In this document: in pieces, positions 1 to 37,984 of the stretch
Layout: every line of letters starts with the position of its first letter
Numbering within the stretch: the first letter of the stretch is position 1
Assembly (NCBI GenBank): GCA_903834765.1
Contig: CAILKE010000044.1
Span: 1-37,984 of the forward strand
Reading direction: 5' to 3'
DNA length: 37,984 nucleotides
Origin: an uncultured Bacteroidota bacterium
GTDB taxonomy: Bacteria; Bacteroidota; Bacteroidia; B-17B0; Aurantibacillaceae
The notes under the pieces: generated by a model
Databases searched by the model: none
Seen by the model: the letters and a program-made list of their open reading frames with translations, nothing else
What the model was told of the DNA's origin: nothing
Program-made: the position numbers and the translations under genes

Positions 1-10
1 TTGTAAATTA

Positions 11-349
11 TTATAAGCAAACCTTGATATATAGCTCCTTTGGCATTTTTCCTAAATACACATATCGTGTAACATTACACAGCCACATTTTTTTGGGGTA
101 CCCATTTGGCCCCTCAATTTTATAATTGCCGCCATTGCTTAATTTGTTGGGTGTAATGAGCGAAACTTTTAAAGCATCGTCTTGCGGACTTTCATACACT
201 TTTAGTTTAACATAATTACTGTGATGAGACAATTTGTCAAGCAGCTTATCAGCGCCCTGAACCATTTCTAAAGCTGATTTAGGACCAAGCCAAAATTTTA
301 AATTGATGTACCAGTTTCCTGCTTCTTTTGAGAACGATAATTTTTTCAT
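11..349 (-). CDS. Conserved hypothetical protein, 112 aa
   Basis: Small soluble protein with no signal peptide or membrane segment. The start ATG lies at 347-349 and the frame is open for 112 codons. Visible landmarks are an N-terminal NWYINL strand, a helix around residues 28-42 (SALEMVQGADKLLDKL) and a C-terminal stretch with a WLC motif followed by KMPKELYIKV. This arrangement (helix with ADKxxDKL, then WLC, then P-x-x-L-Y) weakly recalls the small DUF6717-type families, but I cannot confirm that. It is transcribed away from the rest of the window. The 244-bp gap to the next gene holds a perfect palindrome that could be an operator for either side. Function unknown. Confidence 0.6.
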   Translation of the reverse strand: MKKLSFSKEAGNWYINLKFWLGPKSALEMVQGADKLLDKLSHHSNYVKLKVYESPQDDALKVSLITPNKLSNGGNYKIEGPNGYPKKMWLCNVTRYVYLGKMPKELYIKVCL

Positions 350-412
350 GTGTTTTGAGTTTTAATTATTATGACACAAAATTGCAGTAAACGCTTAAAA
401 AATATACTATGT

Positions 413-426
413 TGACAAGCTTGTCA
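413..426. promoter_or_regulatory. Perfect 14-bp palindrome, possible operator
   Basis: TGACAAGCTTGTCA is a perfect inverted repeat in the divergent gap between the 112-aa gene (minus) and the DnaA/Hda-like gene (plus). Its size and symmetry fit a dimeric helix-turn-helix repressor site of the TetR type. No TetR-family gene is seen nearby, so the regulator is unknown. Confidence 0.4.
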
Positions 427-483
427 TATTTTAATGCTTTTCATTTAAACTTCATACTTTATATAAAATGTATAATATTTTAA

Positions 484-547
484 AAAGATACACTTGTTTA
501 AAAATTTAATTGAATTTAAAATCAGCACTTTAATAGTTGTTAACCAT
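484..547 (+). repeat. Copy 1 of a 63-bp upstream direct repeat
   Basis: This sequence, from AAAGATACAC to GTTAACCA, recurs in the same orientation at 1401-1463. I count about five substitutions and possibly a one-base length difference. Copy 1 ends about 47 bp before the ATG of the DnaA/Hda-like gene, just upstream of its predicted promoter. Two copies upstream of two adjacent genes suggest a shared regulatory element, or a duplication bracketing the first gene. Confidence 0.75.
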
Positions 548-550
548 AGT

Positions 551-579
551 TTTTGTAAAATAGATATGGTCTAAATTTG
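551..579 (+). promoter_or_regulatory. Predicted Bacteroidota-type promoter of the DnaA/Hda-like gene
   Basis: TAAATTTG at 572-579 matches the TAnnTTTG -7 element. TTTTG at about 551-555 lies roughly 16 bp upstream, slightly short of the usual 17-20 bp spacing to the -33 box. The ATG at 594 would leave a leader of only about 5-10 nt. Confidence 0.5.
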
Positions 580-593
580 TATGAAGAATAAGC

Positions 594-1367
594 ATGAATT
601 TTTTAGAGCTCCTTAATACAAAACCGAATAGAAATTTAACTTTTGGAAATTATTTCAATAGTCAGAGTGATATTACAAATATTTATCCTGATAAAGATTT
701 TTCAAAACACTTTTTAGTTGTATCTGGCAAAAGGGGGAGCGGTGTCACACATTTATTAAGTGCATTATGCAACACCTATCTGTATGGAGGCCAAAAGGCT
801 ATTTACATCACAGCCCAATCATTAATATACGTCAATTCCTTATTGAAAACAGATGATGATTATAATTTATTTTTTTACCATCTGTCTCAACATGAATTAA
901 TAGTAATTGATAACCTCCAATTTTTTTATAAGAAATCAGTAAAACATACTCAATTCTTAATGCAAATTATACATTATACCAAACTAAATAAAGTCCTTTT
1001 GGTGTTAGGATGCAGTGAACTTAATAAAGATATTACTAAATCTAAGAAACTAATGGAAGGATTAAAAATTAAACGCCTTGATTTAAAAGAACTATCCAGT
1101 TATGATGTATTTGTAATTTTAAAAGGCTTATGTAGTATTGAAGACCAAATACCTGATGCCTTGTTATATGCTATTTCAGGCTATAACGGTATGATTCAAG
1201 AACACATTCATTGTTTAATCTCAATCCGATTTAATCCTATATTAAAAATTATAATAACTAAAGAGTTGTCAATAGAAGATTTTGATGAATTATTTAATAT
1301 TAAATCATATTTCTCAAAACAACAATTTAGAAAATGCTATTATCAAACAAGAATGAATTTTATGTAG
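594..1367 (+). CDS. DnaA/Hda-like AAA+ protein with degenerate Walker motifs
   Basis: 257-aa protein laid out like the AAA+ domain of DnaA or Hda. An N-terminal LTFGNYF segment precedes a P-loop-like GKRGSGVTHL (45-54), then a Walker-B-like ELIVIDNLQFF (101-111, compare LLIDDIQFF in DnaA) and a lid region with ISGYNGMIQEHIHCL. The invariant Walker A lysine is valine (V51) and the second acidic residue of Walker B is asparagine, so ATP hydrolysis is doubtful. There is no recognisable DnaA domain IV DNA-binding helix-turn-helix; the protein ends soon after the lid with FNIKSYFSKQQF. It could be a degenerate Hda-like initiation regulator or a repurposed scaffold. It is preceded by a 63-bp repeat shared with the next gene. 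Family assignment is by motif; function is inferred only weakly. Confidence 0.65.
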   Translation: MNFLELLNTKPNRNLTFGNYFNSQSDITNIYPDKDFSKHFLVVSGKRGSGVTHLLSALCNTYLYGGQKAIYITAQSLIYVNSLLKTDDDYNLFFYHLSQHELIVIDNLQFFYKKSVKHTQFLMQIIHYTKLNKVLLVLGCSELNKDITKSKKLMEGLKIKRLDLKELSSYDVFVILKGLCSIEDQIPDALLYAISGYNGMIQEHIHCLISIRFNPILKIIITKELSIEDFDELFNIKSYFSKQQFRKCYYQTRMNFM

Positions 1368-1400
1368 TTAGATTTTTTCGATTAAAAAAAGCATATATTA

Positions 1401-1463
1401 AAAGATACACCTGTTTAAAAATTTAATTGCCTTACAAATCAGCACTTTAATAGTTGTTAACCA
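1401..1463 (+). repeat. Copy 2 of the 63-bp upstream direct repeat
   Basis: Near-identical to 484-547. Substitutions cluster in the centre (GAATTTAAA against GCCTTACAA), while both ends are conserved, including ATCAGCACTTTAATAGTTGT. It lies 34 bp downstream of the DnaA/Hda-like stop codon and about 54 bp upstream of the ATG at 1518. Confidence 0.75.
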
Positions 1464-1517
1464 AAGTATAAATGAGTAATATTTTATCCGATATTGTATT
1501 AATTAATTTTAATAAAA

Positions 1518-2492
1518 ATGAGTTTAAATTTAACCGAAATAGAACATATTGTAGCTAAAACTGAAGAGTTAGTCGTTAACAAACAGTTTTTAAAAGTACT
1601 TCATAATGAATCTAATTACGTTATTAATCATACTTTTAAAATACGGTTGAGTAAATGGTTAAAGTTTTTTAACGATCGTTACAATTTAAATTATTACATC
1701 TATTCAAATACAATTTACGTATTGTTTGAAGCTTGTCTTCAAAATGAATTATTTAAAAATCAAACAGAACATGAGTTTGAACAAAGTCTTTGTTTTTATG
1801 ATAAAATTATTAATCATCCTTATTTAAAAAATCCATTCCATTTTAACCACGCTAAGCAAATTCTTGGATTGGCACTTATTTATGGTAAATATGGAAGTAT
1901 GCAAATCAATTCATTTAAAGATGCATTAGAAAAAATAAAAACAGAAATTTCTGAAAATACGCTTCATGATTTTTTCAAATGTTTATTTGTAAAGGGTGAA
2001 TACCCAATATTGTTTCCAATAAATCCAACTCAATTCAACGAGTCAGAATTAGAATTATTGATGAATAGTATTGCCTCTAAAACAAATCTAATTAATCAAA
2101 AAAGTAAGTATGAATTAAATTCTCAAGTAAAAGCAATTAAGTATTTTTTTGAACAAATGGATATAGAAATGATTGATGCTTTTCTTTCTGATGAATACAC
2201 ATACCAAAATTCAGAAAAGAAAGAGTTTTTATATGAATTATCATTAGTATTTGAACAATTTCAAGAGGCTGGAGATGCTTATTTAATAGCCTTTGAAGGA
2301 ACTTGTAATTCATGCATCAAAGGTAAATTTGGATATACCTTTGTGGGGAATGTAAGTCATCATTACATCAGTATTATTTTTGATATAAAAGATGATAAAA
2401 TTGTTGATTTATACGATTGCGCATCCTTTAAAAACAGAATTGGAAACTTAGAATTAAACAAGAAGTTAAACATCAATTTATTTAATTTATAA
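1518..2492 (+). CDS. Uncharacterised 324-aa protein with NTF2-like C-terminal domain
   Basis: No signal peptide is present. The first two thirds are mostly helical, rich in Lys, Asn and Phe, with no motif I recognise. The last third starts with a helix pair (IKYFFEQMDIEMIDAFL), has a cysteine pair (CNSCIKG), and ends in strands GYTFVGN, YISIIFDIKDDKIVDLYDC. That order of helices, then a long strand sheet ending in DDKIVDLYDC, resembles small NTF2/SnoaL-like domains common in Bacteroidota hypothetical proteins; this is inference from pattern. The gene lies 12 bp upstream of the archaemetzincin gene and is probably co-transcribed with it. Its upstream region carries the second copy of the 63-bp repeat found before the DnaA/Hda-like gene, so the two genes may share regulation. 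Function unknown. Confidence 0.65.
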   Translation: MSLNLTEIEHIVAKTEELVVNKQFLKVLHNESNYVINHTFKIRLSKWLKFFNDRYNLNYYIYSNTIYVLFEACLQNELFKNQTEHEFEQSLCFYDKIINHPYLKNPFHFNHAKQILGLALIYGKYGSMQINSFKDALEKIKTEISENTLHDFFKCLFVKGEYPILFPINPTQFNESELELLMNSIASKTNLINQKSKYELNSQVKAIKYFFEQMDIEMIDAFLSDEYTYQNSEKKEFLYELSLVFEQFQEAGDAYLIAFEGTCNSCIKGKFGYTFVGNVSHHYISIIFDIKDDKIVDLYDCASFKNRIGNLELNKKLNINLFNL

Positions 2493-2504
2493 TAATAAAG
2501 TAGT

Positions 2505-3158
2505 ATGAATTATCTTAAAAATACATATATAGTTTTTATCATTTTTTGTTTTTATTTAAATACTGATGCTCAACAAAAAAAATTAAATCAAAAAATAAAT
2601 ATTGATAAAACAATCGTCTTAAAAAAGATAAAACCATCAATCATTATTATCCAACCCTTTAATGGTATACCAAATGCACACGTGTTATATATTTATAACA
2701 AATTGAAACTTATATTCCCCCAAGTAGTTTTAAATAAATCTATACCCTTGCCAAAACGCGCCTATTTTAAACCAAGAAATCGCTATAAAGCTGATACACT
2801 AAATTTAATTTTAAAAGAAAGAACAAAAAATGGATGTGTAACTATTGGGCTAACTAATAAAGACATCAGTACTAAAAACGAAAAAATACCTGACTGGGGC
2901 GTTATGGGATTATCAATTTTGCCAGGAAAAGCTTGCACTGTTTCGACGTTTCGCTTATCAAAAAAAAATACTGAAGAACAATACTTTAAAATTGCTATAC
3001 ATGAATTAGGTCACACCCAAGGGCTATATCATTGCCCAGATAAATTATGTATGATGACCGCTGCTGAAGGGAAAAATAATACAGATAAGGAAAAAGGATT
3101 TTGCGAAAAGTGTAAAGCATTTTTAGAAAAAAAGGGTTGGAACTTAAAAGATTTATAA
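2505..3158 (+). CDS. Secreted archaemetzincin-like zinc metalloprotease
   Basis: 217 aa with an N-terminal signal peptide (hydrophobic core IVFIIFCFYL, likely cleavage after TDA at 20-22). The catalytic zinc signature HELGHTQGLYH spans 166-176 (ligands H166, H170, H176; catalytic E167). It is followed directly by C177, CMM at 182-184 and CEKC at 200-203. That HExxHxxGxxHC, CxM, CxxC arrangement is the diagnostic double zinc site of archaemetzincins (peptidase family M54). The gap from the CxM methionine to the CxxC is 15 residues, close to the family's 17. Family members are usually cytoplasmic; the signal peptide here points to the periplasm or outside. The substrate is unknown. It lies 12 bp after the preceding gene, suggesting an operon. 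Confidence 0.85.
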   Translation: MNYLKNTYIVFIIFCFYLNTDAQQKKLNQKINIDKTIVLKKIKPSIIIIQPFNGIPNAHVLYIYNKLKLIFPQVVLNKSIPLPKRAYFKPRNRYKADTLNLILKERTKNGCVTIGLTNKDISTKNEKIPDWGVMGLSILPGKACTVSTFRLSKKNTEEQYFKIAIHELGHTQGLYHCPDKLCMMTAAEGKNNTDKEKGFCEKCKAFLEKKGWNLKDL

Positions 3159-3544
3159 ATTCATACATAAGCTGTATCTTTTAATCAATCAGTCCGTTTT
3201 ACATTAAATTCATGGTTATAATCATGGTAAAACATTCGTTTAAAATATCTAAAGAAATTAAGGATAATAAGCATTTATGAAATTGAGTAATTAAAACTAT
3301 TGGGCCATTTCCAATTTTTGTATACATCATATACAAGCAAAATTATTCAACAAAACACTCAATAATATGAATGCAGTAAATACATTACATTAATGTTATT
3401 TTAAGCATTTAATTCCTTAAAATAATTTCAATGCTGATATGTTACCGTTTATAAGTGTTTTTTATACGTCAATGTATTTTGACAACAGATTTTGTATCTT
3501 TTTTATTAATCAAGCATTACATATCTATAACCAACACTTAGACT
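3159..3544. other. 386-bp intergenic gap with a palindrome at 3318-3336
   Basis: No open frame of note. The clearest element is an inverted repeat at 3318-3336, TTGTATA-catca-TATACAA, which could be an operator. A weak -7-like TATCTTTT at 3495-3502 lies about 40 bp before the ATG of the TPR gene and may be its promoter, but no well-spaced -33 box was found. No terminator with a T-run is obvious after the metalloprotease gene. Confidence 0.4.
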
Positions 3545-4072
3545 ATGAAAACTTTATCATCAACTTCCACTGTTAAATCAATATCACTAATTATGCTATT
3601 TATTTCACAGATCACATTTTCACAAAGTGCTGAAAAACTATTTAATATTGCCTTTCAAAAATCTGATTCAGGAGATTTTAAAGGGGCAATTGAGTATTAT
3701 ACCAAATGTATTGAACTTGAACCAAATCTAACTGAAGCCTATCATAATAGGGCCTTGAATCGGGGTAATTTAAAAGATTATGAAGGTGCAATTTCTGACT
3801 ATAATAAATGCATATCAATCGATTCAACAACCTTTGATTATTACTATAATAGAGGAACAGCGAAATACTTCATGAGTGACTTCATAGGTTGTATTAAAGA
3901 TAATTCGAAGGTCATTACATTGAATCCGAATTTTGGATTAGCATATTTAAATAGAGGTCTTGCGAGCGTTATAATTGGCGATAAAGTCGGAGGGTGTTTA
4001 GATTTAAATAAAGCTAAAGAACTAAAAGCAAAAAATGCAGAAGAAATAATAATCGATTATTGCTCAGACTAA
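3545..4072 (+). CDS. Secreted tetratricopeptide-repeat protein
   Basis: 175 aa. An N-terminal signal peptide (core ISLIMLFISQITFS, ending SQS near residue 28) is followed by about four TPR units: AEKLFNIAFQKSDSGDFKGA, EAYHNRALNRGNLKDYEGA, DYYYNRGTAKYFMSDFIGC and LAYLNRGLASVIIGDKVGG. The units carry the TPR pattern of a Tyr/Asn-Arg-Gly helix followed by a D-Y/F-x-G-A/C helix start. TPR arrays bind other proteins; the partner is unknown. It is monocistronic by spacing, with 386 bp before and 237 bp after. The family call is secure, the role is not. Confidence 0.8.
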   Translation: MKTLSSTSTVKSISLIMLFISQITFSQSAEKLFNIAFQKSDSGDFKGAIEYYTKCIELEPNLTEAYHNRALNRGNLKDYEGAISDYNKCISIDSTTFDYYYNRGTAKYFMSDFIGCIKDNSKVITLNPNFGLAYLNRGLASVIIGDKVGGCLDLNKAKELKAKNAEEIIIDYCSD

Positions 4073-4215
4073 TTAATCAAATAGAATTCATTTAAAAAAT
4101 TTACTTCACTACTAAATATAATTGATATGAAATAGCCATGTTTGCCGAAACACAATTGCGAAGCACTCAACGAAAACAATTAAAAACAAACAAGTAAGCA
4201 GTTGAGTTAAACACA

Positions 4216-4273
4216 TCCCAATAGCTATCGGGAGAAGATAAACTGGCTATACCATCCCGAATCAAGTTCGGGA
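4216..4273. repeat. Two REP-like palindromes
   Basis: TCCCAATAGCTATCGGGA (4216-4233) is an 18-bp palindrome with one mismatched pair. TCCCGAA-tcaag-TTCGGGA (4255-4273) has a perfect 7-bp stem. GC-rich tips of this kind (CCCGA/TCGGG) stand out against AT-rich intergenic DNA and are typical of short palindromic repeats scattered in Bacteroidota genomes. There is no T-run, so they do not look like terminators. Confidence 0.6.
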
Positions 4274-4309
4274 CAAGTTATGGTAAATAAAAAACAATAA
4301 TTTAGACAT

Positions 4310-5689
4310 ATGAAAACTCTAAAACTAATCCCGGTTTTGCTAATAGCAATATTCTTTTGCTTTAATGTTAATATAGTTAGTGCTCTAACAATCTTTAAAC
4401 CTTTAAAATCAATTAATAAAGCGTCAGTTCAATTAAAATACGTTTTCATAAATGAAGTTGATTCAACTAATAAAGACATTCTAAAATTATACGATGATTT
4501 TTCCTATGAGTTTTTGTTTTTTCAAAAAAATAAAAATAAAGCAAAAGTAAAGCGAGAAAAAGGAACCTATAGCTTAAAGAGCAATAAGTTAGTTTTAGAT
4601 AAAGAAACTAAAGCTGAGTTAAAGGAACATCCAAACCACTTTGTATTTTTTGAAAACAAAGGATTAATTAAATCTAAATGGTTCAGTAAATCTAAAAAGG
4701 AAAATGAATTATTATATGTATTAAATAATGATGCTAAATTTTGGTTGCCAACTTATAACGATCCTTATTTTGGAGAAATAACTAATGACAAAAAGGCTAC
4801 CAAAAAGATTATAGAAAAGAAACCTGAATATAATCCAGTTGCTACTTTACCTTCTTATACAATTAATACACAAAATGATAATAACGAAGAAAATTTAAAT
4901 AATGATATAGTTCTAAATAGCAATTTTTTATCAAGGGATAGTTTAAGAAAACTAAAAGCTATTATTATTGTTGGTCCGGTTGATAGAGAATATGATAAGA
5001 AATCTATTGCTCATCAAAAAAAGACAGCAAAATACCTCAGAGATATGGGTGTTCAAGTCTTTGAATTTTATCCTCCAAATGATAAATGGGAGTCTATTCT
5101 TAAAGCAAGTGAAGGAGCTCATATTTTTATTTACTCTGGGCATGGTTCAAATCAAGGGATTAATTATGAAATTGGAGGAATATGTTTAACAAAAAACATT
5201 TACCACGCACAAGAAATTTTAGATAATTTAAAACTTCATGAAAACGCCTTAATTTTATTTAATTCAGTTTGTGGTGCGGCAGGTTCATCTGCAGGAGACA
5301 TTAAGGATATTGGGAAAAATGAAGCTGTTAAAAGAGTTAGTGAATATGCATATCCATTTTATAAATTAAAGGCTGGAGGATATTATGCTAACAATTATAC
5401 AAATTGTTTAGTTCCATTTTTGGAATATTTTTTTCAGCGTAAAAACATCAAATCAATTTATAAAAAACAAGCAAGTTTGTATCAAAAAATAGAATGTTAT
5501 TCTGTTTATCAATACGACTCTCAATTTGAAGTAAGTGTTGCTGCGAAACCTAGTACTAATAAATTGGTTTCTATATATGTAGGAACAGGTAATGGTAAAT
5601 GGAAAGTGAAAAAAGTAATGGATTGTAAAAGTTATGACGTAGCCTATGTAGGTAAACCAAATTTTACAGTAGTTGATTTATTTAAGTAA
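4310..5689 (+). CDS. Secreted caspase-like (clan CD) cysteine peptidase candidate
   Basis: 459 aa. A signal peptide (core LIPVLLIAIFFCFNVNIV, likely cleavage after VSA near residue 25) precedes a lipocalin-like beta-rich region at about 40-150 (strands such as YEFLFFQKN, REKGTYSLKSNKLVLD) and a linker rich in Asn, Asp and Glu (180-205). The last 240 residues look like a caspase/CHAT fold: a first strand LKAIIIVGP (215-223), a second strand then HIFIYSGHGS with the presumed catalytic H278, and ALILFNSVCGAAGSS with the presumed catalytic C321. The H-G and C-after-strand dyad is characteristic of clan CD. Secreted members can act as proteases; the substrate is unknown. The following gene starts 19 bp downstream. 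The fold call is by motif, and activity is inferred. Confidence 0.65.
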   Translation: MKTLKLIPVLLIAIFFCFNVNIVSALTIFKPLKSINKASVQLKYVFINEVDSTNKDILKLYDDFSYEFLFFQKNKNKAKVKREKGTYSLKSNKLVLDKETKAELKEHPNHFVFFENKGLIKSKWFSKSKKENELLYVLNNDAKFWLPTYNDPYFGEITNDKKATKKIIEKKPEYNPVATLPSYTINTQNDNNEENLNNDIVLNSNFLSRDSLRKLKAIIIVGPVDREYDKKSIAHQKKTAKYLRDMGVQVFEFYPPNDKWESILKASEGAHIFIYSGHGSNQGINYEIGGICLTKNIYHAQEILDNLKLHENALILFNSVCGAAGSSAGDIKDIGKNEAVKRVSEYAYPFYKLKAGGYYANNYTNCLVPFLEYFFQRKNIKSIYKKQASLYQKIECYSVYQYDSQFEVSVAAKPSTNKLVSIYVGTGNGKWKVKKVMDCKSYDVAYVGKPNFTVVDLFK

Positions 5690-5708
5690 ATACAATAATA
5701 TTCTAATT

Positions 5709-6485
5709 ATGAAAATTGAAAAGTATAATGAATATATGTCAGAATATATTCCTGGGATAAAATCTATAGAACATATCCAATATAGCAAAGAATTATCAAA
5801 GAAAACATCAAATCATATAATGAAGCGATCAAGACAAAAAACCAAATTGTATTATTCTTCTAAGGGAATATTAATATTTAGTGTACATCACCGAATAGAT
5901 GGCAGTTCATATATTATAAATTATTGTTATAATAAGGCGCAAAAATTAATTCAGACCATAGAATGTGAAAGTGGAAGTCATATATTAAAAGATAATACGA
6001 ATTATTATTATAACGAGGACGGGCTAATTGATTTTGTAGAAGGAGATAATATTGAATATAATTATACATATAGAAATGAATCGAAAAGTATACAAGAGTA
6101 TTATATTGAGGAAGAAGAAGAATATATGCACTATATTGCTTATGATAATAATAAAGAGATTGAAATTAAAGTAATCCGTAACGAAAATGATACTAAAGAG
6201 GGAGAAGAAGTAAATTTAATAGATTGGGTTAAAAATGAATATGATAGTTTAGGTAATTTGATTAAAGAAACATCATATAATATTAATGAAGAAGAACAAT
6301 CAATTACGGAATACAGCTATTTTACAAATGGCTTATTAAAAACACAACAATATAGTTCTAAAACATATAATAAAAATAAGCGTTTTGAATACCTTTTTAA
6401 TTTAATGGAACATTGGTCTCGTAAAACTGAATACCATAACGAAGAACTAGCATATTATCACGAAAGAAACATTGAATATTATTGA
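5709..6485 (+). CDS. Hypothetical protein with YD-repeat-like strands
   Basis: About 258 aa from the ATG at 5709. A longer frame begins at 5673, overlapping the previous gene, but 5709 gives a clean 19-bp spacing. No signal peptide or membrane segment is present. The body has repeated Tyr-rich beta-strand pairs: YYNEDGLIDFVEGD, NEYDSLGNLIKETSYN and YSYFTNGLLKTQQY. These follow the Y-x-x-x-G-x-L-x-x pattern of YD/RHS-type or MORN-like strands, though no full RHS shell or toxin tip is present. The middle has an acidic run (EEEEEY). It probably shares a transcript with the caspase-like gene upstream. Function unknown; an immunity or partner role for its neighbour would be speculation. Confidence 0.6.
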   Translation: MKIEKYNEYMSEYIPGIKSIEHIQYSKELSKKTSNHIMKRSRQKTKLYYSSKGILIFSVHHRIDGSSYIINYCYNKAQKLIQTIECESGSHILKDNTNYYYNEDGLIDFVEGDNIEYNYTYRNESKSIQEYYIEEEEEYMHYIAYDNNKEIEIKVIRNENDTKEGEEVNLIDWVKNEYDSLGNLIKETSYNINEEEQSITEYSYFTNGLLKTQQYSSKTYNKNKRFEYLFNLMEHWSRKTEYHNEELAYYHERNIEYY

Positions 6486-6607
6486 TTTAGTTTAACTATT
6501 ATTGGATTGTGGCAAACTTAAAATATTAAAATAACAAAAACGAAAAAATTCAAACCATATCGTTTTTACGTTTTATTTCCTAAATTTACCTTATCAATTA
6601 ATTTACT

Positions 6608-7663
6608 ATGCCTCCTCCAAGCGAAGCCGCTTTACGTTATGCCATAATAGATCGTTGTTTAACCAACATTTATAAACCATTCCCGAAAATGGATGATTTA
6701 AAGTATGCTATTGAACTCGATCTTAAAACTTCTGTTTCTACAGCTACTATCCAAAAAGATATAGCTCAAATGAAAAAAGGAGATGATGAAGGGGGTTATA
6801 ATGCCCCCATAAAATTTAAACGATCAAACCAAGGGTATTATTATGATTTAGAAAAGTTTCCTGATTTTACAATTCGTTCATTAGGATTAAATGAAAAAGA
6901 GTCGGAGGCTATTGAATTAGCAGCAAGTGTGCTTCAGCATTTTAAAGGGATTAAAGTAAACGATTCTTACAACCAAGCCATTGATAAATTATTTTCATCG
7001 CTTAATATTAAAAAATCTGATAAAGATAAAAACTTCACGAATGCTATTCAACCAGAGGAAACTACCTACATGCGTGGCATGGAACATTTTGAAACATTAG
7101 TCAATAGTATCAAGAAAAAAATACCTGTGTCATTTATTCATTATTCGTATGATAAAAAATTGTTTAAGTCAATTATCATACACCCCTATTTGATGAAAGA
7201 GAGTAATAAACGTTGGTATTTAGTTGGATATTCAGAAGAACATAAGGAAGTTCGATATTTTGGCTTAGATCGTATTTATGATCCTATTCTGATTGGCAAA
7301 GAATTTAAAGAAAATAGTGGCGATGATTTACGTAATTTATTTGATAATAAAATTGGGTTAAGCAATATAAAGGCTCATAATAAAAACAACGAACCTGAAT
7401 TAATTACATTGTGGGTTAGCAGAACAATGGCTAATTATATTAAATCGATGCCTTTACATAAATCTCAAACGTATAAAGAGTATGACGGGGCAGGAGAAAT
7501 AATTGTGACAATTAATGTTGTACCAACAACCGAACTAATATCTATGATAATGTCTTATAGCGAACACATGACGCTAATACATCCAAAATGGTTATGCAAA
7601 AAAATTGAAGATAAATTAAATTTATCTTTATTAAAATATAATAGAAATCTTGGACATGAATAA
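6608..7663 (+). CDS. WYL-domain transcriptional regulator
   Basis: 351 aa. An N-terminal winged-helix region covers about residues 8-75 (YAIIDRCLTN, then VSTATIQKDIAQMK as recognition helix, then the wing ending GYYYDLEKF). A central helical linker follows, then a WYL domain at about 160-230 with HPYLMKESNKRWYLVGYSE and the following EVRYFGLDRI, and a C-terminal WCX-like extension. WYL proteins sense ligands, often nucleic acids or nucleotides, and regulate stress, DNA repair and defence genes. The stop codon overlaps the next gene's ATG by 8 bp, so the two are translationally coupled. The ligand and target operon are not evident, but the DUF932/AAA+ unit 0.7 kb downstream is a candidate target. 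Confidence 0.85.
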   Translation: MPPPSEAALRYAIIDRCLTNIYKPFPKMDDLKYAIELDLKTSVSTATIQKDIAQMKKGDDEGGYNAPIKFKRSNQGYYYDLEKFPDFTIRSLGLNEKESEAIELAASVLQHFKGIKVNDSYNQAIDKLFSSLNIKKSDKDKNFTNAIQPEETTYMRGMEHFETLVNSIKKKIPVSFIHYSYDKKLFKSIIIHPYLMKESNKRWYLVGYSEEHKEVRYFGLDRIYDPILIGKEFKENSGDDLRNLFDNKIGLSNIKAHNKNNEPELITLWVSRTMANYIKSMPLHKSQTYKEYDGAGEIIVTINVVPTTELISMIMSYSEHMTLIHPKWLCKKIEDKLNLSLLKYNRNLGHE

Positions 7664-8123
7664 AAAAATAAATCAGCAACCTAAAGCTTATATTATTTCT
7701 AATCCATCACATAAAAATATGGATAGTACAATTCAATTGTTACGCATTATTATTAAGGATCAGGAAACTAAAATAGATTTTGGCTATCAGGCAGGCGAAT
7801 ATGCAGATGGGGGTTGGATACACATTAAACCCGAAACCTTTATACGAACTAAACAAATGATGGAAACGATTGAAAAGTCGATTCATCCTAAAAAAGAAGG
7901 CACAAAATATTTTCTAATTAAGGCAACTAATATCCCTTATGGGCCAGAGAAACTTCATTTCAATTCAACAATAGAATGGCGCTATTTTTCACTACACTTT
8001 CCAAGATTACCAGAAGGCACACGATCATTTAATTTAATTGAAAGCGAATTTGGTGATAAAGATGAATTCAATTTTTATAATATTAGATTGGATGAAGAAG
8101 AGAAAATATCAATGATTTATTGA
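7656..8123 (+). CDS. Conserved hypothetical protein coupled to the WYL regulator
   Basis: 155 aa from ATG 7656, inside the last codons of the WYL gene (ATGAATAA overlap). A TTG two codons earlier is possible but less likely. No signal peptide is seen. Visible segments are MDSTIQLLRIIIKDQETKIDF, GYQAGEYADGGWIHIKPETFI and the C-terminal WRYFSLHFPRLPEGTRSFNLIE. This combination (DFGYQ, GGWIHI, WRYFSLHFPPLP) looks like a recurrent Bacteroidota domain of beta-sandwich type with no known function; that is from memory of sequence style, not a search. The unit ends at the strong terminator at 8225-8258. Confidence 0.6.
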   Translation: MNKKINQQPKAYIISNPSHKNMDSTIQLLRIIIKDQETKIDFGYQAGEYADGGWIHIKPETFIRTKQMMETIEKSIHPKKEGTKYFLIKATNIPYGPEKLHFNSTIEWRYFSLHFPRLPEGTRSFNLIESEFGDKDEFNFYNIRLDEEEKISMIY

Positions 8124-8224
8124 TTTTATGTCTTGATTTTTGTATAAAAAAATAAATCATAAAAAATAATTTTCAGTCAAAATACTAAATAAAAATAAAA
8201 ATTTACGAATTTTATTGTATTATA

Positions 8225-8258
8225 AATCAATTAGTTACATCACTAATTGATTTTTTTT
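8225..8258 (+). terminator. Strong intrinsic terminator after the WYL unit
   Basis: A perfect 11-bp stem, AATCAATTAGT and ACTAATTGATT, closes a 6-nt loop (TACATC) and runs straight into eight T residues (8251-8258). It separates the WYL unit from the following DUF932/AAA+ unit. Confidence 0.85.
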
Positions 8259-8276
8259 GACTAATTAACAGTAAAC

Positions 8277-8311
8277 CGTATTAACAATACGTTTTACATT
8301 ATATAGCTTTG
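8277..8311 (+). promoter_or_regulatory. Promoter with operator-like palindrome for the DUF932/AAA+ unit
   Basis: TAGCTTTG at 8304-8311 is an exact TAnnTTTG -7 element. No TTG -33 box sits at the right distance; instead a perfect inverted repeat CGTATT-aac-AATACG (8277-8291) occupies that position. A regulator bound there would act directly on transcription. Confidence 0.55.
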
Positions 8312-8316
8312 TTGCG

Positions 8317-8344
8317 GAAATCAGAATCAATAATACCTGATTTC
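8317..8344 (+). promoter_or_regulatory. Hairpin at the very 5' end of the predicted leader
   Basis: GAAATCAG (8317-8324) and CTGATTTC (8337-8344) form a perfect 8-bp stem with a 12-nt loop, starting about 6 nt after the -7 element. Bases 8345-8382 then lead to the ATG. It could stabilise the transcript or be an operator. There is no T-run, so it is not a terminator. Confidence 0.45.
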
Positions 8345-8382
8345 TAAAGTAAAATATAAATAAATATAAAAAACTAAAAATC

Positions 8383-8793
8383 ATGAAAACACAAAAGACA
8401 AAATTTATCATCCTACAAGTTTTAGCAATCCTAACAATTAATTACTTAATACTAATTGATGAAGGATTTATATTTAAAACACATTGGAAACCTACATTCA
8501 TTTTTGCTCTTACCTTTTTCCACTTAGGAGTTTTTAGTTCGCTTTATGCAACTATCATTTCTAAATCCATTTCTAGTGAAAAAGAAAATTTCCTGTTCAA
8601 TTTCAATATGTTTTTTTATTTAAGTTTTGTTGGCTTATTACTTTATCATAATTGCCAAGTACAATCAAATAACCTTATTTCATATTACGGCATTGGTCTA
8701 TTTATGCTCTTTAATTCAATCGTTGTTTTATTTGAAACATTCGAATCCTATAAAAAATATAAATTGTCTTTATTAATAAATGCTAAAAACTAA
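8383..8793 (+). CDS. Small four-helix membrane protein
   Basis: 136 aa with four hydrophobic segments: FIILQVLAILTINYLILI (8-25), FIFALTFFHLGVFSSLYATI (about 36-55), FNMFFYLSFVGLLLYH (about 70-85) and GIGLFMLFNSIVVLFETF (about 98-115). There is no lipobox or cleavable signal. The family is not recognised. It is the first gene of a new transcription unit, and its stop lies 7 bp before the preferred ATG of the DUF932 gene, so co-transcription is very likely. It might anchor the DUF932/AAA+ proteins at the membrane, but nothing in the sequence proves that. Confidence 0.65.
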   Translation: MKTQKTKFIILQVLAILTINYLILIDEGFIFKTHWKPTFIFALTFFHLGVFSSLYATIISKSISSEKENFLFNFNMFFYLSFVGLLLYHNCQVQSNNLISYYGIGLFMLFNSIVVLFETFESYKKYKLSLLINAKN

Positions 8794-8800
8794 AAAAATC

Positions 8801-9643
8801 ATGAGAACAGATCTTCAATCAACTATTAAATGGGATATTAGGCTTGAACCAGTTACAATTAACAGTTACCTCAACACAGGAAAAAAAGCCATCATTAGAA
8901 ACGATAACAATCAACTATTAAGTATTGTTGGTAAACATTACGAACCAATAACAAATTCGCAACTATTAGAATTTACTGATAAACTAACCAAAACTGGTGA
9001 ATTCAAATTAAAAGGATTTGACGAATTAAATAATGGAAAAATAATTCTCGCTTTTTTACAAAACACAAATCCGAACTTAACAATAAATGGCTGCAAAAAT
9101 GAAGAATACTTATTTATAGGAAATTCGTTTGATGGCACTAAACGCTTTCATATTGGAACAGCTTCAAATCTTATTAGATGTGCTAATCAATTTTCATCTT
9201 CCTTAAAAGTATTTTCAAAAAAACATACTACATATACCGACCTCAATGAATTTGAAATTAATAACATTATTAAAAGCTATAAAACTAAAAAAGGAATCTT
9301 ATATGAATCCTTTAACGGAATGGAAAGCGTGAGAGTTGATGAAAGTGCTGTTAATCAATTAATAAAGGAAATTTATACAATGCTTTCAAGCGATAGTAAA
9401 GCCATTAGAAAAAAAGATTGGCATAATAGCCCATCCATGCTAAATCTTCATCAGTCGATTGAACGCGAAATGAAAGATTTAGGAAATAATGCTTTTGCTT
9501 TGTTTAATGGCGTAACCTGGTACACCACTCACGAAATGAGGAAAACAGATGCTTTGCATAGTCACATAAACGGAACTGCTAATATAATCAATCAAAAAGC
9601 CTATCGCTTTTGTAATAATCTTAAAAAAATTGGTAACTCATAA
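8801..9643 (+). CDS. DUF932 (phage/plasmid-like) protein
   Basis: 280 aa from ATG 8801; an upstream in-frame ATG at 8780 overlaps the previous gene and is less likely. The layout matches DUF932: the N-terminal strand NQLLSIVGKHYEPITNSQLLEF, the central IILAFLQNTN and YLFIGNSFDGTKRFHIGT, then CANQFSS and a helical C-terminus ending in NNAFALFNGVTWYTTHEM. DUF932 proteins occur on phages, plasmids and genomic islands and have no established biochemical role. The gene is flanked by a membrane protein and an AAA+ ATPase in the same direction, which suggests one functional unit of mobile or accessory origin. Confidence 0.8.
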   Translation: MRTDLQSTIKWDIRLEPVTINSYLNTGKKAIIRNDNNQLLSIVGKHYEPITNSQLLEFTDKLTKTGEFKLKGFDELNNGKIILAFLQNTNPNLTINGCKNEEYLFIGNSFDGTKRFHIGTASNLIRCANQFSSSLKVFSKKHTTYTDLNEFEINNIIKSYKTKKGILYESFNGMESVRVDESAVNQLIKEIYTMLSSDSKAIRKKDWHNSPSMLNLHQSIEREMKDLGNNAFALFNGVTWYTTHEMRKTDALHSHINGTANIINQKAYRFCNNLKKIGNS

Positions 9644-9712
9644 AATCTGACCTAGCCACTACCCTGCCTAAAAAAATGTATTTAAAATTTATAATGATAA
9701 CTAATAAATAAA

Positions 9713-10804
9713 ATGAGTAAAATAAATAAAGATAAAATTGAAAAATCTATATTCTCAGAATTAGATTTAACTACAATGTTTAATAGTAATAGAGTTATAC
9801 AGCCTTATAAAATGTACTATGATGTCAATAAGGTGATATGTAATAGAATAATATTCTACCATGCAGATCATGAAAAATTATTTCATACCCTTATAGAAAA
9901 ATATAAAATACAAGAAAAGAATGTTATTTCAACACAAAGGTTTAATAAAAAAACAGGACAGTTTTGTTATTCAAGTTTTTTAATTCCTCTATCTGCTGAT
10001 TTGTGGGTGTTTCATGGCCCAGGGGAACAAGAGCAAGATGGTACTATTATTTTATATTCTGCCGAAACCCCAAAAGAAAAAGTGACGATGCTTCAAGATG
10101 ATGTCAAAAGCTTTGAAGAAGAAAGAAATAGTAAGGGAAAAATTTATTTAATACATAAATTTGATTATGGCTTTGATTTAAAATCATACGATGTGGCAGA
10201 AACCGAATGCGATATTAAAAGAAACTATAACGATGATTTTGAAGAAATAGATAACCGAATTGTTAATAGATTAAATAAAGTAAACGACAAAGGACTTGTA
10301 TTATTGCATGGTAAACCAGGAACTGGCAAAACATCTTATATCAGGTATTTAACAAAAAAGGTAAAAAAAAGAATGATTTTTCTTTCACCTGAAGTATCAC
10401 AATATATATCATCCCCTGAATTTATTACCATTTTAAGTCAATATCCAAATTCAATCATAATTATTGAAGATGCTGAAAACGTTATTAAAACAAGGAAATC
10501 TGGTGGTTCATCGGCTATATCAAATTTATTAAACTTAACAGACGGGCTTTTAGCTGATTGCCTTAAAATACAGTTAATCTGTTCATTTAATACAGATGTT
10601 TCTCAAATAGATAAAGCATTATTGCGAAAGGGACGTTTAATTGCCATGTATGAGTTTAATGAACTAAAGCAACAAAAAGCAAATAGCTTAGCACTTTCCT
10701 TAGGTAAAGAAGTTTATATAACTAAGGATGCCACTTTAGCTGATATTTTTAATGTGGAAGAAGTAGGAACCAAGGAAGAATCATATGCTAAAATTGGATA
10801 TTAA
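9713..10804 (+). CDS. AAA+ ATPase, BCS1/CDC48-like
   Basis: 363 aa. The N-terminal domain (1-185) is not recognised and contains SSFLIPLSADLWVFHGPGE. A complete AAA+ core follows: Walker A HGKPGTGKTS (199-208), Walker B SIIIIEDAE (247-255), sensor 1 ICSFNTD (289-295) and an arginine-finger region LLRKGRLI (303-310) ahead of a short lid. The order and the LLRKGR motif are those of classical AAA proteins such as BCS1 and CDC48, which remodel or translocate proteins. All catalytic residues look intact. It lies 69 bp after the DUF932 gene in the same orientation. Client protein unknown. Confidence 0.8.
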   Translation: MSKINKDKIEKSIFSELDLTTMFNSNRVIQPYKMYYDVNKVICNRIIFYHADHEKLFHTLIEKYKIQEKNVISTQRFNKKTGQFCYSSFLIPLSADLWVFHGPGEQEQDGTIILYSAETPKEKVTMLQDDVKSFEEERNSKGKIYLIHKFDYGFDLKSYDVAETECDIKRNYNDDFEEIDNRIVNRLNKVNDKGLVLLHGKPGTGKTSYIRYLTKKVKKRMIFLSPEVSQYISSPEFITILSQYPNSIIIIEDAENVIKTRKSGGSSAISNLLNLTDGLLADCLKIQLICSFNTDVSQIDKALLRKGRLIAMYEFNELKQQKANSLALSLGKEVYITKDATLADIFNVEEVGTKEESYAKIGY

Positions 10805-10857
10805 AAATTAAATAAATAATTGACCAAAAAATATATCAACAATTAAAATCAAAAATT

Positions 10858-11055
10858 ATGACAAAAGTAATTTTAACAAGCAGCAACGATTTAAAAAAAC
10901 TATTATTAGAATTACAAAGTGACGAAGATATAGATGTGGTATATGAAAATAAACCGTTATCATATCCTTGCATGGCCGTTCATTATTACTCTGATGATGT
11001 TGATTTCGGTGGTAATTACCAAATATGCTTTGTATATCCTTCGGATTTCAAATAA
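10858..11055 (+). CDS. Small hypothetical protein, 65 aa
   Basis: Acidic 65-residue protein, with an ATG 53 bp after the AAA+ gene. It has an N-terminal strand-helix (KVILTSSNDLKKLLLELQ) and a C-terminal beta-rich part with HYYSDDVDFGGNYQICFVYP. No signal peptide is present. Codon use looks like that of its neighbours, and the frame starts with a normal ATG, which supports a real gene. It is probably the last gene of the DUF932/AAA+ unit. Function unknown; an adaptor or regulator is possible. Confidence 0.5.
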   Translation: MTKVILTSSNDLKKLLLELQSDEDIDVVYENKPLSYPCMAVHYYSDDVDFGGNYQICFVYPSDFK

Positions 11056-11132
11056 TATAATATCATTGCAAAAGATTAAAAAGAGATTAATGCTCAACAA
11101 AATAAATTCATTATAATTTAAAACTTCAAAAC

Positions 11133-12491
11133 ATGCAAATACTGCTTATCATCCTAATTGGATTAGCCATACTAAATTTAATTTTAGTAATTGTATTTAA
11201 AGCTAAACCTAACACTCAAAACCATGAATTAACATTAAAAATTGATTCATTGGATAAAAGCCTCCAAAAAATAGAATCTAATTTGAAAGAAGATTTTAAA
11301 ATTAACCGCGAAGAAAATACAAACCTTGCAAAGGATAATCGCGTTGAGTTAAATAATACGCTGAAAGATCTCAAAAAAGAATTAACGGATACCTTAAAAG
11401 AGATTAATGAAAAAGCTCAAAAGGATAACACGTTAATGCGCGACTCAGTAGTCAATTCTTTTAAGAGTTTTGAAGAAAGCTTCGATAAAAATGTGCGTTC
11501 ATTTAACGACTTGCAGCGCGATAAGTTTAACGAGTTAAACGAAAAACAAAATAAGTTAGTGGAAGGCACAGAAAAAAAGTTAGAATCAATTAGAATAACT
11601 GTTGAAGAAAAATTAGAAAAAACATTGAGTGAACGTTTGGGACAAAGCTTTGAAACCGTTGGCAAACAATTAATAGAAGTGCAAAAAGGTTTAGGTGAAA
11701 TGCAAAATCTTGCACAAGATGTGGGCGGACTTAAAAAGGTACTAAGCAATGTGAAAATGCGAGGCGGCATCGGCGAAGTGCAATTAGCGATGTTATTAGA
11801 ACAAGTATTAGCACCTGAGCAATACCAAGCTAATGTGAAAACTAAAGAAGGTAGTTCAGATTTAGTAGAGTTTGCAATTAAATTGCCAGGACGTGATGAA
11901 GCTAACTCTTGTGTGTGGTTGCCTGTAGATGCTAAGTTCCCAAAAGATGTTTACGAACAATTACAAACAGCTTATGAAATTGGCGATATGCCAGCCATTG
12001 AGACAGCCCAAAAGAATTTAGAAAACACCATTAAGCGAATGGCAAAAGACATACACGATAAATACATCGACCCACCAAACACTACTGATTTTGGCATTAT
12101 GTTTTTACCCTTTGAAGGCATCTATGCAGAAGTAGTTCGTAAAGCAAGTTTATTGGAAGACTTACAACGTAACTATAAAATTATTGTAACTGGCCCAACA
12201 ACATTAGCTGCTATTTTAAACAGTTTACAAATGGGCTTTAAAACCTTAGCCATCCAAAAACGCAGTGGCGAAGTATGGAAAGTTTTAGGTGCTGTAAAAA
12301 AAGAGTTTGAAAACTTTGGTGGCCTCATGCAAAAAGCACAAGGAAACATACAAACTGGCTTAAACCAATTGGATGATGTGATTGGGAAACGTTCACGAGC
12401 CATACAACGAACTCTAAAAAATATTGAAACCGCCACACAAGGTGATACCAATCTAATATTACCAGAAAGTGATGATTTGAGTGAAGAGTAA
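11133..12491 (+). CDS. rmuC: DNA recombination protein RmuC
   Basis: 452 aa, usual length for RmuC. An N-terminal membrane anchor (LLIILIGLAILNLILVIVF, 3-21) precedes a long coiled coil rich in Lys and Glu (about 30-190) and the RmuC nuclease-like domain (about 195-420). That domain contains NVKMRGGIGEVQLAMLLEQV, LPGRDE, WLPVDAKFPKD and the diagnostic FGIMFLPFEGIYAEVVR, followed by TGPTTLAAILNSLQMGFKTL. RmuC restrains inversion at short inverted repeats and is thought to process DNA structures. It stands alone by spacing, 77 bp after the small gene. Assignment is secure; the catalytic mechanism is not established for the family. Confidence 0.95.
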   Translation: MQILLIILIGLAILNLILVIVFKAKPNTQNHELTLKIDSLDKSLQKIESNLKEDFKINREENTNLAKDNRVELNNTLKDLKKELTDTLKEINEKAQKDNTLMRDSVVNSFKSFEESFDKNVRSFNDLQRDKFNELNEKQNKLVEGTEKKLESIRITVEEKLEKTLSERLGQSFETVGKQLIEVQKGLGEMQNLAQDVGGLKKVLSNVKMRGGIGEVQLAMLLEQVLAPEQYQANVKTKEGSSDLVEFAIKLPGRDEANSCVWLPVDAKFPKDVYEQLQTAYEIGDMPAIETAQKNLENTIKRMAKDIHDKYIDPPNTTDFGIMFLPFEGIYAEVVRKASLLEDLQRNYKIIVTGPTTLAAILNSLQMGFKTLAIQKRSGEVWKVLGAVKKEFENFGGLMQKAQGNIQTGLNQLDDVIGKRSRAIQRTLKNIETATQGDTNLILPESDDLSEE

Positions 12492-12668
12492 AAAATATTA
12501 AATCGTAAATCTTAAATGCAGGATTAAGTAATTTTCATTATTTTTAGGAATAATAACCCAAAATAGTTTTTACTAATAAGTGCCCTAATAATGCTGATAA
12601 AAAACAAAGGTTTTCAAAATTGGCTATTAAAGAATACAACTTGAAAATACGAATTAACAAATTTAAAA

Positions 12669-13469
12669 ATGAATAACACTTCCTTTTTATTACTAAAAAA
12701 TAACAGTTATAAACTAATTAGTATCTTTTTGATATTAATAATTTCAATTTGTTTAGTATCATGCCAAAGTATTCCAAGTGAAAATATTGGACAAAATTTC
12801 AATTTAGAGAAATTAAAGATTGACAAAGTCACTAACAATTTCAATACACAAAAGGGAAATTTAAGTGCTGTTGATGTTTCAAAGCAATCAGAAAATTATC
12901 AAGAAATAGAATGCGAAGAGGAAGGAAATGCTGTTTCTGTAAAAATAAAAGAATTAAATATTTTAAAAAACAGAATGAAGTTTCCTTTAGAAAACGATTT
13001 CGATAAAAATATTACACTTGCAAAAATGTTAAATGGCGGAAATGATATTAACAGGTGGTCGATAAAGAAGGCTGCAAGGATTTCAGGTTATGTATATGAT
13101 GTAAAACCAGGAGGAGTAGAAACGTGTAATTGCAAAAGCAAAGAAATAGATAAGCGAGATACTCACATTGAAATAATAATGGATCCAAACAATGGCGGAA
13201 AATCTAAACGAGTAATCGTAGAGGTAACTTCAAGGATAAGAAAAATTATGCAGGCCAAAGGATTGAATTGGAGTACAAAAAACATACGCGACAGGTATTT
13301 AGGAAGATTTGTTGAATTAGAAGGTTGGATGTTATTTGATATGGAGCATGCAAATGCAGCAGAAAATACCAACCCTGGAAGACCTCGAAATTGGCGAGCA
13401 ACTGCATGGGAAATTCACCCAATAACAAACATCAAACTGTTAGACAAAAATCCTAATCTATTTCATTAG
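12669..13469 (+). CDS. Lipoprotein with conserved unknown domain
   Basis: 266 aa. A lipoprotein signal peptide (core LISIFLILIISICLV with lipobox LVSC) predicts an acylated Cys at residue 32. After a low-complexity spacer, residues about 95-260 form a compact domain: MKFPLENDFDKNITLAKMLN, KAARISGYVYDVKPGG, ETCNCKS, RDTHIEIIMDP, RVIVEVTSRI, GRFVELEGWMLFD, EHANAAENT and RATAWEIHPITNIK. The GYV and THIE strands with WEIHPIT resemble an OB-like barrel that I have seen in other bacterial proteins, without a firm name. Likely located in the outer or inner membrane facing the periplasm. Function unknown. Confidence 0.65.
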   Translation: MNNTSFLLLKNNSYKLISIFLILIISICLVSCQSIPSENIGQNFNLEKLKIDKVTNNFNTQKGNLSAVDVSKQSENYQEIECEEEGNAVSVKIKELNILKNRMKFPLENDFDKNITLAKMLNGGNDINRWSIKKAARISGYVYDVKPGGVETCNCKSKEIDKRDTHIEIIMDPNNGGKSKRVIVEVTSRIRKIMQAKGLNWSTKNIRDRYLGRFVELEGWMLFDMEHANAAENTNPGRPRNWRATAWEIHPITNIKLLDKNPNLFH

Positions 13470-13642
13470 AATTACAATCATTTTTAATCGTTTTCAGTAG
13501 ATTTCTTGCAATATTAAGAAAGAAGGAATAAGATAGTTTTATCATCCTTTTAATTTTGGTGAAATTTCTTTTCTTTTGGGGAAATCCTAGTAAAATGAAA
13601 AACGGTTAAATACGATATATTCTGATATTTGCTAAAAACTAA

Positions 13643-13676
13643 AAAGCCTTGTAAAAACTGTGTTTTACAAGGCTTT
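13643..13676 (-). terminator. Intrinsic terminator of the tRNA-Lys gene
   Basis: A perfect 14-bp stem (AAAGCCTTGTAAAA with TTTTACAAGGCTTT, loop ACTGTG) lies 25 bp past the tRNA 3' end. On the minus strand it is followed by TTTTTAGTTTTTAG. The lipoprotein gene converges from the other side and may also use it. Confidence 0.8.
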
Positions 13677-13700
13677 GATGTGTGTTGCTTTCGCAAAGTG

Positions 13701-13773
13701 TGATCCCGCTGGGATTCGAACCCAGGGCCCATACATTAAAAGTGTATTGCTCTACCAGCTGAGCTACGGAATC
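13701..13773 (-). tRNA. tRNA-Lys (anticodon TTT)
   Basis: Read on the minus strand, the sequence folds as a cloverleaf. The acceptor arm is GATTCCG with CGGGATC (one G-T pair). The D arm is GCTC-AGCTGGTA-GAGC. The anticodon stem ATACA/TGTAT encloses CTTTTAA, giving anticodon TTT for lysine. The T arm is CTGGG-TTCGAAT-CCCAG and the discriminator is A. The CCA end is not encoded. A promoter at 13811-13842 and a terminator at 13643-13676 fit a single-gene unit. Confidence 0.95.
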
Positions 13774-13810
13774 ATTGAATTGTAAAGAACGTTTCTACTA
13801 ATTCGGGGTG

Positions 13811-13842
13811 CAAATATAGAAAGCTATTTGAAACTAACAAAA
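13811..13842 (-). promoter_or_regulatory. Predicted promoter of tRNA-Lys
   Basis: On the minus strand, TATATTTG (13818-13811) is an exact TAnnTTTG -7 element. TTTTG (13842-13838) lies 19 bp upstream as the -33 box. Transcription would start about 30 nt before the mature tRNA 5' end. Confidence 0.7.
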
Positions 13843-13877
13843 TTTATTTTGCTTTTTTTTTATTTCTTTTGAAAGGC

Positions 13878-13908
13878 TTGTTTTTAAAGGCTTTAAACTT
13901 TATTTTTA
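13878..13908 (+). promoter_or_regulatory. Predicted promoter of the Kdo/Kdo8N operon
   Basis: TTG at 13878-13880 and TATTTTTA at 13901-13908 are 20 bp apart and match the -33 and -7 boxes, except that the last G is A. The start point would fall almost on the ATG at 13918, giving a leaderless or very short leader transcript. Confidence 0.5.
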
Positions 13909-13917
13909 TACCTCATT

Positions 13918-14379
13918 ATGGACTTTATACCACAAATAAATTTATTAAGCGGCTTTTCTAATTTTAAATTCGGCCAAACAATTGCAGAAGCAGAATTAGT
14001 ATTTGGTAAACCCGAAGAAACTCAAATATTAGATGATACTATTTTAGAAACATCTTGCACAGTTCTTCATTACTGGGAGTTTGGATTCTCTCTATTCTTC
14101 GACAATAAAAATTTAAAAAAATTCAGCAGTGTAGAAGTTGACAATGATGAAACTACCCTGTTTTCTGAAATGGTTTTTAAACTGAAAGAAACACAACTCA
14201 TTGATTTAATGAAACTAAACGGCTATCTTCTGACAGATAGCGAACAGCAGGAATGGGGAGAGAAACGTATTAGTTTTGATGACGCTGGCTTAGATTGTTA
14301 TTTTGAAAATGGAAAATTAGTCTCTATCAACTTTGGCGTGATTGACGATATCAATAACTACGTATTTTTACCAAATTAA
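13918..14379 (+). CDS. Conserved hypothetical protein at the head of the kdn operon
   Basis: 153-aa acidic soluble protein with no signal peptide or membrane segment. Visible pattern: NLLSGFSNFKFGQTIAEAEL followed by VFGKPEE, then HYWEFGFSLFFD, KKFSSVEVDNDETTLF, LKETQLIDLMKLNGY, EWGEKRISFDDAGLDCYF and GKLVSINFG. The F-G-x-T-x-x-E-A-x-x-x-F-G-K-P-E opening is typical of small beta-sandwich domains that measure or bind something, but I cannot name the family. It precedes kdnA by 64 bp in the same direction and may share its promoter. A direct role in Kdo8N synthesis is not shown. Confidence 0.6.
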   Translation: MDFIPQINLLSGFSNFKFGQTIAEAELVFGKPEETQILDDTILETSCTVLHYWEFGFSLFFDNKNLKKFSSVEVDNDETTLFSEMVFKLKETQLIDLMKLNGYLLTDSEQQEWGEKRISFDDAGLDCYFENGKLVSINFGVIDDINNYVFLPN

Positions 14380-14443
14380 TTAAGCATGAAAATATTCTGC
14401 AGAAATACTAAAAATTAAAACCAACAACTAAAAACTATTTAAG

Positions 14444-15652
14444 ATGCCTGGAACAGAATTATTTGGCGCAGAAGAGCGCAAGGAAATTGAAGATGTGTTA
14501 TCAACGGGAATCATGTTCCGTTTTAATCATGATGCACAGCGTAATAACATCTGGAAAGCAAAAGATTTTGAAGCAGAAGCTAAAAAAATAACTGGGGCAA
14601 AATATGCCTTAGCAGTATCTAACGGTTCTGCTGCTATTTTAGCAGCTTTAGCGGCAAGTGGTATTGGAACTGGAGACGAAGTTATTTGTCCACCATTTAC
14701 ATACATCGCTACTATCGAAGCTGTTTTAATGTTAGGCGCTTTACCTGTGTTTGCTGAAATTGATGAGACGTTGTGCCTAAGCGCTGAAGGCATCAAAAAA
14801 GCAATCACTCCAAAAACAAAAGCAGTATGTTTAGTGCACATGTGCGGAGGTAATGCTAACATGGACGAAATTATGGCTGTTGTTAAACAACATAACTTAA
14901 AATTAGTGGAAGATGCAGGACAAGCATTTGCAGCTTCATACAAAGGAACAGCTACTGGATTATTTGGCAGTGCAGGTGCCTATTCTTTCGATTTCTTTAA
15001 AATAGCTACTGCCGGTGAAGGCGGTATTTTTGTAACAAACGATGAGGCAATTTATAAATTAGCAGATAGTTATTGCGATCATGGTCACGACCATGTTGGT
15101 AATAACCGTGGAATGGAAAATCATCCAATCATTGGATTCAATTACCGTATCTCTGAATTACATGCCGCAGTTGGTGCCGCGCAAACACGCAAAGTTCCAG
15201 CCATCCGCGAAGCTAACTTAAAAAACAAAGCATTCTTACAGAAAGAGCTATCTAAAATAGAAGGCATTAGCTTCTCTAAATTAGGTGATGAGAACGGAGA
15301 CTCTGGAACATTCTTAAATATTTTAATGCCTGATACTGAAACTGCTAAGCGCACTGTTGATGAGTTTAATAACGCTGGCGTTGGAGGCTTTAATTACTGG
15401 TTTACAAACATGTATCACTTTATCAATCAATGGGAACATATAAAGGGTTTGAAAACAGCTTCTAAATTGGCGATTCAAGTGTTAGGTGCTCCTCAAGATT
15501 ATCATAATTTAGATATACCTAAAACGCAAGCAGTTGTTGGCCGTTTAATTTCTTTTGGTATTCGTTGCACTTGGACCGAAGAAGAATTAAAAACCTTAGC
15601 TGCAAAAATTTCTGAATGTGCAACTAAGGCACTAAAGCCTGTTAATGCATAA
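14444..15652 (+). CDS. kdnA: 8-amino-3,8-dideoxy-D-manno-octulosonate transaminase KdnA
   Basis: 402-aa PLP-dependent enzyme of the DegT/DnrJ/EryC1 family. Key features are NGSAAILAALAASGIG at the cofactor phosphate site (60-75), VEDAGQAFAASYKG with D157 for the pyridine nitrogen, and SFDFFKIATAGEGG with the Schiff-base K186. The family has many sugar aminotransferases, but the combination with an iron-type alcohol dehydrogenase and kdsA in one operon matches the KdnA/KdnB pair of Shewanella, which converts Kdo to 8-amino-Kdo. KdnA would transfer an amino group (glutamate donor in the known enzyme) to the C8 aldehyde made by KdnB. The stop overlaps the next ATG (TAATG), so translation is coupled to the DUF6922 gene. 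Confidence 0.88.
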   Translation: MPGTELFGAEERKEIEDVLSTGIMFRFNHDAQRNNIWKAKDFEAEAKKITGAKYALAVSNGSAAILAALAASGIGTGDEVICPPFTYIATIEAVLMLGALPVFAEIDETLCLSAEGIKKAITPKTKAVCLVHMCGGNANMDEIMAVVKQHNLKLVEDAGQAFAASYKGTATGLFGSAGAYSFDFFKIATAGEGGIFVTNDEAIYKLADSYCDHGHDHVGNNRGMENHPIIGFNYRISELHAAVGAAQTRKVPAIREANLKNKAFLQKELSKIEGISFSKLGDENGDSGTFLNILMPDTETAKRTVDEFNNAGVGGFNYWFTNMYHFINQWEHIKGLKTASKLAIQVLGAPQDYHNLDIPKTQAVVGRLISFGIRCTWTEEELKTLAAKISECATKALKPVNA

Positions 15653-15936
15653 TGAACTTATCTAAAGAAATATTTTGGGATGTAGATTACTCCAAGCTCG
15701 ACTATGATAAAAGTGCGAATTGGGTAATTTGTAGAGTATTAGAATATGGTAGTTTATATGATTGGAAAGAAATACGAAAATATTATGGAATAGAAAAAAT
15801 AAAACATGCCTCTATAACTGCACGCTCTGTATCTATCAAAACAATGCATTTTATTCATAATTTTTTTAACGTTCCATTAACTGATTTTAGATGTTACAAT
15901 TCAACGCGCTCCGACCAGACACACTGGATGTATTAA
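15652..15936 (+). CDS. DUF6922 protein, antitoxin-like partner
   Basis: 94 aa starting on the last base of the kdnA stop codon (TAATG). The sequence fits the DUF6922 pattern: FWDVDYSKLDYDKSANWVIC, RVLEYGSLYDWKEIRKYYG, then EKIKHASITARSVSIKTMHF. Proteins of this type are regularly encoded directly upstream of AbiEii-type nucleotidyltransferases and are taken as their antitoxin or partner, probably DNA-binding. Here too the nucleotidyltransferase gene follows and overlaps by 46 bp. The last dozen or so residues (NSTRSDQTHWMY) fall in this overlap and may be incidental. Its place inside the kdn operon is unusual. Confidence 0.75.
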   Translation: MNLSKEIFWDVDYSKLDYDKSANWVICRVLEYGSLYDWKEIRKYYGIEKIKHASITARSVSIKTMHFIHNFFNVPLTDFRCYNSTRSDQTHWMY

Positions 15937-16511
15937 AGCTAACAATGAACGAACCTTTGTTAAACGATTTTACTTTAGTTGGTGGAACCGCTTTGGCACT
16001 GCATTTTGGACATCGAATATCTGAAGATATTGATTTATTTTGTTGGGAAAGATTTAATGTTGATGTTTTATTAAACGAATTAGAATCAAAAATTAAATTT
16101 AGTATTAAGATAAAAACACCAATAGGAGCGCATTTATTTGTTGAAACCGTTAAAACCGACATTTTATATTTTCCAAAAAAACCTATGCGAAAACCTATTT
16201 TACAAGATGGAGTAAGGCTACTGCAATTAGATGATTTGGCAGCGATGAAGTTAAATGCGATTGCAAATAGAGGTGCTAAAAAAGATTTTTATGATTTATT
16301 TTTTTTACTTGAGGTTTACTCTATTGAAAAACTAATAGAATTGTTTGCGGAAAAATTTAAACAACAAGATGTATTTGGATTATCCAAAAGTATTGGGTAT
16401 TTTAAAGATGCGGACGAAGAAGACACTCAAATTATAGTTTTAAAAGATAAAGCATTAACTTGGCAAACGGTGAAGGAAAAAATTTTAAAAGAAACTCATA
16501 AAATTTTATAA
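15891..16511 (+). CDS. AbiEii/AbiGii-type nucleotidyltransferase (toxin-like)
   Basis: 206 aa. The nucleotidyltransferase core is clear: FTLVGGTALALHFGHRISED (27-46) followed by IDLF, giving GG at 31-32 and the metal-binding pair D46 and D48. The C-terminal helical part has the family's LDDLAAMKLNAIANRGAKKD followed by FYDLFFLL. AbiEii/MenT-like enzymes are toxins of type IV-like toxin-antitoxin pairs; some add nucleotides to tRNA acceptor ends and block translation. The gene overlaps the DUF6922 gene by 46 bp and ends 7 bp before kdnB, in register with the sugar operon. It could be a toxin-antitoxin module stabilising the operon, or a recruited enzyme. Catalytic residues are intact. Confidence 0.85.
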   Translation: MLQFNALRPDTLDVLKLTMNEPLLNDFTLVGGTALALHFGHRISEDIDLFCWERFNVDVLLNELESKIKFSIKIKTPIGAHLFVETVKTDILYFPKKPMRKPILQDGVRLLQLDDLAAMKLNAIANRGAKKDFYDLFFLLEVYSIEKLIELFAEKFKQQDVFGLSKSIGYFKDADEEDTQIIVLKDKALTWQTVKEKILKETHKIL

Positions 16512-16518
16512 CAAAACA

Positions 16519-17601
16519 ATGCAACACAAAAATTTTAAAAACATTGATAAAGTAACATATGGTCGTGGTTCTTTTGCGCAATTAGCAGAAACGGTTGAAC
16601 CCGTTCGTCAAGAAAATAACAGGTACTTTGTTTACGTTGTCGATAATTATTTTAATGGGAAAACCTTATCAACTAAGCTTCAAAACAAAGCTGAGGATTT
16701 AATTTATTACATTGATGTTGATCCTCATGAACCCAAAACAGAACAAATAGATACACTTCGCGACGAAATCCTTGCTAAGCAAGGATTACCAAGTGGCGTG
16801 ATTGGTATTGGCGGCGGAAGTATTATGGATATTGCAAAAGCTTTATCGTTAATGCTAACGAACGAAGGTTCTTCTACTTTATATCAAGGATTAAATTTAG
16901 TTAAGAAACCGGGTATTTATCATTTAGGTGTTCCAACTATTTCTGGTACAGGTGCCGAAGTATCAATGACAGCAGTGCTTACAGGTCCTGAAAAAAAATT
17001 AGGGTTAAAATGTGATTGGACGGTTTTCAATCAAGTAATTCTAGATCCGGAATTAATTGCCTCTGTCCCTACCGATTGGTGGTTTTATACAGGTATGGAT
17101 ACTTACATTCACTGTATCGAATCAGAAACTGGTATACGTAACAATGCTTTTAGTTTAGCCTATGGCGAGCAATCTCTTAAATTATGCAGAGAAGTATTTT
17201 TAGGAGAAAACGCTGGTCGTACTCCCGAAAATGATGATAAATTAATGGTGGCTTCTTTAATGGGAGGTTTAAGTTTAACCTATAGTGAAGTTGGTGCTTG
17301 CCATGCAATCAGTTATGGTTTATCAATGATTTTAGGCACTCGTCACTGTTATGCTAATTGTATTATCTTCCAACATTTAGGTGATATTTATTTGAAAGGG
17401 CACAGTGAGTTTATGCAAATGATTGAGAAGCATAAAATTGTATTGCCTCAAAACCTTAGTAAAGACTGGACAGAAGAACAAATTACAGCAATGGCTACTG
17501 TTTCTTATAATTTACCATTTATGTGGAATCACGCATTTGGCGATAATTACAAAGAAATTGCAACCATAGATTATATTAAAGATTTATTTAGAAGATTGTA
17601 A
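16519..17601 (+). CDS. kdnB: 3-deoxy-D-manno-octulosonate 8-oxidase KdnB
   Basis: 360-aa iron-type (group III) alcohol dehydrogenase. NAD(P)-binding GIGGGSIMDIAKAL spans 96-109. The metal ligands are D194 and H198 in MDTYIHCIE, H262 in GACHAISYG and H276 in GTRHCYANC. A further WNHAFG motif (about 336-341) is typical of the family. In Shewanella, KdnB oxidises the C8 hydroxyl of Kdo to an aldehyde, which KdnA then aminates. Co-location with kdnA and kdsA supports the same role here. It starts 7 bp after the nucleotidyltransferase gene. Without the context it would only be called a group III alcohol dehydrogenase. Confidence 0.85.
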   Translation: MQHKNFKNIDKVTYGRGSFAQLAETVEPVRQENNRYFVYVVDNYFNGKTLSTKLQNKAEDLIYYIDVDPHEPKTEQIDTLRDEILAKQGLPSGVIGIGGGSIMDIAKALSLMLTNEGSSTLYQGLNLVKKPGIYHLGVPTISGTGAEVSMTAVLTGPEKKLGLKCDWTVFNQVILDPELIASVPTDWWFYTGMDTYIHCIESETGIRNNAFSLAYGEQSLKLCREVFLGENAGRTPENDDKLMVASLMGGLSLTYSEVGACHAISYGLSMILGTRHCYANCIIFQHLGDIYLKGHSEFMQMIEKHKIVLPQNLSKDWTEEQITAMATVSYNLPFMWNHAFGDNYKEIATIDYIKDLFRRL

Positions 17602-17605
17602 ACCT

Positions 17606-17670
17606 TGTCATTTCGAGCGGAGTCGAGAATCAATTATCACTTCTCGATAAGCTTAGCACTCGAAGTGACA
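17606..17670. repeat. REP-like nested palindrome between kdnB and kdsA
   Basis: Outer arms TGTCATTTCGAG (17606-17617) and CTCGAAGTGACA (17659-17670) pair with one mismatch. Inner arms TCGAGAA and TTCTCGA pair perfectly around an 11-nt loop. TGTCATTTCGAG...TCGAGAA elements are familiar dispersed palindromes in Flavobacteria-like genomes. The element fills most of the 88-bp gap and could affect relative expression of kdsA. Confidence 0.7.
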
Positions 17671-17689
17671 TAAATTAAAAACAAAAAAC

Positions 17690-18520
17690 ATGTCAAAAAA
17701 AATAGTTAAAGTAGGAGATATTGAATGTGGAAGTAAAGAATTATTCTTGATTTCAGGACCCTGTGTTATTGAAGACGAATTAATTATGATGAAAACAGCT
17801 GAGAAATTAAAAGAAGTCTCTGAGCGTTTAAATATCAAAATAATTTATAAATCTTCTTTCACTAAAGATAACCGTAGTAGTTTAGATTACTACCAAGGAC
17901 CAGGTTTAGCTGCAGGTGTTAAATTATTAGGAAAAATCAAAGAACAATTTGGATTCCCTATATTAACAGATATTCACTCACACGATCAAGCGGAAGCAGC
18001 AGCAGAGGTTTGCGACGTATTACAAATTCCAGCATACTTATGCATGCAATCATCTTTATTAGTAGCATCTGCTAAAACAGGGCGCGTCATCAATATTAAA
18101 CATGGTCAATTTTTAGCACCTGATAATATGAAACATCCCGTACAAAAATGTATTGATAGCGGAAACGATCAAGTGATTTTAACGGAACGTGGTTACTCTT
18201 TTGGATACAATGATTTAATTGTTGATCCTCGTGCTTTTTATCACATGAATAATATTGGTTATCCTGTAGTGTTTGACGTTACGCATTGTGTTCGTAAATA
18301 TGGTATTCCAAGCTCTGATAAAAAAGGCGGCGCTCGTGAGTTTTTACCTGTATTAGCAAGAGCAGGTGTAGCAAGTGGTATTGATGGGATGTTTATCGAA
18401 ACTCACCCGGAACCTGAAAAAGCCTTATGTGACGCAGCTTCACAACTATGCGTTTATGATTTGGAAGAGTTTTTAAAACCAATCATTGAACTACATAACG
18501 TAGAAGTAAAATACAGATAG
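17690..18520 (+). CDS. kdsA: Kdo-8-phosphate synthase KdsA, metal-dependent class
   Basis: 276 aa. It condenses phosphoenolpyruvate with arabinose-5-phosphate to Kdo-8-phosphate, the committed step of Kdo synthesis. Motifs: ISGPCVIEDE (21-30), YKSSFTKDNRSSLDYYQGPG, KHGQFLAPDNMKHP, VFDVTHCVRKYG and FIETHPEPEKALCDAASQL. C25 occupies the place of the metal-ligand cysteine of metal-dependent enzymes such as that of Aquifex (asparagine in E. coli). The expected His (THC), Glu (ETHP) and Asp (CDAA) ligands are also present. It follows kdnB by 88 bp across a palindromic repeat. The product, once dephosphorylated, is the substrate for KdnB/KdnA. Confidence 0.96.
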   Translation: MSKKIVKVGDIECGSKELFLISGPCVIEDELIMMKTAEKLKEVSERLNIKIIYKSSFTKDNRSSLDYYQGPGLAAGVKLLGKIKEQFGFPILTDIHSHDQAEAAAEVCDVLQIPAYLCMQSSLLVASAKTGRVINIKHGQFLAPDNMKHPVQKCIDSGNDQVILTERGYSFGYNDLIVDPRAFYHMNNIGYPVVFDVTHCVRKYGIPSSDKKGGAREFLPVLARAGVASGIDGMFIETHPEPEKALCDAASQLCVYDLEEFLKPIIELHNVEVKYR

Positions 18521-18667
18521 TAACTATATTTCATTATCATTTCTAAATTATATTGTGTTGTTACTTTGAATAATGACATAATTCATAATGTGATAAATAT
18601 CCCTTTATCTTTAGTGTAGTTTTCCTTTATGAAATGTATCTTTAAGTAACTTAATTAGGTTAAAATA

Positions 18668-19567
18668 ATGAAAACTCTAAAAACATATACATTACTATTT
18701 ATTATTTTAATTATTAGTAATACTATTGTTTCTCAAATTAATGTTTACAAACCCTTTCCGCAAGTATACGGGCATTGGTCTATAGGACAGCAACATTTTG
18801 GAAGTCCTCCTGGGCCTCAAACTCTTAGTTATCATGATTATATAGCAAATGGTGATACTGTCGTTGGAGCTTATACATACAAAAAAGTAACGTATGCTTT
18901 AAGTCAACCAAGTCCTTTTTCTTTCGGTACACATGTTTTTAAATTTGCGTATAGGAATGACATACCAAATAAAAAAGTTTACTACTTAGATGTAACAGGT
19001 GGCATTAATAAAGATACGTTGTGGTATGATTTTAATTTGAATGTAGGAGATACAATTAAAAATACTTATGCTTATTCAAATTACGGTTGGATGAACGGAA
19101 ATCAAAGAAATATTGTTACTTCAATAGATAGCATATTAATATGTGGAGTTTATCATAAAAAATTTAATGTTACTTGTAGTTCACCGTTTACTGGTTTATC
19201 ATTAATTGAAGGGCAAGGTTTTGAGGATAGATTTGTGCAAACAGGCTTTCAAGGAGGCTGTCCATTTGAACCAGCAGATTTATATGATTCGGGATTTTCA
19301 TCCTGTGATGTTGGCATTAACGAAATTAATATTGAAAAAAATAACATTTATGTTTATCCAAACCCTGTTGTCAATGATTTTAAAATAAACACATCATTAA
19401 CGCTTTCTAATTATACAATCTTAAATAATATAGGCGAGATTGTGCAACAAGGAAAATATAAAAAGCAAGAATCGATTCTTTTTTCTGAATACTTATGTGG
19501 TTTGTATCTAATAAGTATGCAAGACGAGAAAGGAAAAACTTATCAAACAAAGTTTATAAAACAATAA
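18668..19567 (+). CDS. Type IX secretion cargo protein with C-terminal sorting domain
   Basis: 299 aa. A signal peptide (core YTLLFIILIISNTIVSQ, residues 7-23) takes it to the periplasm. The middle (25-220) has no recognised enzyme motif; it is rich in Tyr, Gly and Asn with four Cys, and has the beta-rich style of surface proteins (KVYYLDVTGG, DTLWYDFNLNVGDTI). The last 75 residues are a type A sorting domain: NNIYVYPNPVVNDFKIN, NYTILNNIGEIVQQGKY, then GLYLISMQDEKGKTYQTKF ending in KQ. Such a domain directs export through the type IX system and attachment to the cell surface. PorQ, part of that attachment machinery, is encoded 7 kb downstream. Function of the exported part unknown. Confidence 0.85.
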   Translation: MKTLKTYTLLFIILIISNTIVSQINVYKPFPQVYGHWSIGQQHFGSPPGPQTLSYHDYIANGDTVVGAYTYKKVTYALSQPSPFSFGTHVFKFAYRNDIPNKKVYYLDVTGGINKDTLWYDFNLNVGDTIKNTYAYSNYGWMNGNQRNIVTSIDSILICGVYHKKFNVTCSSPFTGLSLIEGQGFEDRFVQTGFQGGCPFEPADLYDSGFSSCDVGINEINIEKNNIYVYPNPVVNDFKINTSLTLSNYTILNNIGEIVQQGKYKKQESILFSEYLCGLYLISMQDEKGKTYQTKFIKQ

Positions 19568-19661
19568 CTTGGCAATAATATTAGGTATTTCAGTCCTTTA
19601 AAGCGTTAATACATTTATATAACCATTGGTGTATAAAGTGCTATAAACTCCATAAAAATCA

Positions 19662-19669
19662 TATTTTTG
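19662..19669 (+). promoter_or_regulatory. -7 element directly before the CPBP gene
   Basis: TATTTTTG is an exact TAnnTTTG match ending 3 bp before the first ATG (19673). A start point 5-8 nt after this element would fall on or just after the ATGATG, implying a leaderless transcript. No convincing -33 TTG is seen at the right distance. Confidence 0.45.
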
Positions 19670-19672
19670 TGT

Positions 19673-20752
19673 ATGATGCAAATACAAGACTATTCTCAAG
19701 AAAATCTTCTAAGTAAATCACCCTTTCTCAATCGCTTTCTAACGAAAGGATTCGTAACAGGTAAAAACGAACGGTGGATGTACATCTTAGGAATATTGTC
19801 AGCTATTCTTGGCTATTTAACTTTTCAACTAATTATGATGATTCCATTATTGGCAGCTGCCTCTAGGAAGGGAATTAACATGAGTGAAATAATAAAAAAT
19901 CCCAACATACTTTTCAATCCTGATACAATTGGTATGAATCGCTCAGTGCTGCTAGCTTTAATGATGGGGATGTTTGTATTCACACTGTTATTTTTATGGA
20001 TGGCACTAAAATTTATTCATAAAAAAACGCTACCATCAATTATCACTGGCTTTGCAAACATTCGTTGGAATCGTTACTTTTTTTCGTTTTCAGTTTGGTC
20101 TGGTTTAATAATCCTACTTACTATAATTTCCTATTTTACATCACCTGAAGAAATGGAAATACGATTTGATGCCACTAAATTTATAGTACTACTAATTGTT
20201 GCTATTATTTTTGTTCCAATCCAAACTGCTACAGAAGAACTACTTTTCAGAGGATACCTAATGCAAGGATTATCTCAATACACAATAAAACTAAGATATT
20301 TCAGTATAATGAAATTTCAATGGATTGATTTATTTCCAAATTTTAATGAGAAATTAAAATTATTTAGTATAAAATTATTTAGAAATGGAATAACACCTTT
20401 AATCATTACTTCTATATTATTTGGATTAATGCACGCTTCAAACCCCGAGGCTAAAGCACACGGATTATTAATTATGATGCCTTATTACATTTTCTTCGGT
20501 GCATTCTTAGGTATCCTCACCTTATTAGATGAAGGTGCAGAATTAGCTATGGGTATTCATTGCGCTAATAACTTAGTATCGAGTTTACTCATCACTTCAA
20601 AGAATTCTGTATTACAAACAGATGCCATTTTTTATACGACATCTGAAAATCCAGGAGGTGAATTTATCATGTGGATTGCTATGGCAACCATTTGTTTTTT
20701 TATTCTACATAAAAAATACACTTTATCTAATTGGAAATTAATCTTACGCTAA
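19673..20752 (+). CDS. CPBP-family intramembrane metalloprotease
   Basis: About 359 aa; I prefer ATG 19673 (or 19676), since the frame's earlier TTG is inside a promoter element. Roughly eight hydrophobic segments are present, including MYILGILSAILGYLTFQLIM and FIVLLIVAIIFVPIQTA. CPBP (CaaX protease and bacteriocin-processing) motifs are TATEELLFRGYLMQ (E188, E189 and R193 in this numbering), FGLMHASNP with a His, and the last motif GIHCANNLVSSLL. A long cytoplasmic or periplasmic loop between motif 1 and motif 2 (about 200-245) is larger than usual. Such proteins process or protect membrane substrates; the target is unknown. The M61 peptidase gene starts 11 bp downstream. Confidence 0.85.
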   Translation: MMQIQDYSQENLLSKSPFLNRFLTKGFVTGKNERWMYILGILSAILGYLTFQLIMMIPLLAAASRKGINMSEIIKNPNILFNPDTIGMNRSVLLALMMGMFVFTLLFLWMALKFIHKKTLPSIITGFANIRWNRYFFSFSVWSGLIILLTIISYFTSPEEMEIRFDATKFIVLLIVAIIFVPIQTATEELLFRGYLMQGLSQYTIKLRYFSIMKFQWIDLFPNFNEKLKLFSIKLFRNGITPLIITSILFGLMHASNPEAKAHGLLIMMPYYIFFGAFLGILTLLDEGAELAMGIHCANNLVSSLLITSKNSVLQTDAIFYTTSENPGGEFIMWIAMATICFFILHKKYTLSNWKLILR

Positions 20753-20763
20753 CTGCTACTTCT

Positions 20764-22608
20764 ATGAAAAAAATTATTTTTATTATATCATCTCTTTTAT
20801 CAATAAATTCAGCATTTGCAGATGGCGACTACCATTACTCCGTTGATTTAACCAACGCAAGTAATGATAAATTAACTATTAAGTTATCACCTCCTGATAT
20901 GACTGAAAACGAAACCGTTTTTATGTTTCCGGCAATGGTACCAGGCACTTACGAGGTTTACGATTTCGGACGTTTTGTATCTAACTTCAAAGCAGAAGGT
21001 AAAGATGGTAAAATAATTACTATCGAAAAATTAACTGTTAATTCTTATAAACTCTCTCCTGCCTCTGCTATCAAGGAAATTAGCTATGAAGTTGAAGATA
21101 CGTGGGATACAGAAATTAAAGAAAAAAAGGTATTTGAACCAGGTGGATCCGACATTGAAGACGGAAAGGTATTTGGCATTAACACACATTGTTTTTTTGG
21201 ATACTTTAAAAATAAAATTGAAACCAACTTTATTTTAGAGTTTACAAAACCAAAAGGCTTTTATGCATCTACGAGTTTAACCAACTTAAAAAGCGGCGAA
21301 ACAAAAGATGTTATATCAGTTTACAATTATCATGATTTAGTTGATGCGCCAATTTTATATTGTCAACCTGACACAACTACCATTAGCATTGGAGAAGCGC
21401 ATGTTTTGATTTCAGTGTATTCTCCTAATAAAATTGTATCGTCTAATTTTGTTGCAAGAAATCTAAAAGAATTATTATTTGCACAAGCCGAATATTTAGG
21501 CGGGGAATTGCCAATAAGTAAATATGCTTTCCTATTTTATTTTGCTGATAAACCTACTTTAACTGGATCTGCGGGAGCTTTAGAGCATTCATATTCTTCT
21601 TTTTATTCTTTACCAGAAGCTGATACTAGCGATTTAGCTCAAGAAATAAGAGATGTATCTGCCCATGAATTCTTTCATATAGTAACACCATTAAGCATTC
21701 ACTCTCACGAAATTGGTGAATTTGATTTTAATAATCCACTGATGAGTAAGCATTTATGGCTATACGAAGGCTTAACGGAATATGCCGCGCACCATATGCA
21801 AGTAAAAACTGGTCTAATTGAATTCGATGATTTTTTTGATGTGATGATTCAAAAAATGCAAAATGCACGTAACTCTTATAATGATACTGTTCCGTTTACA
21901 GTTATGAGTAAATATGCCTTAGATAAATATAAAAGTCAATATCCTAATGTATACGAAAAAGGAGCAGTCATAGGCATGTGTCTTGATATAACGTTACGCT
22001 ATTACAGCGATGGAAAATATGGGACTCAAGAACTCATGAAAGACTTATCAAAACAGTATGGTAAAACAAAATCATTTAATGATGATGATTTATTTTCAGA
22101 CATCGAAAAATTATCTTACAAAGAAGTTCGTTATTTTTTAGATACATATGTAGCAGGCTCTAAACCTTTACCATTCAAAGATATTTTCGCAATGGTAGGA
22201 CTAAATTATACTGAAAAACGAGTGGTCGAAAAAATTACTTTAGGAGGCATTGCTGTTGGTTATAATCCTAAAACAAGTCATTTAGTAGTTGTAAACACAG
22301 ATAAATTAGACGATTTCGGAAAAAAATTAAAGTTTAAAGAAGGTGATGAAATTCTCACATTTAACAACAGAAAATTAGCGTTAGATAATATGAAAGATGT
22401 ACTTGGAGGGTTTATGGAAAATGCTAAAACGAATGATAAACTTATGATAGAAGTTTTACGCAAAGATAAAAAAGGCAATGAAACCATAAAAAAACTAAAA
22501 GCAAAAGTTAAACCTGTAAAGGTTACTGAAACTGATTTATTAGAATTAAATGATAAAGCTACTGAACAGCAATTAAATGCTCGTAAAGAATGGTTAGGAA
22601 TAAATTAA
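20764..22608 (+). CDS. M61-family peptidase with PDZ domain
   Basis: 614 aa from ATG 20764; a longer in-frame start at 20731 overlaps the CPBP gene and would bury the signal peptide. Signal peptide: MKKIIFIISSLLSINSAFA, cleavage near residue 19. The N-terminal beta domain (20-210) precedes a gluzincin catalytic domain with HEFFH (301-305) and the third zinc ligand E335 in LYEGLTEYAA. A C-terminal PDZ-like region (about 505-595) has KFKEGDEILTFNNRKLALDN. This is the glycyl aminopeptidase family (M61), here periplasmic or surface-exposed. It probably shares a transcript with the membrane protease upstream. Confidence 0.9.
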   Translation: MKKIIFIISSLLSINSAFADGDYHYSVDLTNASNDKLTIKLSPPDMTENETVFMFPAMVPGTYEVYDFGRFVSNFKAEGKDGKIITIEKLTVNSYKLSPASAIKEISYEVEDTWDTEIKEKKVFEPGGSDIEDGKVFGINTHCFFGYFKNKIETNFILEFTKPKGFYASTSLTNLKSGETKDVISVYNYHDLVDAPILYCQPDTTTISIGEAHVLISVYSPNKIVSSNFVARNLKELLFAQAEYLGGELPISKYAFLFYFADKPTLTGSAGALEHSYSSFYSLPEADTSDLAQEIRDVSAHEFFHIVTPLSIHSHEIGEFDFNNPLMSKHLWLYEGLTEYAAHHMQVKTGLIEFDDFFDVMIQKMQNARNSYNDTVPFTVMSKYALDKYKSQYPNVYEKGAVIGMCLDITLRYYSDGKYGTQELMKDLSKQYGKTKSFNDDDLFSDIEKLSYKEVRYFLDTYVAGSKPLPFKDIFAMVGLNYTEKRVVEKITLGGIAVGYNPKTSHLVVVNTDKLDDFGKKLKFKEGDEILTFNNRKLALDNMKDVLGGFMENAKTNDKLMIEVLRKDKKGNETIKKLKAKVKPVKVTETDLLELNDKATEQQLNARKEWLGIN

Positions 22609-22698
22609 ACAGACAAAAGATTAATGATTAAAGATTTATGACAAATAACTCAATCTGAAATATCATGTATCCTACATCATTTATCTTTCATCTAAATT

Positions 22699-23724
22699 AT
22701 GAATAAAAAACAAAACATATACTGGACATGCCAAATTTTAGGTTGGACATTATATGCTGCCATCAATTTATTTTTCTTTAAGCTGAGCTATATTACTACT
22801 GTTTTAGACATTCTCAACTTTTTAATTTGGGTTCCTGTTGGTATAACTGTAACGCACGTATTTAGATATGTAGTTATTACATTTAATATATTAAAATTTA
22901 AATTATTCAAACAAATATCTGTAATTATTATAGCGAGCATTTTAATGGCCTTCTTTTATTTTTTACTAACAGTTGGTTTAACAAAAGTATTTGGAATAAT
23001 AACATACAAAATAAATTTAGTGGCTGCTTTTACTACTATTTTAAACTGTACCGGTGTATTTATATTTTGGTCGCTCATCTATTTTGGATTTCACTTTTTT
23101 GATAATTACAAAAAAGCGGAAATTCAAAACCTACGTTTAGAAGCTAATACCAAGGAAGCAGAGCTAAATAAATTAAAATCACAACTAAATCCTCATTTTA
23201 TGTTCAATAGTATGAACAGTATCAGAGCGTTAGTTGATGAAGATCCTAAAAAAGCAAAAGTAGCAATTACCCAGTTATCCAATATTTTGCGTAACACGCT
23301 TTTGATGCACAAAAATAAATTCAATACCCTTGAAGAAGAATTAGCTTTAGTAAAAGATTATTTAGAATTAGAACATATACGCTATGAAGAACGCTTACAC
23401 TTTACATTTGATATAGAACCGAATACTTTGCAAAAACAAATACCACCAATGATGTTACAAACCCTCGTTGAAAATGGTATAAAACATGGAATTAGTAAAT
23501 ACCCCGAAGGCGGTGAAATAAAAATAACAACTATGCTTATGGACAATGAATTAAAAATATCAATTTTGAATACAGGTCAAATTGAAAACAAAACTTCCGA
23601 AACTGGCTTTGGTGTTACCAATACAACACATCGCTTAGAATTATTGTTTGGAAAAAACGCAACCTTTTTACTAAAAAATAATGATTCAAAAAATGTATTA
23701 AGTGAAATTGTCATTAAAATATAA
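22699..23724 (+). CDS. LytS-type sensor histidine kinase
   Basis: 341 aa. Four membrane helices fall in the first 135 residues (around 11-28, 37-61, 73-95 and 108-133), with only short loops and so no large sensor domain. A short coiled coil follows (about 137-160), then the His_kinase box QLNPHFMFNSMNSIRALV with phosphorylated H166, and an HATPase region with the N-box LVENGIKHGI and a G-box TGFGVTN. This is the common Bacteroidota LytS/YehU-like type that signals to a LytTR regulator. The matching regulator gene follows after 126 bp. The stimulus is unknown. Confidence 0.93.
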   Translation: MNKKQNIYWTCQILGWTLYAAINLFFFKLSYITTVLDILNFLIWVPVGITVTHVFRYVVITFNILKFKLFKQISVIIIASILMAFFYFLLTVGLTKVFGIITYKINLVAAFTTILNCTGVFIFWSLIYFGFHFFDNYKKAEIQNLRLEANTKEAELNKLKSQLNPHFMFNSMNSIRALVDEDPKKAKVAITQLSNILRNTLLMHKNKFNTLEEELALVKDYLELEHIRYEERLHFTFDIEPNTLQKQIPPMMLQTLVENGIKHGISKYPEGGEIKITTMLMDNELKISILNTGQIENKTSETGFGVTNTTHRLELLFGKNATFLLKNNDSKNVLSEIVIKI

Positions 23725-23850
23725 AACTATATTAAAAAAATTAATCATCAAAAATCATATAAACCCTGAAATATTCATGTTTATTAATAAAACACAAAGA
23801 TTAAACTGGATATACGATATGACAACTTAAAAAACAAAAAATTTAAAGAT

Positions 23851-24564
23851 ATGAAAGCAATTATTATCGACGATGAACGTTTGGCGCGCCAAGAGCTAAA
23901 AAATTTATTAGCAGTTCACAAAGACATTGAAGTTATTGCAGAATGCAACAATGCAGAATCAGCTAAACAAAAAATAGCAGAACTAAATCCTGATGTTATT
24001 TTCTTAGATATACAAATGCCAGGGAAAACAGGTTTAGAGCTTATTGAGGAGGTGTCGGCTTTACCAGATGTAGTTTTCGTAACGGCTTATGACGAATATG
24101 CTATTAAAGCTTTTGAAGTAAACGCTTATGACTATTTATTAAAACCTGTTTCTCCTGAACGTTTAGCTGAAACTATCAAAAAATTAACACTTAAAGAAAG
24201 CGTTGATAAAAAAGAAAACACAACACCGCTTACAGAAGAAGATCAGGTCTTTATTAAAGACGGCGAAAAATGCTGGTTTGTGCGTTTAAATAACATTCGC
24301 TTATTTGAAAGCGAAGGGAATTATGTTCGTGTATATTTTGATTCTCATCGCCCTTTAATTTTGAGAAGCTTAAATAGCTTAGAAGAACGACTAAATGAAA
24401 AACAATTTTTTAGAGCAAGCCGAAAACATATTGTAAACTTAAGTTGGGTAGACTCGATAGAAACCTGGTTTAACGGAGGATTAATGATGAAATTAAAAGG
24501 CGGTCAAGAAGTAGAAATTTCGCGCCGACAAGCTGTTAGATTAAAAGATATGATGAGTCTATAG
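23851..24564 (+). CDS. LytTR-family response regulator
   Basis: 237 aa. The receiver domain (1-120) has the acidic pair in IIIDDER (D7, D8), phospho-acceptor D53 in VIFLDIQMPGKTG, the switch Thr in VFVTAYDEYA and the conserved Lys in YLLKPVSPE. The LytTR DNA-binding domain (about 140-237) has IRLFESEGNYVRVYF, LRSLNSLEERL, FFRASRKHIVNLSWV and the closing GGQEVEISRRQAVRLKDMM. It is the obvious partner of the kinase encoded just upstream. LytTR regulators bind paired direct repeats; no clear site was identified in this window. Confidence 0.95.
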   Translation: MKAIIIDDERLARQELKNLLAVHKDIEVIAECNNAESAKQKIAELNPDVIFLDIQMPGKTGLELIEEVSALPDVVFVTAYDEYAIKAFEVNAYDYLLKPVSPERLAETIKKLTLKESVDKKENTTPLTEEDQVFIKDGEKCWFVRLNNIRLFESEGNYVRVYFDSHRPLILRSLNSLEERLNEKQFFRASRKHIVNLSWVDSIETWFNGGLMMKLKGGQEVEISRRQAVRLKDMMSL

Positions 24565-24601
24565 GGATTCGTATATTCGCAAAATAGTTTTATAAAATAC
24601 C

Positions 24602-25129
24602 ATGAAGAATAAAGAAGAAATACCAGACGATTTATTAGGCGATATTGTTCCAGAAATAAATCCAGAAAAATTATTTGATGAAAAAGAATACGCTACCCTT
24701 ATTATTGGCAGCGAAGGGATGAGTAAAAAAGACACCAATAATGCAGATCTTTTAACACTATTAATAAGTAGTAAATCTACCCGAGAAGAAAAAGACGAAG
24801 CGCTTATTCAGTTAAAAGAAAATAAAGCGCAAGATTTTATAATGGGTGCCATTATTAAAACAAAAAAACCTGAGCACAAAGCCTTATTAATTTCTGCTTG
24901 TTGGGAAACAGGCTTAGATTTCAGTAAGCATTTTCACACATTTATTGATTTAATTGGACACGAAAACTTTGCTGTATCTATAGAAGCATTTACCGTTATA
25001 CAAGAAATGGAAACTGAAATAGAACCTGATTTATTAAAAAAAGCACTTACCATATTAAAAAAAGTAAAAACGCCAAGCCTCTCTGTTTCTGATGTCATTG
25101 AGTTAATTACGCAACGATTAAATTCATAA
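24602..25129 (+). CDS. HEAT-like repeat protein, hypothetical
   Basis: 175-aa soluble acidic protein, no signal peptide. The second half is made of paired helices that look like HEAT/armadillo repeats: SKSTREEKDEALIQLKENK, QDFIMGAIIKTKKPEHKALL, LISACWETGLDFSKHFHTF and FAVSIEAFTVIQEMETEI. Such helical stacks bind proteins. It begins 37 bp after the response regulator and ends 3 bp before the next gene, so it is probably co-transcribed with both. Role unknown. Confidence 0.65.
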   Translation: MKNKEEIPDDLLGDIVPEINPEKLFDEKEYATLIIGSEGMSKKDTNNADLLTLLISSKSTREEKDEALIQLKENKAQDFIMGAIIKTKKPEHKALLISACWETGLDFSKHFHTFIDLIGHENFAVSIEAFTVIQEMETEIEPDLLKKALTILKKVKTPSLSVSDVIELITQRLNS

Positions 25130-25132
25130 CCT

Positions 25133-25558
25133 GTGTCTAAAAAATTACAACTCATTATTGCATATTCATTTCTAACGGGTTCTATTTTCTCTCAAGAAAT
25201 AATAGAACCTTCCGTTAAAAAAATAAAAATAGAAAAAGAATCCTATTTTGTTAAAGCAGCTTTTGACGAAGCAGACTATAAAGTAATAGCTTTTGATAGA
25301 TATGGTAATCCTCACTCCCAAGCAATTAAATCTTTTACAATCAAATATGTAGATGGTAAAACAACCTACGAAGCACCTGTTGATGGCAATATATTTCCTA
25401 ATAAAACCATACAATTTTTAACTAAAAAAAGAAAGTATGCTACCAAAATTTGCTTGTCAAAAATTATAGCCGAAGACAAAGACGGTCATTTTGAGAAGCT
25501 TCCTGAACTTTGCGACATCGTTATTTTTCCTGATTGTAAAAAAGTAAACACTAAATAA
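25133..25558 (+). CDS. Secreted protein resembling the GldM C-terminal domain
   Basis: 141 aa with a GTG start at 25133; no nearby ATG would keep the signal peptide (core LQLIIAYSFLTGSIFSQ). It starts 3 bp after the preceding stop. The mature part has FDEADYKVIAFDRYGNP and ends with KYATKICLSKIIAEDKDGHF then EKLPELCDIVIF. The strand order and the motif pattern (I-x-x-I-x-A-x-x-x-D-G-x-x-x-x-L-P) resemble the last domain of GldM, the periplasmic part of the type IX motor. This is inference from pattern only. It converges on porQ, with 16 bp between the stop codons. Confidence 0.55.
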   Translation: MSKKLQLIIAYSFLTGSIFSQEIIEPSVKKIKIEKESYFVKAAFDEADYKVIAFDRYGNPHSQAIKSFTIKYVDGKTTYEAPVDGNIFPNKTIQFLTKKRKYATKICLSKIIAEDKDGHFEKLPELCDIVIFPDCKKVNTK

Positions 25559-25574
25559 ATACTTTTTTGGAAAA

Positions 25575-26630
25575 CTATTTTTTACCGAAATAACCTAAAT
25601 TGGTAGTAATGCCAAAAGTGTGTGAGTTGCCAGCTAAACTAAATTTAGAGTAACCATAATTCAAATGAAATTTGTAAACTTTAAATCCAAATCCTAGCGA
25701 TAACCCATTAGCAACTTTTTTATCTGTTAAAGACATCTCGGTGCTTTTACGGTAGTTATAAGCTACACGCAGCATAAAGTTTTTAGTAATAATAATTTCT
25801 GTTCCAAATGTGAAATGCCTTCCTAAATTATCAAACCAAGCCGCTGTTTTAGATTGTGTTTTTACGGAAGGTTTATTGGTAAATGGATCAATCGAATTCT
25901 CTTGATTCAACGCACTCGTATAAGTCAAATCCCACTTAAATAATTGATCATATAATACAATAATGCGAAAAGGTGCTTTATTTATTTTTTTACTAAAACC
26001 AATTTGTATATCCGATGGTAATGGGTCTTTACTGCTATTTGGAGAGTATGACTTCCACTGTCTACCATAATTTTTAGCTAATAAAGATGCGGTGAAATTC
26101 TTTTTATTATGATAAGTCAATCCAACATCTACAACATTTCCAAAAGAAGAATAAATATCATAATGAGAATAAATAGTTTTTAATGCTATGCCTAGCGATA
26201 ATGACGAATCTTTATTTAAAGTCTTAGCAAAACTTAAATTCAAACAGTAATCTGATGCTTTAAATGTTCCTGTTTGTATGTCGTATTCATCTCTTCCATC
26301 AAATTTCCCATAACTAAAAAACTGCAAGCCTACTCCAAACGTACCATATTTCTTGAGTTTAGAAGCAAATGCAAAATTTCCATAATTTAAATCAGAAATA
26401 TAATTGACATAATTAAATGTTAATTGCCGAGCGCAACCTGGATTTAGCAATGCTGGATTACTATGCGCCAAATTCACATCATTGTCCCAAATAGCCATTG
26501 TTGCTCCACCTAAGGCATTAGAACGAGCTGGAATTGGCAATTCTAAAATTGGAAATGCTTTCGTGCCAGATATCTGACCAAACAAACTAGTTGCTGATAA
26601 AATATACAAATATGCTGCTATTTTTTTCAA
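25575..26630 (-). CDS. porQ: Type IX secretion system protein PorQ
   Basis: 351 aa. Signal peptide KKIAAYLYILSATSLFGQ (cleavage near residue 19). The N-terminal mature sequence is the PorQ/PorV hallmark: LELPIPARSNALGGATMAIW, DNDVNLAHSNPALLNP. A long series of amphipathic strands follows, with outer-membrane barrel patterns such as KYGTFGVGLQFFSYGKFD and SLGFGFKVYKFHLNYGYSKF, and an aromatic-rich C-terminus (THTFGITTNLGYF). PorQ is an outer-membrane member of the complex that attaches type IX cargo to the cell surface. It lies 37 bp downstream of the tryptophan dioxygenase gene on the same strand. Distinguished from PorV by context-free pattern only, so a small doubt remains. Confidence 0.85.
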   Translation of the reverse strand: MKKIAAYLYILSATSLFGQISGTKAFPILELPIPARSNALGGATMAIWDNDVNLAHSNPALLNPGCARQLTFNYVNYISDLNYGNFAFASKLKKYGTFGVGLQFFSYGKFDGRDEYDIQTGTFKASDYCLNLSFAKTLNKDSSLSLGIALKTIYSHYDIYSSFGNVVDVGLTYHNKKNFTASLLAKNYGRQWKSYSPNSSKDPLPSDIQIGFSKKINKAPFRIIVLYDQLFKWDLTYTSALNQENSIDPFTNKPSVKTQSKTAAWFDNLGRHFTFGTEIIITKNFMLRVAYNYRKSTEMSLTDKKVANGLSLGFGFKVYKFHLNYGYSKFSLAGNSHTFGITTNLGYFGKK

Positions 26631-26667
26631 TGTTTATAGAACGATTGAATGTCTCATTTATTGTTTA

Positions 26668-27675
26668 CTATGAATTAGATTTAAAAACATTTGTTTCAAC
26701 CCAACCTTTACCCCACTCTTCTTTTTCTTGAGCCGTCCAAATTTCTGGATAAAAAATACGTTTTTGAAAACGTGGCGGTAAATACTTTTGCCAATTAGTT
26801 CCGCCAGTAGCTGCAATATCCTCTGTATTTTGTTGTAAATACCTTACAGCACTCTTGTAATGCATCAATGGCCAATTAATATTGACATTGATATCTAATA
26901 CTTTCAAGGCATTGATTAATTTTTGATTTTGCTTGTCTTTTTCAGGTAAAGCCTTATACTTAGCCCACATGTTTTTTGTTTGATACTCATTTGCTAAAGC
27001 AATAAATTCTTTAGCGTATTTTTTCTCAAACTGATTAAGTGTTAATGTTTTTTTACCAGTAGAAAGTTCAGTTGCACCTTTATTCCAATAAATATTTTGA
27101 AACATCTCTTCTATACTAGCATTTTTTCCTTCAAAAGTTGGGCGCACATCCTTATCTACTAAATTGAAAAAATCAGTAGCGCAGATTTCTATTTTACGAT
27201 ATTGAGCACTCTGAAAACCGCTAGCAGGAAGCAACGCCATACGATAGCGTAAAAATTGTTCTTTTTCCATACCATCAACCATAATTTCAAACGACTTAGT
27301 GAGTGATTCAAAATAACGATTGATACGCGTTATGCGTTCAGCAAAAAAATCAACACTTAAGGAATCTTTCCAACCTAAATTATGTCCATTTGGCAGGATA
27401 TTTGGTCCATTGTTACCAATTTGATTCATTTCATGTAAACTCAGTTTAAAATACAATTCTGTAATTTGATGATACATGATAAAAATCTCTTCGTCAGGGA
27501 AATCTGTTTTAGGATTTTGTAATGTTAATAAAGTATCTAATTGAACATAATCCCAATAAGTTAAATAATTAGATAATAAAAGTCCATCTAAATATCCTTC
27601 GAGACTTTGTCCCATTAAGCTATATTTTTCTTCGAGTTGGTTTACTCTTTCTACAATTTCAGGTTTCAATTCCAT
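26668..27675 (-). CDS. Tryptophan 2,3-dioxygenase family protein
   Basis: 335 aa. Haem enzyme family that opens the indole ring of tryptophan to N-formylkynurenine. Motifs: EEIFIMYHQITELYFKLSLH (62-81), RYRMALLPASGFQSAQYR (143-160), the likely haem-ligand H272 in WPLMHYKSAVRYL, and GGTNWQKYLPP (291-301) in place of the usual GTGGSSG loop. The length is typical of the Bacteroidota members. No kynureninase, kynurenine formamidase or monooxygenase gene lies in the window, so the pathway is either elsewhere or not complete. Likely co-transcribed with porQ downstream by spacing. Confidence 0.88.
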   Translation of the reverse strand: MELKPEIVERVNQLEEKYSLMGQSLEGYLDGLLLSNYLTYWDYVQLDTLLTLQNPKTDFPDEEIFIMYHQITELYFKLSLHEMNQIGNNGPNILPNGHNLGWKDSLSVDFFAERITRINRYFESLTKSFEIMVDGMEKEQFLRYRMALLPASGFQSAQYRKIEICATDFFNLVDKDVRPTFEGKNASIEEMFQNIYWNKGATELSTGKKTLTLNQFEKKYAKEFIALANEYQTKNMWAKYKALPEKDKQNQKLINALKVLDINVNINWPLMHYKSAVRYLQQNTEDIAATGGTNWQKYLPPRFQKRIFYPEIWTAQEKEEWGKGWVETNVFKSNS

Positions 27676-27712
27676 TAGATTTTATTAAAAGCTCTAATGT
27701 AAAAAAAAGTAA

Positions 27713-27754
27713 CCACAGAATCATCAATTTAAATTAAAAAAGATAAATCTGTGG
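27713..27754. repeat. Degenerate palindromic repeat
   Basis: CCACAGA (27713-27719) and TCTGTGG (27748-27754) are perfect inverted arms around a 28-bp AT-rich centre. It lies in the 105-bp gap between two minus-strand genes. It looks like a decayed member of the CACAGA...TCTGTG class of dispersed repeats; it has no terminator-like T-run. Confidence 0.45.
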
Positions 27755-27780
27755 CTAAAAAACATGAAATATGCAAATCT

Positions 27781-28635
27781 TTACTTGACCTCTGAAGTTG
27801 CATTTGCTAAATTATTTGCGCTAATAATATCAAGCTTAACAGAGCCGATTAATAATTTAGCCTGAGCGCGCAGTGGAACATGGTTTTTATCGTCTGAAAT
27901 CCATACGTTTAAATCATCTTCATGCTTAAATATTCTTCCTTTTTGAACAATTGGTCTGAATTTTAAACATTTGAATTTACCAATTTCAGTTTTGATTTCG
28001 TCCTTACCAACATAACGAATTTTCATTGGCCAAATCTCTTTATCTACAATACTATTAATTTGAAAAACATCACCTTCTTTAGCATTAGACAAATCTAAAT
28101 TACGAGCCGAATAAAATGCGGAGATCATATCCTGAGTGCCTTCTGGAATATCTATTTTTTCACCTGCTCCAACATCAACCTTATTTGTATAATGATTAAA
28201 TGTATAATCTTGATTAATTACAACACCACCTTCGTATACGCGTCTAACAAACATCCAAGGTAATAAAGCATTTTTATCAATAAATGTTTCATATCGATCT
28301 CGAACTTTAAAAAACCAATCGAAGGTTCCTCTTGAATAACCATTTCCAACAATATGATACACCTGACGCCCAGAAACATCTATTACATCAGGTTTTACCT
28401 CAAGTGTTGCAATACCAGCATCAATAATTCCATAGTGTAATTTATAGGATAAAATTTCTCCGGCTTTGAATGCGTCATTTTGTTTGAATGGCAATTCTTT
28501 TAAAACCACATTATCAGGTTGTTGAAGAATTTGCTCTAACTTATTTTGAGTAGAAATATAGTGGCCAGCAGAACATAAAGCCAAAGTTGCCATAACAGCT
28601 GTTGTGATAAGTGCAATATGTTTAATTGTTTTCAT
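27781..28635 (-). CDS. DUF3108 protein, periplasmic
   Basis: 284 aa from the ATG at 28635; the frame stays open upstream to 28770, but those codons precede a good signal anchor (KTIKHIALITTAVMATLALCSAG). The mature part matches DUF3108: FKAGEILSYKLHYGIIDAGI, YHIVGNGYSRGTFDWFFKVRD, LLPWMFVRRVYEGG, INSIVDKEIWPMKIRYVGKD, KCLKFRPIV and DDLNVWISDDKNHVPLRAQA. Family members are exported and often neighbour envelope-assembly genes; their molecular role is not established. It lies 245 bp downstream of tamB on the same strand, too far to be sure of one transcript. Confidence 0.82.
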   Translation of the reverse strand: MKTIKHIALITTAVMATLALCSAGHYISTQNKLEQILQQPDNVVLKELPFKQNDAFKAGEILSYKLHYGIIDAGIATLEVKPDVIDVSGRQVYHIVGNGYSRGTFDWFFKVRDRYETFIDKNALLPWMFVRRVYEGGVVINQDYTFNHYTNKVDVGAGEKIDIPEGTQDMISAFYSARNLDLSNAKEGDVFQINSIVDKEIWPMKIRYVGKDEIKTEIGKFKCLKFRPIVQKGRIFKHEDDLNVWISDDKNHVPLRAQAKLLIGSVKLDIISANNLANATSEVK

Positions 28636-28880
28636 GTTAGATTTTATTATTTTTTTATTGCCACATGGTATACTCTGTTTAGTCATTTGTGTTGATTGCA
28701 AACGTGGGTATTTCATGTCTAATTTGTTTCGCTTTATAAATTCAAAACTTGTGCCAATATAAAGATACAAAATTTTAGAATGTTAAAATATGCAAATTCT
28801 TAATAGATTAAAATGCATTAATTAATTACCATGATACAAGTGATGTGAAATCATTTATTGTTGAAGTAAAATAATTACTA

Positions 28881-31800
28881 TTATTTCTTAATTTTATTCA
28901 AGTATCTTCTAAATAACTCAGATAAATTCTGAAATTCTTCTCTGTAAAAAATACCAACACCTTGTGTAAAAGGTCCTCCACTATTTAAAATTTGAGTATT
29001 ATCATTACTTCGATTAAAGCCCTTAACACGGTATCTTCCAGACTGTGAAAGTTTATACTCAATGCTTACATCACCAATTAAATTACTGCTATTACTGCTT
29101 TTGTTTGCATTATTGTTAACACCAAAATTACCATCAATAGTTAAGCGGTTATTAAATAATTGTTTATTAAGAGTAAGGTCCAATTGATCATTACTAAGTC
29201 CTGTCCCTGGCCTGTAATTAACTCCCACATCAATATCTTTTGTTACGCCATTTAGCCAATTACTTAATTTATTGCTCAACATTTCAGAGCCTGTAGCAGC
29301 TGCTGCACCAGTGGCACTGATGCCACCACCGCCACTTACAGATACAGGTGTAATAAAACTTCTTAATAATAATAATGAAAACACTTGACGATTTAACTCA
29401 TTAGGATCTGATAAAATACTTTTGATAATAGATCGAGAATTCTCATCAATTGTTGGTAAATCTATACCAAACGTAATATCGGGTTGCGTTAATTTATTTC
29501 TCATGTATAATTTACACTCAACAGGATAACGCTTGCCAGAAGAATCTGCTGGATAAATAGGTCTAACAGAAGCACGTTGCCTATAGGCAGCTTCAATATC
29601 AATAACTGCTTTATATACATTTCCGTTCCACTTAATATTGCTTCCTTTTTTAATATCAAATTTTTTGGTAATGAAATTTTCAAGCGTAAATAGATAATCA
29701 CCCGAAGTCAAGTTATAATCACCAAACATATCAAATTTCCCTTTGGAATTTATTTTCATATTCAAATTCCCTTCACCTTTTGCTTTAATTACGTCTCCTG
29801 ATTTTTCGTCAAAAATAAGTTGTACTTCTGCATCAGGTGTAGCTTCTAAATTAAAATCCAATGAAAAATTAGAAGGAGTTATATTTGATATTTGCTTTAT
29901 AGTATCTTTTGTAACAAAATGGATGAAATCATTCTTACCCATTTCTGCAGGCCCATCTAAAGGAATATACATATGAGTACCAGCATTCGTTTTCATATTA
30001 ATATCCATTTTAATATTATCTAAAAATCCATATAAACCAGCATTTCCAGAGGCATAAGCGGTACCGTAATAAGTTGAATTATTAGCTGATGTTGTATTTA
30101 ATAACATTAATTTATTTGTATTAACGTCAAAATCTATTCGCATATTTTTGAAATTATCATGAAAAATATTTCCTGATAAAACTCCACTATTACCAACTTT
30201 ATCACGAACCTCAATATTATCAAAGTTTATTTGCTTAGGCTTTATTTCTATGTTTCCACTTAGACCATATTGAACATTTAAAAAATCGACTAATATTAAG
30301 CCCGTCAATAATTTAAATTTTCCATTAATCTCAGGTCTATCTATGGTACCAGTAATTGTACCGCTGCCATTTATGAACCCTCTTTTAATCGTCAAAATAT
30401 TTTTTAAAAATGGTTGAAGAAGAGAAATATCAAGTGGCTCTGCCCGAAAAGTGATATCAAGGTTTTCTGTCGTTTTTTTGGGAAAATAAAACCCATTAAA
30501 TTGAAAATTTTTCAATTGATTGCCATCCAAATCAGTACCAAACGCAGAATAGCCATTGATACTCATCGCTTCTTTTATAGGATTATATTCACTAGTTATT
30601 TCACCATTACCAATCAGTCGATTGTTGAAGATGAATTTATCAAAATTAATATCGCTATTGATGAGGGTTTGCCCGAATGCGGCATTTACATTAACATTAC
30701 CAGTAACCGAACCATCCATACTGATTTGAGAATGAACTAATAACCCATTGAACTGATTAAGCTTAAAGTTTTGTATAAATACATTTATTTTATCTTCATG
30801 CTTGTTAGACATTATTCCATCAAACGTAATCAACTGATTTTGATTATAAAACGTAATAGGATTAACAGTTACAGCATAAACTGTATCAATAGAAATAACA
30901 TTTTCTTTAACTAATTGCCATGTACTATCTGAGATTGTGAATTTTGATTTTTGAATAGACACATCGACTTTGCTATTTCCGAAATAAGCATTACCAGATA
31001 TACTTCCAGCGTTATTGGGTGACATGAAATTATTCCAACCAATATCAAATTTAGACATTCTGTCATTTGAGATAATATTGAGAGATGGATTTTGAAAGGC
31101 AAAACTATCTGTAATATTTATTTTTTTTGAGTTATATAAAACATTTATTCCACCTGGTAAAGAATTAATAACTAATTTATTTTGTTTGAATTTAACTCCA
31201 CTGTAATTAACCATATCACTTGTTGTGTTTAGATATAAATAATTAATACCCGCATCGAAAGAACCGCTAATTAGGGTATTTGGGCTAATCATCAAATTTT
31301 TCAAGAACAATTCTTTTACTATGGTGAAGTTTTTTACTTTAACTTTTATATCAGCCCTGTCATTAAAAATATGCCTAGTGGTTGTTTTAAAAAATGTTGG
31401 GAAGTAGGAATTAAAGTATTGTTTAAAGGCATTTGGCAAAGTGCTTAACTTATATTTTCCTTCTAATTGTATGTTAGCAATATTAGAATTGAGCTTAATA
31501 TTTTTAATTGCATCAGCCTGATCTAATTCCAAATTAAAACTACTTAGCTTATATTCATTTTCTGAATTAGTATATATCGTATTATCAAAATTGACAATGC
31601 CTGACAAATTATCAATTCCGTCTCCATTCAGATCTATAAGTATTTGCGATGCTATTTTGCCATTTAATTGTGGGGTAGATAAATGTGTTTTTTCTAAATC
31701 AAAATTATTGATGGTTGAGATGAAATCCATTTTCGGAACTTTTTTATTAAAATCAATTGTTCCATCAAAATCAAAATCAGCATTAGGGTCTTTACTAATC

Positions 31801-33317
31801 AAATTACCTTTAAATATTTTATCTTTAAATAATCCATCTACTTTAACGTTTTCATAATTATAGTTATTATACGTAATCGATTTTATATTCCCATCCAACG
31901 AAGTATTCATACTATTAACCTCAAAACCTTTACCATTAATTTTAGCGGAAAGTGAAACAGGGCCTACCAAACCTATACTTGGAAATAATTTTGAAATATT
32001 AAAATTATTAGATTGAAGTGTACCTGAATATTCTACAAGCTTCGTATCTGTGACATTTTTTAATGCCAAATCTGTTTTTATACTTCCAATAGATGTTTTA
32101 AAAGTACCGTAGGTTACAAAATTATCTAACAAACCATCAAATTTTCCATAGTAATCAACTACACCTAATTTACTAAATTCACTAGGTAACTTTAAATAAG
32201 TTGGTTTTTTGAAGGGAGGTAATGGAAATGATTCTAAATCGGCTTTTGAGGTTGCCAATTTATCTGCATCAAAATGAATAAACGTAGATTTAAAATCGGG
32301 TAAACCAGTCATGCTGATATCTCCTTTAAACGCAGTATTCTTGCCGTATGTGACATCCATTTTAGTTCCACTCAAATCGTTCACATAACCACGAACTTTG
32401 CCTTTAATTAAAAAAGTTTCATTAAACCCATTAATATCTTCTGCAAAATAAGTAACATCTTTCATACACAGTTTTGTGCTGTCTTTAAGATTTCCTTTCA
32501 TATAAATCTTCGTGATAAAATCAGTATAATCAATCCAATGATCATATTTGAATTGAATACTGCCTTTCACTAAACTATTTTCTGTTTTTAAATACAAACT
32601 ATCACAATTAAGCTCTGTGGAAGATATACGAGCCTTTGTTGTTAAATTTTTAAGCACTATACCACACTGTTCCTTTGCGCTCAAATGTGTTATCTGTGCA
32701 AAAATAGTATCACCTCTAAAATCTATATCCGAAAATGTACCGTATACATTAGATACATGAATATTCTTGTAATTCATATTTTGAACAACCTTATTGGTAT
32801 CCTTTAATATATGATACGTAAAATCGACATTATTCAATTTCAATGCTCCATACTTAATAATCCAAGGAGCTGTGGTATCTTTTTTAGTTGAATCTGCTGA
32901 AGAAAAATAATCCGCTAAAAATTGAAAATTAAAGTCTTCTTCATTTTTGTATTTTAGTAACTTCACTTTTACATCTGTTAATTCAGCTTCATCTAAATTT
33001 AAATGGCGTAACTTATAATCAAACCCACTCACATCAAGTCTTATGCTTTTACCTGATAAAAGGGTATCTCCATGCTTATCTCCTACAAAGATTCCTTCGA
33101 GCGTTACATTTTTGATGAATGAAATTTTAAGTCTATCAATTTCTACTTTTGTACCTAGTTCTTTACTTAGGTAATTGGTTGCTCTGTGAGCTGCCCAAGT
33201 TTGAAACGTTTCTGTTTGTCCAACGAAAAACAACATCAGTAAAAGTGCAAGCACCAATAATACCGAAAACAATACTGTTTTCAATAATATTCTTGTAATT
33301 TTACCGAGCGTTTTCAT
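28881..33317 (-). CDS. tamB: Translocation and assembly module protein TamB
   Basis: 1478 aa, in the usual range for Bacteroidota TamB. An N-terminal membrane anchor (LLKTVLFSVLLVLALLLMLF, about 11-30) is followed by NYLSKELGTKVEIDRLKI, the typical AsmA/TamB opening, then many repeating beta strands of a long groove. The C-terminal domain (about 1030-1470) has TIKRGFINGSGTITGTIDRP, FNLEATPDAEVQLIFDEKSG, FDMFGDYNLTSGDYLFTLEN and DVGVNYRPGTG. TamB-like proteins carry phospholipid or outer-membrane proteins across the periplasm. The final part carries a glycine/alanine-rich linker (SVSGGGGISATGAAAATG). The start codon faces tsaD with 14 bp between. Confidence 0.92.
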   Translation of the reverse strand: MKTLGKITRILLKTVLFSVLLVLALLLMLFFVGQTETFQTWAAHRATNYLSKELGTKVEIDRLKISFIKNVTLEGIFVGDKHGDTLLSGKSIRLDVSGFDYKLRHLNLDEAELTDVKVKLLKYKNEEDFNFQFLADYFSSADSTKKDTTAPWIIKYGALKLNNVDFTYHILKDTNKVVQNMNYKNIHVSNVYGTFSDIDFRGDTIFAQITHLSAKEQCGIVLKNLTTKARISSTELNCDSLYLKTENSLVKGSIQFKYDHWIDYTDFITKIYMKGNLKDSTKLCMKDVTYFAEDINGFNETFLIKGKVRGYVNDLSGTKMDVTYGKNTAFKGDISMTGLPDFKSTFIHFDADKLATSKADLESFPLPPFKKPTYLKLPSEFSKLGVVDYYGKFDGLLDNFVTYGTFKTSIGSIKTDLALKNVTDTKLVEYSGTLQSNNFNISKLFPSIGLVGPVSLSAKINGKGFEVNSMNTSLDGNIKSITYNNYNYENVKVDGLFKDKIFKGNLISKDPNADFDFDGTIDFNKKVPKMDFISTINNFDLEKTHLSTPQLNGKIASQILIDLNGDGIDNLSGIVNFDNTIYTNSENEYKLSSFNLELDQADAIKNIKLNSNIANIQLEGKYKLSTLPNAFKQYFNSYFPTFFKTTTRHIFNDRADIKVKVKNFTIVKELFLKNLMISPNTLISGSFDAGINYLYLNTTSDMVNYSGVKFKQNKLVINSLPGGINVLYNSKKINITDSFAFQNPSLNIISNDRMSKFDIGWNNFMSPNNAGSISGNAYFGNSKVDVSIQKSKFTISDSTWQLVKENVISIDTVYAVTVNPITFYNQNQLITFDGIMSNKHEDKINVFIQNFKLNQFNGLLVHSQISMDGSVTGNVNVNAAFGQTLINSDINFDKFIFNNRLIGNGEITSEYNPIKEAMSINGYSAFGTDLDGNQLKNFQFNGFYFPKKTTENLDITFRAEPLDISLLQPFLKNILTIKRGFINGSGTITGTIDRPEINGKFKLLTGLILVDFLNVQYGLSGNIEIKPKQINFDNIEVRDKVGNSGVLSGNIFHDNFKNMRIDFDVNTNKLMLLNTTSANNSTYYGTAYASGNAGLYGFLDNIKMDINMKTNAGTHMYIPLDGPAEMGKNDFIHFVTKDTIKQISNITPSNFSLDFNLEATPDAEVQLIFDEKSGDVIKAKGEGNLNMKINSKGKFDMFGDYNLTSGDYLFTLENFITKKFDIKKGSNIKWNGNVYKAVIDIEAAYRQRASVRPIYPADSSGKRYPVECKLYMRNKLTQPDITFGIDLPTIDENSRSIIKSILSDPNELNRQVFSLLLLRSFITPVSVSGGGGISATGAAAATGSEMLSNKLSNWLNGVTKDIDVGVNYRPGTGLSNDQLDLTLNKQLFNNRLTIDGNFGVNNNANKSSNSSNLIGDVSIEYKLSQSGRYRVKGFNRSNDNTQILNSGGPFTQGVGIFYREEFQNLSELFRRYLNKIKK

Positions 33318-33331
33318 TGAGTATAAAAATA

Positions 33332-34429
33332 ATGATTAATACTGAGGATATATATATTTTAGGCATCGAATCGAGTTGCGATGATACCTCTTGTGCGATT
33401 ATAAAAAACGGCCTACTGTTATCAAATGTAACCGCCAATCAAAGCATTCATGAGCAGTATGGTGGCGTTATTCCCGAATTAGCTAGTAGAGATCATCAAA
33501 AAAATATAGTCCCTGTTATAGATGCAGCTATAAAAAAAGCAAATGCCAATTTATCACAAATTAATGCTATTGCTGTAACACGAGGTCCTGGTTTAAGTGG
33601 CAGCTTGTTAGTGGGTTTATCCTTTGCCAAATCATTATCGCTGGCATTACAGATTCCTTTGATAGAAGTAAATCACATGCAAGGACATATATTAGCGCAT
33701 TTTATCGGAGAAGTTTCAGGTTCAGAATTTCAAGTTTCGAGTTCGAATAACCTAACTCAAACTTCAAACAACTTAAAACCAGAAACGTCAAACCTTAAAC
33801 CATCATTTCCTTTTCTATGCCTTACTGTGAGCGGTGGGCATACACAGATTGTAAAAGTCATCTCTCATTTAGAATTTGAATTACTAGCTGAAACAGAAGA
33901 TGATGCTGTGGGTGAAGCATTTGATAAGGCTGCTAAAATTTTAGGACTACCCTACCCTGGCGGTCCTTTGATAGATAAATATGCAAAGCTTGGAGATGCT
34001 AGTAAATACAAGTTTCCTATGCCACAGCTTAAAAATAATAATTACAGTTTTAGTGGCATTAAGACTTCTTTTTTATACTTCATTCAAGACCATGTAAAAG
34101 AAAACCCCCATTTTATTGAGGAGAATCTGAATGATATCTGCGCATCTTATCAAGCTCATTTAATAAAGTATTTACTTAAAAATGTATTAGCTGTTAGTAA
34201 AGAAACCAATATCAAACAAATAGCTATTGCAGGAGGTGTATCCGCCAATTCAGGATTAAGAACTGAATTAGATTTATTAGGAGACAAACATCAATGGCAA
34301 ACTTATATTCCGAAATTTGAATATTGTACTGATAATGCTGCTATGATAGCGATTACAGGTTATTATAAGTATTTACAAAAAGAATTTTGTGGTCTAGACG
34401 CTACGCCTTTAGCGAGATATTCCATTTAA
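33332..34429 (+). CDS. tsaD: tRNA threonylcarbamoyltransferase TsaD
   Basis: 365 aa from ATG 33332. The frame extends five codons upstream to a TTG at 33317 that overlaps the tamB start codon, so the ATG is preferred. It catalyses formation of t6A at position 37 of ANN-decoding tRNAs. Motifs: LGIESSCDDTS near the N-terminus, PELASRDH, RGPGLSGSLLVGL, the metal-binding HMQGH (His 115 and 119 in ATG numbering), FLCLTVSGGHTQIV, DDAVGEAFDKAAK and CTDNAAMIA. It is about 25-30 residues longer than usual because of a Ser/Asn/Thr-rich insertion between HILAHFI and FPFLCLTVSGG. Essential core gene in most bacteria. Confidence 0.96.
   Translation: MINTEDIYILGIESSCDDTSCAIIKNGLLLSNVTANQSIHEQYGGVIPELASRDHQKNIVPVIDAAIKKANANLSQINAIAVTRGPGLSGSLLVGLSFAKSLSLALQIPLIEVNHMQGHILAHFIGEVSGSEFQVSSSNNLTQTSNNLKPETSNLKPSFPFLCLTVSGGHTQIVKVISHLEFELLAETEDDAVGEAFDKAAKILGLPYPGGPLIDKYAKLGDASKYKFPMPQLKNNNYSFSGIKTSFLYFIQDHVKENPHFIEENLNDICASYQAHLIKYLLKNVLAVSKETNIKQIAIAGGVSANSGLRTELDLLGDKHQWQTYIPKFEYCTDNAAMIAITGYYKYLQKEFCGLDATPLARYSI
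33716..33802. repeat. Repeat-derived insertion inside tsaD
   Basis: This stretch encodes about 29 low-complexity residues (SGSEFQVSS... to ...SNLKP) not expected in TsaD. At DNA level the left part (GGTTCAGAATTTCAAGTTT, then CGAGTT) pairs imperfectly with the reverse complement of the right part (AACTCAAACTTCAAAC, then AACTTAAAACC). The FQVSS and NLKPETSNLKP peptides are typical of frames read through dispersed palindromic repeats of Bacteroidota. Confidence 0.65.
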
Positions 34430-34434
34430 AAACA

Positions 34435-34501
34435 TTTCTCGCAGATGAAACGCAAAGTTTCGCAGATAAAACAAATAAAATCTCCGCAACTCAGTGAGAA
34501 A
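34435..34501. repeat. REP-like element between tsaD and pth
   Basis: TTTCTCGCAGAT at the left end and ATCTCCGCAACTCAGTGAGAAA at the right are imperfect inverted arms, with a second CGCAAAGTTTCGCAGAT inside. It fills nearly the whole 82-bp space between the convergent tsaD and pth genes. No clear T-run; it may still act as a weak bidirectional terminator. Confidence 0.6.
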
Positions 34502-34511
34502 AAACATATTT

Positions 34512-35078
34512 CTACTTAGTATTAAACTCATTCATACACCTTGATAAGCCAATAAATGTAAAGGCTTTGATGGCATCTGCTGCTATTTTAATGCGATCGT
34601 TCAACGTCTTTTTTTCTTCGTCGCTCCATTTACCCAATACATAATTTACCTGGCTCCCCTTATTAAATTCGTTACTGATACCAAATCGTAAACGTGCATA
34701 ATTCGTTGTATTTAATATTTCTTGAATATTCTTCAATCCATTATGCCCGCCATCGCTACCTTTAGGGCCAAGCCTAATTTTACCAAATGGCAAAGCTAAT
34801 TCATCCACAATGACTAAGCAATTATCTAAAGCTATTTTCTCGGTTTGTAACCAATAATTAAGGGCTTTTCCACTAAGATTCATGTAAGTAGTTGGCTTAA
34901 TTAAAATTAATTGCTTGCCTTTATATTTTAGTTCAGCTACATCTGCTAATCTATCCGATTTAAATTTTATATCATGTTCTTTGGCAAGATAATCTAATAC
35001 ATCAAAGCCTATATTATGTCGTGTATGAGCATACTCATCGCCAATATTTCCTAAACCAACTATTAAAAATTTACTCAT
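34512..35078 (-). CDS. pth: Peptidyl-tRNA hydrolase
   Basis: 188 aa, normal length. It recycles peptidyl-tRNA released from stalled ribosomes by cleaving the ester bond. Motifs: FLIVGLGNIGDEYAHTRHNI (4-23) with catalytic H21, LIKPTTYMNLSGKAL with the substrate-binding Asn, and CLVIVDELALPFGKIRL followed by GPKGSDGGHNGLKNI with the acidic residue. The C-terminal part is a standard lid (NYVLGKWSDEE). It is transcribed toward tsaD and divergently from rho. Confidence 0.95.
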   Translation of the reverse strand: MSKFLIVGLGNIGDEYAHTRHNIGFDVLDYLAKEHDIKFKSDRLADVAELKYKGKQLILIKPTTYMNLSGKALNYWLQTEKIALDNCLVIVDELALPFGKIRLGPKGSDGGHNGLKNIQEILNTTNYARLRFGISNEFNKGSQVNYVLGKWSDEEKKTLNDRIKIAADAIKAFTFIGLSRCMNEFNTK

Positions 35079-35143
35079 GGCATAAAGGTATTATTTTTAT
35101 AAAAAACTGGTTAATAAAGGACATAAAATAAATATAAATTTTA

Positions 35144-35174
35144 TTTTGAGATATAAAATTAATGCTTATACTTG
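35144..35174 (+). promoter_or_regulatory. Predicted rho promoter
   Basis: TTTTG (35144-35148) and TATACTTG (35167-35174) are 18 bp apart, matching the -33 box and, with one mismatch, TAnnTTTG. The start near 35181 leaves a leader of about 100 nt, A-rich and unstructured by eye. A long leader would suit Rho autoregulation, known in other bacteria; not shown here. Confidence 0.5.
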
Positions 35175-35282
35175 TATCATCATTTAGATAATTACATAAT
35201 CTTGTAATATCAAAAAATCACAAAACTCATTAAAAAACAAAACACAATTTTTTAATTATTATTCCCCTTATTAAACATAACT

Positions 35283-37118
35283 ATGTTTGAAGTTCAAGAT
35301 TTAAGTAGCAGAGCCTTACCTCAGCTAAAAGACATTTGTAAGCAATTTGGTATAGATTCTAAAGGATTAACTAAGCCTGATATGGTTTTAAAAATTGTAG
35401 ATGCTCAAATGGCAAATACTGAATTAGCGGCACAATTAGTGAATCAGTTCCCTAAAAAAGAAAGTGTAAAAGTTGAAGCTATTGCAGCTGAAGGCGCAGA
35501 AGAAAAAAAACCTAAAAAACCTCGTATTACAAAACCTTTAGCTGGATCTGGAATACAAAAAGAACCTTCACCTTTGTTAAAAGAAACAAAACAAGAACCG
35601 ACATTATTTCAAGAGGTGCCTAATTTAAAAGTTGAGACGACTAAAACTGATGTAGTAAATGCTGATGCAAGTGCTGGTATTCAAGATTCAGTTTCTAACG
35701 AAACAAAAGAAGAGCCTGTTCGTAAAGTACCTGTTCATAATCATCCACCAAGAAATCAGCAAAATCAACCCAAGCATCATAATCAATCAAAACCTAATCA
35801 TCCTCAACAACATCAACAAAAAGAAGCTCGAACGGAAGATGGTGAAATTAAACAGGTTGTTAATAATGACTTTGCTATAAATATTGAAACTGAAGAAAAG
35901 CCTCAAACTCCAGACGGTATGGAAATGCATGATGCTAAGGAGAATGAACAAAAGCAACATCACAATCAACAACCTAAACCAGAGCGTGTTTATTATAATT
36001 TTGATGGCATTGCTATTGGCGAAGGCGTATTAGAAATGATGCCTGATGGTTATGGTTTTTTACGCAGTTCAGATTATAATTATTTAAGTTCACCAGATGA
36101 TATATATGTTTCTCAAGCACAAATTAAATTATTTGGATTAAAAACAGGAGATGTTGTGAGAGGTGGAATTCGTCCACCAAAAGATGGAGAAAAATTCTTT
36201 CCTCTTGTAAAAGTTGATGAAATAAATGGAAGAGAACCTTCTTATATTAGAGACAGGGTTCCGTTTGATTATTTAACACCATTATTTCCTTCAGAAAAAT
36301 TAAAATTAACTGGACATCCTTTACAAAATAACAGCACGCGTATCATCGATATGTTTGCACCTATTGGTAAAGGACAACGTGGATTAATTGTAGCTCAGCC
36401 AAAAACTGGGAAAACTGTTTTATTAAAAGATATCGCTAATGCTATAGCTTACAATCATCCTGAAGTTTATTTAATTATTTTGTTAATAGATGAACGTCCT
36501 GAAGAAGTAACTGATATGGCTCGCAGCGTGAAGGCAGAGGTTGTTGCATCTACATTTGATGAACCTGCAGAAAAGCATGTGAAAATTGCAAATATCGTTT
36601 TAGAAAAGGCAAAACGCATGGTAGAATGTGGGCATGATGTTGTTATTTTATTAGATAGTATTACTCGTATGGCACGTGCCTATAATACCGTTGCTCCTTC
36701 AAGCGGAAAAGTATTATCGGGCGGTGTAGAAGCAAATGCTTTACAAAAACCAAAACGTTTTTTTGGGGCAGCTCGTAAAATTGAAAATGGGGGCTCATTA
36801 ACAATTATTGCAACTGCACTTACAGAAACTGGTTCTAAAATGGATGAAGTTATTTTTGAAGAGTTTAAAGGAACAGGTAACATGGAATTACAATTGGATA
36901 GAAAAATTGCTAACCGTCGTGTTTTCCCTGCCGTTGATTTATCATCCTCTTCAACTCGTAGAGATGATTTGTTATTAGATAAAGACACCTTGCAGCGACT
37001 TTGGGTTTTACGAAAACATTTATCAGATATGAATCCTATAGAGGCAATGGAGTTTTTATTAAACCAAATGAGTAAAACAAGAACAAACGAAGAGTTTTTA
37101 ATCAGCATGAATCGTTAA
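35283..37118 (+). CDS. rho: Transcription termination factor Rho with long disordered insertion
   Basis: 611 aa against about 420 in E. coli. The N-terminal Rho domain (1-50, [15 protein letters not shown]) is followed by a disordered insertion at about 60-235. That insertion is rich in Lys, Glu and Pro at first, then in His, Gln and Asn (150-232). The RNA-binding cold-shock-like domain (237-325, [20 protein letters not shown]) precedes the RecA-type motor: Walker A AQPKTGKT (371-378), Walker B region [16 protein letters not shown], and the Q- and R-loop regions [20 protein letters not shown] and [18 protein letters not shown]. The hexameric RNA helicase ends transcription. Large insertions at this place are known in Bacteroidota and affect Rho condensation. 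The DUF4199 gene starts 11 bp downstream. Confidence 0.97.
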
Positions 37119-37129
37119 GAATTTAGATA

Positions 37130-37636
37130 ATGAAAAACAGACCTTTAGTTTTAGGAATAGTTTATAGTATTTTAGTTATTATATTTAAGCTCATAATTGT
37201 TTTAGGCGGTTACGGCTTAAGTAAGTTTGGTTTTTTCTTTTCGCACATAATAAGTGTAGTTGCAATTGCTCCCTTTATTTTCTTTACAATTAAATTAACC
37301 AAAGCCGACAATGGCGGATTTATTGGCGGTAAAGAAGCTTTAAAAACAGGCCTTAAAATGCTCGTAGTTGCTGCCATAATTACCTCAGCTTATAACTACA
37401 TAGAGTTTGAATGGAAATGGAAAGACCTATCTATTGAATATTATAATAGCCAAACATTTAAAGATATTTTAGCTACTAAACCAAAATTTACATCTGCCGA
37501 ACATCCTAAAATAATTTCGGAAGCCATCAATGAGCTATCGGCTTTTAAAGCTGTAACTGGTAAATTATTTATTTTATTCTTTTTTAGTGTAAGTGCTGCT
37601 TTTATTAGCGCTGTATTTTTAAGGAAAGGTAGATAA
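37130..37636 (+). CDS. DUF4199 membrane protein
   Basis: 168 aa with four membrane helices: LVLGIVYSILVIIFKLIIVL (5-24), FFFSHIISVVAIAPFIFFTI (about 34-54), MLVVAAIITSAYNYI (about 74-90) and LFILFFFSVSAAFISAVFL (about 145-164). The layout, with NGGFIGGKEALKTGLKM between helices 2 and 3, is typical of DUF4199 proteins of Bacteroidota. Function unknown. It sits 11 bp after rho, likely on the same transcript, which ends at the terminator at 37652. Confidence 0.85.
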   Translation: MKNRPLVLGIVYSILVIIFKLIIVLGGYGLSKFGFFFSHIISVVAIAPFIFFTIKLTKADNGGFIGGKEALKTGLKMLVVAAIITSAYNYIEFEWKWKDLSIEYYNSQTFKDILATKPKFTSAEHPKIISEAINELSAFKAVTGKLFILFFFSVSAAFISAVFLRKGR

Positions 37637-37651
37637 TACCACAATCTTCAT

Positions 37652-37685
37652 AAACCCCTATAAACAGAAGTTTATAGGGGTTTTT
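37652..37685 (+). terminator. Strong intrinsic terminator after rho-DUF4199
   Basis: A perfect 14-bp stem, AAACCCCTATAAAC with GTTTATAGGGGTTT, encloses the tetraloop AGAA and continues into a T-run (TTTTTT with the stem end). It lies 15 bp past the DUF4199 stop codon. It is the most GC-rich stem among the terminators seen here. Confidence 0.92.
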
Positions 37686-37774
37686 AATTTATTAATTATT
37701 CGACAACAAACAATTGCAATTAACTATATACGAATCTAAACAGTTAAGAACCGAATAAAGTTTTGAGGTGGACT

Positions 37775-37782
37775 TACCTTTG
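37775..37782 (+). promoter_or_regulatory. -7 element upstream of ssb
   Basis: TACCTTTG is an exact TAnnTTTG match. The nearest TTTTG (37761-37765) is only 9 bp upstream, too close for a -33 box, so only the -7 element is called. The ATG at 37865 lies about 80 bp downstream, giving a leader of roughly 75 nt. Confidence 0.5.
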
Positions 37783-37864
37783 TATCGTCAATTTGATGAA
37801 GCGCTTCAAAATTAAATGACACGAAAAATTAATAATTATAAAACAACTTAAAAAAAAAGAAATC

Positions 37865-37984
37865 ATGAACAACACATTAAGAAACCGCGTACAATTAATT
37901 GGAAATTTAGGTAATGCACCAGAGATTAAAACTTTTGATGGAAATAAAAAAGTAGCAAAATTATCTTTAGCAACAACTGAAAAA
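37865..37984 (+). CDS. ssb: Single-stranded DNA-binding protein, N-terminal part only
   Basis: Forty codons up to the window edge: MNNTLRNRVQLIGNLGNAPE then IKTFDGNKKVAKLSLATTEK. This is the first part of the OB fold of bacterial SSB (NxVxLIGNLGxxPE, then KVAKLSLATxE). Coats single-stranded DNA in replication and repair. The gene is cut by the window end, not by a mutation. It has its own promoter-like element after the rho-DUF4199 terminator. Confidence 0.93.
   Translation, partial: MNNTLRNRVQLIGNLGNAPEIKTFDGNKKVAKLSLATTEK

Follow-up and report, generated by a model that had tools for sequence, protein, structure and literature searches.

The window analysed here, a stretch of 37,984 nucleotides from an uncultured Bacteroidota bacterium, contains a 63-bp element that occurs twice as a direct repeat, once upstream of a gene encoding a DnaA/Hda-like protein and once upstream of a gene encoding a protein of 324 amino acids (Table 1). 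The two copies are identical at 58 of 63 bases, start 917 bp apart and end 47 nt (copy 1) and 54 nt (copy 2) before the ATG codons at positions 594 and 1518, respectively. One mismatch is located at copy position 11 and the other four at positions 30, 31, 34 and 35, so that the centre is the least conserved part of the element. A 24-nt core was found twice in the window, with 0.00 occurrences expected from 100 shuffles, and the window repeat is genuine. An earlier sequence-only reading of this DNA, which had described a near-identical element in the same orientation ahead of both genes, with its ends better conserved than its centre, was accurate on both points, and the ten copies described below show the same layout.

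Table 1. Features of the repeat-bearing locus, in window coordinates.
Feature	Position	Strand	Remarks
Element copy 1	484..546	+	left block ~487-511, linker 512-519, right block 520-545
917-bp unit: copy 1 + DnaA-like gene	484..1400	+	absent from the single-copy allele of G010
Imperfect dyad TTAATA-GT-TGTTAA, right block of copy 1	530..543	+	modest evidence
-7 box TAAATTTG	572..579	+	26 nt after copy 1 right block; predicted transcription start ~584
DnaA/Hda-like gene, 257 aa	594..1367	+	PF00308 1.7e-06, above cut-off
Element copy 2	1401..1463	+	right block 1437-1462, dyad 1447-1460
Octamer CGATATTG	1489..1496	+	at box position after copy 2; 3/6 letters of -7 consensus
324-aa gene	1518..2492	+	profile searches: no recognised family
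Archaemetzincin-like (M54) protease gene	2505..3158	+	comes after the 324-aa gene (window, G010) or what appears to be its remnant (G002)

The DnaA/Hda-like protein scored below the cut-offs of the NCBIfam DnaA and Hda models, and carries valine at the position which, from the Walker A pattern, we take to be that of the expected lysine. Valine or isoleucine replaced this lysine in all seven DnaA-like proteins that were aligned, and likewise in that of G447. A single-sequence structure model of the 324-aa protein was useless (mean pLDDT 39), and the M54 gene is possibly the second gene of the 324-aa unit.

Pattern and DNA searches of the own genome (3.6 Mb) identified a single further good copy, at C4:188081-188142 (E 7e-14); the remaining 37 of 40 rows of the DNA search, with E 0.018 or worse (E 0.018 being the row after the C4 copy), were dropped. 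The own genome holds only three good copies, each shortly 5' of, and co-directional with, a gene. The third copy ends 52 bp before a gene for a DnaB-like helicase, whose product shows the DnaB C-terminal domain (PF03796, 1.7e-54) from residue 70; the product aligns to the full-length DnaB model no earlier than position 123 of 435 and so lacks most of its N-terminal domain. This gene has an in-frame TAG after 271 codons and is separate from the ordinary DnaB-type gene of the same genome (C21:36230, open frame of 532 aa).

A BLAST search of 100 genomes, including the own one, yielded five long matches in other genomes, of which three were in G005 and one each in G010 and G015, after 10 of 18 rows (at most 43 bits) were dropped as short AT-rich matches; 7 of the 11 matching genomes contained only such rows. 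The copies of G005 precede a DnaA-like gene broken by three stops, a DnaB-like fragment (28 matching aa, 86% identical) and an intact 324-aa gene, the last of these on a different contig, while the G010 copy precedes a 324-aa gene and the G015 copy a DnaA-like gene. The eight copies from these four genomes aligned without gaps over 100 columns, and a sequence-only DNA model built from them was run on 87 genomes of the family. All eight were recovered at 67 bits or more, and the matches listed included two new copies, G002:C4 (63.4 bits) and G037:C272 (26.2 bits, E 1.4e-5), the latter in a different genus from that of the other copies. At the loose threshold of E<=0.5, at least 83 of the 87 genomes gave some match among those listed, and everything below the G037 copy, beginning at 21 bits, was counted as noise. 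The G002 copy is followed by what appears to be a 324-aa gene reduced to a short remnant, and next by an M54 gene; this remnant was recognised from a DNA match to window positions 1400-1594 and from reading by eye, and tblastn of the window 324-aa protein at this site returned nothing significant. The G037 copy precedes a gene cut by the contig end; its product has a DnaB C-terminal domain from residue 72 and, across 116 aligned positions, is 31% identical to the DnaB-like protein of the own genome (E 1.6e-15). Several of the putatively element-driven genes look decayed, namely the DnaA-like gene and DnaB-like fragment of G005, the own DnaB-like gene and the 324-aa gene of G002.

A second model, built from all ten copies and hence including its own targets, matched 6 of the 87 family genomes at E<=0.001, with ten matches at 57 bits or more and one chance match, the weak candidate at G002:C136 (23.5 bits), which is situated inside a coding frame and was dropped. 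In total, ten copies are present in 6 of the 87 family genomes, one to three per genome, and all ten lie upstream of one of three families: the DnaA/Hda-like gene, the DnaB-like gene or the 324-aa gene (in one case its apparent remnant only). The sequence-only reading had proposed that many copies before one gene family would speak for a regulon; the distribution observed is instead one of few copies per genome before three families. Beyond the family, the ten-copy model (R2) matched 1 of 395 sampled genomes of the class at E<=1e-4, which was the own genome. The family and class searches ran under the stricter filters used for more than 40 genomes, at which weak matches are lost, and the order-level searches covered the same 87 genomes as the family. 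The exact core pattern matched a single record of the genome collection, a Bacteroidetes MAG contig, and no viral contig. Close relatives of P0001 or P0002, the only kind of relative that this search reaches, were not confirmed in viral contigs, and P0002 had no match in plasmids; a phage or plasmid origin was not borne out by these searches.

Alignment of the ten copies from six genomes revealed two conserved blocks, at columns 4-28 and 37-62, separated by a variable linker of constant length. The right block followed the pattern AATCAG...AACY (columns 37-62) in all ten copies, and the register, free of gaps over 100 columns, continues beyond the 63 bp. Between copies before different genes, mean identity was 77% for the element against 37% for the spacer. 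Since shuffled spacers averaged 31% and none of 2000 reached 37%, the spacers appear to retain some mark of shared ancestry or of weak constraint. Among the dyads of the element, TTAATA-GT-TATTAA in the right block scored best, but 20 of 1000 column shuffles did as well. It has a single compensating change, in G037, and this was unremarkable (covariation reached by 64 of 500); the right-block dyad is, on this sequence evidence, weakly supported.

The sequence-only reading had also considered an RNA leader, and a riboswitch or attenuator in the 5' untranslated region would fit the similar distance at which each ATG lies downstream of the element. This proposal failed, however, in that the consensus RNA fold of eight copies contained no predicted pair, the only match in the window at the Rfam gathering threshold was a tRNA, and in copy 1 a -7 box is located between the element and the ATG; we consider an RNA leader scarcely credible. 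Only slightly less remote is a MITE-like mobile repeat, or a recombinase site such as an integron attC carrying genes. Units do occur at different loci and gene order does change at the element, but the own genome contains three good copies and the others one to three, all 5' of genes and in one orientation relative to the gene, rather than the many copies in both orientations that characterise MITE or IS elements. Integron-type cassette arrays consist of gene units separated by a short direct repeat, and the element units resemble them in their short direct repeat and their presence/absence alleles. They differ in that the element is 5' of each gene, non-palindromic, promoter-like and limited to one to three copies. 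No folding palindromic recombination site was found in the RNA consensus of eight copies or in three copies folded as DNA, none of which formed a hairpin; a hairpin or attC-like site was ruled out on these folds.

The region between the element and the start codons was compared with promoters of the Bacteroidota primary sigma factor, for which PMC6847099 gives the -7 consensus TAHHTTTG and a distance of 4-5 nt from the box to the transcription start. At 26 nt past column 62, the six DnaA- and DnaB-type copies carry the octamers TAAATTTG (twice), TAATTTTG, TAATTTAG, TAATTTTA and TACTTTAG, which match the consensus TANNTTTG in five or six of six letters; the G037 copy, from the other genus, has a 5/6 box at exactly this distance. 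Matches to TANNTTTG in these six copies peaked at offset 26 (33 of 36 letters, reached in 0 of 5000 shuffles), and this peak persisted after removal of the near-duplicate DnaA copy of G005 (27 of 30 letters, 0 of 5000 shuffles). At the same offset, the four 324-type copies carry CGATATTG (three copies) and CAATTTTA, with three or four consensus letters; CGATATTG after copy 2 is identical in G010 and G002. Taken alone, these four copies, including window copy 2, scored 13 of 24 letters, a value reached by 4654 of 5000 shuffles, and their best offset was 6 rather than 26. The high score of all ten copies together (46 of 60 letters, 0 of 5000 shuffles) is due to the six DnaA- and DnaB-type copies, and the fixed spacing of the 324-type copies is therefore only an absence of gaps. 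Within the window, a sigma-A type -7 box was found after copy 1 and not after copy 2.

Start codons lie 14-21 nt beyond the 26-nt box position. For copy 1, the predicted transcription start is at about 584, with a leader of about 10 nt; for copy 2 a start near 1501 would be a guess by analogy. In F. psychrophilum, the median length of the 5' UTR is 24 nt (PMC9723704). A -33 element TTTG was present in the 26-nt spacer of only 2 of the 10 copies, 16 and 12 nt before the box, and a sigma-70 scan returned promoter-like sites no more often than in shuffles. Compared with the primary sigma-factor promoters of F. johnsoniae and F. psychrophilum, the six DnaA- and DnaB-type copies are alike in their box (5-6/6 letters) and plausible start-codon distance; the differences are the long conserved upstream region at fixed spacing, the scarcity of the -33 TTTG and its differing distances, and the off-consensus boxes (3-4/6 letters) of the 324-type copies. 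In the DnaA- and DnaB-type units this promoter geometry is well supported; its extension to the 324-aa unit is by analogy only.

Judged from sequence, the 63-bp element is probably the upstream regulatory part of a promoter that the dispersed genes of a small regulon have in common, their units being exchanged at the element. The proposed members are the DnaA/Hda-like gene, the N-terminally shortened DnaB-like helicase gene and the 324-aa gene, together with the archaemetzincin gene next to it. An activator with sequence specificity, possibly dimeric, would bind from about -97 to -39 (with the dyad near -47) and recruit RNA polymerase to promoters with no recognisable -33 element, giving rise to short-leader mRNAs; the 324-type promoter would work alike despite its off-consensus box. 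In activator-dependent regulons of dispersed genes, unrelated genes at a number of loci are preceded by similar upstream regions. The element conforms to this pattern in that it precedes unrelated genes at separate loci, in one orientation and with constant geometry (10 of 10 copies, ungapped over 100 columns), and departs from it in that the set is very small (one to three sites per genome), seen in one family only and composed of accessory targets. Of the coregulating binding site that the sequence-only reading had suggested, the part concerning shared control gained indirect support from the recurrence of the same three families at different loci in two genera and from the fixed box distance of the DnaA- and DnaB-type copies; in the case of the 324-aa gene, the box remained unsupported. 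Duplication of a single promoter, with its spacing inherited, could also explain the fixed distance. Among the open-licence PMC papers listed by literature searches, none was recognisable as describing such a regulon. Most likely the element marks a small regulon of an ordinary kind, new and unnamed. It connects genes that share no operon or annotation link, two of the three being replication-protein look-alikes. If the regulon is true, joint expression is predicted, and the two blocks with their spacing would provide a DNA handle for the regulator and for further members in uncultured Bacteroidota.

The genes themselves are not bound to the element, since relatives of both occur without it: no element was found upstream of the DnaA-like loci of G002, G058, G113, G044, G028, G447, G246 and G418, or upstream of the 324-aa gene of G015. 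A partial second homologue of the 324-aa protein is encoded at G015:C24:19973-20365, near a WYL regulator gene and with no element match there. Contig G037:C199, from another genus, encodes a protein homologous to the 324-aa protein in its C-terminal part, and carries a VWA-like gene together with a DUF6717 gene (8.5e-21); the gene beside this pair resembles, by eye, the 341-aa MNVWLVRT gene of G005.

Comparison of alleles revealed how the units are arranged. G010 matches the window at 21-546 and 1400-3145, and in G010 the two matches overlap by just the element; it represents the same locus, bordered on the left by a DUF6717 gene and on the right by the M54 and 324-aa genes, with a single element and the DnaA-like gene absent. 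This is the single-copy allele that the sequence-only reading had named as a mark of a cassette. G005:C57 matches the window at 18-1469, past the second element, and then continues into the DnaB-like fragment instead of the 324-aa gene, while in G005:C78, G002:C4 and the own C4 the homology to copy 2 begins at its left edge. The own copy 2 is nearest to the own copy 1 and to the second copy of G005 (0.92 each), the other 324-type copies being at 0.76-0.85, and yet its gene and downstream octamer are of the 324 type; this mixture is as expected from a recombination joint within the element.

It is fairly unlikely, though worth weighing, that the element is a cassette scar only, that is, a passive by-product of the duplication or insertion of element and DnaA-like gene, or an old promoter copied with its flanks, with no shared regulation today. 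Such a scar would account for the absence from G010 of exactly one 917-bp repeat unit with its joint in the element, for the closeness of copy 2 to copy 1, for the decayed genes in several units and for the unsupported 324-type box. It is at odds with the presence of the element at separate loci (own C4, G005:C78, G002:C4, G037:C272) in always the same orientation, with the conservation of the same columns in another genus, and with the box that the DnaA- and DnaB-type copies keep at fixed spacing while the spacer diverged. The cassette scar that had been suggested at the outset is partly supported, by the G010 allele and by the DnaB-like fragment behind the second G005 copy. Coregulation and the exchange of cassette-like units thus each hold in part. 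Within the regulon proposed above, element, promoter and gene would form one unit; such units would be gained, lost and exchanged in accessory loci with joints at the element, and the tandem pair of the window would be one arrangement, probably arising from homologous recombination between elements. The single- and two-copy alleles suggest accessory-gene exchange at shared promoters without a dedicated recombinase.

To the left of copy 1, a perfect palindrome, TGACAAGCTTGTCA, is present at 413-426, between the element and the divergent DUF6717 gene (11-349). It is kept in G010 and one letter off in G005, and is possibly the operator of the DUF6717 gene.

The surroundings of the copies contain genes of the kinds usual in accessory or defence loci: WYL regulators, a retron-type reverse transcriptase, an ATPase of the AAA_15 type that has many PADLOC matches, and, beside the own DnaB-like gene, a RecBCD-like cluster. 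A WYL-domain protein encoded near some copies (own 6608-7663, G005:C78, G015:C24) might be the regulator, the element then being a defence-island operator of known type. In three genomes the same contigs also hold WYL genes; one in G005:C78 is oriented divergently to the 324-aa gene, on the far side of the element; and a WYL activator of genotoxic-stress genes is described in PMC10693628. Nevertheless, at E<=1e-40 the G005 WYL protein found matches in just 2 of the 6 genomes that carry the element, one of them G005 itself, and none in the own genome, G002, G010 or G037; it was matched in 19 family genomes without the element. We regard this identification as improbable, and a WYL protein as the common factor was not supported by this co-occurrence.

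As to function, we infer that the regulon may have a role in defence or replication stress. A more specific scheme, which we put forward as decidedly doubtful, is that the regulon switches on altered versions of the host's replication proteins (a DnaA/Hda-like protein that lacks the Walker A lysine and a DnaB-like helicase from which most of the N-terminal domain is missing) together with the 324-aa protein, perhaps stopping or redirecting replication during phage attack or DNA damage, and that the element doubles as homology for shuffling units among defence-like loci.

Further features were observed in the neighbourhoods of the copies. At G000:C4 ~179291-190491, the retron-type reverse transcriptase (PF00078 1.6e-20; PADLOC RT models to 4e-95) is encoded downstream of the DnaB-like gene and is preceded by a stretch of 176 nt that folds strongly (z -6.4), has a CCGTCGTTGC/GCAACGGCGG closing stem and resembles a retron ncRNA. 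Upstream, genes with RecC (Exonuc_V_gamma 2.8e-48), RecD-like and UvrD/RecB-like domains are present. In the window itself, the gene at 8780-9643 is related to the phage/plasmid-like family TIGR03299 (E 9.5e-21), though short of the family cut-off.
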